A stretch of 64,000 nucleotides of DNA, taken from NCBI GenBank assembly GCA_028292745.1, contig JAQGLT010000054.1, positions 54,511 to 118,510 of the forward strand, written 5' to 3'. The position numbers and the translations under genes are program-made. The first letter of the stretch is position 1. Each line of letters starts with the position of its first letter. Positions 1 through 64,000 of this stretch are shown piece after piece. The notes under the pieces are model-generated. The model ran no database searches. It had not been told where the DNA came from and saw nothing but the letters and a program-made list of their open reading frames with translations. The stretch is from Polaromonas sp. GTDB lineage: Bacteria; Pseudomonadota; Gammaproteobacteria; Burkholderiales; Burkholderiaceae_C.

Positions 1-2384
1 CCGGTGATTTTGCCGGCGGTCATGAGCTCGCCCGGCCGCCAGCGCACCGGCTGCCATGACAGCGTGGCCTGGGAGGGGGTTGCGGCGGATGCATTGCCGG
101 GTGGCGCCGTCAACAGCGCCTCGCCAGCCCCACTTTCAAAAGCCCCGCCGACGCGTGAGGGGCGCCACTGGAGCGGCACTGCGCCACGGGTGGCAAGCCG
201 CCAGGCACCGGCGCCAAGGGCCGGGTCCTCAACGCTCAGGCTGAACTGCCTGACCAGGCCCTGCCAGGCGGACTCGCCCAGTGATGGGCGGGAGGCGCCT
301 GCAGGCTTCAAGCGTGCGCCGTCGGCCGCCAGCTGCAGCGCATAGCGGCGCTGGTCGATGTCGACGCGTCCTTGCGCCGTGACCTGCGCCTGGCTTAAGC
401 GGCCCGACAGCGTGACCTGCAGTTCACGGACTTTCAGCAATTTGGCACTGGTGTCCGCGGTGGCTGGGGGGGCGGTGGTGGCAGGGAGGGGCGTAGCGGG
501 CGTGGTTTTGGTCGTCGGTGGCGTTTTGGGCGCGGCCGCAAGCCAGTCGAGCGAAGGAACGTCCAGCCGTGCCTGCAGGGCCGGGTCCTGCCAGCCGCCT
601 TGCCATTTGGCCTGCAGCTCGGCGCTGCCGCTGGCAGAAGCATTCAGTACCGGGGCGGGAATGCCGGGCAGCTTTTGCAGCCAGCGCAGCGCCTGGGCAG
701 CGTCACGGCCACGCACGCTCAATTCGCCGCCGCCACTGGTCTGCTTCAACTGGCCGTCGAGTTGCGCATCCAGGCCCGGCGCGGCCAAGACCAGCCGGCC
801 CTGGCCGCTTTTTGCGGCTGGCTGGACCTCGATCTGGCCTTCAAGCCTGCCATCGTCGGTGCGGATCTGCAGGGCTGACAGCGCCAGCGTGCCGCCGGCC
901 TGCTGGGCATGCCAGCTGCCCGTGGCCTTGGCGTTTCGCAAATGCAGTTGCTCCAGGAAATTGTTCCGGCCTGAATGGGTTCTGGCGGCGGGCCTTTTGC
1001 GGGCGCTGCCCGCGCCCGGAGCCGCCTGGAGGCTGGCATCAAACCGTGTCAGGGCGCCTTCGGCGCTGACGTCGGCCCGGCCGTCCAGTGGCATTGGGGC
1101 CAGTTTTGTGTACAGCTGCGTTGGGTTGATGTGGCTGAGCGTGGCCTTGAGGTTCCAGTTTTGTGCGAGGACAGGCTTGTCCGTCGCCTCAGGCTGAGTG
1201 GCGCTGGCAGTGGCAGGCGGCTGCGTCCATTCGCCGCTGGCAAGCAGCTCGCCGCCGCCCAGTTTCGCCTTGAGGCTGCGCACCATGGCCGTGCCGCTTC
1301 GCCACTCGCCCTGCGCCTCCAGTTGTTCCAGCGGCAGGCGCTGCTGGTCCCAGGGGCCGGGCAGCGCGTTGGTCAGCTGCAGCTGCAAGGCCCAGGCTGG
1401 GCTGCCCGCAGCCGGGGTGCCGCTTTCGACCGGCCGGACGACGGCGCTGCCGGTCAGCAGGGTGCTTGGGGCTTGCGGCAAGAGAGCGGCGACATCGAGG
1501 TCGCGAAAACTGGCATCGGCCTCGGGCAAAGGCTGCGCCGCCCAAGGGGTGACGCGGGCACTGGCGCTGGCTTGGGGCTGTACTGAGGGAGTCTGGGCAC
1601 CGGCTACCGGTGGCGCAGCCGCTGCGATCGCCTGTAACTCGGCCTTGACCCTCAGTTCCGTCAGGGGCCCGTTTGCCGTAGCCTCGAATACCAGGGGAAG
1701 CGGCGCAGGATTGCCGGGAATCGCTACCGTCACGGCGCCTGTCAGGGCGGCGTCGAGCACCAGCGGCGCGGCCGACGCCAGGCTGGCGTGTCCGCTGTAG
1801 CGGCCGCTCGCCACCTGCGCACTCCTCAAGTCGAGCTGATGCGCCAGACCCGTGTAGGTGTAGTTCCCCGCAATGTCCGACGCGGCAAAGGGCGCCTTGC
1901 CTGTCAACTGCAACTGGCCCACCGAAAAATCGTACAGCGCCACCCGCACCGGCAAACCCAGTGCAGCGGGGGGCGAAGGCGGTGTTGCGTTGGGCGAGCG
2001 CTCGTCCTTGACCTGCACGCTGCCCACGGCCAGACGGTCAAGGCTGAGCGTTCCATGCAGCAAGGACCAGGGCCGCCACGCCAGGCTGACATCGCGTGCA
2101 TCCACGGTCAACCCATCCTTTTGCCAGTGCAAGGCGTCGATATGGCCGCCAGCGCGCAACGACCCGCTGGCCCGCTCGACGGTCAGCGGCTGCGACCGGC
2201 CTGCCCAGTCCAGTGCAGTGGCCAGCGAACCCTCGGTGCCCGCCCACCACCACAGGGCGCCCGTGGTGCCCACCGCCAGGGCGATCAGGCCCACGCCGAC
2301 GTTGGCCGCCACCTTCAGCCAGCGCCGCGCTGGCTGTGCCGCTTGCTTTGCCGGCTGTTTTCTGGGCGTGGTAGATGCATTCAT
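1..2384 (-). CDS. tamB: Translocation and assembly module protein TamB, partial (runs off the window start)
   Basis: Long open minus-strand frame starting ATGAATGCATCTACC (MNASTTPRKQPAKQAAQPARRWLKVAANVGVGLIALAVG...), overlapping the tamA stop as ATGA. Missing from the ORF track because its stop lies outside the window. One N-terminal TM and repetitive TamB-like composition. Confidence 0.8.
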   Translation of the reverse strand, partial: MNASTTPRKQPAKQAAQPARRWLKVAANVGVGLIALAVGTTGALWWWAGTEGSLATALDWAGRSQPLTVERASGSLRAGGHIDALHWQKDGLTVDARDVSLAWRPWSLLHGTLSLDRLAVGSVQVKDERSPNATPPSPPAALGLPVRVALYDFSVGQLQLTGKAPFAASDIAGNYTYTGLAHQLDLRSAQVASGRYSGHASLASAAPLVLDAALTGAVTVAIPGNPAPLPLVFEATANGPLTELRVKAELQAIAAAAPPVAGAQTPSVQPQASASARVTPWAAQPLPEADASFRDLDVAALLPQAPSTLLTGSAVVRPVESGTPAAGSPAWALQLQLTNALPGPWDQQRLPLEQLEAQGEWRSGTAMVRSLKAKLGGGELLASGEWTQPPATASATQPEATDKPVLAQNWNLKATLSHINPTQLYTKLAPMPLDGRADVSAEGALTRFDASLQAAPGAGSARKRPAARTHSGRNNFLEQLHLRNAKATGSWHAQQAGGTLALSALQIRTDDGRLEGQIEVQPAAKSGQGRLVLAAPGLDAQLDGQLKQTSGGGELSVRGRDAAQALRWLQKLPGIPAPVLNASASGSAELQAKWQGGWQDPALQARLDVPSLDWLAAAPKTPPTTKTTPATPLPATTAPPATADTSAKLLKVRELQVTLSGRLSQAQVTAQGRVDIDQRRYALQLAADGARLKPAGASRPSLGESAWQGLVRQFSLSVEDPALGAGAWRLATRGAVPLQWRPSRVGGAFESGAGEALLTAPPGNASAATPSQATLSWQPVRWRPGELMTAGKIT

Positions 2385-4384
2385 CAAAAGACAAAGCCCA
2401 CGCTGATGTGCAGGCGCGCCTGCTTGGCCTTGAGGCCGTAAGCCAGATCAATCTGCAGCGGCCCGATGGGGCTTCGCCAGCGCAAACCGGTTCCGATGCC
2501 AAACGACGGGCGCAAGTCCTGGGCCTTGTCCGCGACGGCACCGGCATCGATGAACAGCGTGTTCTCAAACTCGCTGACCTGGCCCTTGATCGTCATGGGC
2601 CGCTGCCACTCGATGCTTCCAACCGCCTCGTAGCGGCCGGGGCCGATCGCCCCGTTGGCCAGGGGAATGCCGATGTCCCGGTAACCATAGCCGCGTACCG
2701 TGTTGTCGCCGCCGGTACGAAAGAGCTGGGTGGCCGGGATGCGGGCGGTGTCCTTGGACAGTACGGCACCCGCTTCTGCACGCATGGCAATGCGGCCGCG
2801 CGCCAGCGGTTTAATGCCCAGCCAGCGGCCTACCGTGCGCGTAAACGGCTGGCGGTCCTGGCCAAGCGTCGTGCCGCCACCCAGCTCGAATCCCAGGGCG
2901 TACCCCCGGCTGGGAAACGGCAGGCTGTCGAAATAGCGGCCGGTCCAGACGTAATTGGCCGTCAGCGCCGAGCCGTCGCCGGTGTCGCCCGCTGAATTGC
3001 CCGCCAGACCGCTGCCCTGCACGCTGGCGCGGTCGTACTGCAGGTAGATGTTGCGGTCGATGCGGTCGCCGATCTGCGACCGGCCGAAACGCAGCCGCTG
3101 GGCCTGGGTGATCAGTTCCTTGTCATTGATGCGCTCAGCGCGGCCCAGGGCGCCCCAGCGCCAGTTCGCCGCGTCGGGAATGGCTGTCCATTCGGTCTGC
3201 GCAAAGGGAGATTTTTTCTCCAGCTGCAGCTTCGTGACCGCGCGCCAGCCGATGCCGGGCAGCCGGTGATGGGTGTGCTCGACCGAGGCTCTAGGGCCGC
3301 TGTCGGTGGTGATGCCGACGCCGAGAACCACTTTTTGAAGCTTCGCCTCACGCACCTGCACCTGCACGGGAACCGCCAGCGGGTCGTTCTCCGGGTTGAT
3401 GAAGACATAGGCCGAATCGAAATACCCGCTGGAAGCCAGCCGCTGCTGGGCTTCGACCAGCTGGCCCAGGTCATACACATCGCCCTGGTTCAGGCGCGCC
3501 AGCCGCGGCACCAGCACCGGATCGTACCGTTCCACGCCGCTGACCTGCATGGGGCCCAGGCGGTAAAGCGGGCCTGAATCCAGGTCTACCCGCAGGCTGG
3601 CAGTGCTGCTGGCGGCATCGACGTCCGCCAGGCTGCCGGCCAGCTTGCCAGCCGGATAGCGGCGCGCCACCAGCTGGCGCAGGGCCTGGGTCTTGGCGCC
3701 GCTCCAGGCATCCTGCGTGAAGGGCTGGCCTGTCGGCAGGCGCCAGTTGCGCTCGATCTCGGTGCGCTGGGCAGCTGCATCGGTGTCGGCCGAGGTGGCG
3801 ATATCGCCTGCGAAGGTGATGGCGACCGGGCCGATCTGCGTGGCCTGGCCCGGCTCCACCGCCACCGCGATGACGGGCCGCTCATTGACGCCGCCTTCCC
3901 GCGTGATGCGGATGACAGGGCTGAAGTAGCCCAGCGTGCCGACGAGATTGCGCACGTTGCGCTCGGCCAGCAGTACCAGACGCTCCAGCTCCGCTTCATC
4001 CAGGTCGGTTACCGCGCGGTAGCGCTGTAGTTCGAGGTGTTTTTCCAGCATTTCACGCACTGGCGCCGGGGCGCGCACGGCAATGTCAAAGGCCGTCACT
4101 TCGGGCGTGGCGCTGGTCGGGCCGACAGAGCCCTGCGGTGTCGGCTCGGGCTCGATTGTTGCGGGCGGCGCCTCGGGCGGCGGCGCGGTTTGCCGAACAC
4201 CCGAAGGCGGCGTCGAGCCGGAAGACATGGAGGAACTGCCCGGCGCCGCTTGCCCGGGGGTTTGCGCCCGGACCGAAAGTCCGGTCAGCAGGGCCATCAA
4301 CGTGAACGAGATGAGCGAAAGCCGGCAGGACGGATGCGCCGTCCCGGCGCTTGGCTGCGCAGGGTGGGTACTGGGATGGGTCAC
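2384..4384 (-). CDS. tamA: TamA/BamA-family outer membrane assembly protein
   Basis: 666 aa with signal peptide, POTRA-like region and C-terminal Omp85 barrel (FRTGGDNTVRGYGYRDIG..., FGIGTGLRWRSPIGPLQIDLAYG); tamAB order. Confidence 0.88.
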   Translation of the reverse strand: MTHPSTHPAQPSAGTAHPSCRLSLISFTLMALLTGLSVRAQTPGQAAPGSSSMSSGSTPPSGVRQTAPPPEAPPATIEPEPTPQGSVGPTSATPEVTAFDIAVRAPAPVREMLEKHLELQRYRAVTDLDEAELERLVLLAERNVRNLVGTLGYFSPVIRITREGGVNERPVIAVAVEPGQATQIGPVAITFAGDIATSADTDAAAQRTEIERNWRLPTGQPFTQDAWSGAKTQALRQLVARRYPAGKLAGSLADVDAASSTASLRVDLDSGPLYRLGPMQVSGVERYDPVLVPRLARLNQGDVYDLGQLVEAQQRLASSGYFDSAYVFINPENDPLAVPVQVQVREAKLQKVVLGVGITTDSGPRASVEHTHHRLPGIGWRAVTKLQLEKKSPFAQTEWTAIPDAANWRWGALGRAERINDKELITQAQRLRFGRSQIGDRIDRNIYLQYDRASVQGSGLAGNSAGDTGDGSALTANYVWTGRYFDSLPFPSRGYALGFELGGGTTLGQDRQPFTRTVGRWLGIKPLARGRIAMRAEAGAVLSKDTARIPATQLFRTGGDNTVRGYGYRDIGIPLANGAIGPGRYEAVGSIEWQRPMTIKGQVSEFENTLFIDAGAVADKAQDLRPSFGIGTGLRWRSPIGPLQIDLAYGLKAKQARLHISVGFVF

Positions 4385-4405
4385 GCGCCCGAGTTTACTT
4401 TGACA

Positions 4406-5638
4406 TTATTTCGAGAGCAGCCGGATCGCTTCCTCAAGTCCCTTGAGGGTCAGGGGATACATGCGCTGGCCCATCAGCTGCTGGATCACGCTGATGCTCT
4501 GCCGGTATTGCCACACGCCCTGCGGTTCCGGGTTGATCCAGGCGAACTTTGGAAAGGCATTGGTCAGCCGCTGCAGCCATTCGGCGCCGGCTTCCTCGTT
4601 GTTGTATTCCACGCTGCCGCCGGCCTGCAATATTTCGTAAGGGCTCATGGTGGCATCGCCGACAAAGATCAGCTTGTAGTCCTTGTTGTACTTGCGGATG
4701 ATGTCCCAGGTCGAAAACTTCTCGGCAAAGCGGCGGCGGTTGTTCTTCCACATGAAGTCATAGACGCAGTTGTGGAAGTAATAGAACTCCAGGTGCTTGA
4801 ATTCGGCCTTCACGGCGGAAAACATTTCCTCGACCCGGTGGATGTGGTCGTCCATGGTGCCGCCCACGTCCATCAGCAGCAGCACCTTCACATTGTTGTG
4901 GCGCTCGGGCACCATCTTGATGTCGAGCCAGCCGGCATTGGCGGCGGTCGAGCGGATGGTGTCGTCCAGGTCAAGCTCTTCCTGGTTGCCCTGGCGGGCG
5001 AACTTGCGCAGCCGGCGCAGCGCGACCTTGATGTTGCGGGTGCCCAGCTCCTGCGTGTCGTCATAGTCCTTGTAGGCGCGCTGGTCCCAGACCTTCACCG
5101 CGCTCCTGTTGCGGCTTTTTTCCTGGCCGATGCGGATGCCCTGCGGATTGAAGCCGTTGGCGCCGAAAGGCGAGGTGCCACCGGTCCCTATCCATTTGCT
5201 GCCGCCTTCGTGTCGCTCTTTCTGCTCTTCAAAACGCTTCTTGAGCGTCTCCATCAGCTCGTCCCAGCCCATTTTTTCGATCTTCGCCTTGTCCTCCGGG
5301 CTCAGTTCAAGCTCCAGGTTCTTGCGCAGCCATTCGAGCGGGATATCTTTCGTGAAGTCGGCCACCGTTTCGACGCCCTTGAAATAGCTGGCGAAGGCGC
5401 GGTCGAACTTGTCGTAGTGCTTTTCGTCCTTTACCAGCACGGTGCGGCTCAGGTAGTAAAAATCGTCGATCTTGTAGGCGCCTTCGCCGACCTCGGCCGT
5501 GGCGCCATCGGCTCCGTCCGCCAGGCCGCTGCGGGGGCCGACCACGCCGGCCTGCAGCGCTTCGAGCAGCATCAGGAATTCCTTGACCGACACCGGCAGT
5601 TTGGCCGAGCGCAGGGTGTAGAAGAAGTCAATTAGCAT
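4406..5638 (-). CDS. VWA (CoxE-like) domain protein
   Basis: 410 aa; VKVLLLMDVGGTMDDHIHRVEEMFSAVKAEFKHLEFYYFHNCVYD is typical of VWA/CoxE proteins; same strand as the MoxR ATPase. Confidence 0.85.
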   Translation of the reverse strand: MLIDFFYTLRSAKLPVSVKEFLMLLEALQAGVVGPRSGLADGADGATAEVGEGAYKIDDFYYLSRTVLVKDEKHYDKFDRAFASYFKGVETVADFTKDIPLEWLRKNLELELSPEDKAKIEKMGWDELMETLKKRFEEQKERHEGGSKWIGTGGTSPFGANGFNPQGIRIGQEKSRNRSAVKVWDQRAYKDYDDTQELGTRNIKVALRRLRKFARQGNQEELDLDDTIRSTAANAGWLDIKMVPERHNNVKVLLLMDVGGTMDDHIHRVEEMFSAVKAEFKHLEFYYFHNCVYDFMWKNNRRRFAEKFSTWDIIRKYNKDYKLIFVGDATMSPYEILQAGGSVEYNNEEAGAEWLQRLTNAFPKFAWINPEPQGVWQYRQSISVIQQLMGQRMYPLTLKGLEEAIRLLSK

Positions 5639-5693
5639 GATTTGTGCCTCCAGCGCAGGTGGTGTATGCGCAGTTAGCTATTAAAAATGTAGC
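5631..5693 (-). repeat. Two-hairpin repeat, copy 1
   Basis: GCTACATTTTTAATAGCTAACTGCGCATACACCACCTGCGCTGGAGGCACAAATCATGCTAAT; contains the RBS and ATG of the VWA gene. Confidence 0.75.
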
Positions 5694-5884
5694 AATTGAT
5701 GTGGAATTCATGGGTTGATCCAGTTTTTTCGGCTTCAGCCCTGGCATACGGGTAAACCATGCGCGCGCTTCGATGGCAGTTGAAGCTCCTTGGGTAGGCG
5801 CAGCGTCTGGCTGTTTGCGGACATAAATGCGGCGGCTGTGGTCATGAGGAATTCCTTGGTTCGCAATACGGCACCGGGAAAAAG

Positions 5885-6478
5885 TCAACGCGGCTTGTCC
5901 AGCAGGTACAGCAGCTGCGCCTTGACCTCTGCCCATTCGCCGGCGCGCAGGCTGTACATCACGGTGTCGCGGATGGTGCCGTCGCGCCGCAACGCATGGC
6001 CGCGGATCACGCCATCCTTGCGGGCGCCCAGCCGCTCGATGGCTGCTTGGGATGCAAAATTGAAATTATCGGTACGCCAGCCAACCACGTTGCAGGCCAG
6101 GGTTTCAAACGCATGGGTCAGCAGCAGCAATTTGGCTGTCGTGTTGACGTGAGTGCGCTGGCAGCGGGCGGCATACCAGGTGTAGCCGATCTCCACCCGC
6201 CTGACGGCTGGCAGGATGTCGTGGTAGCTGGTGCAGCCCAGCACCACGCCGCTGGCCTGGTCACACACGGCGAAGGCAAAGCGGTGGCCTTCCTGCCGGG
6301 CCGCCAGCGCAGCTTCGATATAGGCCAGCGTCTGCTGCGGCTCGGGCACCGAGGTGACGCGCAGCGTCCAGAGTTCGCCGTCGGCGGCAGCGGCGCGCAG
6401 CCCGGCTTCGTGTTCAAGGGCCAGCGGCACGAGTTCGATGCCGCGCGCGGCCAGGGTGACGGGCTGCACGAAGCTCAT
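5885..6478 (-). CDS. GNAT family N-acetyltransferase (RimJ/RimL-like)
   Basis: Start at MSFVQPVTLAARGIELVPL; VEIGYTWYAARCQRTHVNTTAKLLLLTHAFETLACNVVGWRTDNFNFASQAAIERLGARKDG. Confidence 0.85.
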   Translation of the reverse strand: MSFVQPVTLAARGIELVPLALEHEAGLRAAAADGELWTLRVTSVPEPQQTLAYIEAALAARQEGHRFAFAVCDQASGVVLGCTSYHDILPAVRRVEIGYTWYAARCQRTHVNTTAKLLLLTHAFETLACNVVGWRTDNFNFASQAAIERLGARKDGVIRGHALRRDGTIRDTVMYSLRAGEWAEVKAQLLYLLDKPR

Positions 6479-6708
6479 TGTTTTTTCGAACCTCCCGATT
6501 GCCTGGAAAGCTGCCAGCGCCGCGCCAGCTGCAGCCCCAGGCCGCCGCCCAGGCCGACCAGCACAATGCCGCCCAGTGCGCTGTTGCCGTAGCCTTCGGC
6601 AAAAATGTCCAGGCCCAGCAGGCGCCCGGCCCAGAAGCCGAGCAGGGCGCCGCCCAGAAAACCCACGGCGTCGGACACGCCCTGCATCCACAAGGGGAGC
6701 TGCTTCAT
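6475..6708 (-). CDS. Small glycine-rich membrane protein
   Basis: 77 aa MKQLPLWMQGVSDAVGFLGGALLGFWAGRLLG...; stop overlaps the GNAT start. Confidence 0.65.
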   Translation of the reverse strand: MKQLPLWMQGVSDAVGFLGGALLGFWAGRLLGLDIFAEGYGNSALGGIVLVGLGGGLGLQLARRWQLSRQSGGSKKQ

Positions 6709-6726
6709 ATATCGGGTGCTTTCGTC

Positions 6727-7569
6727 TTAGCGGTTGTTGCGCTGCATGAACACCAGCTTTTCAAACAGCGTCACATCCTGCTCGTTCTTGAGCAGCGCGC
6801 CGATCAGCGGCGGCACCGCCACCTTCTGGTCGCCGCTTTGCAGCGCTTCGAGCGAAATGTCCTCGGCCACCAGCAATTTCAGCCAGTCGAGCAGTTCGCT
6901 GGTCGAGGGTTTCTTTTTCAGCCCGGGCAGGTTGCGCACGTCGTAGAACGTCTTCATCGCCGCCGCCAGCAGGTCTTTTTTTAGCGTCGGGAAATGCACC
7001 GCGACGATTTGCTTCATGGTGTCGGCGTCGGGGAACTTGATGTAGTGGAAAAAGCAGCGGCGCAAAAAGGCGTCGGGCAGCTCTTTTTCATTGTTCGAGG
7101 TGATGAACACCAGCGGCCGGTGCTTCGCCTTGATCAATTCCCGGGTTTCATAGACATAGAACTCCATGCGGTCGATCTCGCGCAGCAAATCGTTCGGGAA
7201 TTCGATGTCGGCCTTGTCGATCTCGTCGATCAAAAGCGCCACTGGCTGCTCGGCGGTGAAGGCTTGCCACAGCACGCCCTTGACGATGTAGTTGTGGATG
7301 TCCTTGACCTTCTCGTCGCCCAGCTGCGAGTCGCGCAGGCGCGACACCGCATCGTATTCATACAGGCCCTGCTGCGCCTTGGTGGTCGATTTGATGTGCC
7401 ACTGCAGCAGCGGCAGGTCCAGCGCCTGGGCCACTTCCTCGGCCAGCATGGTCTTGCCGGTGCCGGGCTCGCCCTTGACCAGCAGCGGCCTTTTCAGGGT
7501 GGAGGCGGCATTGACCGCAAGCATCAGGTCGGGCGTGGCAACGTAGTTTTTTGAGCCTTGAAATTTCAT
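6727..7569 (-). CDS. MoxR-family AAA+ ATPase
   Basis: MKFQGSKNYVATPDLMLAVNAASTLKRPLLVKGEPGTGKTMLAEEVAQAL; Walker A GEPGTGKT, Walker B LLIDEIDKAD. Confidence 0.93.
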   Translation of the reverse strand: MKFQGSKNYVATPDLMLAVNAASTLKRPLLVKGEPGTGKTMLAEEVAQALDLPLLQWHIKSTTKAQQGLYEYDAVSRLRDSQLGDEKVKDIHNYIVKGVLWQAFTAEQPVALLIDEIDKADIEFPNDLLREIDRMEFYVYETRELIKAKHRPLVFITSNNEKELPDAFLRRCFFHYIKFPDADTMKQIVAVHFPTLKKDLLAAAMKTFYDVRNLPGLKKKPSTSELLDWLKLLVAEDISLEALQSGDQKVAVPPLIGALLKNEQDVTLFEKLVFMQRNNR

Positions 7570-7697
7570 GGTTTGGGATGGACGTGTTGAATTGGGGATG
7601 TCTGGCGGGATTAGGGACAAAGGGCCCGCGATGTGGCGGCCCAGATATAATCCAACGCTGTTTTAACGATGACTTCTCACTTGATTGTGCGCGCAAA

Positions 7698-8363
7698 ATG
7701 AATAAGCTGTTCACTACGATATTTGCTCTGGCTGTCTCCTCCGTGACGATGGCCAGCGTTGCTCAGGAGATCAAGGGCGACGAAAAAGCCGGCCAAACCA
7801 AGAATGCCATGTGCATCGGCTGCCACGGCATCAAGGGTTACCAGTCCTCGTTTCCAGAGGTGTACAAAGTGCCGAAGATCTCCGGCCAGAACGCCAGCTA
7901 TATTTCGGCGGCGCTGCATGCTTACAGAAAGGGCGAGCGCAAGCATCCGACCATGCGCAACCTGTCCGACTCGCTGACCGATCAGGACATTGCCGATCTG
8001 GCCGCTTATTACAGCAAGCATGGCGTGGTCGCCGGTGAAGAGGCGCCTGCCAAACCGGCCAAGGAAGCCTCGGCCGAGGTGCAGGCGCTGCTCAACAAGG
8101 CCAATTGCGCCTCCTGCCACGGCGCCAATTTCAACAAGCCGATCGACCCGAGCTACCCCAAGATTGCGGGCCAGCATGCTGACTACCTGTTCGTCGCGCT
8201 GAAAGCCTACAAGACCGACAACAATGCCAAAATTGGCCGTGCCCACCCCATCATGGGCGCCATGGCCAAGCAGTACACCAATGCCGAGCTCAAGGCCATG
8301 TCGGGCTACCTGGCGTCCTTGCCCGGCGACCTGAAGGTGGTCTCTGAAAGCCGGTTTCGCTGA
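7698..8363 (+). CDS. Diheme cytochrome c4-type c-type cytochrome
   Basis: Signal peptide MNKLFTTIFALAVSSVTMASVAQ; two CXXCH motifs (CIGCH, CASCH). Confidence 0.9.
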   Translation: MNKLFTTIFALAVSSVTMASVAQEIKGDEKAGQTKNAMCIGCHGIKGYQSSFPEVYKVPKISGQNASYISAALHAYRKGERKHPTMRNLSDSLTDQDIADLAAYYSKHGVVAGEEAPAKPAKEASAEVQALLNKANCASCHGANFNKPIDPSYPKIAGQHADYLFVALKAYKTDNNAKIGRAHPIMGAMAKQYTNAELKAMSGYLASLPGDLKVVSESRFR

Positions 8364-8390
8364 ACTAGCCCTTCGTTGAAGTCGCAATGA

Positions 8391-8417
8391 AAAGCCGCTG
8401 GACCAGCGGCTTTTTTT
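8391..8417 (+). terminator. Rho-independent terminator after cytochrome c4
   Basis: aaagccgctggaccagcggcttttttt: GC stem plus T run. Confidence 0.8.
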
Positions 8418-8459
8418 ATCGTTGCACCACAGGCACCACAGGGCAGGCCCTGTCCGGGC

Positions 8460-8894
8460 TCAATCCCGCGTGGCGTGCCGCTGCACGCAGTCGATGTAGG
8501 CCGCGCCATCGGGCGGACGGCCCGAACGCTGGCTCTCCCACATCATGGTGCCCAGGCATTCCATCACTTCATGGTGGGCCTCGTGCAGGGAGTTGCGCCT
8601 GGCCGCCAGCAGTTCAACGGCCTGGCGAATGCCGCGCGGCTGGTCGATGGAGCACTGCTCGCTGATCGACAGGTGCATCGACAGGTGCAAAAACGGGTTG
8701 GTCTTGCCGCCTTCCACGTCGTACATTTTTTCCAGCGCGGCAGCCGCGTCACTGAAGTCGCCATGGTGTTCCGGGTGGTCGTCCAGCCACTGCGCTGCTA
8801 TTGTTTCTATAGCTTCCAAGGGTTGACCGGCGCGGGACTTGGCATGAACGGAGCAGAAAAAACGGCGTACATCGGCTTGGGAAGGCGTAAACAT
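8460..8894 (-). CDS. DUF1841 family protein
   Basis: MFTPSQADVRRFFCSVHAKSRAGQPLEAIETIAAQWLDDHPEHHGDF...NPFLHLSMHLSISEQ...; internal start of the 257-aa track ORF. Confidence 0.85.
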   Translation of the reverse strand: MFTPSQADVRRFFCSVHAKSRAGQPLEAIETIAAQWLDDHPEHHGDFSDAAAALEKMYDVEGGKTNPFLHLSMHLSISEQCSIDQPRGIRQAVELLAARRNSLHEAHHEVMECLGTMMWESQRSGRPPDGAAYIDCVQRHATRD

Positions 8895-8952
8895 GGCGGC
8901 TAGCGTAGCACGCGGCTTTGGCGGCTGCCCGCGCATGGTTTTGCATGCGGCT

Positions 8953-9768
8953 TCAGAGGCGCTGCACGGCCAGCCGACTGGAGATCGCCTGCGCCGCAGC
9001 CAGCAGCGGGGGCAGCATGGTTTCCTGCATGACCTCGGCGCTGGTGCGGTTGGCCTGGCCGCTGATGTTGAGCGCCGCGACCATCCTGCCGGCGCGGTCG
9101 GTGATCGGTGCGGCGACCGACACCAAGCCTTCCTCAAGCTCCTGGTTGACCAGCGACCAGCCCTGCCGGCGCACCTGGGCAATTCGCGCGACCACCTCGT
9201 CCAGGTCGGTCGCGGTGTAGCGGGTGCGGGCAACGCGGTTGGATGCGTGCAGCACCCGCATCATGTCCTCCTGCGCCAGCGAGGACAGCAGCATGCGGCC
9301 CATCGAGGTGCAATACGCCGGCAGCCTTGACCCCACGCCCAGGCCGATGCTCATGATCTTGTGGGTCGGCACGCGCATGACATAGACGATGTCGGTGCCG
9401 TCGAGCACGGCGGCCGAACACGATTCCTTGAGCTGGCTGACCAGCGCCTCCATGATGGGCTCGGCCAGGTTCCAGATCGGCAGCGACGAGAGGTAGGCAA
9501 ATCCGAGGTCGAGGATGCGCGGCGTCAGCCGGAACTGCCTGCCGTCGCTGTCCACATAGCCCAGGGTCTGCAGCGTCAGCAAGATGCGCCTGGCGCCGGC
9601 GCGGGTGAGCCCGGTACGCCCGGCCACTTCGGAGAGGGTCTGGCGGGGCGACTGGGCGCTGAAAGACCGGATCACTTCCAATCCCCGGGCGAAAGACTGG
9701 ACGTACGTGTCGCCAGGCGTGGGCGCGGCAGGCGTTTCTGGACAGATTGGGGTCATAACGGTTGCCAA
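8953..9768 (-). CDS. IclR-family transcriptional regulator (PcaR/PcaU/PobR type)
   Basis: FARGLEVIRSFSAQSPRQTLSEVAGRTGLTRAGARRILLTLQTLGYV HTH and IclR effector domain; divergent from pcaIJF. Confidence 0.9.
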   Translation of the reverse strand: MATVMTPICPETPAAPTPGDTYVQSFARGLEVIRSFSAQSPRQTLSEVAGRTGLTRAGARRILLTLQTLGYVDSDGRQFRLTPRILDLGFAYLSSLPIWNLAEPIMEALVSQLKESCSAAVLDGTDIVYVMRVPTHKIMSIGLGVGSRLPAYCTSMGRMLLSSLAQEDMMRVLHASNRVARTRYTATDLDEVVARIAQVRRQGWSLVNQELEEGLVSVAAPITDRAGRMVAALNISGQANRTSAEVMQETMLPPLLAAAQAISSRLAVQRL

Positions 9769-9789
9769 GGTCAGCTTAATTTCCTAAAA

Positions 9790-9823
9790 TTCATTATACG
9801 AACACTTGTTCATATTGCGAACA
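9790..9823. promoter_or_regulatory. Candidate IclR-type operator: two TTC-N7-GAA inverted repeats
   Basis: TTCattatacGAA (9790-9802) and TGTTCatattgcGAACA (9807-9823) in the IclR/pcaI divergent gap. Confidence 0.55.
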
Positions 9824-9908
9824 AATTGACGGGTGTGGTGTTGAACCTGCATTGATGGCCCATGGCCTATCTGCGCCCCCTCTGACGGCGCCTTTCGGAG
9901 ACCAGTGA

Positions 9909-10628
9909 ATGATTAACAAGATTGCCGCTTCGGTGGCAAGCGCGCTTGCCGGCGTGAAGGACGGCGCGACCGTCCTGATCGGCGGTTTCGGCACCGCCGG
10001 CATCCCGGCCGAGCTGATCGACGGGCTGATCGCGCAAGGCGCCCGCGACCTGACGGTGGTCAACAACAACGCTGGAAACGGCGACACCGGGCTGGCCGCG
10101 CTGCTCCAGGCCGGGCGCGTGCGCAAGATCATCTGCAGCTTTCCGCGCCAGGCCGACAGCCATGTCTTCGACGGTCTGTACCGCAGCGGCAAGCTTGAGC
10201 TTGAACTGGTGCCGCAGGGCAACCTGGCCGAGCGCATCCGCGCCGCCGGAGCGGGCATCGGCGCCTTTTTCTGCCCCACCGCCTATGGAACCGAACTGGC
10301 GCGGGGCAAGGAAACGCGCGAGATCAACGGCCGGCAGTACGTGCTGGAATACCCGATTTACGGCGACGTGGCCCTGATCAAGGCCGAGCGCGGCGACCGC
10401 TGGGGCAACCTGACCTACCGCAAGTCGGCGCGCAATTTCGGTCCCGTCATGGCCACGGCGGCCAGGCAGACGGTGGCAACCGTGCATGAAATTGTCGAGC
10501 TTGGCGCCCTGGACCCCGAAAGCATCGTGACGCCGGGCATCCATGTCAGCCAGATCGTGCAGGTCGAGCGCGTCGCGACCCAGGCGGGCGGCATCAAATC
10601 CAGTGCCAAATTGGCCGCGAGCGCATAA
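9909..10628 (+). CDS. pcaI: 3-oxoacid (3-oxoadipate) CoA-transferase subunit A
   Basis: MINKIAASVASALAGVKDGATVLIGGFGTAGIPAELIDGLI; followed by subunit B and thiolase. Confidence 0.88.
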   Translation: MINKIAASVASALAGVKDGATVLIGGFGTAGIPAELIDGLIAQGARDLTVVNNNAGNGDTGLAALLQAGRVRKIICSFPRQADSHVFDGLYRSGKLELELVPQGNLAERIRAAGAGIGAFFCPTAYGTELARGKETREINGRQYVLEYPIYGDVALIKAERGDRWGNLTYRKSARNFGPVMATAARQTVATVHEIVELGALDPESIVTPGIHVSQIVQVERVATQAGGIKSSAKLAASA

Positions 10629-10637
10629 GGATCATGC

Positions 10638-11282
10638 ATGAGTAGCTATCAAAAACGAAGCAAGGAAGACCTGGCCCGGCGCGTGGCGCAGGACATTCCG
10701 GGCGGTGCCTACGTGAACCTGGGCATCGGCATGCCGACGCTTGTCGCCAACCACATTCCGCCCGGTCGCGAGGTGATCCTGCACAGCGAGAACGGCATTC
10801 TCGGCATGGGACAGGCGCCGGCCGCAGGTGCCGAGGATTACGACCTCATCAACGCGGGCAAGCAGCCCGTCACCCTGCTGCCGGGGGGCGCCTATTTTCA
10901 CCATGCCGACAGCTTTGCGATGATGCGCGGCGGGCACCTCGACATCTGCGTGCTCGGCGCCTTCCAGGTCTCCAGCACGGGCGACCTGGCCAACTGGAGC
11001 ACGGGCGAAGCCGGCGCGATTCCGGCCGTGGGCGGCGCCATGGACCTGGCCATCGGCGCCAGGCAGACCTGGGTGATGATGGATTTGCTGACCCGGCAGG
11101 GCCAGAGCAAGGTGGTGGCGCAGTGCAGCTATCCGCTCACGGGCATTGCCTGCGTCAGGCGCATCTACACCGAGCTGGCGACGCTGGCGTGCACGCCCGA
11201 CGGTCTGCAGTGCATTGACAGGGTCGAGGGACTCACCCATGCCGAGCTTGAAGCCCTGGTCGGCCTGCCCATCGCCGCCTGA
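10638..11282 (+). CDS. pcaJ: 3-oxoacid (3-oxoadipate) CoA-transferase subunit B
   Basis: YQKRSKEDLARRVAQDIPGGAYVNLGIGMPTLVANHIPPGREVILHSENGILGMG. Confidence 0.88.
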   Translation: MSSYQKRSKEDLARRVAQDIPGGAYVNLGIGMPTLVANHIPPGREVILHSENGILGMGQAPAAGAEDYDLINAGKQPVTLLPGGAYFHHADSFAMMRGGHLDICVLGAFQVSSTGDLANWSTGEAGAIPAVGGAMDLAIGARQTWVMMDLLTRQGQSKVVAQCSYPLTGIACVRRIYTELATLACTPDGLQCIDRVEGLTHAELEALVGLPIAA

Positions 11283-11347
11283 ACCGCAAAACTTCCTTAC
11301 CGCCTTGGCCCTGCCGCAGGGTTCCCTTTTTTTAACGAGACTCAAAA

Positions 11348-12556
11348 ATGACCATCCACCACGCCTATATCTGCGACGCCATCCGCACCCCTTTCGGGCG
11401 CTACGGCGGCGCCCTGTCCAGCGTGCGCGCCGACGACCTGGGCGCCATTCCCATCCGGGCCCTGATGGAACGCAACGCCCAGGTTGACTGGCAGGCCGTC
11501 GCCGACGTGATCTACGGCTGCGCCAACCAGGCGGGCGAGGACAACCGCAACGTGGCCCACATGGCCAGCTTGCTGGCCGGCTTGCCGATGGAAGTGCCGG
11601 GCTCGACCATCAACCGCCTGTGCGGCTCCAGCCTGGACGCGCTGGGCACGGCGGCGCGGGCCATCAAGTCGGGCGAGGCCGGCCTGATGATCGCCGGCGG
11701 CGTCGAGAGCATGAGCCGCGCGCCGTTTGTCATGCCCAAAGCCGAAAGTGCCTTCAGCCGCAGCAACGCGGTGTACGACACGACGATTGGCTGGCGCTTT
11801 GTCAACAAGCTGATGAAGGAAAAATACGGCGTTGACTCGATGCCCGAGACCGCCGAGAACGTGGCGAGCGATTTCGGCATCGAGCGCGAAGCGCAGGACC
11901 GCATGGCGCTGGCCAGCCAGCTCAACGCGGTGGCCGCCCAAAAGGCGGGCCACCTGGCACGCGAGATCGTCGGCGTGCGCATTGCGCAGAAAAAGGGCGA
12001 TGCCCTGCTGGTCGACACCGACGAGCACCCGCGCGAAACCAGCCTGGAGGCGCTTGCCAAGCTCAAGGGCGTGGTGCGCGAGGGCGGCACGGTGACCGCG
12101 GGCAACGCCAGCGGCGTGAACGATGGCGCCTGCGCGCTGCTGCTGGCCAACGAGGCCAGCGCCGCCAAAAACGGCTTGACGCCGCGCGCGCGCGTGGTGG
12201 GCATGGCCACGGCCGGCGTGGCGCCGCGCATCATGGGCTTTGGCCCGACGCCGGCCACGCTCAAGGTGCTGGCGCAAACGGGCCTGGCGATCGCGCAGAT
12301 GGACGTGATCGAGCTCAATGAAGCGTTTGCCGCGCAGGGCCTGGCGGTGCTGCGGGCGCTGGGCTTGGCAGACGACGATGCCCGGGTCAATGCCTGGGGC
12401 GGCGCGATTGCGCTGGGCCATCCGCTGGGCGCCAGCGGCGCGCGCCTGGCCACCACGGCCGTGAACCGGCTGCACGCCACCGGCGGGCGCTATGCGCTGT
12501 GCACCATGTGCATCGGCGTGGGGCAGGGCATTGCCGTGATCCTGGAAAGGGTATGA
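11348..12556 (+). CDS. pcaF: 3-oxoadipyl-CoA thiolase
   Basis: 402 aa thiolase: AYICDAIRTPFGRYGGALSSVRADDLGAIPI, NRLCGSSLDA, NAWGGAIALGHPLGASGAR. Confidence 0.92.
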   Translation: MTIHHAYICDAIRTPFGRYGGALSSVRADDLGAIPIRALMERNAQVDWQAVADVIYGCANQAGEDNRNVAHMASLLAGLPMEVPGSTINRLCGSSLDALGTAARAIKSGEAGLMIAGGVESMSRAPFVMPKAESAFSRSNAVYDTTIGWRFVNKLMKEKYGVDSMPETAENVASDFGIEREAQDRMALASQLNAVAAQKAGHLAREIVGVRIAQKKGDALLVDTDEHPRETSLEALAKLKGVVREGGTVTAGNASGVNDGACALLLANEASAAKNGLTPRARVVGMATAGVAPRIMGFGPTPATLKVLAQTGLAIAQMDVIELNEAFAAQGLAVLRALGLADDDARVNAWGGAIALGHPLGASGARLATTAVNRLHATGGRYALCTMCIGVGQGIAVILERV

Positions 12557-12608
12557 ATCCAGCGCCCGCGTTGTCCTTCGGACCGCCTGCCGTGCCCTGC
12601 CGTGCCTG

Positions 12609-13382
12609 TTGCCAGGACAGCGCTGTGTGAACTTGCCGCTGATCACCGACCCCTTCTTCTACGCCGTGGCCATTCCCGCTGTGCTCCTGCTGGGAGTCAG
12701 CAAAAGCGGCTTCGGCGCCGGTTTTGGCTCGCTGGCGGTGCCCATGATGGCCCTGGCCGTCACGGTTCCGCAGGCGGCCGCCATCCTGATGCCGCTGCTG
12801 CTGCTCATGGACCTGCTCGGGATCGCGGCATTTCGCAAGGACTTCGACTTCAGGTTCCTGCGCTTCCTGGTGCCTTTTGGCCTGGCCGGGACTGTGGTGG
12901 GCGCGTTGCTGTTTCGTCTATTGGATGCGCGGACGGTAGCGGCCGTCGTCGGCGGTTTCACGCTGCTGTTTCTGGCCCAGCGCCTGCTGTTTCCCCCGCA
13001 TCCGGGCAGCGCGCCACCGCCAAAATGGCTGGGCGCGCTGCTGACCATGACCTCGGGCTTCACCAGCTTCGTCGCCCATGCGGGCGGCCCGCCGATCAGC
13101 GCCTATGTGATTCCGCTGCGCCTGAGCCCGGTGAAGTACACCGCCACCATGGCGTTTTTCTTCTTTGTCATCAACCTGTCCAAATGGCTTCCCTACGCCT
13201 GGCTGGGCCTGCTGGACCTGCGCAACATGGCGACCTCGCTGGTGCTGCTGCCATTGGCGCCGGTCGGCGTGTGGTTTGGCGTGCGCATGGCCAAGACCAT
13301 CAGCCCGCTCTGGTTTTATCGCATTTTGTACGGCGGCATGTTTCTGACCGGGGTCAAGCTGCTGTGGGACGGACTGACTTGA
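12609..13382 (+). CDS. TauE/SafE family sulfite exporter-like permease
   Basis: 257 aa multi-TM; VSKSGFGAGFGSLAVPMMALAV, GFTSFVAHAGGPPISAY. Start may be GTG near 12627. Confidence 0.85.
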   Translation: MPGQRCVNLPLITDPFFYAVAIPAVLLLGVSKSGFGAGFGSLAVPMMALAVTVPQAAAILMPLLLLMDLLGIAAFRKDFDFRFLRFLVPFGLAGTVVGALLFRLLDARTVAAVVGGFTLLFLAQRLLFPPHPGSAPPPKWLGALLTMTSGFTSFVAHAGGPPISAYVIPLRLSPVKYTATMAFFFFVINLSKWLPYAWLGLLDLRNMATSLVLLPLAPVGVWFGVRMAKTISPLWFYRILYGGMFLTGVKLLWDGLT

Positions 13383-13384
13383 AC

Positions 13385-13450
13385 GCTATTGAATTAATAG
13401 CTGGCGGGGCATGCCCATATTGCGTAAGAGCCCTATTTCATCAATAATTA
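13385..13450 (+). repeat. Two-hairpin repeat, copy 2
   Basis: gctattgaattaatagctggcggggcatgcccatattgcgtaagagccctatttcatcaataatta; fills the TauE/Kef convergent gap. Confidence 0.82.
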
Positions 13451-15271
13451 ACGCTGTGCGTCCCGACCCTGCCGCGCCAACAACTCGCGCTCCTGCTTCA
13501 TCTGCGCCTCCAGCTGCAGCCGGCCCTGCTTGGCCACGGCGATGACCTTTTCGCGGTTGTCGCGGTGCGGGTACATGCGCTCGAACAGTTCCAGGTTGTG
13601 CGCGCGAAAGCGGTCGGCGGCCTGCTGCGCGGCTTGCGGCGGCTGGCCGAGCAGTTCGAGCACGGTGCGGGCGCTGCGCAGGCTGGAGTCGAACAGCTCG
13701 CGCTCGACGCGCATCACGCCCCGGTCGCGCAGCGCGTTCCAGTGCGGCACGTCGCGGGCGCGGGCAACGATCTGCAACTGTGGAAAATTCTCGCGCACCA
13801 CATCGACGATTTTCAGTGACTGCGCCACGTCATCGACCGACAGCACGAGGATCTGGGCCTGGGCCGCGCCCGCCGTGCGCAGCAGGTCGAGCCGCGCGGC
13901 GTCGCCATAGAACACCCGGTAGCCGAAGGCGCGCACGGTTTCGATCATCTCGGCGTCATGGTCCAGCACGGTGGCTGAAATGCCCTGCGCCAGCAGCATG
14001 CGCCCGACGATCTGGCCATAGCGGCCAAAGCCGGCAATGATGACCGGCGCTTCCTGCGGCTCCGAGATTTCCTTGAGCGTGGATTTCTTGCCCTTGGCAT
14101 AGCGCGGCAGCAGCAGCTTGTCGATGGCCACCAGCAGCAGCGGGCTGACGAGCATCGACAGCGCCACCGCGCCAATCAGCAGCGAAGCCGTTTGCGGCGC
14201 AAACACCCTGGCGCCGGCGGCCGCCTGAAACACCACGAAAGCGAACTCGCCGCCTTGGGCCAGCAGCAGCGTGAACACCGGCCGCTCCTGGTAGGGGAGT
14301 TTCATGGCATAGGCCAGTGCGTAGATGGCCAGCAGCTTCAGGCCCAGGAAGCCGGCCAGGATGGCCAGCATCTGGCCCGGAAATTTCCACAGCACGCCAA
14401 AGTCGATGGTCATGCCCACGGCGATGAAAAACAGGCCCAGCAGCAAGGCCTTGAACGGCTCGATGTCGGTCTCCAGCTCGCGCCGGTATTCGCTCTCGGC
14501 CAGCAGCACGCCGGCCAGAAAGGCGCCCAGCGCCATCGACAGGCCGACCAGCAGCATCAGCGCCGCGATGCCGACCACCAGCTGCAGCGAGGCGGCGGTG
14601 AAGATCTCGGGCGTGCGGCTGTTGGCGATCCAGCGCAGCAGCGGGCGCAGCAGCAGGCGGCCGCCGACGATGATGCCGGCGATCACCGCTATGGTTTTAA
14701 TAGCTTGCAGTGCAGGGTGGTATTGCGCTACAGCATCATTTGATACTGAAAGCATGCCCAGCAGCGGCACCAGGGCCAAAATTGGAATGGCCGCCACGTC
14801 TTGAAACAGGAGGATCGAAAAGCCGGCCTGTCCGCTGGTGGTCCGCATGAGGTTGCGCTCGTTCATTGACTGCAGCGCAATCGCCGTCGATGACAGGGCC
14901 AGTCCCACCCCGGCCACCGCCGCCGTGCGCCAGTCAATGCCGAACAGCATCGCCGCGCCGCTCAGCAGGGCCGCGCAGCTCAGCATCTGAACGCTGCCCC
15001 AGCCAAAGATAGGCCGGCGCAGGCTCCACAAGCGCTGGGGCTGCAACTCCAGGCCGACCAGGAACAGCATCAGCACCACGCCGAATTCGGCAAAATGAAG
15101 GATGTCCTGCACATTGGTCACCAGGCCCAGCCCCCACGGCCCGATGGCAATGCCGGCGGCCAGGTAGCCAATGATGGAGCCCAGGCCGAGCTTTTTGGCC
15201 AGCGGCACCGCCACCACGGCGGCTGCCAGGTAGATGAAGCTGTTGATCAGCCAGGCAGGCGCGTGGCTCAT
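13448..15271 (-). CDS. CPA2 cation:proton antiporter with RCK domain (KefB/KefC type)
   Basis: 607 aa; Na/H exchanger TMs plus VIIAGFGRYGQIVGRMLLAQGISATVLDHDAEMIE Rossmann motif. Confidence 0.9.
   Translation of the reverse strand: MSHAPAWLINSFIYLAAAVVAVPLAKKLGLGSIIGYLAAGIAIGPWGLGLVTNVQDILHFAEFGVVLMLFLVGLELQPQRLWSLRRPIFGWGSVQMLSCAALLSGAAMLFGIDWRTAAVAGVGLALSSTAIALQSMNERNLMRTTSGQAGFSILLFQDVAAIPILALVPLLGMLSVSNDAVAQYHPALQAIKTIAVIAGIIVGGRLLLRPLLRWIANSRTPEIFTAASLQLVVGIAALMLLVGLSMALGAFLAGVLLAESEYRRELETDIEPFKALLLGLFFIAVGMTIDFGVLWKFPGQMLAILAGFLGLKLLAIYALAYAMKLPYQERPVFTLLLAQGGEFAFVVFQAAAGARVFAPQTASLLIGAVALSMLVSPLLLVAIDKLLLPRYAKGKKSTLKEISEPQEAPVIIAGFGRYGQIVGRMLLAQGISATVLDHDAEMIETVRAFGYRVFYGDAARLDLLRTAGAAQAQILVLSVDDVAQSLKIVDVVRENFPQLQIVARARDVPHWNALRDRGVMRVERELFDSSLRSARTVLELLGQPPQAAQQAADRFRAHNLELFERMYPHRDNREKVIAVAKQGRLQLEAQMKQERELLARQGRDAQR
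14688..14753 (+). repeat. Two-hairpin repeat, copy 3 (inside the Kef CDS)
   Basis: gctatggttttaatagcttgcagtgcagggtggtattgcgctacagcatcatttgatactgaaag. Confidence 0.75.
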
Positions 15272-15488
15272 GGCTGCGAGTGCAGGACTGCCGGTCCGCC
15301 GGGGATGGCAACTGGGTCAACGGCGGCGGCAGGCGGCTTGGGAATGGAAAATAGTGAGCTGTCCATGGGCAGACCATAGCGCAATCCCGAAGCAGTGCGC
15401 CAGAGGACGAGGCTGCAGCCTTTCAACCCTGTCGCCGATTCGACACGGCCTTGTCGGTGTTTACCGGCCAAGCCGCTAAAGTCAATCC

Positions 15489-15944
15489 ATGAAAACCTTT
15501 CAAACCCCGTCTGACCTGCATGCTTGCCTGGGCCAGGAGGTCGCCGTCAGCGACTGGATCACCATCACACAGCAGCAGGTCAACCTGTTTGCCGAAGCGA
15601 CCGGCGACCGCCAGTGGATCCACGTCGACCCCGACCGGGCGAAGGCCGGACCGTTTGGCGCAACGATTGCCCATGGCTTTTTGACCTTGTCGCTGCTGCC
15701 GCAGTTTTTTGATTCCTCATTCGAGATCACCGGCTCGCGCATGGGGGTCAACTACGGGCTGAACAAGGTGCGCTTCATGGCGCCCGTTCCGGTTGGAAGC
15801 CGCCTGCGCGGCCGCATGAAACTGCTGGGCGCCGAGGCGATTGCGGGCGACGGCATGCAGACGATCTGGGAGGTCACGGTCGAGCGCGAAGGCTCGGCCA
15901 AGCCGGTGTGCGTCGCCGAATCGCTGCTACGCCACTATCCGTGA
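15489..15944 (+). CDS. MaoC-like (R)-hydratase
   Basis: FAEATGDRQWIHVDPDRAKAGPFGATIAHGFLTLSLLP hotdog hydratase motif. Confidence 0.93.
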   Translation: MKTFQTPSDLHACLGQEVAVSDWITITQQQVNLFAEATGDRQWIHVDPDRAKAGPFGATIAHGFLTLSLLPQFFDSSFEITGSRMGVNYGLNKVRFMAPVPVGSRLRGRMKLLGAEAIAGDGMQTIWEVTVEREGSAKPVCVAESLLRHYP

Positions 15945-16447
15945 GGGGACGATTGGGCCTGGCGCGCCGAAGGGGCGGCCGCCCCTTCGCCAAAACTGTT
16001 CTGCCGCCAGGCCTCGAACACGGTCACGGCCACCGCGTTGGACAGGTTCAGGCTGCGCTGACCGGGCCGCATCGGCACCTTCAGGCGCCGGGCCGGCGCA
16101 AAAGATTCCCGCACCTGGGGCGCGAGGCCCTTGGTTTCGGAGCCAAACACCAGCCAGTCACCCGGTAAAAAACGCGCCTCGTAGAGACTGCCGGCGCCCT
16201 GCGTCGTCATCGCAAACAGCCGCTCGGTGGGCGGCTGCTGGCTCTGGAGCAGCGCTTGCCAGCTGGCATGGCGCAGCACCTGCGCATACTCGTGGTAGTC
16301 CAGCCCGGCGCGCCGCATGTGCTTGTCATCCATCGAAAACCCGAGCGGCTCGACCAGATGCAGCCGGCAGCCGGTGTTGGCTGCCAGGCGAATCACATTG
16401 CCGGTATTGGGCGGAATTTCAGGCTCGACAAGAACAATATTGAACAT
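15935..16447 (-). CDS. trmL: tRNA (cytidine(34)-2'-O)-methyltransferase TrmL
   Basis: MFNIVLVEPEIPPNTGNVIRLAANTGCRLHLVEPLGF ... MRPGQRSLNLSNAVAVTVFEAWRQ. Confidence 0.93.
   Translation of the reverse strand: MFNIVLVEPEIPPNTGNVIRLAANTGCRLHLVEPLGFSMDDKHMRRAGLDYHEYAQVLRHASWQALLQSQQPPTERLFAMTTQGAGSLYEARFLPGDWLVFGSETKGLAPQVRESFAPARRLKVPMRPGQRSLNLSNAVAVTVFEAWRQNSFGEGAAAPSARQAQSSPHG
15968..15989. repeat. 22-bp perfect palindrome in the 3' end of trmL
   Basis: cgaaggggcggccgccccttcg, just past the convergent maoC/trmL overlap. Confidence 0.85.
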
Positions 16448-16527
16448 AGGCTGCGAATAAGAAAAAGGAGCGCGCCGCCGCATCGCGGCGGCCTGCAGCG
16501 GTGCAGGCGATGGCTGGAGCGGCGATT

Positions 16528-17325
16528 CTAGGCGGCTGCCGTGCGGGCCAGCACCACGGCGGTGACCTTGGCCGCACCGGCGTCCCGCAGGGCCTGTGCC
16601 GCGGAACCGGCCGATGCGCCGCTGGTCATCACGTCGTCGATCAGCACCACGCGCCGGCCCTCCAGTTCGGCGACCCGCAGCGGATCGACCTGGAAAGCGC
16701 CTTTGACATTGGCCAGCCGCGCTTCACGCTTGAGCTGGCTTTGCGGCGGCGCATGCCTGACGCGCAGCAGCAGCCTGGCATCGGCCCGGCCCTGCGCCTG
16801 CGACTGGCGGGCCAGGGCGCTGGCCAGTTCCCAGGCTTGGTTGAACCCGCGCAGCTGCAGCCGCTCGGCTGACAAGGGCATCGGAATGATCCAGTCCTCG
16901 GCTTGCAGTTCGCCCACTGCCTGCGCCACGCCCGGGGCCCTGAGCAGCAGGGCGGCAAAAAAGCCGGCCCAGCCGGGGTGCTCGCCAAATTTATAGCGCG
17001 TGATGAGCGTGGACCACGGGTAGGCATAGGGGACGGCGGCCAGCACGGCATCGGGCAGCGGGCGCTGGCGCATGCAGTGGGCACAAAGCGGCGGAGCAGC
17101 GCGCAAGCCCATCGACAGGTCAGCCGGCAGGGGAAGTGCGCAGCCGGTGCAGCGCGGCTGTAGAGATGTAAAACGCGCCAGACAGGGCTGGCATACCTGC
17201 TCTGACGGCCAGCTGCGGCAGACCGCGCACTCGCTGGCAAAGGCGGGGAGCGCGGGAAGGAATTGACGAAGAGGGAGCAGGCGATTCAGCACCATGTCAA
17301 TATACTCGCCTGATTTTTCATGCAT
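16528..17325 (-). CDS. comF: ComF family phosphoribosyltransferase-like protein
   Basis: Cys-rich zinc region (CAVCRSWPSEQVCQPCLARF...CTGCALPLP...CAHC) and VVLIDDVMTSGASAGSAAQAL PRPP motif. Confidence 0.88.
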   Translation of the reverse strand: MHEKSGEYIDMVLNRLLPLRQFLPALPAFASECAVCRSWPSEQVCQPCLARFTSLQPRCTGCALPLPADLSMGLRAAPPLCAHCMRQRPLPDAVLAAVPYAYPWSTLITRYKFGEHPGWAGFFAALLLRAPGVAQAVGELQAEDWIIPMPLSAERLQLRGFNQAWELASALARQSQAQGRADARLLLRVRHAPPQSQLKREARLANVKGAFQVDPLRVAELEGRRVVLIDDVMTSGASAGSAAQALRDAGAAKVTAVVLARTAAA

Positions 17326-17333
17326 CGGCCTTC

Positions 17334-18233
17334 ATGACCATCACCTCGCGTCCGCCCACGCTCGATCCGCAAGCCGTCAGCCGCTGGCAACGCAGCGCCC
17401 CCCTGGCATCGCCGTGGCTGCATGAGGAAGTGGCGCGCCGCATGCAGGACCGCCTGCAGTGGATCAGGCTCAAGCCGCAGGCCTGGGCGCATTGGGGTGC
17501 CCTGCGCGGCGGCATCGAGGCGCATGCCCAGTTGTCGAAAATCTATTCCGGTGCTGACTGTTTTGTGGTTGAATCGCAAGCAGATCGGGCGCGGGCTGCT
17601 ATCAAAAGTATTGCAAAGCCCTGGTGGAACCCGAGCCAGTGGCGCGCCGCCGTGCGTTTTCAAACGCCGCCGCCGGGCAGCGTCGACATGCTTTGGGCCA
17701 ACATGGCGCTGCACGAGTCCGCCGATCCGCAAGCGCTGCTGGCCCAATGGCATCAAGCCTTGAAGGTCGATGGGTTCCTGATGTTTTCATGCCTCGGCCC
17801 CGACACCGCCAGAGAGCTGCGCGCCCTGTATGCGCGCCTGGGCTGGCCGCCGGCCGGGCATGAGCTGACCGACATGCACGACTGGGGCGATATGCTGGTC
17901 CAGACCGGTTTTGCCGAACCCGTGATGGACATGGAGCGCATCACCCTGACCTATGAAACGCCGGCCCGCCTGCTTCAGGAACTGGCCGAGTTGGGTCGCA
18001 ATTTTCATCCCGGACGCTTTCCAGGATTGCGGGGGAAGGCCTGGAAAGCCAGGCTGGCGCATGAACTGGCCACGCAACTGACCGGCAGCGATGGCCGGCT
18101 GTCGCTCACGTTTGAAGTGATTTATGGCCATGCGCTGAAAGCCAAGCCAAAACACAAGGTAAGTCCGGTGAGCGCAGTGTCGATGGACGACATGCGGCGC
18201 ATGCTGCAGGGAAGCGCTGGCGCTGGCGGCTAG
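17334..18233 (+). CDS. Class I SAM-dependent methyltransferase, BioC-like
   Basis: Begins PPTLDPQAVSRWQRSAPLASPWLHEEVARRMQDRL; VDMLWANMALHESADPQALLAQWHQALKVDGFLMFSCLGPDTARELR. Confidence 0.82.
   Translation: MTITSRPPTLDPQAVSRWQRSAPLASPWLHEEVARRMQDRLQWIRLKPQAWAHWGALRGGIEAHAQLSKIYSGADCFVVESQADRARAAIKSIAKPWWNPSQWRAAVRFQTPPPGSVDMLWANMALHESADPQALLAQWHQALKVDGFLMFSCLGPDTARELRALYARLGWPPAGHELTDMHDWGDMLVQTGFAEPVMDMERITLTYETPARLLQELAELGRNFHPGRFPGLRGKAWKARLAHELATQLTGSDGRLSLTFEVIYGHALKAKPKHKVSPVSAVSMDDMRRMLQGSAGAGG
17553..17614 (-). repeat. Two-hairpin repeat, copy 4 (degenerate, inside BioC-like CDS)
   Basis: GCAATACTTTTGATAGCAGCCCGCGCCCGATCTGCTTGCGATTCAACCACAAAACAGTCAGC. Confidence 0.5.
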
Positions 18234-18484
18234 TGTTGCGTCATGCGTGTCATGCGCAAACTGCCGGGTCTCGTTGGGCCTTGCCGCACATAGCCGCGTT
18301 GCCTCCCTTGTCAAGGCTTCAGCCTTTGGCGCTGCACGCGATGGCGACGCGATCTGCCGACGCTTTGCGCCCAGCCAACGCATGCAAATTTTTAATAATC
18401 CTTTTAGGGAAACGATGGTTTCCAGAGGGCGGTTGCGTCAGGCGGTATTTAAATCTATAGTCATTTGACTATCCACACAGCTTT

Positions 18485-19036
18485 TTGGCTCGATTTTCAG
18501 TGTCTTCGGGCACGTTGCATGCCGTTTGTAAAGGTTTTCACGTGTTGCAATCACTTCCAAAATTTCGTTTTGCCACTTTGTCGGCACACGATGCTGATTC
18601 GCAGGTCCCAACCGTGCTCTGGCGTCTCAAGCGCGACAGATCGCATTCGGTGGCTCAGCTGGGCTGGTTCTACCTGACTTTGTGCCTGGGTTGCCTGGGC
18701 ATTGCCGCTGTGTCATGGTCGCAAGATGCCGCACTGCTCATGACTTTGGCCCTGCTGGCCTTGGGGGCCGCCCTGGTGGTCTATTCGCGCCATGCCGGAG
18801 ATGGGGAAAAGATCGTGCTCCAAGGCGGGCAGCTGGTCATCGAGCTTGAGACCGCAGGCCGTACGGAGCGGGCGGCGTTTAACCGCGAATGGGTCCGGGT
18901 CGAGCCCAAGCATGGCGACGGTTCACTGATTGAAGTCTCGGGCCAGGGCCGGCTGGTGCGGGTGGGCCGGCACATGCGGCCCGAGTTGCGTCCATTGCTG
19001 GCGCGCGAAATCCGGATTGCCTTGCGAACCTGCTGA
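18485..19036 (+). CDS. DUF2244 domain membrane protein upstream of coxB
   Basis: Two TMs then VVYSRHAGDGEKIVLQGGQLVIELETAGRTERAAFNREWVRVE; gene order. Start codon uncertain. Confidence 0.75.
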   Translation: MARFSVSSGTLHAVCKGFHVLQSLPKFRFATLSAHDADSQVPTVLWRLKRDRSHSVAQLGWFYLTLCLGCLGIAAVSWSQDAALLMTLALLALGAALVVYSRHAGDGEKIVLQGGQLVIELETAGRTERAAFNREWVRVEPKHGDGSLIEVSGQGRLVRVGRHMRPELRPLLAREIRIALRTC

Positions 19037-19148
19037 GCCAAAACGACGAATCGTTTCTTCATTTCTGTTTTTGAAAGTTTCGGGTGCCGCAAACTTTATA
19101 ATGACCGGTTAATTCAATCGGTAATTGAAGCAGAAAAAAGTGATCACG

Positions 19149-20354
19149 ATGAACCTGAGCAACACCATGAGCAAAATGACACGGCTTGGCTTGCGGCGCG
19201 CAGCCGCATTTGGGGTCTCTGCAGCAGCCTGGGTTAGCACTGCGGCTTACGCTGTCAACGATCTCCCTGGCGGACCGGCGGTCAACCAGCTCAATTTGCA
19301 TCCTGCGGTGACCCGCATCGCTGAAGAGCTGAACTGGCTGCACTGGTTCATGATGGCAATTTGCGTGGTGATTTTTATTGCCGTGTTCAGTGTGATGTTC
19401 TATTCCATCCTGAAGCACCGTAAATCGGTGGGCCACAAGGCTGCCAATTTTCATGAATCCACCTTGGTTGAAATCGCCTGGACCGTGGTTCCATTCGTGA
19501 TTGTCATTGCTATGGCCCTGCCTGCCACCAAGGTGCTGGTCGCCCAGAAAGACACCACCGGTGCCGACCTGACCATCAAGGCTACGGGCATTCAATGGAA
19601 ATGGGGCTACGACTACCTCAATGGCGAGGGAGAAGGCATCGGCTTCGTATCGACTCTGGACGCGGCGCACCGGGAAATGTCGAACAACGGCGGCCACAAG
19701 GCCGGCGAGACAGCCCCTGACAATTACCTTCTCAAGGTTGACAAGCCCCTGGTCGTTCCTGTCAACAAGAAAATCCGAATCATTACCACGGCCAATGACG
19801 TGATTCATGCTTTTGCGGTCCCTGCCTTCGGCATCAAGCAGGATGCGATTCCGGGTTTTGTGCGTGATACTTGGTTCCGTGCCGAGAAGGTGGGTGATTT
19901 TTACGGCCAGTGCATGGAACTGTGCGGCAAGGAGCATGCCTACATGCCCATCCATGTCAAGGTGGTTTCTGCGCAGGAATACACCGCATGGGTCGCAGAC
20001 AGGAACAAGGAAGCCGCTGCCAAGGCCGATGATCCATCCAAGGTATGGACATTGGTGGATTTGAAGGCACGTGGCGAAAAAGTTTATGCTGCCAATTGTG
20101 CTGCGTGCCACCAGGCCAATGGCAAGGGCGCCGGACCGATCAAGGCGCTGGACGGCTCGGCCATTGTGCTGGACGCAGACCATACCAAGCAGATACAGAT
20201 TCTTCTCAATGGCGCAGCAGGTGGTGCCATGCCGGCCTGGAAATCATTGAGTGATACGGATTTGGCGGCGGTTGCAAGTTACACCAAAAATAATTGGTCG
20301 AATCAGACTGGACAGATTGTGCAGCCTGCCGAATTTTTGGCGGCGCGCAAGTAA
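19149..20354 (+). CDS. coxB: Cytochrome c oxidase subunit II with fused C-terminal cytochrome c domain (caa3-like)
   Basis: CuA motif CMELCGKEHAYMPIHV; C-terminal CAACH heme motif. Confidence 0.93.
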   Translation: MNLSNTMSKMTRLGLRRAAAFGVSAAAWVSTAAYAVNDLPGGPAVNQLNLHPAVTRIAEELNWLHWFMMAICVVIFIAVFSVMFYSILKHRKSVGHKAANFHESTLVEIAWTVVPFVIVIAMALPATKVLVAQKDTTGADLTIKATGIQWKWGYDYLNGEGEGIGFVSTLDAAHREMSNNGGHKAGETAPDNYLLKVDKPLVVPVNKKIRIITTANDVIHAFAVPAFGIKQDAIPGFVRDTWFRAEKVGDFYGQCMELCGKEHAYMPIHVKVVSAQEYTAWVADRNKEAAAKADDPSKVWTLVDLKARGEKVYAANCAACHQANGKGAGPIKALDGSAIVLDADHTKQIQILLNGAAGGAMPAWKSLSDTDLAAVASYTKNNWSNQTGQIVQPAEFLAARK

Positions 20355-20445
20355 ATACCTAACATTGAAAATTACCAGATGCTGACCTAACCGTCGTCCA
20401 TCCAAAAGATAAAGCTACAGGCATAAGCCACCAAAGGAAGCCAAG

Positions 20446-22080
20446 ATGAGTGCAGTTCTAGACCATCCCGATCATGCGCACGATGCCCACGATCACCATG
20501 CCCCTACGGGCTGGCGTCGTTGGGTGTTCGCCACCAATCACAAAGACATCGGCACCCTTTACCTGCTGTTCAGCTTCACGATGCTGATGTTTGGCGGTGT
20601 GCTGGCGCTCCTGCTCCGTGCCGAGCTGTTTCAGCCGGGTCTGCAACTGGTCAACCCCGAGCTGTTCAACCAGCTCACCACCATGCATGGCCTGATCATG
20701 GTGTTCGGTGCGATCATGCCGGCGTTTGTCGGCTTTGCAAACTGGATGATTCCGTTGCAAATCGGCGCTTCCGACATGGCGTTTGCGCGCATGAACAACT
20801 TCAGCTTCTGGCTGCTGATTCCTGCTGCCCTGATGCTGGTCTTTTCCTTTTTCCTGGAAGGCGGCGCCATGGCGGGCGGCTGGACGATGTACGCCCCGCT
20901 GTCATTGCAGATGGGCCCGTCGATGGACGCCGGTATTTTTGCGATGCACATCATGGGCGCCTCGTCCATCATGGGATCGATCAACATCATCGTCACCATC
21001 CTGAACATGCGCGCCCCAGGCATGACCTTGATGAAAATGCCCATGTTCTGCTGGACCTGGCTCATCACTGCTTATTTGCTGATCGCCGTGATGCCGGTAC
21101 TGGCAGGCGCCATCACGATGACGTTGACCGACCGCCATTTTGGCACCAGCTTCTTCAATCCCGGCGGCGGCGGCGACCCGGTGATGTTCCAGCACATCTT
21201 CTGGTTCTTCGGCCATCCCGAGGTGTACATCATGATCTTGCCGGCCTTCGGCATCATCAGTCAGATCATTCCGGCTTTCTCGCGCAAGCGCCTCTTCGGT
21301 TATGCCTCGATGGTGTATGCCACGGGGTCAATCGCTATCTTGAGCTTTGTGGTCTGGGCACACCACATGTTTACGACTGGCATGCCTGTGACGGGCCAGC
21401 TGTTCTTCATGTACTCGACCATGCTGATCGCAGTGCCTACGGGGGTGAAGGTTTTCAACTGGATCGCGACCATGTGGAAGGGCTCGATGACCTTTGAGAC
21501 GCCGATGCTGTTCGCGGTCGGTTTCATCTTTGTGTTCACCATTGGTGGATTGACCGGTGTGATCCTGGCCGTTGCGCCAATTGACATCCAACTGCAAGAT
21601 ACTTATTACGTGGTCGCCCACTTCCACTATGTCCTGGTCGCGGGCTCGCTCTACGCCATGTTTGCCGGTTACTACTACTGGAGTCCCAAGTGGACGGGCG
21701 TGATGTACAGCGAAACCCGCGGTCAGATTCATTTCTGGTGGTCATTGATTTCGTTCAACGTCACTTTTTTCCCAATGCATTTCCTGGGTTTGGCGGGTAT
21801 GCCGCGTCGGTATGCCGATTACCCCATGCAATTCGCCGATTTCAACATGATCGCCAGCGTGGGTGCTTTCTTCTTCGGTTTTGCCCAGGTCTACTTCTTC
21901 TTTTTCGTGGTTTTGCCCGCCATGCGCGGCAAGGGCGCACCTGCCAAGCAAAATCCTTGGCTGGATGAAGGTGGAAAGGGGGCTGAAGGTCTGGAGTGGG
22001 AAGTTCCATCACCCGCACCATTTCATACCTTTGAAACGCCACCACGGCTGGATCCGACAGCCACCCGAGTGATTGGTTAA
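20446..22080 (+). CDS. coxA: Cytochrome c oxidase subunit I
   Basis: 544 aa; WMIPLQIGASDMAFARMNNFSFW, FWFFGHPEVYIMILPAFG, HFHYVLVAGSLYAMFAG. Confidence 0.97.
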   Translation: MSAVLDHPDHAHDAHDHHAPTGWRRWVFATNHKDIGTLYLLFSFTMLMFGGVLALLLRAELFQPGLQLVNPELFNQLTTMHGLIMVFGAIMPAFVGFANWMIPLQIGASDMAFARMNNFSFWLLIPAALMLVFSFFLEGGAMAGGWTMYAPLSLQMGPSMDAGIFAMHIMGASSIMGSINIIVTILNMRAPGMTLMKMPMFCWTWLITAYLLIAVMPVLAGAITMTLTDRHFGTSFFNPGGGGDPVMFQHIFWFFGHPEVYIMILPAFGIISQIIPAFSRKRLFGYASMVYATGSIAILSFVVWAHHMFTTGMPVTGQLFFMYSTMLIAVPTGVKVFNWIATMWKGSMTFETPMLFAVGFIFVFTIGGLTGVILAVAPIDIQLQDTYYVVAHFHYVLVAGSLYAMFAGYYYWSPKWTGVMYSETRGQIHFWWSLISFNVTFFPMHFLGLAGMPRRYADYPMQFADFNMIASVGAFFFGFAQVYFFFFVVLPAMRGKGAPAKQNPWLDEGGKGAEGLEWEVPSPAPFHTFETPPRLDPTATRVIG

Positions 22081-22096
22081 GTTCGAACATACCCCC

Positions 22097-22207
22097 ATGA
22101 AACCTGAACAGAAAAAAAACAATCGCCGACTGGCTTTGATCCTGGCCTCAGTGGCATTTGTGTTTTTTGTCGGTTTCATGACCAAAATGATTTTTCTGGG
22201 CCGCTAA
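22097..22207 (+). CDS. 36-aa single-TM protein (cytochrome oxidase small assembly protein-like)
   Basis: ATG 22097: MKPEQKKNNRRLALILASVAFVFFVGFMTKMIFLGR*; between coxA and ctaG; below the ORF-track length cut-off. Confidence 0.75.
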   Translation: MKPEQKKNNRRLALILASVAFVFFVGFMTKMIFLGR

Positions 22208-22241
22208 GCCAGCACAGTCATATTTTTTTGGCAAAACCTAG

Positions 22242-22850
22242 ATGATCAAGCGCGAAAATTTCAACATGTTAGGCAAGCTGGGCGTGATCGTGCTCGGCAT
22301 GTTCTGCTTTGGATATGCGCTGGTGCCTATCTACAAAGCGATCTGCGAGATGACAGGCATCAATGTCCTGGCCTTGGTCGATAGGCAGATCCCTGGTGCC
22401 ACAGCCTCGCTGCCACCCAATACGCAAGTGGATTCCAGTCGGCTCATCACGATCGAGTTCGATGCGAATTCACGTGGTCCCTGGCATTTCAAACCCGCCA
22501 AGAGCTCCATGCAGGTGCATCCGGGTGAGTTGGTCACCGTGATGTACGAATTTCAGAATGTACAAAACCGGACGATGTCGGCACAGGCGATTCCAAGTTA
22601 CGCGCCGGCACAGGCAGGGGCTCATTTCAACAAACTGGAATGCTTTTGTTTCAGTCAATATACGCTGGCGCCTGGTGAAAAAAAGCAATGGCCGGTGGCT
22701 TTTGTGATTGATCCCAAGCTTTCCAAAGATGTCCAGACCATCACGTTGTCATATACCTTTTTCGAAGTCGGTAGCAAAACGCCTGCAGCGCCGGAGTCGC
22801 CTAAAACGGTTTGGAATGTTGAGCTTTCCGGAAAACCTGCGGGTGCATGA
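22242..22850 (+). CDS. ctaG: Cytochrome c oxidase assembly protein CtaG/Cox11
   Basis: PIYKAICEMTGINVL; FNKLECFCFSQYTLAPGEKKQWPVAFVIDP copper motif CFCF. Confidence 0.95.
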   Translation: MIKRENFNMLGKLGVIVLGMFCFGYALVPIYKAICEMTGINVLALVDRQIPGATASLPPNTQVDSSRLITIEFDANSRGPWHFKPAKSSMQVHPGELVTVMYEFQNVQNRTMSAQAIPSYAPAQAGAHFNKLECFCFSQYTLAPGEKKQWPVAFVIDPKLSKDVQTITLSYTFFEVGSKTPAAPESPKTVWNVELSGKPAGA

Positions 22851-23059
22851 GCATGGCCGACTCGCCTCGGCGTCAATCCTCGCTTTGGCGAACCGTCAAG
22901 GCTATCGCCTGGGCTTTCGTTGGGTTGCGTGCGCGAGGCGACTATGAGGAAGACATCAAAAAATTAAATCCGTTGCACATTATTGGTATCGGATTAGTGG
23001 CTATTTTTGTATTTGTGGCAATTTTGGTGCTGCTGGTGAACTGGGCGGTTGCGCATTAG
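22847..23059 (+). CDS. DUF2970 small membrane protein
   Basis: SSLWRTVKAIAWAFVGLRARGDYEEDIKKLNPLHIIGIGLVAI; ATGA overlap with ctaG. Confidence 0.85.
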   Translation: MSMADSPRRQSSLWRTVKAIAWAFVGLRARGDYEEDIKKLNPLHIIGIGLVAIFVFVAILVLLVNWAVAH

Positions 23060-23117
23060 TTCCCACGGTTTTTAATTAAAAATCAGTAAAAATTCGAGAG
23101 AAAACAGGAGTCGAGCG

Positions 23118-23999
23118 ATGTCAGCAGCAACCCACGGGGCAACCCCTTACTATTTTGTGCCAGGTCCTTCGCGACACCCGGTCATGGCCGCCATTGGTCT
23201 ATTTTTTGTCATTCTGGGTGCCAGCCAGTGGGTAAATGGGGCCGGCTGGGGGGCTTGGTCGCTTGCTTTTGGCATGCTGTTCTGGTTGGGCACACTGTTT
23301 CAGTGGTTTCGCGACTCGATTAACGAAAGCGAAGGGGGGCAGTACGGTCATCGCATCGATCTGTCTTATCGCTGGAGCATGAGCTGGTTCATTTTTTCGG
23401 AAGTGATGTTTTTTGGCGCTTTTTTTACTGCCTTATGGTGGGCTCGCTCACATTCAGTGCCGGCTCTGGGTAGTTTGGAAAACGCCTTGCTCTGGCCAGA
23501 TTTCAAGGCAATCTGGCCTAGCCTGGCTGCCGGCGTAACGGCATCGCCCGCCGATATCGTTGAGCCATTTACGACCATGACACCGTTCTGGCTGCCTACG
23601 ATCAATACTGCGCTGCTGCTTACTTCTGGCGTCACCTTGACCATTGCCCACCATGCATTGCGTGAAAATCACCGTGGCCGCACCATTGCATTCATGTGGT
23701 TGACGGTGTTGCTGGGTATTGTTTTCCTGATTGTTCAAGGGTATGAATATTTTCATGCCTACTCTGATCTCAACCTCAAAATGAATTCGGGGGTTTATGG
23801 CTCGACTTTTTACATGCTGACGGGCTTTCACGGTTTTCATGTGCTGGTTGGGATGCTGATGCTGCTGTTCATTACCCTGCGCCTGCAGAAAGGGCATTTC
23901 ACCGCTGACAAGCATTTTGGTTTTGAAGGGGCTGCGTGGTATTGGCACTTTGTGGACGTGGTCTGGCTTGGGCTCTACATTCTGGTTTACTGGTTGTAG
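23118..23999 (+). CDS. coxC: Cytochrome c oxidase subunit III
   Basis: PYYFVPGPSRHPVMAAIGLF; MLTGFHGFHVLVGMLMLL; WYWHFVDVVWLGLYILVYWL. Confidence 0.96.
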   Translation: MSAATHGATPYYFVPGPSRHPVMAAIGLFFVILGASQWVNGAGWGAWSLAFGMLFWLGTLFQWFRDSINESEGGQYGHRIDLSYRWSMSWFIFSEVMFFGAFFTALWWARSHSVPALGSLENALLWPDFKAIWPSLAAGVTASPADIVEPFTTMTPFWLPTINTALLLTSGVTLTIAHHALRENHRGRTIAFMWLTVLLGIVFLIVQGYEYFHAYSDLNLKMNSGVYGSTFYMLTGFHGFHVLVGMLMLLFITLRLQKGHFTADKHFGFEGAAWYWHFVDVVWLGLYILVYWL

Positions 24000-24052
24000 A
24001 GGTCACTGGCAGGCGAATGAAGCCGCCCATGTTGAACCGCCAACTTGTGTTT

Positions 24053-24080
24053 AAAAAGGCCGCTTGACGCGGCCTTTTTT
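24053..24080. terminator. Bidirectional-looking Rho-independent terminator after coxC
   Basis: aaaaaggccgcttgacgcggcctttttt between convergent genes. Confidence 0.82.
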
Positions 24081-24099
24081 ATTTACCTACCGACGGACG

Positions 24100-24321
24100 T
24101 TACCTGCTCTGTGGAATACCAGTCGGCTGTATATAACCCATTTTCCAAGCAATCAAAATGCACGCAAACAGGACAATAGAGAATCCAACGCGAAAGGCCA
24201 GGGCGCGCGCCATGTTGCTGGTTTTGCGTTTTCCATCCGTGCCATCTTTCATCATGAAAAAGAGCGCTGCCCCCAGACTGGCAAGAATGGCGATAAAAGC
24301 CAATGCGACAAGATAATTCAT
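24100..24321 (-). CDS. Twin transmembrane helix small protein
   Basis: MNYLVALAFIAILASLGAALFFMMKDG...RVGFSIVLFACILIAWKMGYI; two TMs, embedded in the cox cluster in reverse orientation. Confidence 0.8.
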   Translation of the reverse strand: MNYLVALAFIAILASLGAALFFMMKDGTDGKRKTSNMARALAFRVGFSIVLFACILIAWKMGYIQPTGIPQSR

Positions 24322-24339
24322 GCGACCGATTATCTGCCC

Positions 24340-25083
24340 ATGATTTTTCCTCTGCATTCTCGGCGGTTTTGGCTGCTGACGCTGGCTGCCGTGCTGGTGG
24401 CCGGCTTAACTTTTTCTCTTGGCCAGTGGCAATTGCGTCGCGCCGCTCAAAAAGAAACGGTTCAATCTGTCATTGAAGCAAAAAAAAGGCTTCCTGCGCT
24501 TGATAACAAAGGACTGGCAGCTACTAAAAATGTAGCAGACGACATGTATCGACAGGCTGTGCTTCAAGGGGTCTGGCAGCCCCGGCACACCGTTTACCTC
24601 GACAACCGTCCAATGGGTGGACGAACCGGTTTTTGGGTGCTGACGCCGCTGGTGCTGCAAGGGACGGGCCAGACCATTGTGGTGCAACGTGGTTGGGTGC
24701 CACGCGATTTTGCCGATCGAACCCGTCTGCCACAGGTGCTGACACCGCCCGGCCTTGTTGAAGTCGCGGGCCGTATTGCCCCGCCACCTTCCAAGCTATA
24801 CGAGTTCAGTGGCATGGAGGTCGGCTCCATACGGCAAAATCTGGACATGGCCGCTTTTCGTCTTGAAACCGGACTGCCGCTCTTAGAGGCCTCTTTGCTG
24901 CAAACAGGCGCACCCACCGAGGGCCTGCTACGGGATTGGGCCACACCTGATCGAGGGGTCGACACCCATTACGGTTACGCCTTTCAGTGGTTCGGCCTGT
25001 GCGGTGGGGTTGTCTTCCTCTATTTATGGTTTCAGGTGATTGTTCCTTTTCGTGTTTTCTTGCGCGCCCGACGCCGTCCTTAA
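24340..25083 (+). CDS. SURF1 family cytochrome oxidase biogenesis protein
   Basis: LTFSLGQWQLRRAAQKE...YLDNRPMGGRTGFWVLTPL...VQRGWVPRDFADR...YAFQWFGL. Confidence 0.92.
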   Translation: MIFPLHSRRFWLLTLAAVLVAGLTFSLGQWQLRRAAQKETVQSVIEAKKRLPALDNKGLAATKNVADDMYRQAVLQGVWQPRHTVYLDNRPMGGRTGFWVLTPLVLQGTGQTIVVQRGWVPRDFADRTRLPQVLTPPGLVEVAGRIAPPPSKLYEFSGMEVGSIRQNLDMAAFRLETGLPLLEASLLQTGAPTEGLLRDWATPDRGVDTHYGYAFQWFGLCGGVVFLYLWFQVIVPFRVFLRARRRP

Positions 25084-25180
25084 CCGCCCGAGTACTGTGA
25101 TAAATAATTCTTATGACCCCAGTTCGGGTCGCCCCGGCACTGCAGCCCCCGACGAACCATTGGGTTTAACGATTCATACC

Positions 25181-25813
25181 ATGCCTGCGATGGACGGCTC
25201 CGGGACGCGTTCGGCGGACACCCGGTCAGGGCGGTGGAAAATGATGCTTGTCCTGCTGGTGTGCGCCAGCCCCGTCATCGCGTCCTACTTGACCTACTAT
25301 GTCGTCAAGCCGGAGGGGCGCCGGAACTTTGGTGAACTGATCGATCCGCAGCGTCCCTTGCCCGCAATAGCAACCCTTGGACTTGACGGAAAAGCCGGGC
25401 AACTGACCGAGCTGAAAAACCAGTGGCTGCTGCTGAACGTTGCAGGGGGGAACTGCGACCTTCGCTGTGAACAAAATCTGTACTTCCAGCGCCAGTTGCG
25501 TGAATCGCTGGGCAGAGAAAAAGAGCGGCTGGACCGTGTCTGGCTGGTAAACGACAACGCCGCTGTACGTGCCGCCTTGCTGCCCGCCCTGACGCATGCC
25601 ACCGTGCTGCGTGTGCAAGCGGATGACTTGGCCCCATGGCTGGAGCCTGCTTCGGGCAAGCGCCTCGAAGACCACCTCTATCTGGTAGACCCGCTGGGCA
25701 ACCTGATGATGCGTTTTCCTGCAGACATGGATGCGGCAGCGGCTGCCAAAGCCAAGCGAGACCTAGACCGTTTGCTGCGTGCTTCTGGCAGCTGGGACAA
25801 GGAGGGACGTTAG
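25181..25813 (+). CDS. SCO/thioredoxin-fold-like membrane-anchored protein of the cox cluster
   Basis: MPAMDGSGTRSADTRSGRWKMMLVLLVCASPVIASYLTYYVVKPEGRRNFGELI...; CDLRC (CxxxC) and DHLYLVDPLGNLMMRFP resemble SCO motifs. Confidence 0.7.
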   Translation: MPAMDGSGTRSADTRSGRWKMMLVLLVCASPVIASYLTYYVVKPEGRRNFGELIDPQRPLPAIATLGLDGKAGQLTELKNQWLLLNVAGGNCDLRCEQNLYFQRQLRESLGREKERLDRVWLVNDNAAVRAALLPALTHATVLRVQADDLAPWLEPASGKRLEDHLYLVDPLGNLMMRFPADMDAAAAAKAKRDLDRLLRASGSWDKEGR

Positions 25814-25849
25814 CCAACAGCTAGCGGCCGTTCTACGACTTCCACTCTC

Positions 25850-27040
25850 ATGTCTTCCCCAGAACTCTATAACCTAAGCCCGGCCTTGCGCCTGATGCTC
25901 ATGGGCCTGGCGGTGGCGCTCGGGCCATTGGCTTGGATCTGGTCGCGCAACCAGAAGGCTCCCGTCGCTCAACGGCTGCGGCTGCTGACCTTGTTTACCC
26001 TCTTCCTTACCTTTGACCTGGTTCTATTTGGCGCCTTCACGCGGTTGACCGATTCAGGCCTAGGCTGCCCTGATTGGCCCGGCTGCTATGGCAGCGCCTC
26101 CCCGATGGGTGCCCAAGTGCATATCGAAGCGGCGCAAAACGCCATGCCCACTGGCCCCGTGACCCATTCCAAGGCCTGGATCGAAATGATTCATCGCTAC
26201 TTGGCCACAGGAGTAGGCGTGCTGATCCTGACGCTGGCGCTGGTGACCTGGAAAGCCTGGCGAGAGCAACAACGTGCGAGGCGCGAGGCCGTCATGCCTG
26301 GCGGTCACCTTCTGTCGCCCTGGTGGCCGGCAATTACCCTGTTATGGGTGTGCCTGCAGGGTGCTTTTGGCGCGCTCACGGTGACAATGAAGCTGTTTCC
26401 CGCGATCGTGACACTGCACCTGCTCGGTGGCTTGATGCTGTTGGCGCTGCTAAGGGCCCAGTCTGTGCGCTATGCGCAAGCGCATGAACAAATCACGCCA
26501 ATTGCCTTGAGCGCTGCAAGCAGGAACTTTTTGGTTGTCGGCTTTGCCTTGCTCTGGCTGCAGATTGCGCTGGGCGGCTGGGTGAGCACCAACTACGCAG
26601 TGCTGGCCTGCACCAGCTTCCCCGGTTGCCAAGGCTCATTCTGGCCTGCCATGGATTTCAGCCAGGGCTTTACCCTGTGGCGAGAACTGGGCACGGGGCA
26701 AGATGGCGGCTTCATCAGCTTTCAGGCGCTTACCGCGATTCACTATGTGCATCGCCTGGCCGCCTATGCGGTATTCGTGATGCTGATGGTGCTTGCGTTG
26801 CGCCTGCAGCGCATTCACGGTCTTCGTCAACAGGCGCGTTGGCTGGCTGCCTTAACGCTGTTGCAGGTGCTGACCGGGTTGAGTAACGTGGTGCTGGGTT
26901 GGCCGCTATTTGCTGCCGTAGCGCATACTGCCGGTGCTGCCGCATTGGTCGTGGTGATGACCGGAATCATTTTTTCAAGCCGCAAGGCTCCTCAATCGGC
27001 CCCTTTGTCCCAGTTGAATGCTTCGAGACTGTCTGCATGA
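25850..27040 (+). CDS. ctaA: Heme A synthase (COX15/CtaA)
   Basis: [60 protein letters not shown]. Confidence 0.95.
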
Positions 27041-27954
27041 ATCCCAGTAATTCGCCGGCTGCGCCGGTGTCCGATGTTCACGTTCCATCCCGGATCGGTC
27101 AGTTTTACGCACTGACAAAACCGCGTGTGGTGCAACTCATCGTGTTTTGCGCGTTGATCGGCATGGTGCTGGCGGTTCCTGGCGTTCCGACCTGGGCCGC
27201 TGCCCAGCTCGCCTTGATTGCCTGTGCCGGCATTTGGCTGGTGGCAGGAGCGGCCGCGGCTTTCAACTGTGTGGTCGAGCAGCAGATTGACGCCAAGATG
27301 CGGCGCACCGCCTGGCGGCCTACGGCCAGGGGGCAGCTCAGCAACTCCCTGACGCTGGGATTCTCGGCGGTCCTCTGCGCCCTGGGCTCGTGGATTTTGT
27401 ATGTTTGGGTCAATCCCCTGACCATGTGGCTGACTTTTGCCACTTTTGTGGGCTATGCCGTGGTTTACACCGTGATACTTAAGCCGCTGACACCGCAAAA
27501 CATTGTGATTGGTGGCGCGTCAGGCGCCATGCCGCCCGTCCTGGGCTGGGCCGCCATGACGGGTTCTGTCGGCCCGGAAGCGCTCATCCTTTTTCTCATC
27601 ATTTTTCTATGGACACCGCCGCATTTCTGGGCCTTAGCCCTCTACCGGGTGGAAGATTATCGCAAGGCAGGGCTGCCAATGCTGCCAGTCACGCATGGCA
27701 ATGAATTTACCCGGCTGCAAGTGTTTCTGTACACGCTGGTTCTGTTCGCTGCCTGCCTGATGCCTTTCATCTTCAAGATGAGCGGCTGGCTGTACCTGAT
27801 CGCTGCGGTGGTGCTGAGCATTGGCTTTAGCGCTTATGCCTGGCGGCTGTGGCGAAATTATTCTGATGCCCTGGCACGCAAGACGTTTCGCTTTTCCCTC
27901 ATCCACCTCTCTGCCCTGTTCGCAGCCTTGCTGCTGGACCACTATCTCCTATGA
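27037..27954 (+). CDS. ctaB: Protoheme IX farnesyltransferase
   Basis: [64 protein letters not shown] overlap with ctaA. Confidence 0.95.
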
Positions 27955-28583
27955 GCCTCAAATTTTCGACCCCGCCCGGGCGCAGGCAGGTTGCCAAAAC
28001 ACTGGCAAGCCTGGCGCTGCTGCCTGTGTTTTCTGGACTGGTGGCAGGTTGCTCCCCCGACAAGCCGCAGTTCAAGAGCATTGACCTGACCGGTGCCGAT
28101 TACGCCAAGGGGTTTTCGCTGTCCGACGCTCACGGGCAACAGCGGACCCTCAAGGATTTCGCTGGCAAGATCGTGGTGGTATTTTTCGGCTACACCCAGT
28201 GTCCGGACGTGTGCCCGACCTCGATGGCCGAGCTGGCGCAGGTCAAAAAGCTGCTTGGCCCTGACGCCGACAAGCTGCAAGCGGTTTTCATGACGGTTGA
28301 CCCTGAACGCGACACGCCAGAGGTGCTCGCGGCTTACATGACCAGCTTCGACCCGACGTTCGTGGCCTTGCGGCCCACGCCTGAGCAACTGGCGGAAGTT
28401 GCCAAGGAATTCAAAATTTACTATAAAAAAGTCGATGGCAAAACGCCAGGCAGCTACACCATGGACCATTCAGCTGGCAGCTATGTGTTCGATACCAGCG
28501 GGCGCATCCGGCTGTACAACCGCTACGGGGCAGGCGCCGAGGTGCTGGCTTCCGATATTCGCCTGCTTTTGAAAGCGGGTTGA
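27951..28583 (+). CDS. SCO family copper-binding protein
   Basis: [29 protein letters not shown] (CPDVC); [18 protein letters not shown]. Confidence 0.94.
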
Positions 28584-28650
28584 AAAAGCCCGCTACTGTT
28601 GAGGAGTAAGCTGGGTGGGAAGGCCGCAACGGTTTCCGGCATTTCAAGGA

Positions 28651-29619
28651 TCAGGCGTAAGCTGCCAGCACCTTCTTCATTTTCTTCATGGCAGCCACCT
28701 CGATCTGGCGAATCCGCTCAGCGCTGACCTTGTACTCAGCCGCCAGATCGTGCAGGGTCATGCCGCCTGAGCCGTCGTCGTTCACATTGAGCCAGCGCTC
28801 TTCCACAATGCGGCGGGCACGTGGGTCGAGTTCCTGCAGTGCCGTGCTCAAGCCGTCGGTGGTAAGGCCATCGCGCTCGCGGGATTCGATGAGGGCGGTA
28901 GGCTCCTGCATTGAATCGGCCAGGTAGGCGATCGGGCCGAAAGCCTCTTCGCCATCGTCATTCGGCGAGGGGTCGAGCAGAACATCGCCGCCAGCCATGC
29001 GCTGCTCCATTTCAATGACTTCCTCGCGCTTGACATTCAGCGTCTTGGCCATCGCGTCAATCTGGCCTTCGGTCAGCGTGTCGCGGTGGGTAGCCACGTC
29101 GGCGTCGTCCTTGTACCCCTGCTTCATCGATCGCAGGTTGAAAAACAGTTTGCGCTGGGCCTTGGTGGTCGCCACCTTCACCATGCGCCAGTTTTTCAGG
29201 ATGTATTCATGGATCTCCGCCTTGATCCAGTGCATCGCGTAGCTCACCAGGCGCACATTCTGTGCGGGGTCAAAGCGCTTGACCGCTTTCATCAGGCCGA
29301 TATTGCCTTCCTGGATCAGGTCGCCATGCGGAAGGCCATAGCCCAGGTATTTGCGCGAAATGGACACCACCAGGCGAAGATGGGACAGCACCAGCTTTCC
29401 AGCGGCATCAAGGTCATTGTTTTCCTTGAGCTTTTTGGAAAACTCCTGCTCCTGTTCGAGCGTGAGCATCGGCAGCCGATTCACCGCCGAAATATACGCG
29501 TCCAGATTGCCCAGCGGAGGCACCATCGACCACGGATTGACAGCAGCCACGGCATTGCTGTTTGCAGCGGGAGCAGCACCGACAGACATCATGGGCTTGG
29601 GTGAAAGGGCATAAGACAT
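28651..29619 (-). CDS. rpoH: RNA polymerase sigma-32 factor
   Basis: LKENNDLDAAGKLVLSHLRLVVSISRKYLGYGLPHGDLIQEGNIGLMKAVKRFDP; RKLFFNLRSMKQGY RpoH box. Confidence 0.96.
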   Translation of the reverse strand: MSYALSPKPMMSVGAAPAANSNAVAAVNPWSMVPPLGNLDAYISAVNRLPMLTLEQEQEFSKKLKENNDLDAAGKLVLSHLRLVVSISRKYLGYGLPHGDLIQEGNIGLMKAVKRFDPAQNVRLVSYAMHWIKAEIHEYILKNWRMVKVATTKAQRKLFFNLRSMKQGYKDDADVATHRDTLTEGQIDAMAKTLNVKREEVIEMEQRMAGGDVLLDPSPNDDGEEAFGPIAYLADSMQEPTALIESRERDGLTTDGLSTALQELDPRARRIVEERWLNVNDDGSGGMTLHDLAAEYKVSAERIRQIEVAAMKKMKKVLAAYA

Positions 29620-29655
29620 GGCAAAACTCCTTTTCCTTTTCTCTGAAGCCAAATA

Positions 29656-29682
29656 TTAGCACTCAGTCAGTGCGAGTGCCAG
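29656..29682 (-). promoter_or_regulatory. CIRCE-like HrcA operator upstream of rpoH
   Basis: Minus strand CTGGCACTC-GCACTGACT-GAGTGCTAA; the right half and 9-nt spacer fit TTAGCACTC-N9-GAGTGCTAA exactly, the left half differs at 2 positions. 37 nt upstream of the rpoH ATG. Confidence 0.75.
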
Positions 29683-29859
29683 ACAGTAGATCCAATGGAC
29701 TAAATAGCGTAAGGCTAAATGTATTTGGCTGTCACGATCGATTAGGACAGTTCAATGAACGCTTGGTTCAGACGTTTGCGTTACCGGCTTGTAAAGCCAG
29801 CAAAAATAAGAAATTTTCGCAGTTCAGTCTGACATTGATTTGGCGATATATTTTCTACA

Positions 29860-29923
29860 CTACTGTTTTAATAGCTGAACGCGCTTATGTGTATTGCGCT
29901 AGAGCCTTGTTTGATGCTTAAAA
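29860..29923 (+). repeat. Two-hairpin repeat, copy 5
   Basis: ctactgttttaatagctgaacgcgcttatgtgtattgcgctagagccttgtttgatgcttaaaac. Confidence 0.82.
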
Positions 29924-30083
29924 CTTGCGGTTGACTTGGTGTTGCGGCTAGCGCAAGACACGGCGGCGGCAAGGAGGCATGCAGTTTGAAGCCCGGCCAT
30001 GAACCAGGCCCCGCCCCAACCCTGTTTCCCGTCAAGCGGTTGAAGCGTTGGCGTTACCTTGCGCGCCTGGGGCTTGGCCGCAA

Positions 30084-30386
30084 TCAAAAATGCCGCGTGG
30101 GCTCAGGAATTTCACGTACTTCCACATCCACCACCTGGCCGGAGGCTGCTTTCGGCGCGCCCTGAGCGGGCCGGCGGTTTGGCCACAAGCCGGGCGCGGG
30201 AGATTGCCGGAACCGCCCAAACGCCACGGCCGCCGGGGATGGGCGACCCGTGATCATCGATTTGAGCAGGCTCAGGGAAAAGAGAATGACCGTCATCAAG
30301 ATCAAACCCACCGCGATCACAGCGGCCGACAGACCTAACACCAGTTTCAAGATAAACCGAAAGATTCGGCTGACAGAAGGAAGCAC
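30084..30386 (-). CDS. Small membrane protein of unknown function
   Basis: MLPSVSRIFRFILKLVLGLSAAVIAVGLILMTVILFSLSLLKSMITGR...; downstream of ftsY on the same strand. Confidence 0.6.
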   Translation of the reverse strand: MLPSVSRIFRFILKLVLGLSAAVIAVGLILMTVILFSLSLLKSMITGRPSPAAVAFGRFRQSPAPGLWPNRRPAQGAPKAASGQVVDVEVREIPEPTRHF

Positions 30387-30460
30387 GTCGGTAATCCTTT
30401 AAACCATGCAGATGGTGTCGATCGGCCTCTTTTCAACCGGTTGGCGCTGGCGGTCATGGC

Positions 30461-31696
30461 TCAGCCGAGCAAGGCCTGGGCAAACTCCCGGGCATTGAAG
30501 GTTTCGAGGTCTTCCAGTTTTTCGCCCACACCGATGAAATACACCGCGACTGGCCGCAGCCCGGGCGATGCCTTGGCCCGTTCGCGTGCCCACAGCGCAA
30601 TGGCTGCCAGCACGCCGCCCTTGGCTGTGCCGTCGAGCTTGGTCACGATCAGGCCGGTCAGCTGCAGCGTGTCGTCGAACGCCTTGACCTGGGCCAGCGC
30701 ATTCTGACCGGTGTTGCCGTCGATCACCAGCAGCACTTCGTGCGGCGCGGTGGCGTCGGCCTTCTGCACCACGCGCTTGATCTTGCGCAGCTCTTCCATC
30801 AGGTGCAACTGCGTCGGCAGGCGCCCTGCGGTATCGACCAGCACCACGTCCCGGCCGCGTGCCTTGCCGGCGGTGACCGCATCGAAGCTGACGGCTGCCG
30901 GGTCACCGTTTTCCTGGCTGACAATCTCGACCGTGTTGCGGTCGGCCCAGATGCTGAGCTGCTCGCGCGCGGCCGCCCGGAAGGTATCGGCCGCGGCCAG
31001 CAGCACCGATGCGCCCTCGTTGGCCAGATGGCGCGTGAGCTTGCCGATGGACGTGGTTTTCCCCGCGCCGTTGACACCGGTCACCATGATCACCGTGGGC
31101 AGGAATTCGCCGATCACCAGCGGCCGTTCCAGCGGCCTGAGCAGCACCGTGATCGACTCGATGAGCGCATTCCTGACCGCGACCGGGTGCGTCATGCCGC
31201 CTTCCTTGACCCGGCGCCTCACGTCGGCCAGCAGATGCTGGGTGGCGCTCACGCCGGTATCGGCCATCAGCAGGGCGGTTTCCAGGTCTTCGTAGAGCTG
31301 CTCGTCGATCCGGCTGCCGGTGAACACGGTGGAAATGCTGGAGCCGGTCTTGCGCAGGCCGTCCTGCAGTTTGCTGAACCAGCGCTGGCGCTCTGGTGCA
31401 ACCACCAGCGCCAGCGCTTGTGGAATGTCGATCGGCGTGACCAGGGCGCTGCCGATCATCGAGCCGCTCCTGCCAATGGCGGCCTTCACCGGCGCGGGAG
31501 TAGGCGTTGCCGCCGGTGAAGCCGCTGCCGCGCTGGGCGCGGAAACTGGTTCCGGCTTGACGACGGCCGGCGGCAGATCGGTCGCGCCGAAGGGGCCGGG
31601 GGCAGCGCCAGCGGCAGGTGCATCCGGCGGCGCTGGCGCATCGGCGGGCACGGTGGGCAGAGGCGCCCGTGATTTTTTTTTGAAGAAACTGAACAT
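30461..31696 (-). CDS. ftsY: Signal recognition particle receptor FtsY
   Basis: VIMVTGVNGAGKTTSIGKLTRHLA; VVLVDTAGRLPTQLHLMEEL; LTGLIVTKLDGTAKGGVLAAI. Confidence 0.97.
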   Translation of the reverse strand: MFSFFKKKSRAPLPTVPADAPAPPDAPAAGAAPGPFGATDLPPAVVKPEPVSAPSAAAASPAATPTPAPVKAAIGRSGSMIGSALVTPIDIPQALALVVAPERQRWFSKLQDGLRKTGSSISTVFTGSRIDEQLYEDLETALLMADTGVSATQHLLADVRRRVKEGGMTHPVAVRNALIESITVLLRPLERPLVIGEFLPTVIMVTGVNGAGKTTSIGKLTRHLANEGASVLLAAADTFRAAAREQLSIWADRNTVEIVSQENGDPAAVSFDAVTAGKARGRDVVLVDTAGRLPTQLHLMEELRKIKRVVQKADATAPHEVLLVIDGNTGQNALAQVKAFDDTLQLTGLIVTKLDGTAKGGVLAAIALWARERAKASPGLRPVAVYFIGVGEKLEDLETFNAREFAQALLG

Positions 31697-31724
31697 TGAT
31701 TAGTCTTGTAGAGTCCACTATTCT

Positions 31725-33221
31725 ATGAAACACCCCAAGCAAAGCTTTATCAGGCCTGGCCTATTCCTTTCTGCGCGCGTGGCGGGCCGTTGTTCTGCCG
31801 TATTGACCGCCTGCCTGCTGGCCCTGGGCACCAGCCAGCAGGCCCTGGCCCAGGCACCCGCCCAGGTCGAGCAGTTTATGCTCGGCAACGGGCTGACGGT
31901 CATCGTCAAGCCCGACCACCGTGCGCCGACCGTGGCCCACATGCTGTGGGTGCGGGTGGGTTCCATGGATGAGGTCGACGGCACCTCGGGGGTGGCCCAT
32001 GTGGTGGAGCACATGATGTTCAAGGGCACGCCGACCGTGAAGGCGGGCGAATTCTCCAGGCGGGTGGCCGCGCTGGGCGGGCAGGAAAATGCCTTCACCA
32101 GCCGCGACAACACCGGCTACTACCAGCAGATTCCGGCCAGCCGGCTCGAAGAGGTCATGCGGCTCGAAGCAGACCGTTTTGCCAACAGCCAGTGGCTGGA
32201 CGAGGAGTTCAAGCGCGAGATCGAGGTGGTCAAGGAGGAAAGGCGGATGCGCACCGAGGAGTCGCCCCGCGCCATGCTGTATGAGCAGGCCAGTGCCGTG
32301 ACCTTCCTGGCATCGCCGTACCGGCGCCCGATCGTGGGCTGGATGAGCGACCTGGAGGCAATGACGCCGGGCGATGTGCGCAGCTTCTACCAGCGCTGGT
32401 ATGTGCCGGCCAATGCCGCGCTGGTGGTGGCCGGCGATGTCGAGCCGGCCCAGGTCAGAAAGCTGGCTGAAAAATACTATGGCCGGATGGCGGCGCGCCC
32501 GGTGCCCGAGCGCAAACCGCGCGCCGAGCCGGTGCAGGCCGGCGTGCGCCGCATCGACCTCAAGGCACCGGCCAGCCAGGCCTATGTGGGCCTGGCATTC
32601 AAGGTGCCCAAGGCGGAGGCCGCCGATATGGCGCCAAATCCCGACGTCCCTTCTTTGTCCGCCGCCGCCAGCCGCGAAGCCCTGGCATTGACGGTGCTCT
32701 CCGCCGTGCTCGACGGCTACAGCGGCGCCCGGCTGGAGCGCGCACTGGTGCAGGGCGAGGGCGGGGCGCGCGTGGCCGACAGCGCGGGCGCGTCGAACGG
32801 TCTTTTCGGCAGGGGCCCCCAGCTGTTCGTGCTCGACGGCGTTCCTGCCGCCGGCAAAACCGCCCAGCAGGTGGCCGATGCCCTGCGCCAGCAGGTCGCG
32901 CTGGTCGCCCGCGAGGGGGTGAGCGAGGCCGAACTCAACCGCGTGAAAACCCAGTGGGTCGCCAGCGAAACCTACAAGCTCGATTCGGTCTTCAGCCAGG
33001 CCCGGGAACTGGGCGCCAACTGGGTGCAGGGCCTGCCGCTGGATGCCAGTGCCCGCCTGATCGCCCAGTTGCGCACCATCAGCGCCAGCGAAGTCCAGGC
33101 CGTGGCCGCCAAGTATTTCGGCGACGACCAGCTGACCGTGTCCACCTTGCTGCCACAGCCGGTAGACCCGAACCGCAAGCCCCGCCCGCCGGCCAGCCCG
33201 CGCAACGGCGAACTGCACTGA
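31725..33221 (+). CDS. M16 family zinc metallopeptidase
   Basis: TSGVAHVVEHMMFKGTPTVKAGEFSRRVAALGGQENAFTSRDNTGY; HxxEH motif HVVEH. Confidence 0.93.
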   Translation: MKHPKQSFIRPGLFLSARVAGRCSAVLTACLLALGTSQQALAQAPAQVEQFMLGNGLTVIVKPDHRAPTVAHMLWVRVGSMDEVDGTSGVAHVVEHMMFKGTPTVKAGEFSRRVAALGGQENAFTSRDNTGYYQQIPASRLEEVMRLEADRFANSQWLDEEFKREIEVVKEERRMRTEESPRAMLYEQASAVTFLASPYRRPIVGWMSDLEAMTPGDVRSFYQRWYVPANAALVVAGDVEPAQVRKLAEKYYGRMAARPVPERKPRAEPVQAGVRRIDLKAPASQAYVGLAFKVPKAEAADMAPNPDVPSLSAAASREALALTVLSAVLDGYSGARLERALVQGEGGARVADSAGASNGLFGRGPQLFVLDGVPAAGKTAQQVADALRQQVALVAREGVSEAELNRVKTQWVASETYKLDSVFSQARELGANWVQGLPLDASARLIAQLRTISASEVQAVAAKYFGDDQLTVSTLLPQPVDPNRKPRPPASPRNGELH

Positions 33222-33251
33222 ATCGCATTGTTGAACCAGATCACTCAAATT

Positions 33252-34607
33252 ATGATTTTTGCTACTAAAAAAATAGCTGCTCGCGCAGCAGTCATATGCG
33301 CTGCAGGTCTTTTTGTTCATGTATATGCGCTGGCGACGATTCCCGTCCAGCACTGGACGCAGGCCAGCGGCGCAAGGGTCTATCTGGTCGAGAGCCCGGC
33401 CGTTGCCATGCTGGACGTGCAACTGGACTTCGATGCCGGCAGCCGGCGCGACCCCCCGGCCCAGGCGGGGCTGGCGAGCATGACGGCGGACATGCTTGAA
33501 AAAGGTGTCGAGGCCAGAAACGGCGCGCCGGCCCTGGATGAAAACGCGCTGGGCGAAGCCTGGGCCGACCTGGGCGCGCAATTTGGCGCCAGCGTCTCCT
33601 CCGACCGCATGAGTTTTTCGCCGCGTTCGCTCACCGATCCCGGTTTGCTCGACAAGGCCGTGGCGCTGGCGGCGCGCCAAATTGCCGAGCCGTCCTTTCC
33701 CGATGCCGTCTGGCAGCGCGAACGCCAGCGGCTGCAGGCCGCGCTCAAGGAGTCGTACACCCGCCCAGGCAGCGTGGTTGGCCGGGCCTACGGGCAGGCG
33801 GTCTATGGCGCGCATCCTTACGGCTACGAAATGACCGAAGCCACGCTGGGCCGCATCAGCGTGGCGGACCTGAAGGATGCGCATGCCGCGGGCGTCGCGG
33901 CCTGCCGCGCTCGCATCAGCCTGGTGGGCGCCGTCACGCGGGCGCAGGCCGACGCCATTGCCGCGCGGCTGTTGGCGCGGCTTCCCCCGGTGCCCTGCGC
34001 CGCCCTGCCGGCGCTGCCGGCCGTGCCCGAGGTGCCCGCGCTGGCGCAGGCCCAGGAAAAAATCATCCCGTTCGACGCCGCCCAGGCGCATGTGCTGATC
34101 GGCCAGCCCGGCTTCAAACGCAGCGACCCCGACTACTTTCCCCTGATTGTGGGCAACTACATTCTGGGCGGCGGCGGTTTTGTCTCGCGCCTGACCCATG
34201 AGGTGCGCGAAAAGCGCGGCCTGACGTACGGCATTTCCAGTTCGTTCTCGCCCGGGTTGCATGCGGGCAGCTTTACCGTCGGGCTGCAGACCCGGCCCGA
34301 CCAGACCGTGCAGGCGGTCCAGCTTGTGCGCCAGGTGGTGAAAGACTTTGTCGCCAGCGGACCGACCGAGGCCGAACTGAAGGCGGCCAAGGACAACCTG
34401 ATTGGCGGCTTTGCGTTGCGCATCGACAGCAACCGCAAGCTTCTGGCGAATCTGGCCGGCATCGCCTGGAACGATCTGCCGCTCGACTACCTCGACACCT
34501 GGACGCAGCAGGTGGGGAAAGTCACGGTTGCCGACATCAGCGCAGCGTTTGCGCGCAAGCTGCAGCCCGACAGAATGGTCACTGTTATTCTCGGAGCCGC
34601 ACCATGA
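33252..34607 (+). CDS. M16 family peptidase homolog without HxxEH motif
   Basis: IPVQHWTQASGARVYLVESPAVAMLDVQLDFDAGSRRDPPAQAGLASMTADML; HxxEH position reads SMTAD. Confidence 0.9.
   Translation: MIFATKKIAARAAVICAAGLFVHVYALATIPVQHWTQASGARVYLVESPAVAMLDVQLDFDAGSRRDPPAQAGLASMTADMLEKGVEARNGAPALDENALGEAWADLGAQFGASVSSDRMSFSPRSLTDPGLLDKAVALAARQIAEPSFPDAVWQRERQRLQAALKESYTRPGSVVGRAYGQAVYGAHPYGYEMTEATLGRISVADLKDAHAAGVAACRARISLVGAVTRAQADAIAARLLARLPPVPCAALPALPAVPEVPALAQAQEKIIPFDAAQAHVLIGQPGFKRSDPDYFPLIVGNYILGGGGFVSRLTHEVREKRGLTYGISSSFSPGLHAGSFTVGLQTRPDQTVQAVQLVRQVVKDFVASGPTEAELKAAKDNLIGGFALRIDSNRKLLANLAGIAWNDLPLDYLDTWTQQVGKVTVADISAAFARKLQPDRMVTVILGAAP
33261..33320 (+). repeat. Two-hairpin repeat, copy 6 (inside M16 signal peptide)
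   Basis: gctactaaaaaaatagctgctcgcgcagcagtcatatgcgctgcaggtctttttgttcat. Confidence 0.78.
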
Positions 34608-35278
34608 AATACACACCCAAACCCATCACTGCAGAACCCGCTGCCAAGCCCTCGATCAAGGCCAATACCGTCAAGCCCAAGGGCACTGCGCATCTCAAGC
34701 CGCCGGGTGAAATCCGCATCATCGGCGGGCAGTACCGGCGCACCAAGCTCACGGTGCCCAACCATCCCGGTCTGCGTCCGACGCCTGACCGCGTGCGCGA
34801 GACCCTGTTCAACTGGCTGGGCCAGGACCTGACCGGCTGGCGCTGCGCCGACGTGTTTGCCGGCACCGGCGTGCTGGGGTTCGAGGCGGCCTCCCGGGGC
34901 GCCCGAGAGGTGCTGCTATGTGAGCAGGACGCGGGGCTGGTGACCCAGCTCAAGGCGGTGCAGGCTCGGCTCAAGGCCGAGGCGGTGCGCATCGAGCGCG
35001 GCGATGGCCTGAGCGCGCTCAAGCGCCTGGAGGCCGCCAGCATGCAGCTGGTGCTCATCGATCCGCCGTTTGATTCCGTCGTGTTCGAGCCGGCGCTGCG
35101 GGCTGCCGCGCAGGCGATCAGTCCGACCGGGCTGGTGTACCTGGAAGCGCCGCGGGCCTGGCAAGACGAGGAACTGCTGCCGCTGGGCCTCAGGATTCAC
35201 CGCAGCGCCAAGGCCGGCGCGGTGCATTTTCATCTGCTGGCCAAGCCCGAAACGCCGCCCGAGCCGCTGCCCGCCTGA
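34604..35278 (+). CDS. rsmD: 16S rRNA (guanine(966)-N(2))-methyltransferase
   Basis: IRIIGGQYRRTKLTVPNHPGLRPTPDRVRETLFNWLGQDL; VLIDPPFD. Confidence 0.95.
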   Translation: MKYTPKPITAEPAAKPSIKANTVKPKGTAHLKPPGEIRIIGGQYRRTKLTVPNHPGLRPTPDRVRETLFNWLGQDLTGWRCADVFAGTGVLGFEAASRGAREVLLCEQDAGLVTQLKAVQARLKAEAVRIERGDGLSALKRLEAASMQLVLIDPPFDSVVFEPALRAAAQAISPTGLVYLEAPRAWQDEELLPLGLRIHRSAKAGAVHFHLLAKPETPPEPLPA

Positions 35279-35358
35279 AGCTGCGCAGCGTCCGTGCAGC
35301 TCCTAGGGTCACGCCAGGGCAGGGCAGCCCGGAAGCGGTGCACGGGCATAATTCAGCC

Positions 35359-36128
<770 letters not shown>

Positions 36129-36159
36129 GCGGGCACGGTTGCGGATGCCCTCGAGCGCC

Positions 36160-36225
36160 GATTTAATGATCGAATTTCCCTCTTGCGCAAGAACAGCGGG
36201 AGAAGTTTGCCATAAAAATGGTAGC
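36160..36225 (-). repeat. Two-hairpin repeat, copy 7
   Basis: GCTACCATTTTTATGGCAAACTTCTCCCGCTGTTCTTGCGCAAGAGGGAAATTCGATCATTAAATCG; ferredoxin/pth convergent gap. Confidence 0.72.
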
Positions 36226-36230
36226 AAAAA

Positions 36231-36884
36231 CTAGTTGAGCTTGGGTTGTGCTACTGCCGCGCCTTCAGTCACTTCAGGGGAAACGGCAGGCCGTGCTGGC
36301 TTGAGCCGGGGTGGCTGGCTGGTGTGAATCATCATGGTGGCTTTTTCCATCTCGCCTTTCAGCAGCGCGGGCACGGCCTTCAGACACCGTTCAATGCAGT
36401 CTTCAATCGCCACGCGATGTTCTGGCGACGGTTTTTTCAAAACCCAGTGGATGACTTCCGATTTGACGCCGGGATGTCCCACGCCCAGCCGCAAGCGCCA
36501 GTAATCAGCCGAGCCCAGTTGCGCATGAATGTCGCGCAACCCATTATGGCCGGCATGGCTGCCACCAAACTTGAGCTTGACCTGCCCGGGAACGATGTCG
36601 AGTTCGTCATGCGCCACCAGGACTTCGGCAGGGGAAACCTTGAAGAACCGGGCCAATGCGGCAACCGATTTTCCTGACAGGTTCATGAACGTCAGCGGCT
36701 TGAGCAGCCAGACCGTCTGGCCATTGACCATGGTGCGGGCTACTTGCCCATGGTAGTTCTTGTCCAGGCTGAGCGGGGCCTTCAACTCGCGGGCCAGGGC
36801 GTCAATCCACCAGAAACCGGCATTGTGCCGCGTGGCTTCGTATTCGGGGCCCGGATTGCCCAGGCCAACAAACAGTTTGATCAT
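36231..36884 (-). CDS. pth: Peptidyl-tRNA hydrolase
   Basis: [45 protein letters not shown]. Confidence 0.97.
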
Positions 36885-36940
36885 GGTGTGTAAAAAAGGA
36901 TGGGAAGGCGGGGCTAGGGTAGCAGAAGCCTGCGCACGTA

Positions 36941-36974
36941 AAAAAGCCCTTGGCCTCGCGAGAGGCCAAGGGCT
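36941..36974 (-). terminator. Rho-independent terminator after rplY (minus strand)
   Basis: agcccttggcctcgcgagaggccaagggct with an A run on the plus strand, i.e. a T run on the minus strand. Confidence 0.82.
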
Positions 36975-37022
36975 GATTCTGGGCATGTACAGCCTTTTCA
37001 GGCCGGTGCCGCAGGCCAGGAA

Positions 37023-37679
37023 TTACTTCTTGGCGGCCGGTTTTGCCGCAGGCTTGCCGCCCTTGGCGCCAGGCTTGGCTTTTGGATCGACAGCCTCAAC
37101 GGGCGCTGCCTCGACTTCTTCAACGATCGGCGTCACCGAGACCATGACCGGATTGACCTGGCCCTTGGCGACAGCTTTCACGCCCTTTGGCAGCATGATG
37201 TCCTTGACGTGCAGCGAACTGCCTTTGGTCAGGGTGCTGAGGTCAACGGCGATGAACTCGGGAATATCGGCGGGGAAGCAGGAAACCGTCATCTCGGTCA
37301 GCACGTGGCTGACCAGGCAGTTTTCGGTCTTGACCGCTGGCGATTCGGCCTCGCCGGTGTAATGCACGGGCACTTTCACCGTCATGCGGGTGCGGGCTTC
37401 AACGCGCTGGAAATCGATGTGCTGGACCTGCTGCTTGTAGGGGTGCATTTGCAGATCGCGCAGCAGAACCTTGTGTTCCTTGCCGCCCAGTTCCATTTCA
37501 AGGATGGCGCCGTGGAAGGCTTCCTTCTTGATGGCGTGCCACAAGGCGTTGTGATCGATTTCGATCAGGACGGGCTCGCCCGTTCCACCATAAACAATAC
37601 CGGGCGTGCGGCCGGTGATGCGGAGACGGCGGCTCGCACCCGTACCCTGCATGGCGCGCTCAAAAGCGACGAATTTCAT
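37023..37679 (-). CDS. rplY: 50S ribosomal protein L25/general stress protein Ctc
   Basis: MKFVAFERAMQGTGASRRLRITGRTPGIVYGG; L25 and TL5 domains. Confidence 0.94.
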   Translation of the reverse strand: MKFVAFERAMQGTGASRRLRITGRTPGIVYGGTGEPVLIEIDHNALWHAIKKEAFHGAILEMELGGKEHKVLLRDLQMHPYKQQVQHIDFQRVEARTRMTVKVPVHYTGEAESPAVKTENCLVSHVLTEMTVSCFPADIPEFIAVDLSTLTKGSSLHVKDIMLPKGVKAVAKGQVNPVMVSVTPIVEEVEAAPVEAVDPKAKPGAKGGKPAAKPAAKK

Positions 37680-37792
37680 AATCTTCTCCAAAACGGGTGG
37701 ACCGCGACCAGTTCACCCTGACTTAAAAAGACTGCCCAGCCGCTAAAAAACTTGATCCAAGTCCGCGCGTGCCGTGCAGCCGGCTTTTTGCT

Positions 37793-38773
37793 TCAGATCA
37801 GCACAGGCTGGTCCTGGTCCGAAAACAAACTCATGACCGACTCTCCCTTGGCGATGCGCTGCATGGTTTCAGCAATCAGCGGCGCCACCGAGAGCTGGCG
37901 GATTTTCTTGCAGTGCAGCGCGCTGGGGCTGAGCGCAATCGTATTGGTGACCACCACTTCATCAAGCGCGTCGCCCTGGGCAATGCGCTCGATGGCAGGG
38001 CCCGAGAAAATCGGGTGGGTGCAGTAGGCATAGACTTTCTTCGCGCCCCGCTCCTTCAGCACTTCGGCGGCCTTGACCAGCGTGCCGGCGGTGTCGATCA
38101 TGTCGTCCATGATCACGCAGTTGCGCCCTTCAATGTCGCCGATCACATGCATCACCTCGGACACATTGGCCTTGGGCCGGCGTTTGTCGATGATGGCCAT
38201 GTCGCAGCCCAGCTGCTTGGCCAGCGCACGGGCGCGCACCACGCCGCCCACGTCGGGCGACACCACCATCAGGTCGTTGTAATTTTTCTGGCGCAGATCG
38301 CCCAGCAGCACCGGCGAGGCATAGATGTTGTCAACCGGAATATCAAAGAACCCCTGGATCTGGTCGGCATGCAAATCCATGGTCAACACACGGGTCACGC
38401 CAACCGCCTGCAGCATGTTGGCCACCACCTTGGCGGTAATTGGCACACGGGCCGAGCGCGGGCGGCGGTCCTGACGGGCGTAGCCGAAATACGGGATCAC
38501 GGCGGCGATCTGGTCGGCCGAGGAGCGCTTGAGCGCATCGACCATAATCAGCAGTTCCATCAGGTTGTCGTTGGTCGGTGCGCAGGTGGACTGCACCACG
38601 AACACATCGCGCGCCCGCACGTTTTGCTGGATTTCAACAGTCACTTCACCGTCTGAAAAACGCCCCACATGGGCCGCGCCCAGTGAGATGCCAAGGTGCT
38701 GGGCAATTTCTGCGGCCATGCTCGGATTGGCATTGCCGGTAAAAACCATGAAGTCGGGATGGTGCATTTGCAT
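37793..38773 (-). CDS. prs: Ribose-phosphate pyrophosphokinase
   Basis: [46 protein letters not shown]. Confidence 0.97.
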
Positions 38774-38989
38774 GTGGAGCCCAGCTGCTGTCGGGCTTGG
38801 GGTGGATGAATGTTTTTATCGAAGCAATATACGCACGGAAAACACAACACAACACGGACTTGGCAGTGAGGCCGCTGCAGCTATTCCAAAAATACACAGA
38901 CCCGCCATTTGCGGGTCTGCAAGAGCTGAAGATGCACGTATCTGCAGTTCTTTGTCACAACAGACCTGCTCCAGGCAAGTCTGAAAATT

Positions 38990-39066
38990 TGGCAGGGGTG
39001 GAAGGAGTCGAACCTGCGAATGCCGGAATCAAAATCCGGTGCCTTAACCAACTTGGCGACACCCCT
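38990..39066 (-). tRNA. tRNA-Gln (TTG anticodon), CCA encoded
   Basis: AGGGGTGTCGCCAAGTTGGTTAAGGCACCGGATTTTGATTCCGGCATTCGCAGGTTCGACTCCTTCCACCCCTGCCA; cloverleaf, anticodon loop TTTTGAT. Confidence 0.93.
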
Positions 39067-39141
39067 ACACGGGACAATTGTTGTTGCCAACAACCAACCC
39101 ATCAATCGTTGCCTGAAAACCCACTCTCATCAATACCTGGC

Positions 39142-40044
39142 CTACCAGTTCCTCAGAGGGTGCATTTCCAGTGTTCTGCATTTGCGGACTGTCCAGCCGC
39201 CAGGAGGCGCCGGAAAATCATTATCATGCAAAATCTGGGCAAATACAGCACTTCCCGAACCGGTCATGCGCCCATGAAGCTGTTGCGATTTTAACCACTC
39301 AAGTGACTGGCTGATTTGCGGACACAGCTTCTGCGCTACCGGCTGCAAGTCGTTCTGGCCGTATCCAAAAATAAGACCGTCTGTATATGCAGCAAAGCCT
39401 AGCATTGTAGCAGTGTCTGTGTCGCGTTTAAGCGCCGGTGCCGTGAAAATATCCTGGGTTGGCACCCCTGCGGCAGGCTTGACCACCAAAAAGCTCGCCG
39501 CTGGCAGGGTGAGAGGGGTGATTTTTTCACCCACGCCTTCCACCCAGGCATGCCCTCCCGACAGGAAAAAAGGAACATCTGCACCGAGGCAAAGAGCGAT
39601 CGCCTGCAGTTTTTCCGGAGGCAGGCGTACCCCCCAGAGGCGCTGCAGCGCCATCAGGCAACTGGCTGCATCAGATGAGCCTCCCCCCATGCCGGCCTGG
39701 GAAGGAATCTTTTTTTCAAGGCTGATGTGAACGCCCAACGGCGTGCCACAGGCCGCCTGCAAGGCCTGTGCCGCGCGCACCGCCAGATCCTCCGCTGGAA
39801 GAGCCTCAAAATTGTTTCCGGCGGGACTGTCCAGATCGGCGCGGCTGATCTGCCCATCGCTACGCAGTTCAAAATGCAGCGTATCGCACCAGTCAATCAG
39901 CATGAAAACCGACTGCAGCAGGTGATACCCGTCCGGACGCCGCCCGGTGATGTGCAAAAAGAGGTTGAGCTTGGCCGGTGCAGGAACGTCATACAACGCC
40001 CTGCGTGGCCGGGAAGAACTCAACGAATGTGTCATGCGATTCAC
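39142..40044 (-). CDS. ispE: 4-diphosphocytidyl-2-C-methyl-D-erythritol kinase
   Basis: DVPAPAKLNLFLHITGRRPDGYHLLQSVF; KKIPSQAGMGGGSSDAASCL GHMP motif. Confidence 0.96.
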   Translation of the reverse strand: MNRMTHSLSSSRPRRALYDVPAPAKLNLFLHITGRRPDGYHLLQSVFMLIDWCDTLHFELRSDGQISRADLDSPAGNNFEALPAEDLAVRAAQALQAACGTPLGVHISLEKKIPSQAGMGGGSSDAASCLMALQRLWGVRLPPEKLQAIALCLGADVPFFLSGGHAWVEGVGEKITPLTLPAASFLVVKPAAGVPTQDIFTAPALKRDTDTATMLGFAAYTDGLIFGYGQNDLQPVAQKLCPQISQSLEWLKSQQLHGRMTGSGSAVFAQILHDNDFPAPPGGWTVRKCRTLEMHPLRNW

Positions 40045-40077
40045 TTTAACGCGATAAATCAGCCAAGCCAGCGCTGC

Positions 40078-40593
40078 CTATCGGTCCAGAATAACCCGAA
40101 GATCAGCTTGCGGAGCCGGTTGCACACGCTTGGCGGAAATTCGGCCTTCCCCGTGCCGCGACAGATCGGCAATCCAGCCGTTGGCGCTGACACTGGCATG
40201 GTCGCCTTGGAGCCAGCCAAACAAAGCGCTCAGCGGCACGGCGGTGCCGGTGGCTTGCGTCATCAAGGCATCGACAGAAGCAAAGCGCTGAATCTGTTGC
40301 GGGCCTGAATCCAATTGCGCTTCGCCTGGTGACCAGCGCAAGATGCCCAGCACGTTCCCAAGCGGGCTGATCAAGGTCAGCTCGCCGCTTTCGGGCTTTC
40401 CCTTGAGTTCAAAGCTTGCAGAAAAAGACTGCGCAGGCTCGCTCAGCACCTGTAGGCTGATACGCCCGGACCAAGACTCTTTTTTTTGTTCATTTAGTGC
40501 TGTGGCGCTTATGGGACGTGCGCATCCAGCTATAAAAAACGTAGCAAATAGGCAGCAGGAGATCAGCAGGCGTAGACGAGCGGAAAGGTGCAA
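40078..40593 (-). CDS. lolB: Outer membrane lipoprotein LolB
   Basis: Lipobox FIAGC; WSGRISLQVLSEPAQSFSASFELKGKPESGELTLISPLGNVLGILRWSPGEAQL; gene order with ispE/prs. Confidence 0.9.
   Translation of the reverse strand: MHLSARLRLLISCCLFATFFIAGCARPISATALNEQKKESWSGRISLQVLSEPAQSFSASFELKGKPESGELTLISPLGNVLGILRWSPGEAQLDSGPQQIQRFASVDALMTQATGTAVPLSALFGWLQGDHASVSANGWIADLSRHGEGRISAKRVQPAPQADLRVILDR
40482..40545 (-). repeat. Two-hairpin repeat, copy 8 (inside lolB signal peptide)
   Basis: GCTACGTTTTTTATAGCTGGATGCGCACGTCCCATAAGCGCCACAGCACTAAATGAACAAAAAA. Confidence 0.78.
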
Positions 40594-40607
40594 GGCTTTG
40601 TCCTGCC

Positions 40608-42401
40608 TTACAGCTTCACCTTGAGGCGTTTAAGCGTCTCAAGCAGGGTTTCATTGTCAGGATTCATCAGCCGGCCTTCTTTCCAGATCGCCACGGCGCG
40701 ATCGCGCTGGCCCATGCTCCACAGCACTTCACCGAAATGTGCGGCAATTTCGGCATCGGGCTTGGCTTTGTAGGCAGCCTCCAGGATCTGCATTGCCTCG
40801 GCTTTGTTTCCCAGGCGAAATTCAACCCAACCCAGGCTGTCCTTGATGAAAGGGTCGGCCGGTGCGAACGCGACGGCTTTGAGAACCAGTTCCCGCGCCT
40901 CGGGCAGACGGACGTTCCGATCGGCCAATGAGTAGCCCAGCGCGTTGTAGGCATGGTGATAGTCGGGCTTGAGCTGGATAACCTGCCGCAGCAAGCGCTC
41001 CATTTCGTCAAGCAGGCCGAGCTTTTCGGCAAGCATGGACTGCTCATAAAGCAGATCGGTGTCCTCGGGTGTTTTGACCAGCGCTTGAGCGAGTAATTGA
41101 TGGGCCTGGCGGTACTGCTTGACTTCTCGAAGCAGGCCGACTTCGGCATTCAACTTGAGGCGGGCTTCCTGCGGTGAGCGCTCGGGGAGAGAGTGAATCA
41201 GGCGCCGGCCTTCGTCCAGCTTGCCTTGGCTGGCCAGGATAGAGGCGCGGCGGGTTTGCGCCTGCGCCAGCGCCGCCGGGTTTTCAATCTTGCCGAGCCA
41301 GTTTTCTGCCGCAGCGTAATCTTTGCGTTTTTCGGCCAGTTGCGCCAGGGAAAGATAAGCCTGGGCCAGGTTGGGGCTTTGCTCCGGCTGCGGCGCCTTT
41401 AAAGCCAGTGCGACATACCTCTCCAGCGAGACTTGAGCCAATGCCAATTGGTTGTCCTGTAATTGCAGGGTGCCCAGTACCAGCCAGCCATCAGGCGCGT
41501 CAGGCTTCTCGCGCGTGACGATCTGCAACTGCGCCGTGGCTTCTGCATAGCGCTGGGCATCAATCAAGACCCTGGCATAAGCCATGCGGATTTCAGGCAG
41601 CACTTGGGTGGCGCTGTCTTTGCTGTCCAGGTAGCTTTTGACCAGTGCCTCTGCCTGGGGCAGCTTTCGATCGATCAATTCAAGCGCCACCACGACCGGG
41701 CCCTCTGCCCGCGGATCGGCTGCCTGGCCGCGTTTGGCGGCCTCAAGGGCACCTTCCTTGTCATCTGCGCCCAGTCGCATCCTGCCTGCGGTAGTCCAAG
41801 CCATGCTGGCGGTTGCCGGACTGGCCAGGTAGTCAGCCAATGCGCTTTCCACTACGCTGCTGGCCAGCTTGCGGTCGGTGGCACGGGCATAGGCACGCGG
41901 CACGGAAGCAAGCACCGCGATGCGCTCTGCGTCAGGCGCCATCCGGATTTCAGTTTTCAGTGGTTCCAGCGTGTCGGCGATACGGTTCAGTGCAATCAAA
42001 ATCTGCAGCACATACCGGTTGGCTTCACGCGAGGCGGGCTGCGCCTGTTTCCAGGCAACCGCCGCCTGCAGTGCAGCGTCGCCGGAGCGCGCTTGCAAAG
42101 CGATATCGGTAGCACGCTGGTAAAGCTGGGCATCACCGGTTTTTCGGGCGGCGTCTAAAAGCAGGGAAAAGCCAGCCGCCGCATCGCCCTCCTGCGCTGT
42201 CATTTCGCCGAGAAGTACTTCATAAAAGAGGGTGCTGTCGAGCACCGACAACAATGCCGACTCCTGCGCGGCCTTGGCCTCTGCCAGTCCCAGGGCACCA
42301 GGCTTGGCAGCCGGGGATGAATCCGCAGGCGCAGCCTGTGCCAGCATCAGCGGAGCTGCCAGCCAAAGGGCTGCAAAAGCATGGCCAAGTTTTTTCTTCA
42401 T
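40608..42401 (-). CDS. Tetratricopeptide repeat protein
   Basis: Start MKKKLGHAFAALWLAAPLMLAQA; TPR-like YHHAYNALGYSLADRNVRLPEARELVLKAVAFAPADPFIKDSLGWVEFRLGN. Confidence 0.88.
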   Translation of the reverse strand: MKKKLGHAFAALWLAAPLMLAQAAPADSSPAAKPGALGLAEAKAAQESALLSVLDSTLFYEVLLGEMTAQEGDAAAGFSLLLDAARKTGDAQLYQRATDIALQARSGDAALQAAVAWKQAQPASREANRYVLQILIALNRIADTLEPLKTEIRMAPDAERIAVLASVPRAYARATDRKLASSVVESALADYLASPATASMAWTTAGRMRLGADDKEGALEAAKRGQAADPRAEGPVVVALELIDRKLPQAEALVKSYLDSKDSATQVLPEIRMAYARVLIDAQRYAEATAQLQIVTREKPDAPDGWLVLGTLQLQDNQLALAQVSLERYVALALKAPQPEQSPNLAQAYLSLAQLAEKRKDYAAAENWLGKIENPAALAQAQTRRASILASQGKLDEGRRLIHSLPERSPQEARLKLNAEVGLLREVKQYRQAHQLLAQALVKTPEDTDLLYEQSMLAEKLGLLDEMERLLRQVIQLKPDYHHAYNALGYSLADRNVRLPEARELVLKAVAFAPADPFIKDSLGWVEFRLGNKAEAMQILEAAYKAKPDAEIAAHFGEVLWSMGQRDRAVAIWKEGRLMNPDNETLLETLKRLKVKL

Positions 42402-42523
42402 CAGACCATGATAATTGAAGCGTCCTGCGGGTGCTGCTGGCTTGGCAAACACTTTGCGCTCAGCCCGTTGCCTGGCATCAATGCCTACAGATGCCATTAC
42501 TGTGTTCAAGGAGTCGTCCAGTC

Positions 42524-43339
42524 ATGCCTGAATTGCCGGAAGTTGAAGTTACCCGCCTGAGCTTTGCTTCCCGCATTGCGGGAGCGCGCATTGAATCCGT
42601 TGCAGTGGGCAAACCCCTGCGCTGGGCACTGGGGTGCGATGTTCAGCAGTTGCAGGGTCGGCATGTGCTGGCGGTTCGTCGGCGCGGCAAATATCTGCTG
42701 ATCGACCTGAGCAGCGGCTTGCTGTTGATGCACCTGGGCATGTCGGGCAGTGTGAGTTTCGGCACCGATCTGCCGGCTGCGGGCAAGCATGATCACTTTG
42801 ACATGGTGACCAACCTGGGCACCTTGCGCCTGCACGATCCGCGGCGCTTCGGCGCTGTGGTCTTTGCCGGAGCCGAGGACGATGCGGTGGCGCAAAAACT
42901 GCTGGGGCGGCTGGGTGTTGAGCCCCTCAGCGAAGGGTTTGACGCGCTTGTTTTTCACGGCGTGCTTAAAAACCGCAAGACAGCCATCAAGCAGGTGCTG
43001 CTGGCTGGCGAAGCGGTTGTCGGTGTGGGAAACATCTATGCTTCAGAAGCGTTGTTTCTGGCGGGAATTCGCCCCACCACCAAGGCGATGCAGATCAGCA
43101 AGCCCCGGGCTGCCTTGCTGCACCGCGCCATTCAACAGGTATTGACGAATGCTGTAGCCAAAGGCGGAAGCACCTTGAGGGATTTCTCCAATGCCCACGG
43201 GGAAGCGGGCCACTTTCAGCTTGACGCAATGGTGTATGACCGCGCGGGGCTGCCATGCAGGGTGTGCGCGGCACCGATCAAAAGCATCCGGCAGGGGCAG
43301 CGCTCTACTTTTTATTGCGCCGCTTGCCAGAAACCGTGA
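42524..43339 (+). CDS. mutM: Formamidopyrimidine-DNA glycosylase
   Basis: [26 protein letters not shown]; zinc finger [25 protein letters not shown]. Confidence 0.97.
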
Positions 43340-43398
43340 ATGCCGCAGTGTATGAATGCCAATGCTATATTGACTCGATAACTTTATGACGGCAGCGC

Positions 43399-45375
43399 AT
43401 GTCCTTCAACGAACAATTTGATCAGCATGGTATTTGGCGGCGTGAATTTGCGTTGCGTCTGAAACGCCTCGTTTACTGGATGAAGGATCAGGACTTGCTG
43501 AACGCGGCAGTTGAAGAGCGCCTGACGCGGCTGGAGTCGCAGGTGCGCTCCGACAAGGTCATGGTGGCTTTTGTCGCAGAGTTCTCACGCGGAAAGTCTG
43601 AGCTGATCAATGCCATTTTCTTTGCTGCCTATGGGCGCCGCATCATGCCAGCAAGCGCGGGCCGCACCACCATGTGCCCTACCGAGCTGGGGTATGACGC
43701 AGACACTGTCCCTTGCTTGCGCCTGTTGCCGATCGAAACGCGGCTACAGCCCCAGGCGTTGATGGAATGGCGGCTGGTTCCAGAGAAGTGGCTGCAGATC
43801 AACCTGGACGTGAACGATCCGGCGCAGCTGGCGCAGGCGCTGCAGAAAGTAGCTGAAGTTCGGCATGTGCCGCAGGACGAAGCACGTGCGCTTGGCTTTT
43901 GGCACGACAGCACGCCGCAGGACAATCCAATGGTTGGAGCGGACGGCCTGATCGAAGTGCCGAAATGGCGCCATGCTTTGATCAATATTGCGCATCCCCT
44001 CCTCAAGCAGGGGTTGGTCATTCTTGACACGCCTGGTCTGAACGCCATTGGGGCAGAGCCTGAACTGACGGTCAGCCTGATCCCGCAGGCGCATGCTGTC
44101 GTTTTTATCCTTGCGGCTGACACCGGTGTCACCAAGTCGGACCTTTCCATATGGCGTGAGCATCTGGCCACCGTCGGCAAGGCGGACGAGACCCGGCTTG
44201 TGGTGCTCAACAAGATAGATACCTTATGGGATGCCTTGAACACCTCGGAACAGGTGCAGGCGCAAATCGACAGGCAAAGGGCAACATCTGCCGACATACT
44301 GGGCTTGCCGTTGTCGCAGGTGATCCCTGTTTCAGCGCAAAAGGGGCTGGTCGCCAAGGTGACGGGAAACGAGGCACTTTTGCAGGCCAGTCACTTGCCA
44401 ACGCTCGAACTGGCCCTGGGGCAGGGAGTCCTGGGACAGCGCCAGAAAATTCTTCAGGCTGCGGTTACGGCCGGTATTGGCGAGCTTAAAAGCGAGGCTG
44501 GACGTGCGCTTCACATCCGTCGGCGCGACCAGGCAGAGCAGATGCTCGAATTGCGCGGGCTGAGGGGTAAAAATGTCTCGGTGATCAAGCATATGCGGTC
44601 CCGCATCGAGCAGGAACAGATCGAGTTTGCGGTTTGCGGCGCCAAAATACATGCGGTTCGCTCTGTTCACCACACCCTTCTCTGCGATATTGTTAATTTA
44701 CTCAGTGTGCCTACGCTTAAAGCCGAGTTGGCCGAGTTAACCGATGCGCTCAAGCAGCCTGGTATCAAGTTGCGGCTGAAAAAGACCTATGGCCAAGCCT
44801 TTTCCCGGTTACGCGAAGGACTGCGCAAGGGCCAGGGGCTGACCGCTGAAATTCACTCCATGCTGGAGTCTTCGTTTCGTCAACTCAACACTGATTTCGG
44901 CTTTTTACTGCAGGTGCCTCAAGCCCCTGATCTGGCCAGGTACGTGCAAGATCTGGATCTGATTGAAGGCAGCCATCTGCAGTATTTGGGACTGGGCAAT
45001 GCCATCCGGCTGGCGCAGGCAGAATTTTCAGAGCGCTTGGTGCGTGCATTGAGCAACCGGTTGCGGGTGGTTTTCGAATCTGCCTTGGGTGACATAGAGC
45101 TATGGAACAAGTCGGCGTCCGCTCAGCTCGACGCGCAACTGCGTGAGCGAAGGCGTAACTTCGCCCGACGCTTGGAAGCGGTCGAACGCATTGAGCAGGC
45201 AGCTTCAGGGCTGGATGAGCGGATGGCTGAAATTAATGATCAGGAAGCCCATCTACAGGCATTGGAAGCCAAACTGACAGAATTGACTTCCCATCTTTTG
45301 GATTCGCGGCCTATGCCTTTTCTGGCAGCCGGGGCGGCTGGGCATACTCGCACGGTTCTGGCGGAACCGGCATAA
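43399..45375 (+). CDS. Dynamin-family GTPase
   Basis: VAFVAEFSRGKSELINAIFF (G1), LDTPGLNAIG (G3), LNKIDTLWD (G4); 658 aa. Confidence 0.88.
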   Translation: MSFNEQFDQHGIWRREFALRLKRLVYWMKDQDLLNAAVEERLTRLESQVRSDKVMVAFVAEFSRGKSELINAIFFAAYGRRIMPASAGRTTMCPTELGYDADTVPCLRLLPIETRLQPQALMEWRLVPEKWLQINLDVNDPAQLAQALQKVAEVRHVPQDEARALGFWHDSTPQDNPMVGADGLIEVPKWRHALINIAHPLLKQGLVILDTPGLNAIGAEPELTVSLIPQAHAVVFILAADTGVTKSDLSIWREHLATVGKADETRLVVLNKIDTLWDALNTSEQVQAQIDRQRATSADILGLPLSQVIPVSAQKGLVAKVTGNEALLQASHLPTLELALGQGVLGQRQKILQAAVTAGIGELKSEAGRALHIRRRDQAEQMLELRGLRGKNVSVIKHMRSRIEQEQIEFAVCGAKIHAVRSVHHTLLCDIVNLLSVPTLKAELAELTDALKQPGIKLRLKKTYGQAFSRLREGLRKGQGLTAEIHSMLESSFRQLNTDFGFLLQVPQAPDLARYVQDLDLIEGSHLQYLGLGNAIRLAQAEFSERLVRALSNRLRVVFESALGDIELWNKSASAQLDAQLRERRRNFARRLEAVERIEQAASGLDERMAEINDQEAHLQALEAKLTELTSHLLDSRPMPFLAAGAAGHTRTVLAEPA

Positions 45376-45377
45376 CC

Positions 45378-46508
45378 TTGATGGGCTTTTCGACGCCAAT
45401 GGTTTTGACTTCTGCAGATGCGCTTTCCATGCCAAACCTGCATGCCTCCTCAATATTTTCTGACGAAATCACACGCTGGCAGCAGGCCTATGGGCGCAAC
45501 AGCCTGCCTTGGCAAAACACGCGCGATCCCTACCGCGTGTGGTTGTCCGAAATCATGCTCCAGCAGACGCAAGTGGCAACCGTGCTTGCCTATTACGACC
45601 GATTTCTGCAGCACTTTCCAACGGTCGGTGCTCTTGCCATTGCCGAGCAGGATGAAGTTTTGGCATTGTGGAGCGGACTGGGCTACTACAGCCGGGCACG
45701 CAATCTGCATCGTTGCGCGCAGGATGTGATGGCGTTGCATGCTGGGCAGTTTCCGCGTTCAGCTGAGCAGTTGCAGACCTTGCCCGGTATTGGCCGCTCA
45801 ACAGCCGCGGCTGTTGCAGCGTTCTGTTTTGGAGAGCGGGTGGCGATCCTGGACGGCAATGTCAAGCGGGTGCTGGCGCGGGTATTGGGTTTTTCAGCTG
45901 ATCTGGCCCAACCCATGAATGAACGTGCTCTGTGGTTAAAAGCCACTGAACTGTTACCCGAGGATGATTTAACGCAGTCCATGCCACGTTATACCCAGGG
46001 ATTAATGGATCTGGGCGCTACGATCTGCACCAGCCGACAGCCAAAATGCCTGTTGTGCCCGGTGCAGGCGATGTGCCATGGTGCTGTCAGCGGGGAACCC
46101 GAGAAATTCCCTGTGAAAATCCGAAAACTCAAACGCAGTGCTCAAGCAATGAGCTTGCTATGGGCACAAAAAATCGACGGTTCGGTATGGCTCGAAAAGC
46201 GTCCGGTCAAGGGAATATGGGGTGGACTTTATTGCCTGCCTGTATTTGAAAGTGACGAAGATCTGAGGGCATTCCTGCCGCAAGGCATGGACGAACAAAT
46301 TAAACCGTTGCCGGCATTTCTCCATGTGCTCACGCACAAAGATCTGTACCTGTCGCCATGGCTTGCTAATTTTCAGCTCGATGAAGCCATGCCTGACATC
46401 GGCAATTCCGAAATGTCCACGGGTGGGTGGTTTACCTCCACCCAATGGCCCGCCCTGGGTTTGCCGGCACCGATTCGTAAATTATTGGCAAAGGTCGCCT
46501 CGGTCTGA
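45378..46508 (+). CDS. mutY: A/G-specific adenine glycosylase
   Basis: RDPYRVWLSEIMLQQTQVATVLAYYDRFLQHFPTVGALA; LPGIGRSTAAAVAAFCFGERVAILDGNVKRVLAR; 4Fe-4S cysteines. Confidence 0.97.
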   Translation: MMGFSTPMVLTSADALSMPNLHASSIFSDEITRWQQAYGRNSLPWQNTRDPYRVWLSEIMLQQTQVATVLAYYDRFLQHFPTVGALAIAEQDEVLALWSGLGYYSRARNLHRCAQDVMALHAGQFPRSAEQLQTLPGIGRSTAAAVAAFCFGERVAILDGNVKRVLARVLGFSADLAQPMNERALWLKATELLPEDDLTQSMPRYTQGLMDLGATICTSRQPKCLLCPVQAMCHGAVSGEPEKFPVKIRKLKRSAQAMSLLWAQKIDGSVWLEKRPVKGIWGGLYCLPVFESDEDLRAFLPQGMDEQIKPLPAFLHVLTHKDLYLSPWLANFQLDEAMPDIGNSEMSTGGWFTSTQWPALGLPAPIRKLLAKVASV

Positions 46509-46539
46509 ACTGGGAATGAAGGATGCCTTGCCTGTCAGA

Positions 46540-47397
46540 TCAAGTGGATTCAAGTTCACGATGCCGTTTGAGGGTGGACCACTCCTGACTGAAAGCGCTT
46601 GCCAGCGCTTCCACCAGATAGACTGAACGATGCTGGCCGCCCGTACAGCCCACTGCGACCGTGACATAACTTCGATGATCCCGCACCATCGCCTCCAGCC
46701 AGTGGCTGAGAAATTGCTCGATATGCCTGAGCATGTCCTCGACTTCCGAATGTGCCTTTAAAAAGTTTGCAACTGGCTGATCCAGACCAGTCTGATAGCG
46801 CAATTCACTTTCGTAATGTGGATTGGGAAGCATTCGAACATCAAACACATAGTCCGCATCCAACGGAACGCCGCGCTTGAAGGCAAATGATTCAAACACC
46901 AATGTCAATTGACGACTCGGGTTTTGCAGGAGGGACTTTACATAGCCCTGTAATTGCGCTGAGCGAATCATGCTCGTGTCGATGACATGCGCTTGTTCAC
47001 GCATTTCACTCAATAAGTTTCGCTCCAACTCAATGGCATCGACCAGTGCCCTGTGCCGGTCGGTGGAGTCAATTCTTGACAAGGGGTGGAGGCGCCGGGT
47101 TTCGGAAAAGCGCCGTACCAAAGTGTCGGTATTGGCGTCTAGAAAAAGTGATTGGACTTTTAGGCCTTGCACCTGCAATTGCCTGAGCTGCTGCGGCACC
47201 AGGGGGAGCGATGTGGCGCTTCTGACATCCATGGCTATCGCAACTTTTTGTGCGTTGTGCGGCTGCTTCAATGCAACAAAAGAAGACAGTAGTTCAGGAG
47301 GCAGGTTGTCGACGCAATAGTAGCCCGTGTCCTCCAACGCATGCAGCGCTACCGACTTGCCGGATCCGGACATGCCGGTAATCAAAATTATTTCCAT
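46540..47397 (-). CDS. rapZ: RNase adapter protein RapZ
   Basis: [52 protein letters not shown]. Confidence 0.97.
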
Positions 47398-47529
47398 GCA
47401 AGCTGTCTCAACAGTTAGAAAACAACTGTTTATCCGTTAATGAAATTTCCAAGGGTTGTTCTTTGAAATAAATTGAAAAATAAAAGCTCATTGGTCTTAT
47501 CGTATCCACGGCAAGCCGTTTAATTGATC

Positions 47530-49179
47530 TCAAGGGCGTTGTTCGAGCATTTCTTTGGCGTGTGCCCACGTGGCACCGGATAGGCGTTCGCCACCGAGCA
47601 TTCGGGCAATTTCTGTGACGCGCAACTCCCCTTGCACATGCTCGACGGTGCTTCGAGTCATACCATGCTCCGTTGTCTTGGCAACCACAAGGTGCTGATC
47701 GGCAAAAGCGGCAACCTGAGGTAAATGGGTTACTGCCATTACTTGACGGTCTTTACCCAGTTGCCGCATCAATCGGCCCACGGTCTCTGCGACTGCCCCG
47801 CCTACCCCGGAGTCCACTTCGTCGAAGATCAGTGTTTGTGCCTGTCCCAATTGGCTAGTGGTGACAGCAATGGCCAGCGCAATGCGCGACAGTTCACCAC
47901 CAGAGGCAACCTTGGCAACCGCCCTGGGCGTGCTCCCGCTGTGACCTGCCACCAAAAAATCGGCCTGTTCAAGGCCATGCAGCGCCGGCTGATCCAGCGG
48001 GGTGAGGGCCACTTCAAATCTGCCCCCCTGCATACCTAGGCCCTGCATGGCTTTTGTAATGGAGTGTGCGAGCAGTGGTGCTGCTTCACCGCGTAATCGA
48101 GAAATCCGACTGGCCTCTTCCAAGTAGGCCGTTTTGGCCTGCATCTCGTTTTTTTCAAGCTGAACCAAGTCGGCAGCTTCATCAAGGGTCTGCAATTCAG
48201 ACTGCCAAGACGCCAGTAGTTCAGGCAGTTCGGCGGGCAGGCGTTTATAGCGCCGGGCAAGGCTGATCCACTGTGCCAGGCGGTCGTCGAGTTCAGCGAG
48301 TCGCTGGGGTTCAAGCTCGGCATGCCTGGCATAGCCACGCAAGGTATGCACTGCATCTTCCGTTTGGGCAAGGGCAGCGTTCAAAATCTCTGTCAGCTGT
48401 TTAAATTCAGGCTCTATGTGGGCGTGATTTTGCAAGGTGGTAATGGCCCGGCCGAGAAGTGTGGTGGCGTTGTCATCGGCTTCCTGCAAGGCATCAACGG
48501 CAGTTTGTACTGCTTCGCGCAAAGCCTGCACATTTGACAACCGCCCGTGCTGGGCATTGAGTTCCTGCCATTCACCAGCACTTGGTGCCAGTTTGCCCAA
48601 CTCGCCGATTTGCCATGCCAATCGTTCGCGGTCGCGCTGCAGACTGTCCTGGGCGCCTTGCGCCTGCCTCAAGGTTTTCTCAGCCAAGCGCCACTGTTGC
48701 CAGCGCAGTGACAACACTCCAGTGGAAATAGTTGCGTAGGAATCAAGCAGGTTACGAACCGATTCGGGACGCGTCAGGCTTTGCCAGGCATGCTGGCCAT
48801 GAATGTCGACCAAATAAGGGGCGATTTCCTTGAGTTGGCTCACCGTGACAGCGCTGCCATTGACCCAGGCTCGGCTCCTGCCCTGCGTATCGATCGTGCG
48901 ACGCAGCAGCAAGCTGTCTCCTGACTCCAGGCCTGCCTGTTCCAACCAGGATGCCAACGGGGCAGGGCTGTCGAATTCCGCGCTGATTTCACAGCGGCTG
49001 GCACCTTCTCGCACTACACCTGCGTCTGAGCGCGCACCCAATGCCAGTTGAAGTGCGCCAATCAATATTGATTTGCCAGCGCCTGTTTCCCCCGTGAGTA
49101 CGGTGAATCCTTCTGACAAGTCCAAATCCATTTCACGGACGATAACAAAATCACGAAGAGAAATGCTTTTAAGGCTCAT
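47530..49179 (-). CDS. recN: DNA repair protein RecN
   Basis: TVLTGETGAGKSILIGALQLALGARSD; LSRIALAIAVTTSQ...TLIFDEVDSGVGGAVAETVG. Confidence 0.97.
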   Translation of the reverse strand: MSLKSISLRDFVIVREMDLDLSEGFTVLTGETGAGKSILIGALQLALGARSDAGVVREGASRCEISAEFDSPAPLASWLEQAGLESGDSLLLRRTIDTQGRSRAWVNGSAVTVSQLKEIAPYLVDIHGQHAWQSLTRPESVRNLLDSYATISTGVLSLRWQQWRLAEKTLRQAQGAQDSLQRDRERLAWQIGELGKLAPSAGEWQELNAQHGRLSNVQALREAVQTAVDALQEADDNATTLLGRAITTLQNHAHIEPEFKQLTEILNAALAQTEDAVHTLRGYARHAELEPQRLAELDDRLAQWISLARRYKRLPAELPELLASWQSELQTLDEAADLVQLEKNEMQAKTAYLEEASRISRLRGEAAPLLAHSITKAMQGLGMQGGRFEVALTPLDQPALHGLEQADFLVAGHSGSTPRAVAKVASGGELSRIALAIAVTTSQLGQAQTLIFDEVDSGVGGAVAETVGRLMRQLGKDRQVMAVTHLPQVAAFADQHLVVAKTTEHGMTRSTVEHVQGELRVTEIARMLGGERLSGATWAHAKEMLEQRP

Positions 49180-49212
49180 AGCGCGGTTGGTGTCATCTCG
49201 GAGAGATATGTT

Positions 49213-50094
49213 TCAAGCAACGCCTTCATTCCAGTGAAGCTTTTTACGCAAGGTGTCAAAGTAGCTCCACCCCTGTGGATGCAAAAACCGCATCTGAAAC
49301 TCCGAACGCCTCACAATGATGCGGTCGCCATGGACCAAGCTGGCCAGAGACTGCATGTCAAAGTTGGCGCTAGCACCTCGGCCTGCTACAAGTTCTATAG
49401 CAATCTCTCCTGCATCAGAAAGCACGATCGGCCGATTTGATAAAGTATGCGGCGCAATGGGTACCAGCACCCAGCCCGGAATAGACGGGTGTAGCAAAGG
49501 CCCACCGGCAGACAGTGCGTAGGCGGTGGAGCCAGTCGGTGATGCGATGATCAGGCCATCAGCCCGCTGGTTGGCGACGAAACGGCCATCAACCTCAACG
49601 CGCAGTTCGACCATCCCAGACGTGGCGCCACGATTGACCACCACGTCGTTCATTGCAGTGGCCCGGAACATACACTCACCGTCGCGCATGACCTGGGCTT
49701 GCATCATCCAGCGCCGGTCTTCCTCAAACTCTCCCCGCAGCATCGGTTCGAGTGTGTTCTGGTAGTCCTCGAAAGCGATGTCTGTAATGAAGCCGAGCCG
49801 CCCCTGATTGATGCCAACCACAGGCACGCCAAACTGGGCCAGCAGCCGGCCAATGCCCAGCATGGTGCCGTCACCACCAACAACTAGCGCCAGGTCGCAT
49901 TGCGCACCGATTCCTGCTCCGTCCAGCGTCGCAAACTGGGTGAGCCCAGTGTTGCGTGCCGTGTCTGATTCAAGCGCGACCTCGCATCCTTGTGAAACCA
50001 AAAAATGGGCAATGTCTTCTAAAGCACAACGGGAGCCTTGGGCCTGGTACTTGCCGATCAGCGCGACATGGCGAAATTGCGACTTCATTGGCAA
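49213..50094 (-). CDS. nadK: NAD kinase
   Basis: [58 protein letters not shown]. Confidence 0.97.
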
Positions 50095-50136
50095 ATTACA
50101 TCACAACATTCTTTCTAAGCTTCGTAGAATGTTCCC

Positions 50137-51150
50137 ATGCTTGATAGTCGCGCCCGTTTGTTGTTGAAAGCGCTTGTCGAGCGCTATATTGCCGATGGTC
50201 AGCCAGTGGGTTCGCGCACACTGTCCAAGGCTTCGGGACTTGAGTTGTCTCCGGCGACGATCCGCAATGTCATGAGCGATCTTGAAGAGCTAGGCCTGAT
50301 TGTCAGTCCCCACACATCTGCCGGCCGCATTCCTACTGCACGTGGTTATCGTTTGTTTGTTGACACGATGTTGACGACGCAGCAGGGCTCGTTCTCTACA
50401 GCAGGCAATATAGCCAGAATTGCACCCGATCAGCCGCAGAAAGTCATCAGCAATGCAGCGCACATGCTGTCTAGCCTCTCACAATTCGTTGGTGTGGTGA
50501 TGGCGCCACGGCGGACATCAGTGTTTCGGCATATCGAGTTTTTGCGTCTTTCCGAGAAACGCTTTCTTGTCATCATTGTCTCGCCTGATGGTGATGTTCA
50601 GAACCGGGTTATTTTTACCGAAGCCGATTACACCCAATCACAGCTCATCGAAGCATCGAATTTTCTTAATTCGCACTATGCGGGCATGGCGATAGAAGAG
50701 GTGCGCGAGCGGTTAAAAATTGAGGTTGAGGCACTTAGGGGGGAAATTGCTGTCTTGATGCAGGAAGCCGTCGTGGTAAGTTCTGAAGCCATCGAGTCGC
50801 GCGATGAGGTCGTTGTTTCAGGAGAGCGCAACCTTCTGGCGGTCAGTGATTTTTCCAGCGACATGGGCAATCTTCGAAAATTGTTCGATCTTTTCGAGCA
50901 AAAGGCTCAATTGATGCGCCTGCTTGATGTTTCAAGCCGGGCCGAAGGCGTCCGAATTTATATCGGTGGCGAAAGCCAGGTAATTCCCTATCAAGAATTA
51001 TCCGTTGTCACGGCACCTTATGAGGTCGATGGAAAAGTTGTAGGAACGCTGGGCGTGATAGGTCCTATGCGGATGCCCTACGAAAAAATGATCCAAATTG
51101 TCGACATTACGTCCAAGTTGGTCAGTACAGCTCTGAGCCACCACAAATAG
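50137..51150 (+). CDS. hrcA: Heat-inducible transcription repressor HrcA
   Basis: [53 protein letters not shown]. Confidence 0.97.
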
Positions 51151-51176
51151 AGCAATTACAATGCAAGGGTGGGAAA

Positions 51177-51253
51177 GGGGCGTTAGCTCAGTTGGTTAGA
51201 GCAGAGGACTCATAATCCTTTGGTCCACGGTTCAAGTCCGTGACGCCCTACCA
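51177..51253 (+). tRNA. tRNA with CAT anticodon (elongator Met or Ile2), CCA encoded
   Basis: GGGGCGTTAGCTCAGTTGGTTAGAGCAGAGGACTCATAATCCTTTGGTCCACGGTTCAAGTCCGTGACGCCCTACCA; not initiator-like. Confidence 0.93.
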
Positions 51254-51304
51254 CGCTAGATGTGGAAAGCAGATGCTAATCTTTCTGCTTGAGTCTTGTA
51301 AATC

Positions 51305-51691
51305 TCAAGATTGCATCGGTCCAGAAAGCGTTACTTCGTTTTTGACGTAATCTGTAAATACTTCAAAATCAGTTGATTTGTCAAAAAACGCATCAGCCCC
51401 AGCAGAGATGCATAGCTGGCGGATAAGCTGAGTCGGATAGTCACTAAGTACAACAATTTTTTGCTCAGGCATTTTATATATGCGTCTGAGGATTTGTAGT
51501 GCACTTCCTTGGGCGAATTGCAAGTCGAGTACTGCCACATCCCAATCTTCATGTTCATTTAGCCAAATAGAAGCTTCATGCTGATCACTCGCTGAACCCA
51601 CAACTTTAGCGCCTGTCATATCCTCGATTGCTTCAGTCAACCATTTAAGAACTAGTGGACTATGTTCCACAAGGTAGATTCGTGTTTGCAT
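51305..51691 (-). CDS. Stand-alone response regulator receiver domain protein
   Basis: MQTRIYLVEHSPLVLKWLTEAIED...DWDVAVLDLQFAQGSALQILRRI...KIVVLSDYPT...GADAFFDKSTDFEVF; no output domain. Confidence 0.85.
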   Translation of the reverse strand: MQTRIYLVEHSPLVLKWLTEAIEDMTGAKVVGSASDQHEASIWLNEHEDWDVAVLDLQFAQGSALQILRRIYKMPEQKIVVLSDYPTQLIRQLCISAGADAFFDKSTDFEVFTDYVKNEVTLSGPMQS

Positions 51692-51821
51692 AAAACATCT
51701 ATTTTTGATTACCCTAAGGCAGAATGAACTTTATTGGATTCTAAATTTTCGCTATATTTAATAGCATTGTTAAAAATCAGGTTTCCCCAAGATCTAAATG
51801 CCCAGCAGATCAATATCACGA

Positions 51822-51855
51822 TTGGTTTTAAAGCTGCTTTGGTTTTAAAGCTGCT
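51822..51855. repeat. Perfect 17-bp tandem duplication
   Basis: ttggttttaaagctgct repeated twice back to back. Confidence 0.9.
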
Positions 51856-51953
51856 CAAAAAATACAATGATGTTCATGGTGAATTTCCTTTGAGGGCTTG
51901 AATCAATCGCAGCAAACTTACCGAGTTCTGAAAATTCATGTACTCTTTGGCTT

Positions 51954-52580
51954 ATGAATTTACATAAAACGAACAAGCCATTTGCAATGATTCGGGAATT
52001 TCATCTTGCGGACTGGTTCACGCTGGCCAATGCGATATGCGGCACCGGGGCCTTATTTTCCATGATGACGTACCTGCAGATGAATGATGTCAAGCATGTT
52101 TACTTTGCATGTGGATTGGTTCTGGCCGCATTGATATTCGATGTGCTTGACGGGCGCATTGCCCGGTGGCGTCAAAAAACATCGGCCATGGGCCGTGAAC
52201 TTGATTCACTGGCTGACATCATCTCTTTTGGGATAGCACCAGCCGTCATTGCGTATGGTTGCGGCATGCAAGGTTTGTACGATCGAATTATTCTGGCTGG
52301 CTTTGTCGCCTGCGGCGTTTCTCGCTTGGCACGTTATAACGTGACGGCCGAGTTGCTTTCTGATGGCGAAAACAAAGTTAAATATTTCGAGGGAACTCCG
52401 ATCCCTACCTCTTTACTGCTGGTTTTGATGATGTTCGTTGGCGCTTGGCAAGGAGCATTGCACGATTCACTATGGTTTGGGCAGGTTGTATTCGCCGGTT
52501 TTACGCTCCATCCATTGGTACTTCTGTTCGCACTTTCAGGTTCGTTAATGGTCAGTCGTATACGCTTTCCCAAACTTTGA
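51954..52580 (+). CDS. pssA: CDP-alcohol phosphatidyltransferase (phosphatidylserine synthase type)
   Basis: LADWFTLANAICGTGALFSM; DVLDGRIARWRQKTSAMGRELDSLADIISFGIAPA (CDP-alcohol motif). Start could be 51987. Confidence 0.85.
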   Translation: MNLHKTNKPFAMIREFHLADWFTLANAICGTGALFSMMTYLQMNDVKHVYFACGLVLAALIFDVLDGRIARWRQKTSAMGRELDSLADIISFGIAPAVIAYGCGMQGLYDRIILAGFVACGVSRLARYNVTAELLSDGENKVKYFEGTPIPTSLLLVLMMFVGAWQGALHDSLWFGQVVFAGFTLHPLVLLFALSGSLMVSRIRFPKL

Positions 52581-52622
52581 CTTGCAGCCACTGCCTCTGT
52601 TCTAGGGAAGGCAGAGGCCTTT

Positions 52623-53156
52623 TCAACGCAATACCGTTTTAGCACCTTCAAAACGTGCTGCGTAGTACTTGTTATCGAGCCTGTCTATCCGTACGCCGGT
52701 TCGTTCATTGCTCGCATGAACAAATTTTCCATTGCCTATATAAATACCGACGTGGGAAAACGAGTGGCCCAAGGTATTAAAAAATAGCAAATCACCAACC
52801 TGTGTATCCGATGGATTGACCGGGCGAGATGCTTTGGCCATTGAGGCTGAACTCCCCCGCAGTTCGATGCCAGCCGCTTGGCGGTAAACATGCGAAACAA
52901 AGCCAGAACAGTCAAAGCCTGTGGCTGGACCGCGACCTCCCGAAGCGTAATTCATGTCCAGTAAAGATAGCGCCAATAGGGCTATGTCGCTACCGGCTTT
53001 GGATGCATGGGGGAGTTCAGAGATCTGCGCTCCAGAAAAAAGCCTGGTAGAGCATCCCGTTAACAGCAGGACTGGCAGACAGCCTACCAGTCGATGGAAG
53101 CGCCGGCGGGAACAGGTCTGTCCATGCATAAAAGTCCAACTCGGGGTATGTCTCAT
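52623..53156 (-). CDS. C40/NlpC-P60 family peptidase
   Basis: MNYASGGRGPATGFDCSGFVSHVYRQAAGIELRGSSASMAKAS...VGDLLFFNTLGHSFSHVGIYIGNGKFVHA. Confidence 0.93.
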   Translation of the reverse strand: MRHTPSWTFMHGQTCSRRRFHRLVGCLPVLLLTGCSTRLFSGAQISELPHASKAGSDIALLALSLLDMNYASGGRGPATGFDCSGFVSHVYRQAAGIELRGSSASMAKASRPVNPSDTQVGDLLFFNTLGHSFSHVGIYIGNGKFVHASNERTGVRIDRLDNKYYAARFEGAKTVLR

Positions 53157-53351
53157 CGGGCTGCAAATATAAGTTCAGTGACTTTTGCTATGCTTCTTAA
53201 AACGCAGACGCTGCCATCTCATCCATAAATACAAGCTCAACATGATTACTGCAGCCGTCCAGTTAAGTCAAATTAACTGGACTTGCTCAAGGTCGGTGTG
53301 GATGGCCCAGCATATTCTTACCTTTCGCACTGCGAATTAGCTGGATACGAA

Positions 53352-53930
53352 TTAACCAGCACTTGAATCTATAACAGATGCTCTGGATGTTTTGGAGGAA
53401 CTGAGCGTAAGCTTCTTTGCCGCAATTGAAAGCTTCCTTTTGGGCTGTGCGGTTATTTTTTGCTCGTCTATTGCAAGATTTTCAATAATGGCAAGCAGCA
53501 CCGCTCTGACAGCCTTGATCTCCGCGGCAGGAATCCCTTCAACGCCCCTGTCATTGCACTCAATAGCGAGCGGAACCAGTTTGTCTTTCAACGCCCGGCC
53601 TTCGTTGGTCAGGTAAATATAGATATTTTTTTTGTTTGGCGGCAGTTTTTTGCGAACAATGTAGCCCAGCGCTTCCATCGACTTCATGGCTATGAAGGTA
53701 GTGGGCTCCATCACGCCGGCTCTTTCACTGAGTTCCTTTTGAGTCAGCTCGTCCGTTTCCCACAGGACTCTTAGAAAGGTCCAATGGCCAAAGGGAACGC
53801 CGTGTTGCTCCAGGCGGATGGTCAAGGATCTGGTGAAAGCCCGTGATACGTCGCGAACAAGATGGGCAAGCCTGTCATTTGGAACAGCGTCGCGCCAGTG
53901 ATGGATGATTTGTTGGGTATCGCTCGTCAT
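53352..53930 (-). CDS. MarR family transcriptional regulator
   Basis: GVPFGHWTFLRVLWETDELTQKELSERAGVMEPTTFIAMKSMEALGYIVRKK wHTH. Confidence 0.9.
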   Translation of the reverse strand: MTSDTQQIIHHWRDAVPNDRLAHLVRDVSRAFTRSLTIRLEQHGVPFGHWTFLRVLWETDELTQKELSERAGVMEPTTFIAMKSMEALGYIVRKKLPPNKKNIYIYLTNEGRALKDKLVPLAIECNDRGVEGIPAAEIKAVRAVLLAIIENLAIDEQKITAQPKRKLSIAAKKLTLSSSKTSRASVIDSSAG

Positions 53931-53942
53931 GAACTCGAATTA

Positions 53943-54346
53943 TCACTCACATCCCCTGAATGCGAAACCTTCAATAAGGTCTGGTAGATGGACATTGACC
54001 TGGCATGCGGCCTCAATCATGCGGGTGCATTCGCTCAGCGTGATCGCCATCGGTTTTGCTAACAGCACATGCTTGTGTCGTGCACGGCTGCCAGGCAGAC
54101 ATGCTCGGCATGGAACTGGTGTGGCGTTGCGAGGTAGATGGCTTCTATGTTCGGTGCGGCACATAAAGCTTCAAGCCGGGAGTAAGCAGGTGCTCCAAAG
54201 TCAGAAGCAAACGCGTCCTTGCCGAAGTGATGGGGGTCCGTGGCTCCGACCAGCCTTAAACGGGTGTCCTGCAGGAAAGTGGGCAGCATGAGGGTGAATG
54301 CACATCCCAGACCTGCAATGCCGAGGCGAAGCTGAGAATGTGTCAT
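53943..54346 (-). pseudogene. Gfo/Idh/MocA family oxidoreductase remnant (frameshifted and 3'-truncated)
   Basis: MTHSQLRLGIAGLGCAFTLMLPTFLQDTRLRLVGATD...IEAIYLATPHQFHAEHVCLAAVHD then 1-nt shift to HKHVLLAKPMAITLSECTRMIEAACQ, ending ...FAFRGCE*. Confidence 0.8.
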
Positions 54347-54890
54347 CTTGGCTGGCGCATCGTCAATGCGGTTTGCCAAATGTAAGCTGCGGTTGAACCC
54401 GAATGTGTTGCCTGTGCCGCTTGTCAAACAGCGATTCCTTGATTGGCGATCCATATACAATATTAGTAAGCTAACTAAATTCATGCATTCTGGCTGCTGA
54501 ATAAGTAGGTGGTGCAAGGGCAGGCGGGTGCGGTCGGTTTTGGGCTTGCCGCCACTTTGGAGAGCCATTGAATAAAGATTCAGTAGTTGATGTATCCCTA
54601 CCCATTGCTGGTCGGGTTCTCAAAGTTTTGGATGAATGGGGGGATGAGGCGAGTGGCAAGACACCAGGCTTTTTGTCATGTTCTGCAAAGAGGGCATTCA
54701 GGTCTTGGTCTGGGTTCCCTGCCAATTCAGACGCAGCTGAAGATCGACCTGGACCAGGCACAACTCCTAACAGCATCAGCAAAAAAGCAATCAAGATTGT
54801 TGAACGACATGCTTGTCAGGATAAAGGTCTGGGCTAACAATCTTCTTTATGTGAGGGAACCTGAGCGTTCCACCTGAAAGAGACCCATAT

Positions 54891-55955
54891 ATGCACCAGA
54901 CAGCTTCCATGGCCAGTGTTCCCAGCGCCCGCGCCGACTACTACCGCCGTATCAAGCCGCTGCACCTCACCCCGCTTTGGGAAGAGCTTCATGCGCTGGT
55001 CCCCCGTGAGCCCAATTCGCCCTGCATACCTGCCTTGTGGCGCTATGCGGACATTCGTCCGCTGTTGATGGAGTCCGCCAACCTCATCACGGCCGAGGAA
55101 GCGGTGCGCCGCGTGCTGGTGCTGGAAAACCCGGCCATGCAGGGGCGTTCCTCGATCACCCAGTCACTCTATGCGGGTCTTCAACTCATCATGCCTGGCG
55201 AAATTGCCCCATCGCATCGCCATGTGCAGTCGGCCCTGCGCTTCATTGTCGATGGGCGCGGTGCCTACACCACGGTCGGAGGCGAACGTACCACGATGTA
55301 TCCGGGCGACTTCATCATCACACCCTCGTGGGCATGGCATGACCATGGAAACGAGGGCATTGCCGGCGACAGCGAGCCGGTGGTGTGGCTGGATGGCCTT
55401 GATATTCCGCTGGTGCGGTTTTTCGATGCCGGCTTTGCCGAAAACGACGAGAGCCGTGCACAGCAGGTCCAGCGCCCCGAAGGCAACAGCTATGCGCGCT
55501 TTGGCTACAACATGGTGCCGGTGCGCCATGCCCATGCCTCGGCAACTTCGCCGATCTTCAGCTACCCCTACGACCGCAGCCGTGAGGCGCTTGCGCGTCT
55601 GCAGCGCGATGAGCCGAGCGACCCCTGGCAGGGGTGGAAACTGCGTTACATCAACCCGCTGACGGGCGGCGCCCCCATGCCGACCATGGCAACTTACCTG
55701 CAGCTGTTGCCCGCCGGATTTTGTGGCCAAACCCACCGTGCCACCGACGGCGCGGTCTATAGCGTGGTCGAGGGCCGGGGTACTGCCGAGATTGCCGGCC
55801 AACGCTTTGCCTTCCAGCCGCAAGACACCTTTGTGGTTCCATCCTGGGCACCGCTTCGCCTGCAGGCTGACGAGGAGGTGGTGCTGTTCAGCTTTTCCGA
55901 CCGTCCGGTGCAGCAGGCAATCGGCATCCACCGTGAAACGTTCTTGAACGACTGA
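54891..55955 (+). CDS. Gentisate 1,2-dioxygenase (bicupin)
   Basis: 354 aa; RADYYRRIKPLHLTPLWEELHALVPREPNSPCIPALWRYADIRPLL; LQLIMPGEIAPSHRHVQSALRFIVDG. Confidence 0.92.
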   Translation: MHQTASMASVPSARADYYRRIKPLHLTPLWEELHALVPREPNSPCIPALWRYADIRPLLMESANLITAEEAVRRVLVLENPAMQGRSSITQSLYAGLQLIMPGEIAPSHRHVQSALRFIVDGRGAYTTVGGERTTMYPGDFIITPSWAWHDHGNEGIAGDSEPVVWLDGLDIPLVRFFDAGFAENDESRAQQVQRPEGNSYARFGYNMVPVRHAHASATSPIFSYPYDRSREALARLQRDEPSDPWQGWKLRYINPLTGGAPMPTMATYLQLLPAGFCGQTHRATDGAVYSVVEGRGTAEIAGQRFAFQPQDTFVVPSWAPLRLQADEEVVLFSFSDRPVQQAIGIHRETFLND

Positions 55956-55990
55956 GGCAGTTTTCTTTTAACCTTTAGATTGTCCGATTC

Positions 55991-56252
55991 ATGACTTTTG
56001 TTTTTCCCCCACCACATCCCGTCACAACGGGCGATCACGCTGGAGGTGGATGGAGGTATTCGTCAGAGCAGCGATCTGACGCATCTGATCTGGTCGGTGG
56101 GCGAAGTCATCGCCAATCTGTCCACCCTGTTCGAATTGCAACCCGGCGACATCATTTTCACCGGCACCCCCGAAGGTGTGGGGCCGGTGAAAGGAGGCCA
56201 GACAATGACCGTGCGCATCGCAGGTCTGCCGCCGCTGGCTGTCCGCGCATAG
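55991..56252 (+). pseudogene. Fumarylpyruvate hydrolase (FAH family) with large internal deletion
   Basis: N-terminal MTFVFPPPHPVTT in frame of 55991, C-terminal ITLEVDGGIRQSSDLTHLIWSVGEVIANLSTLFELQPGDIIFTGTPEGVGPVKGGQTMTVRIAGLPPLAV in another frame; catalytic middle missing. Confidence 0.82.
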
Positions 56253-56348
56253 CCTGACATGGCCCCACCCAGCATGGCCCGGCCACTACCGATACCCCTG
56301 GCAACATCGCGCTGGCTTGCAATAGCCGCGTTTCCGGCAGCATTGGAT

Positions 56349-56415
56349 GCTATTGAAGTTATAGCTGGCCGCGCAATACCCACCTGCGATAGAGGCCTAT
56401 TTGATGCTAAAAATG
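56349..56415 (+). repeat. Two-hairpin repeat, copy 9
   Basis: gctattgaagttatagctggccgcgcaatacccacctgcgatagaggcctatttgatgctaaaaatgc. Confidence 0.82.
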
Positions 56416-56495
56416 CTAAAAAAAAGTTTGCAGGCTGAAACAAAACCGCTGTAGCGCCACCCCTTTTCGCCATCCCTTCAAGAAAGACAACCCAC

Positions 56496-57221
56496 ATGTC
56501 CATCAAGCCTCCCGCCTCCGACCTGGTCGACCAGCTCGTTTACGCCAACCGCATCCTTTATGACCAGGGCATTGTTGACGGCCTGGGCCATGCCAGCGTT
56601 CGTCACGACAGCGAGCCGGGCGTGTACCTGCTGTCGTGCAACCGCGCGCCGGGCATGGTGCGGCGCCAGGACATCGTGTGCTACGACTACGACGGAAACG
56701 CCGTGTCCGAGACTGCCGAGCGTCCTTATCTTGAGCGTTTCATCCACGGCGAAATCTACCGCGCCCGTCCCGACGTGATGGCGGTGGTGCACAGCCATTC
56801 GCCCAGCGTGATCCCTTTTGCCGTTACGCACAATCCGCTGCGGCCGGTCTTTCACATGTCCGGCTTCCTCGGCTCGGGCTCGGCCCATTTTGAAATCCGC
56901 GAAGCCGGTGGCAATACCGACATGCTGATCCGCAGCTCCTATCTGGGCGAGGCGCTGGCGCGGTCCCTGGGCCGCCACAGCTGCGTGCTGATGCGCGGGC
57001 ACGGCAGCACCGTGGTGGGCACCTCGCTGCAGCAGGCGGTCTACCGCGCGATCTATGCCGAGGTCAACGCCAAGCTGCAGCTGGCCGCGCAGGGGCTGGG
57101 CGACATCACCTTCCTGAACGAGGAGGAAGCCCAGCTTTCGTCCGACATGAACGACGGGCAGATCCCGCGTTCCTGGGGCCTCTGGATCAAGCGCCTGGGC
57201 CAGATCGACCTGGACAGCTGA
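56496..57221 (+). CDS. Class II aldolase/adducin family protein
   Basis: ANRILYDQGIVDGLGHASVRHD...VHSHSPSVIPFAVT...CVLMRGHGSTVVGTSLQQAV. Confidence 0.9.
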   Translation: MSIKPPASDLVDQLVYANRILYDQGIVDGLGHASVRHDSEPGVYLLSCNRAPGMVRRQDIVCYDYDGNAVSETAERPYLERFIHGEIYRARPDVMAVVHSHSPSVIPFAVTHNPLRPVFHMSGFLGSGSAHFEIREAGGNTDMLIRSSYLGEALARSLGRHSCVLMRGHGSTVVGTSLQQAVYRAIYAEVNAKLQLAAQGLGDITFLNEEEAQLSSDMNDGQIPRSWGLWIKRLGQIDLDS

Positions 57222-57260
57222 AAATACCTGAACAAATTGACCAACCAGCAGGAGACACCC

Positions 57261-58232
57261 ATGCGACTCAAAACTTTTTTTCTGGCGGCTTGCATTGCCG
57301 CGCTACCAGGTCTGGCCACCCAGGCCCGGGCCGACACCTACCCCGCAAAAGCCGTGCGCATCGTCGTGCCGTATGCAACGGGCGGGGGGTCCGACATCCT
57401 TGCGCGCCAGATCGGCGCCGGCCTGCAGCAGGCCTGGAGCCAGGGCGTGGTGGTGGACAACAAGGCCGGCGCATCCGGCAATATCGGCAGCCAGGAAGTG
57501 GTGCGCGCCCCGGCCGACGGCTACACCCTGCTGCTGCAAAACAGCACCATGGTCACCAATCTGGGGGTGATGGGCAAGCTGCCTTATGACCCGGAAAAAG
57601 ACCTGACGCCGATCATGCTGCTGGGCATCACCCCGATCGCGCTGGCAGCGCATCCCAGCGCCCAGGTCGGCAGCATCAAGGAGCTGATGGCGGCAGCCAA
57701 GGCCAAACCCGACGCCTTTACCTATGGGTCGTGCGGTATCGGGACGCCGCAACACTTCGTGATGGAGCTGCTCAGGCAAAAAACCGGCATCGCTGCCGCG
57801 CATGCCGGCTACAAGGGCTGCTCGCCGGCTGTCAGCGACCTGGTGGGCGGGCAGATACCGCTTGCCATCGTCAGCGCCAACCTGGTCGCGCCGTACGCCA
57901 AGACCGGCCAGCTCAAGGTGCTGGGCGTGTCGACGGCGCAGCGCTATGGCTTGCTGCCCACTACGCCGACTTTTGAGGAGCAGGGCGTCAAGCCGTTTGA
58001 TTTTTCCATCTGGTATGCCCTGATGGGCCCGGCCAAGCTTCCTCCCGAAGTGGTCGCCAAAATCGTTGCCGATGTCAGCAAGGTGCTCGCCGACCCGCGG
58101 GTGCAGGGCAATCTGTCGAATGCCGGCGTGGAGCCGTACAAGGGCTCCGGGCAGGAACTCGCCAGCCTCATCAAAAGCGATTCCGCGCGCTATTTGCAAC
58201 TGGCCAAAAGCGCCAACATCAAGGCTGAATAA
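57261..58232 (+). CDS. Bug/TctC family tripartite tricarboxylate transporter substrate-binding protein
   Basis: YPAKAVRIVVPYATGGGSDILARQIGAGLQQAWSQGVVVDNKAGASGNIGSQEV. Confidence 0.95.
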   Translation: MRLKTFFLAACIAALPGLATQARADTYPAKAVRIVVPYATGGGSDILARQIGAGLQQAWSQGVVVDNKAGASGNIGSQEVVRAPADGYTLLLQNSTMVTNLGVMGKLPYDPEKDLTPIMLLGITPIALAAHPSAQVGSIKELMAAAKAKPDAFTYGSCGIGTPQHFVMELLRQKTGIAAAHAGYKGCSPAVSDLVGGQIPLAIVSANLVAPYAKTGQLKVLGVSTAQRYGLLPTTPTFEEQGVKPFDFSIWYALMGPAKLPPEVVAKIVADVSKVLADPRVQGNLSNAGVEPYKGSGQELASLIKSDSARYLQLAKSANIKAE

Positions 58233-58319
58233 CCAGCCGCGGCGTGCCTGAATCGACAAGCGCGCGCGGCGACAGCCTGGCTTCGGCCGGGCCGCCAGCC
58301 GAAGCCGCAATAATCCGGC

Positions 58320-58784
58320 ATGCCGCACAACAGCCCTTTCAAAATCCCGGAGTCGGTTCTGGTGGTGATTTACACGCCACAACTCGATGTGCTGTTGATC
58401 GAGCGTGCCGACCATGCCGGTTTCTGGCAGAGCGTGACGGGCTCTCGGGATACGCTGGACGAGCCCCTGCAGCAAACGGCGCTGCGTGAGGTGCGTGAAG
58501 AAACCGGCATCGTTGCAACGCCGGCCCAGCTCCAGGACTGGCGCCTTACCAATGTGTATGAGATCTATCCGGCCTGGCGGCATCGCTATGCGCCTGGCGT
58601 GACCCACAACACCGAGCATCTGTTTGGCCTGTGCCTGCCCGCCGTCTGCGCGGTGCGCCTGAGTCCGCGCGAGCACACAGCTTCGCAGTGGCTGGCGCAC
58701 CATGCGGCCGCCGAAAAATGCTTTTCCCCTTCCAATGCCGAGGCGGTTTTGTTGCTGCCCCAATTGCTGCGTGCCTTGAATTGA
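58320..58784 (+). CDS. nudB: Dihydroneopterin triphosphate diphosphatase (Nudix)
   Basis: FKIPESVLVVIYTPQLDVLLIERADHAGFWQSVTGSRDTLDEPLQQTALREVREETGI Nudix box. Confidence 0.9.
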   Translation: MPHNSPFKIPESVLVVIYTPQLDVLLIERADHAGFWQSVTGSRDTLDEPLQQTALREVREETGIVATPAQLQDWRLTNVYEIYPAWRHRYAPGVTHNTEHLFGLCLPAVCAVRLSPREHTASQWLAHHAAAEKCFSPSNAEAVLLLPQLLRALN

Positions 58785-58908
58785 GGGCTGTGCAGCTGTT
58801 CTGCGGGATGAGCGCCCGCTGGGTTGGCAGCCCGCTGCGCTTCAGTTCAAATAGCCTGTTCGTTAGCGGCTTGCGCTGCCATGTCGATCGATCCAAGATT
58901 CCCGTCCG

Positions 58909-60144
58909 ATGCCCGTATTTCCCAAGTCTGAAACCCTCGAGCTGTTAGAAGGTGGCGCCGCCCTGTTTCCGGCACTGATCGGGGCGTTCGATGCGGCGCG
59001 CCGCTGGATTCAACTGGAAACCTATATTTTTGATTTTCATGGGGCCGGTGCCGAGGTGGCCGATGCCCTGATCCGGGCCGCCCGGCGCGGCGTGGCCGTT
59101 CAGGTGCTGGTCGATGCCGTGGGAACCGACCCGTTGCCTTCGCAATGGCACGAAAAATTAAGCGAAGCGGGCGTGCAGTGGTGGGTTTACTCCCCGATGG
59201 CCTCAAGCCTTGGTCTGCTGGTGCCCGAGCGCTGGCGCAGGCTGCACCGCAAGCTGTGCGTGGTGGACCAGCGCATCGTCTTTTGTGGCGGCATCAATGT
59301 GCTGGACGATTTTTTCGATCCCAACCATGGCCACTTGGAGGCGCCGCGTTTTGATTTTGCCGTCGCCGTGACCGGGCCGCTGGCGGCCGAGGCCGCCGAT
59401 GCCATGGCACTGCTCTGGTGGCGCGTGCAGGCCGGCTACAGCGCAAGGCAAAGGCATCTGAACGACGCCTGGGAAAAATTCAAGGCCGCTGGCTATGGCG
59501 GGCGCACCGACACCGACCTGCTTGCCCAGCCTGCCGTTTCAGGCGCTGACCTGCCACCGGGCGCATCGCGCCCCAAGGCCGCGCTGGTGCTGCGCGACAA
59601 CCTGCGCAACCGCCACAGCATCGAGCGCGCCTACCGCAAAGCCATCGGCCGGGCACGCCGTGAGGTGATCATTTCCAATGCCTATTTTTTGCCCGGGGGC
59701 AAGTTGCGCCGCGCGCTGATGAAAGCGGCCAGGCGCGGCGTGCGCGTGACCTTGCTGCTGCAGGGAAAGTACGAATATTTCATGCAATACCATGCCGCGC
59801 GGCCGGTGTACGGTGCGCTGCTGGCCGCAGGAGTTGAAATCCATGAATACTCGACCAGCTTTTTGCATGCCAAGGTTGCGGTGGTGGACGGCCACTGGGC
59901 AACCGTGGGGTCCTCCAACCTGGACCCGCTGAGCCTGCTGCTGGCCCGAGAGGCCAACATTGTGGTCGAGGACAGGGTTTTTGCCGGCGAACTGAGCGCT
60001 CGCCTGCACGATGCGGTGGCGCATCACGGGGTACGCATCGACCCGGCCGCGTACAACCAGCGGCCACTGGGACGCAGGATTCAGGGCTGGCTGGCCTATG
60101 CCCTGATGCGCCTGGCCCTCATGCTGACAGGCCAGCGTTACTGA
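58909..60144 (+). CDS. clsB: Cardiolipin synthase ClsB (phospholipase D family)
   Basis: HRKLCVVDQRIVFCGGINV and FLHAKVAVVDGHWATVGSSNLDPLS HKD motifs. Confidence 0.92.
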   Translation: MPVFPKSETLELLEGGAALFPALIGAFDAARRWIQLETYIFDFHGAGAEVADALIRAARRGVAVQVLVDAVGTDPLPSQWHEKLSEAGVQWWVYSPMASSLGLLVPERWRRLHRKLCVVDQRIVFCGGINVLDDFFDPNHGHLEAPRFDFAVAVTGPLAAEAADAMALLWWRVQAGYSARQRHLNDAWEKFKAAGYGGRTDTDLLAQPAVSGADLPPGASRPKAALVLRDNLRNRHSIERAYRKAIGRARREVIISNAYFLPGGKLRRALMKAARRGVRVTLLLQGKYEYFMQYHAARPVYGALLAAGVEIHEYSTSFLHAKVAVVDGHWATVGSSNLDPLSLLLAREANIVVEDRVFAGELSARLHDAVAHHGVRIDPAAYNQRPLGRRIQGWLAYALMRLALMLTGQRY

Positions 60145-60213
60145 GAGGCGATACTGAAAGGTGGCGCGGCAAACCGCGCTTGTGGTCACGCGTGGTCACG
60201 CAAGGCAGAGTCT

Positions 60214-60275
60214 GCTATTAAATAAATAGCGTGCTGCGCAGGTGGGTCAAGCGCCAGATGCCAAAAAGTCTTATA
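60214..60275 (+). repeat. Two-hairpin repeat, copy 10 (folE leader)
   Basis: gctattaaataaatagcgtgctgcgcaggtgggtcaagcgccagatgccaaaaagtcttat. Confidence 0.7.
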
Positions 60276-60320
60276 AACCCAACACCGGCACGGGTGTGGG
60301 GCCGGCTGGTAATATCCGAC

Positions 60321-61043
60321 ATGCTTATGAAATCCAACACGCCTGCCCAGGATGGCACTGAAGAGGGAACCCCTGTTTCCGTCAAGATACGCGAACGCTT
60401 GGCCCGGGCGCGCAAGCGTTTCAATGCCAATGACAACATTGCCGATTTTATTGAGCCCGGTGAGCTGGAGCGCTTGCTTGACGAGGTGGAGGTGAAGATG
60501 CAGGGTGTTCTGGACAGCCTGGTGATCGACACCCAGAGCGACCACAACACCGGCAACACAGCGCGCCGCGTGGCCAAGATGTACCTGAACGAAGTCTTCA
60601 GCGGCCGGTATGTGCAGCCCCCGCGCATCACCGAGTTCCCCAATGCCGAGCATCTCAACGAGCTGATGATCGTCGGGCCGATTACTGTTCGCAGCGCCTG
60701 CTCCCATCATTTTTGCCCAGTGATCGGGAAGATCTGGATTGGCGTCATGCCCAATGAACACACCAATGTGATCGGCCTGTCCAAATATGCGCGCCTGGCC
60801 GAATGGATCATGGGCCGCCCCCAGATCCAGGAAGAGGCCGTGGTGCAGCTGGCAGACCTGATCATGGAAAAAACCCAGCCCGACGGCTTGGCGATCGTGA
60901 TGGAAGCCAGCCATTACTGCATGGCCTGGCGGGGCGTCAAGGACATGGACAGCAAGATGATCAATTCGGTCATGCGGGGCGTGTTCTTGAAAGATTCGAC
61001 TTTGCGCCGTGAGTTTCTCGCGCTTATTCCAAGAAAAGGTTAA
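60321..61043 (+). CDS. folE: GTP cyclohydrolase I
   Basis: GPITVRSACSHHFCPVIGKIWIGVMPNEHTNVIGLSKYARLAEWIMGRPQIQEEAV. Confidence 0.95.
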   Translation: MLMKSNTPAQDGTEEGTPVSVKIRERLARARKRFNANDNIADFIEPGELERLLDEVEVKMQGVLDSLVIDTQSDHNTGNTARRVAKMYLNEVFSGRYVQPPRITEFPNAEHLNELMIVGPITVRSACSHHFCPVIGKIWIGVMPNEHTNVIGLSKYARLAEWIMGRPQIQEEAVVQLADLIMEKTQPDGLAIVMEASHYCMAWRGVKDMDSKMINSVMRGVFLKDSTLRREFLALIPRKG

Positions 61044-61047
61044 CTTC

Positions 61048-61470
61048 ATGCTGGTTCGTTTGCTTTATGCGAGTCGTGCCGTGGACAGCAGCGCCGATGC
61101 CATCAGCGGCATTCTGGCCCACTCACGGCAATACAACCCGACCTTGGGAATCACGGGCATTCTTTGCTATGGCGGCGGCGTGTTCTTGCAGGCCATTGAA
61201 GGCGGCCGCATGGCCGTCAGCGATCTGTTCGGCCACATCCAGAAAGACCCGCGCCACAAGGATGTGGTGCTGCTCGACTACGAAGAGATTTCCGAGCGCC
61301 GTTTTGGTGGGTGGACCATGGGAACGGTCAATCTGCTCAAGCTGAACCATTCCATTTTGCTCAAGTACTCTGAAAAGGCAGAACTTGACCCGTATGCGGC
61401 GTCGGGCAAGGTCTCCCTTGCCTTGCTTGAGGAATTGATGGCGACAGCGTCCATCATCGGCCGCGCCTGA
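61048..61470 (+). CDS. BLUF-domain photoreceptor-like protein
   Basis: MLVRLLYASRAVDSSADAISGILAHSRQYNPTLGITGILCYGGGVFLQAIEG...ERRFGGWTMG BLUF signature. Confidence 0.93.
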   Translation: MLVRLLYASRAVDSSADAISGILAHSRQYNPTLGITGILCYGGGVFLQAIEGGRMAVSDLFGHIQKDPRHKDVVLLDYEEISERRFGGWTMGTVNLLKLNHSILLKYSEKAELDPYAASGKVSLALLEELMATASIIGRA

Positions 61471-61531
61471 AAAAGTCGGGCGGAGCCGGGCAGGGCAGGA
61501 TGGCTGGCATCGGCGGCGCTGGATGTAGTGC

Positions 61532-62374
61532 GTGAATCTGCAATCTGACATGCATGGCATTCATGACCTGCTGATCGGCTGCGATTTTTCATGCAGCCCC
61601 AGCCGCCGAAAACCCATCGTGATGGCCGAGGGCACTGTCGCGAAAGGGCGTGTGCTGCTGTCTGGATTTGAACGCCTGGAGTCGCTTGACCGCTTTGACG
61701 CGTGGCTGCTTCAAAAGCGCCGCTGGGTAGGCGCCTTTGATTTTCCGTTTGGATTGCCACGCGAACTGGTCGTTCACCTGGGCTGGCCCCTGCAATGGTT
61801 GGAACTGATGGGCCACTATGCCAGCCTGAGCCGTGCCGACATCAGAACGACCTTTGCGGCCTTTTGCAATGCGCGGCCGGTGGGTCAGAAGTTTGCCCAT
61901 CGCACCACCGATGGGCCATCCGGCGCCAGTCCGTCGATGAAATGGGTCAATCCGCCCGTGGCCTATATGCTCCATGCCGGTGTGCCGCGCTTGCTGGCCG
62001 CTGGTGTCCATTTGCCAGGGCTTCACGACGGCGACAGGGAGCGTGTTGCGCTTGAAGGCTACCCCGGCCTGCTGGCGCGAGAAATTCTGGGCAACCGTTC
62101 CTACAAAAGCGATGACCGAGCCAAGCAGACGCCTGAGCGGCTGATTGCGCGCAAAGACCTCATCACTGCCCTGGAGCATGGTCAGACCCGTCTGGCATTG
62201 CGGCTGAAAGTCAGCCATGCGCAACGCGACACGCTGGTGGACGATGCCAGCGGCGACAGTCTGGACGCCGTGCTGTGTCTGCTGCAGGCTGCCTGGGCAG
62301 CGCAGCAGGGCGGGCCTGCTTACGGTCTGCCCGCCAACATGGATGCGCTGGAAGGTTGGACAGTCACGGCGTGA
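61532..62374 (+). CDS. DUF429 domain protein
   Basis: LLIGCDFSCSPSRRKPIVMAEG...WVGAFDFPFGLPRELV...EGYPGLLAREILGNRSYK. Confidence 0.8.
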   Translation: MNLQSDMHGIHDLLIGCDFSCSPSRRKPIVMAEGTVAKGRVLLSGFERLESLDRFDAWLLQKRRWVGAFDFPFGLPRELVVHLGWPLQWLELMGHYASLSRADIRTTFAAFCNARPVGQKFAHRTTDGPSGASPSMKWVNPPVAYMLHAGVPRLLAAGVHLPGLHDGDRERVALEGYPGLLAREILGNRSYKSDDRAKQTPERLIARKDLITALEHGQTRLALRLKVSHAQRDTLVDDASGDSLDAVLCLLQAAWAAQQGGPAYGLPANMDALEGWTVTA

Positions 62375-62401
62375 CATTTCGCCCAACCTGCCCGCCATGA
62401 T

Positions 62402-62468
62402 AGGATTTTTAGATGATTTAAGCTGTTTACGCAGGCAGGGTAAGCGCTTTAAGCTATCAATTTAGTAG
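62402..62468 (-). repeat. Two-hairpin repeat, copy 11 (upstream of SNase)
   Basis: CTACTAAATTGATAGCTTAAAGCGCTTACCCTGCCTGCGTAAACAGCTTAAATCATCTAAAAATCCTA. Confidence 0.65.
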
Positions 62469-62474
62469 TAACAC

Positions 62475-63020
62475 ATGAACACACCTTCTGCTTTGAAAAT
62501 AGGCATGCTTGCCATTTTTGCCACTCTGCTCAATTTTTCTAGCATGGGGGCGGCCGCGGCAGCCCGAACAGCCAGAACAAGCTGGACGGGCGTCGTGACC
62601 TATGTGGTGGATGGCGATACCGTCCGCATACAGCGGCCCAAAGGCAGCAAGCCGGTCAGCGTTCGCATCGATGGGATCGACGCGCCGGAAATCTGCCAGC
62701 CGGGAGGCACGGCTGCCCGCGACGCACTGAAGCGCCGGGTGCTGGGCAAGCCTGTCGTGGTGCAAAGCAAGGCTCGCGACAACTACGGGCGCCTGGTGGC
62801 CCGCATTGTGTTTGATCAGCAGGACCAGGGCGGCTGGCTGGTGGCGCAAGGGCTGGCATGGTCTTACCGCTACCGAAACAATGCAGGCCCCTATGCTGCT
62901 CAGCAAGGCCGTGCCCAGAAGGCAAGACTTGGGATGTTTTCACCGGTTTATGCCGCAGCCCCTGTGTACCCAGCCGAGTTTCGGAAAAAGCATGGAAGCT
63001 GCTATGCCCGGTACCGTTAA
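62475..63020 (+). CDS. Secreted thermonuclease/SNase-like nuclease
   Basis: VVTYVVDGDTVRIQRPKGSKPVSVRIDGIDAPEICQPGGTAARDALKRRVLGKPV...DNYGRLVARI. Confidence 0.94.
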   Translation: MNTPSALKIGMLAIFATLLNFSSMGAAAAARTARTSWTGVVTYVVDGDTVRIQRPKGSKPVSVRIDGIDAPEICQPGGTAARDALKRRVLGKPVVVQSKARDNYGRLVARIVFDQQDQGGWLVAQGLAWSYRYRNNAGPYAAQQGRAQKARLGMFSPVYAAAPVYPAEFRKKHGSCYARYR

Positions 63021-63222
63021 TCGGTAATGGCGTAATTGCAGGGCAAGACGACCTCCGGTGGCCTCGGGCTCATGCTATGACGACCCTGCCGCAGCCCAGA
63101 AATAGTGCGGCTGATTTGCCGGAGAATCAGATGATCAGATAAGCGCAAAATAAAGCCGCTAGATTTGCTTTGCAGCGCACTCGAATGTTTCCAAGTGCGT
63201 TTGACTAAAACCAGTGTTCCTT

Positions 63223-63765
63223 ATGAAAAATAAACTTTTTGAAGCTTTGACCGACCGTTTGCATTGCCTCGCCAACCCATTGCCGGTAGTCGCTTCCTTG
63301 TGTGTGGCGCTTTCATTGGCTGCTTGTCAAAAGCCTGACGACAATCAAACACCAGGTCAGAAAATTGACGCGGCCATTGCCAAGACTGGAGAGGTTGCCG
63401 CAGAGGCCAAGGTCAAGGCGGAACAATCCAGTGCGCAAGTCAAGACCAAAACAGAGGAAACCTTTGCCAAGGCAGGCGCAGCCTTGAAGGATGCCACCCA
63501 AAATGCCGAGGCTTCCGCCAAGGTGGCAGCCAGCAAAGCGCTCGAAAAAATGGATGACATGGCAATCACCACCGCCATTTCAGCCGGGCTGGCCAAGGAC
63601 CCTGAACTCAGCGCTTTGAAAATCAACGTGGACACCAAGGACGGTGCCGTCACCCTGAACGGCTCCGCCCCGACGCCGGCAGCGGTAGAGCGAGCCGGCG
63701 CATTGGCAAAGACGTTCAACGGCGTGCAATCAGTCAGCAATAAGCTGGTCGTCAAAGAAAAATAA
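63223..63765 (+). CDS. BON domain lipoprotein-like protein
   Basis: SLCVALSLAACQKPDD lipobox-like; Ala/Lys-rich coil; ITTAISAGLAKDPELSALKINVDTKDGAVTLNGSAPTPAAVERAGALAKTFNGVQSVSNKLVV. Confidence 0.9.
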   Translation: MKNKLFEALTDRLHCLANPLPVVASLCVALSLAACQKPDDNQTPGQKIDAAIAKTGEVAAEAKVKAEQSSAQVKTKTEETFAKAGAALKDATQNAEASAKVAASKALEKMDDMAITTAISAGLAKDPELSALKINVDTKDGAVTLNGSAPTPAAVERAGALAKTFNGVQSVSNKLVVKEK

Positions 63766-64000
63766 ACGGGGTGCGGTGACGACGGGAACGTCGTACCGAC
63801 GCATGGGAGTGATTGCTGCCGGCGACGGAAAAAATCGATCAGCGGATTATCTGGGGCGTGAAATTTGCTAATCCAACCTGAGTTTTGGATAAGCAGCGCT
63901 GCGGTATCAGGGTGACAGCAGATAGGCCTTGGGTCAAAAATGGCATCTCCCAAATGCGTGTGAAGGTGCCCCACCATGAACAATGCCACAGAGCTGTTTT

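Follow-up and report, generated by a model that had tools for sequence, protein, structure and literature searches.

With very little doubt, the Polaromonas genome analysed here contains a dense, chromosome-wide 68-bp DNA motif whose parts keep an indel-free spacing, which exists in several dialects, is absent from the sampled plasmids and was formed in place within existing DNA; one of its copies lies over the lipobox of lolB and follows the dialect of its genome. On balance, we favour the reading that the lolB site is one of some 700–800 copies built by substitution and kept by selection or biased exchange, most likely as a mark for the uptake of self-DNA. With slightly less conviction, and as a tentative proposal for the group as a whole, a Comamonadaceae-type subset of the Burkholderiales that includes Polaromonas may possess an unrecognised system of self-DNA uptake or self-recognition, whose 68-bp dialect signal would rewrite codons of core genes, those of the LolB lipobox region among them, as the dialect shifts.

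The motif copy within lolB

In the window (the whole stretch of 64,000 nucleotides that was analysed), the lolB gene encoding the outer-membrane lipoprotein LolB is situated at positions 40078..40593 of the minus strand (171 aa, with a TTG start as listed), between a gene encoding a TPR protein and ispE. Its assignment is based on the open reading frame, the Pfam domain PF03550 (57.8 bits) and an IAG-C lipobox from which lipidation is predicted. Eight named lolB relatives were found, all of them from Polaromonas. Compared with solved LolB structures, the protein showed marginal similarity (best E 0.056) despite the clear Pfam match.

The model R1, built from 26 other copies with lolB excluded, matched the lolB site at 40472-40551 (minus strand; 64.9 bits, E 5.5e-15), the top score of the window, and the 68-bp copy itself, in the GCGC dialect, spans 40482..40549 on the minus strand. 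An earlier note on this DNA had marked 40482-40545 as a repeat, which is almost exactly the motif as read from 40549 to 40482; the lolB codons, frame and translation that it gave are exact, and its placement of the lipobox and the N-terminus of mature LolB on a repeat copy holds, the element being genome-wide and recognised in lolB by a model free of lolB. Specifically, the lipobox codons ATA GCT GGA TGC (I-A-G-C; 40522..40533, minus strand) correspond to motif positions 17-28, the TGC codon of the lipobox Cys (40524-40522, minus strand) occupying positions 26-28. The Cys+5 codon, AGC for Ser (40507..40509, minus strand; motif positions 41-43), holds the base that distinguishes the dialects and is AGG (Arg) in most relatives of the GGGC dialect. 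Third codon positions in lolB are 65% AT inside the motif versus 22% elsewhere.

Definition and copy number of the motif

Searched against its own genome, the lolB DNA gave 39 matches, many of which fell on query positions 72-116, and the alignment of 26 copies with lolB left out was nearly gap-free. A weight matrix iterated over 459 kb of this genome, taken as stretches and not as the whole genome, defined a motif of 68 bp and about 51 bits, beyond which the information drops immediately to zero. The 459 kb contained 96 copies, i.e., one per 4.8 kb, and extrapolation from them gives about 700-800 (~790) for the whole genome. Under the same matrix, Markov-simulated and reversed control sequences contained none, so that the copy number stands far above chance (96 vs 0), as in the DNA uptake sequences DUS and USS, and a nearly empty gap in the score distribution separated noise from true copies. 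The consensus in this genome is TTTGCTATTnAAtTnATAGCTgctTGCGCA-n9-TGCGCtAgAGgCctATTTgAtnnnnAAA, with the skeleton GCTAT..ATAGCT..TTT..AAA and a conserved ATAGC core; individual copies have 36-50% GC and are thus AT-rich relative to the genome. Pairwise identity among copies spreads more broadly than column shuffles give. In three contigs of the genome (C128, C77 and C101), a few copies lie just 94-210 bp apart, possibly through local duplication or as paired sites.

The A-tracts of the motif are composed of AA or TT and are not mixed, and the dependence between columns is almost solely one between neighbouring bases, mainly in AA/TT steps, as might be expected if a protein reads the shape of the DNA. 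Because the copies occur in both orientations, with fixed spacing and unmixed A-tracts, whatever reads the site, probably a protein, would recognise double-stranded DNA. A structured RNA, terminator or attenuator acting in transcripts is improbable by comparison: the arms GCTAT..ATAGC and the inner arms GCGCA..TGCGC or GCCCA..TGGGC are complementary in two dialects, but the inner arms are not so in all of them, RNAalifold retained only 3 pairs with no covariation within the genome, and the intragenic copies lie both sense and antisense to their genes (24 and 17, respectively). Rfam returned no family match at motif sites and, across the window, only two tRNAs.

Approximately 13 strong R1 matches are found in the window, that in lolB being the best. 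Some of them lie in or at genes: one overlaps the first codons of the ORF 4406-5638 (5620..5699, minus strand; 58 bits), another crosses the junction between the genes 9909-10628 and 10638-11282 (10588..10667, minus strand; 45.4 bits), and a third sits between convergent ORFs (13379..13458, plus strand; 46.8 bits). The gene of a Kef-type antiporter (13448-15271, minus strand) contains an antisense copy (14682..14761, plus strand), while coaD (35338-35856, plus strand) carries one in antisense orientation within a conserved stretch, with no insertion (35479..35558, minus strand; 36.3 bits), and the gene of an M16 peptidase homologue (33228-34607, plus strand) carries one over its N-terminal signal-like sequence (33255..33334, plus strand). 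Intergenic copies are located at 56343..56422 (plus strand; 56.1 bits), 29853..29932 (plus strand; 51.5 bits), 62396..62475 (minus strand; 41.4 bits) and 36152..36231 (minus strand; 29.7 bits). Further matches lie at 60208..60287 (plus strand; 40.5 bits) and, weakly, at 24463..24542 (minus strand; 27.6 bits).

Origin of the copies in existing DNA

Each copy would arise in place by point substitutions and then be kept by selection or biased gene exchange. The offset between the left and right halves of the motif is 38 for 88 of 90 pairs in the genome under study and for all 31 pairs of genome G150, and left-half matches of more than 14 bits that lack the right half number 57 and 48 in the two genomes, respectively. 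Copies wholly within genes amounted to 26/96 in our genome and 15/48 in G150, including those in coaD, murG, dapF and the gene of a CCA-enzyme homologue; these counts are approximate because the genes were called as ORFs by a home-made codon score. Across the motif, CoaD aligns without gaps to its PDB homologues, while MurG shows a gap of 2 residues, DapF one of about 10 and the CCA-enzyme homologue 8 extra residues, none of which equals the ~22 residues that the motif would encode. For instance, one copy of 57.9 bits in our genome corresponds to −9.6 bits in its G150 ortholog (85% protein identity, 0 gaps), and the coaD copy of 40.5 bits to −31.8 bits (80% protein identity, 0 gaps); in a third such pair, in the signal region of an SCO1-like protein, there is a gap of 3 residues. 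Since presence or absence of the motif between species leaves the protein length unchanged, the motif was built from existing bases and not inserted, and its occurrence in coding as well as intergenic DNA by substitution is again that of DUS and USS.

The "mobile-type repeat" of the earlier note was not borne out, the element being a rigid, indel-free motif gained and lost by substitution without a change in protein length. A MITE- or REP-like repeat inserted into lolB and now supplying its lipobox is therefore the least credible of the readings considered here, even with the high copy number, the intergenic bias and the dyad-like parts of the motif, and with a fragment of it already listed among the overrepresented motif pairs of P. 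naphthalenivorans CJ2 (PMC5217627). Inserted extra bases, as left by a MITE or REP, are missing where orthologs with and without the motif differ by zero gaps, and no residues have been added in LolB or in the motif-bearing enzymes. The lipobox, moreover, exists without the motif. Descent from common copies, subfamilies and decay by indels were likewise not seen, the spacing being fixed and the dependence between columns limited to neighbours, with one 91%-identical pair. Rickettsia palindromic elements and other MITEs within genes (PMC10969869) are, like the motif, repeated and overlap reading frames in frame, but they are insertions that lengthen the host protein (PMC10969869), whereas the motif adds no residues, as seen in the distance from the Cys to the conserved GR motif of LolB and in the ungapped CoaD. 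Shared ancestry of the copies was also considered and rejected, strong column dependence being nearly confined to neighbouring bases and mostly to AA/TT. The pair of 91% identity may reflect an occasional duplication.

Regarding previously described repeats, the beta-proteobacterial repeat element BRE (PMC3110155) is similarly dispersed, occurs in Polaromonas and Bordetella and has some copies in genes; it was rejected by its description as an element of ~90 bp that is rich in GC (69% in Bordetella) and frequently arranged in tandem, in contrast to the AT-rich and dispersed motif. A closer precedent is the pair ATAGCT(N)22CAAAAG, reported in 2017 as overrepresented in CJ2 with 125 copies, 18 of them in genes, and with no function given (PMC5217627), which coincides exactly with positions 17-22 and 45-50 of the motif in its CJ2 dialect. 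The same study lists the pair GCTTAT(N)5AAGCG in Acidovorax ebreus, resembling the AAGCGC dialects of other genera; its two short anchors in two genomes come without the full motif, its dialects, the origin within genes or a function (PMC5217627). In the open-licence literature we found no description of the complete motif or its dialects, nor of its origin in place or its effect on lolB. The motif accounts for hundreds of "repeats" in such genomes.

Motif and lipobox in LolB orthologs

The motif core was present at the same lolB codons in 41 of the 55 orthologs tested, with a marked difference between the genomes that bear the motif genome-wide (36/39) and those with few or no GCGC or GGGC matches (5/16), some of which may have other dialects. 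Motif-less orthologs carry a lipobox-like Cys in contexts such as LAGC, LTGC or ASGC, written in GC-rich codons, and in one case LLEAC, the lipobox Cys being called by script as the last Cys ahead of the GR motif. The distance from this Cys to the conserved GR is mostly 19 residues with the motif and 14-19 without it. As orthologs from motif-less genomes have their Cys at a similar distance from GR, the lipobox Cys is independent of the motif. The alignment of lolB orthologs proposed in the earlier note thus speaks against its suggestion that a repeat had been co-opted to form the lipidation site, the Cys persisting at about the same place in other codons. What survives of that suggestion is a more limited shaping of the lipobox: the ATAGCT core fixes Ile-Ala, while the Cys does not depend on the motif and the motif is not specific to lolB.

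The residue at position −3 is mostly Ile in motif-bearing orthologs, and this Ile is encoded by ATA in every one analysed. Motif base 43, with which the Cys+5 codon ends (AGC for Ser or AGG for Arg), tracks the dialect of the genome ([[7,2],[3,21]]; Fisher P 8e-4, with relatedness not removed), 5 of 33 lolB copies being off their genome's dialect at this base. Judged from the codons, the motif writes residues beside the predicted lipid anchor of LolB (Ile-Ala through ATA-GCT, and Ser or Arg at Cys+5) and did not create the lipidation site; in lolB it would have settled on a pre-existing, permissive lipobox.

Other signal sequences host the motif as well. A TctC receptor, an SLT transglycosylase, a DsbD-like protein and the M16 peptidase homologue each have an in-frame copy over their signal-like N-terminal sequence, where the motif is translated into peptides like FIAACAxPISATG. 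Signal sequences are a permissive address for the motif because, in this frame, it reads as hydrophobic and then small residues. Among the intragenic copies, 9/41 start within the first 40 codons versus 5.4 expected, which as a positional test is weak. Whatever the function of the motif, signals at the level of DNA can dictate residues beside the LolB lipid anchor, a caution against taking conserved peptides as protein function.

Dialects and comparison with uptake sequences

Most motif-rich genomes have almost solely the GCGC or the GGGC form, and a few are mixed. Their respective counts were 276 and 5 in the genome under study, 283 and 8 in G024, 6 and 289 in G150, and 11 and 397 in G094; G024, a genome of the same genus, consists of nine contigs, its chromosome measuring 4,410,291 bp, and was taken to be that of P. 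naphthalenivorans CJ2. Genomes G118 and G094 showed further inner cores on the same skeleton. At nine intragenic sites common to our genome and G150, both copies scored best with the matrix of their own genome in eight, the ninth being tied on one side, with matrices trained on sets that contained these shared sites. In the family, where the GCGC form was the one sought, it was found in 17 of 71 genomes. In the counts of the GCGC and GGGC forms, both were absent from several genomes, some of them of the same genus. The inner core of G118, ATAGCTGCTCCCGCGATATTCTATTGGGCTGG, is unusually uniform, as if recently homogenised.

Biased uptake is the likely driver of dialect change in uptake sequences. 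By analogy with DUS and USS, the motif may mark its own chromosome for recognition in DNA uptake: better-matching fragments would enter the cell and recombine more frequently, and the dialect would therefore spread over hundreds of loci. That a protein reads the motif, that it serves in uptake and that a drive spreads it are each about evenly balanced in our estimation. Uptake sequences are the best-known case in which relatives differ in dialect over many loci (PMC3630211), and the Comamonadaceae include Verminephrobacter eiseniae, which is naturally transformable with hints of a sequence preference (PMC4212676). Like the motif, the DUS of Neisseriaceae and the USS of Pasteurellaceae occur in hundreds of copies, in both orientations and in coding and intergenic DNA; they are formed in place, have species dialects within a family (PMC3630211), a trait found here as well, and are scarce in plasmids and islands. 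They differ from it in their core of 9-12 bp (10-12 bp for DUS), the motif being far longer (68 bp, about 50 bits) and having a skeleton that stays constant around a variable inner core. No short strong core of 9-12 bp and no invariant 9-bp core were found within the motif, its information being spread over the 68 bp; the motif is thus at most DUS/USS-like and is not filed as one of them. No paper treating both uptake sequences and Comamonadaceae was found in the open-licence literature. If the motif is an uptake signal, it would bring species-selective transformation to a large environmental family and would greatly exceed all known signals in length, and its many dialects would lend themselves to identifying the receptor and to following a signal as it changes genome-wide.

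Chromosomal distribution

All listed CJ2 matches are located on the chromosome. Specifically, 200 kb of CJ2 plasmids contained 0 copies, compared with 35 in 200 kb of the CJ2 chromosome. In G150, a 62-kb segment without the motif (contig C1, about 724766-787246) coincides with a surface-sugar cluster whose genes lie nearly all on one strand and encode, among others, NeuB (twice), a cytidylyltransferase, an NTP transferase and an epimerase. The scarcity on plasmids and acquired islands that characterises DUS and USS is therefore seen here, in one species and one island. A marker of self for a defence or plasmid-exclusion system, instead of for the uptake machinery, would also account for a species-specific motif that is dense on the chromosome and absent from the sampled plasmid DNA; CJ2, however, keeps several plasmids without the motif, and we regard this alternative as having a slim chance of being correct.

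The motif prefers intergenic DNA, and its copies are spaced more evenly than random (CV 0.80 vs 0.96, P 0.03; P 0.001 against an intergenic-weighted null). In CJ2, 151 matches are on the plus and 132 on the minus strand, and the forward matches are evenly spread along the chromosome, so that strand polarity along the replichores is lacking, as in DUS and USS. A polar motif of the KOPS or Chi kind or one restricted to the terminus was rejected, given this even spread. The even spacing, the confinement to the chromosome, the intergenic preference and the two orientations, together with the A-tracts and a dyad-like inner core, fit the main rival to an uptake mark, namely a site of chromosome architecture that a protein of the nucleoid, of segregation or of topology would require once per ~5 kb and with which the dialects would coevolve. 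We consider it unlikely, although clearly ahead of the other alternatives, as a dialect switch at hundreds of sites between species of one genus is hard to account for without biased exchange, and a chromosome-wide architectural role fits poorly with the sugar-cluster island devoid of the motif, with the several genomes, some of the same genus, that lack both tested forms, and with CJ2, which shows no polarity or terminus restriction.

Regarding the uptake machinery itself, a ComEC match was found in 28 of 29 genomes; its presence is uninformative because it is shared by genomes with and without the motif. The one genome with no ComEC match, G099, bears the motif and is 100% complete, and may have lost transformation or harbour a gene that was missed.
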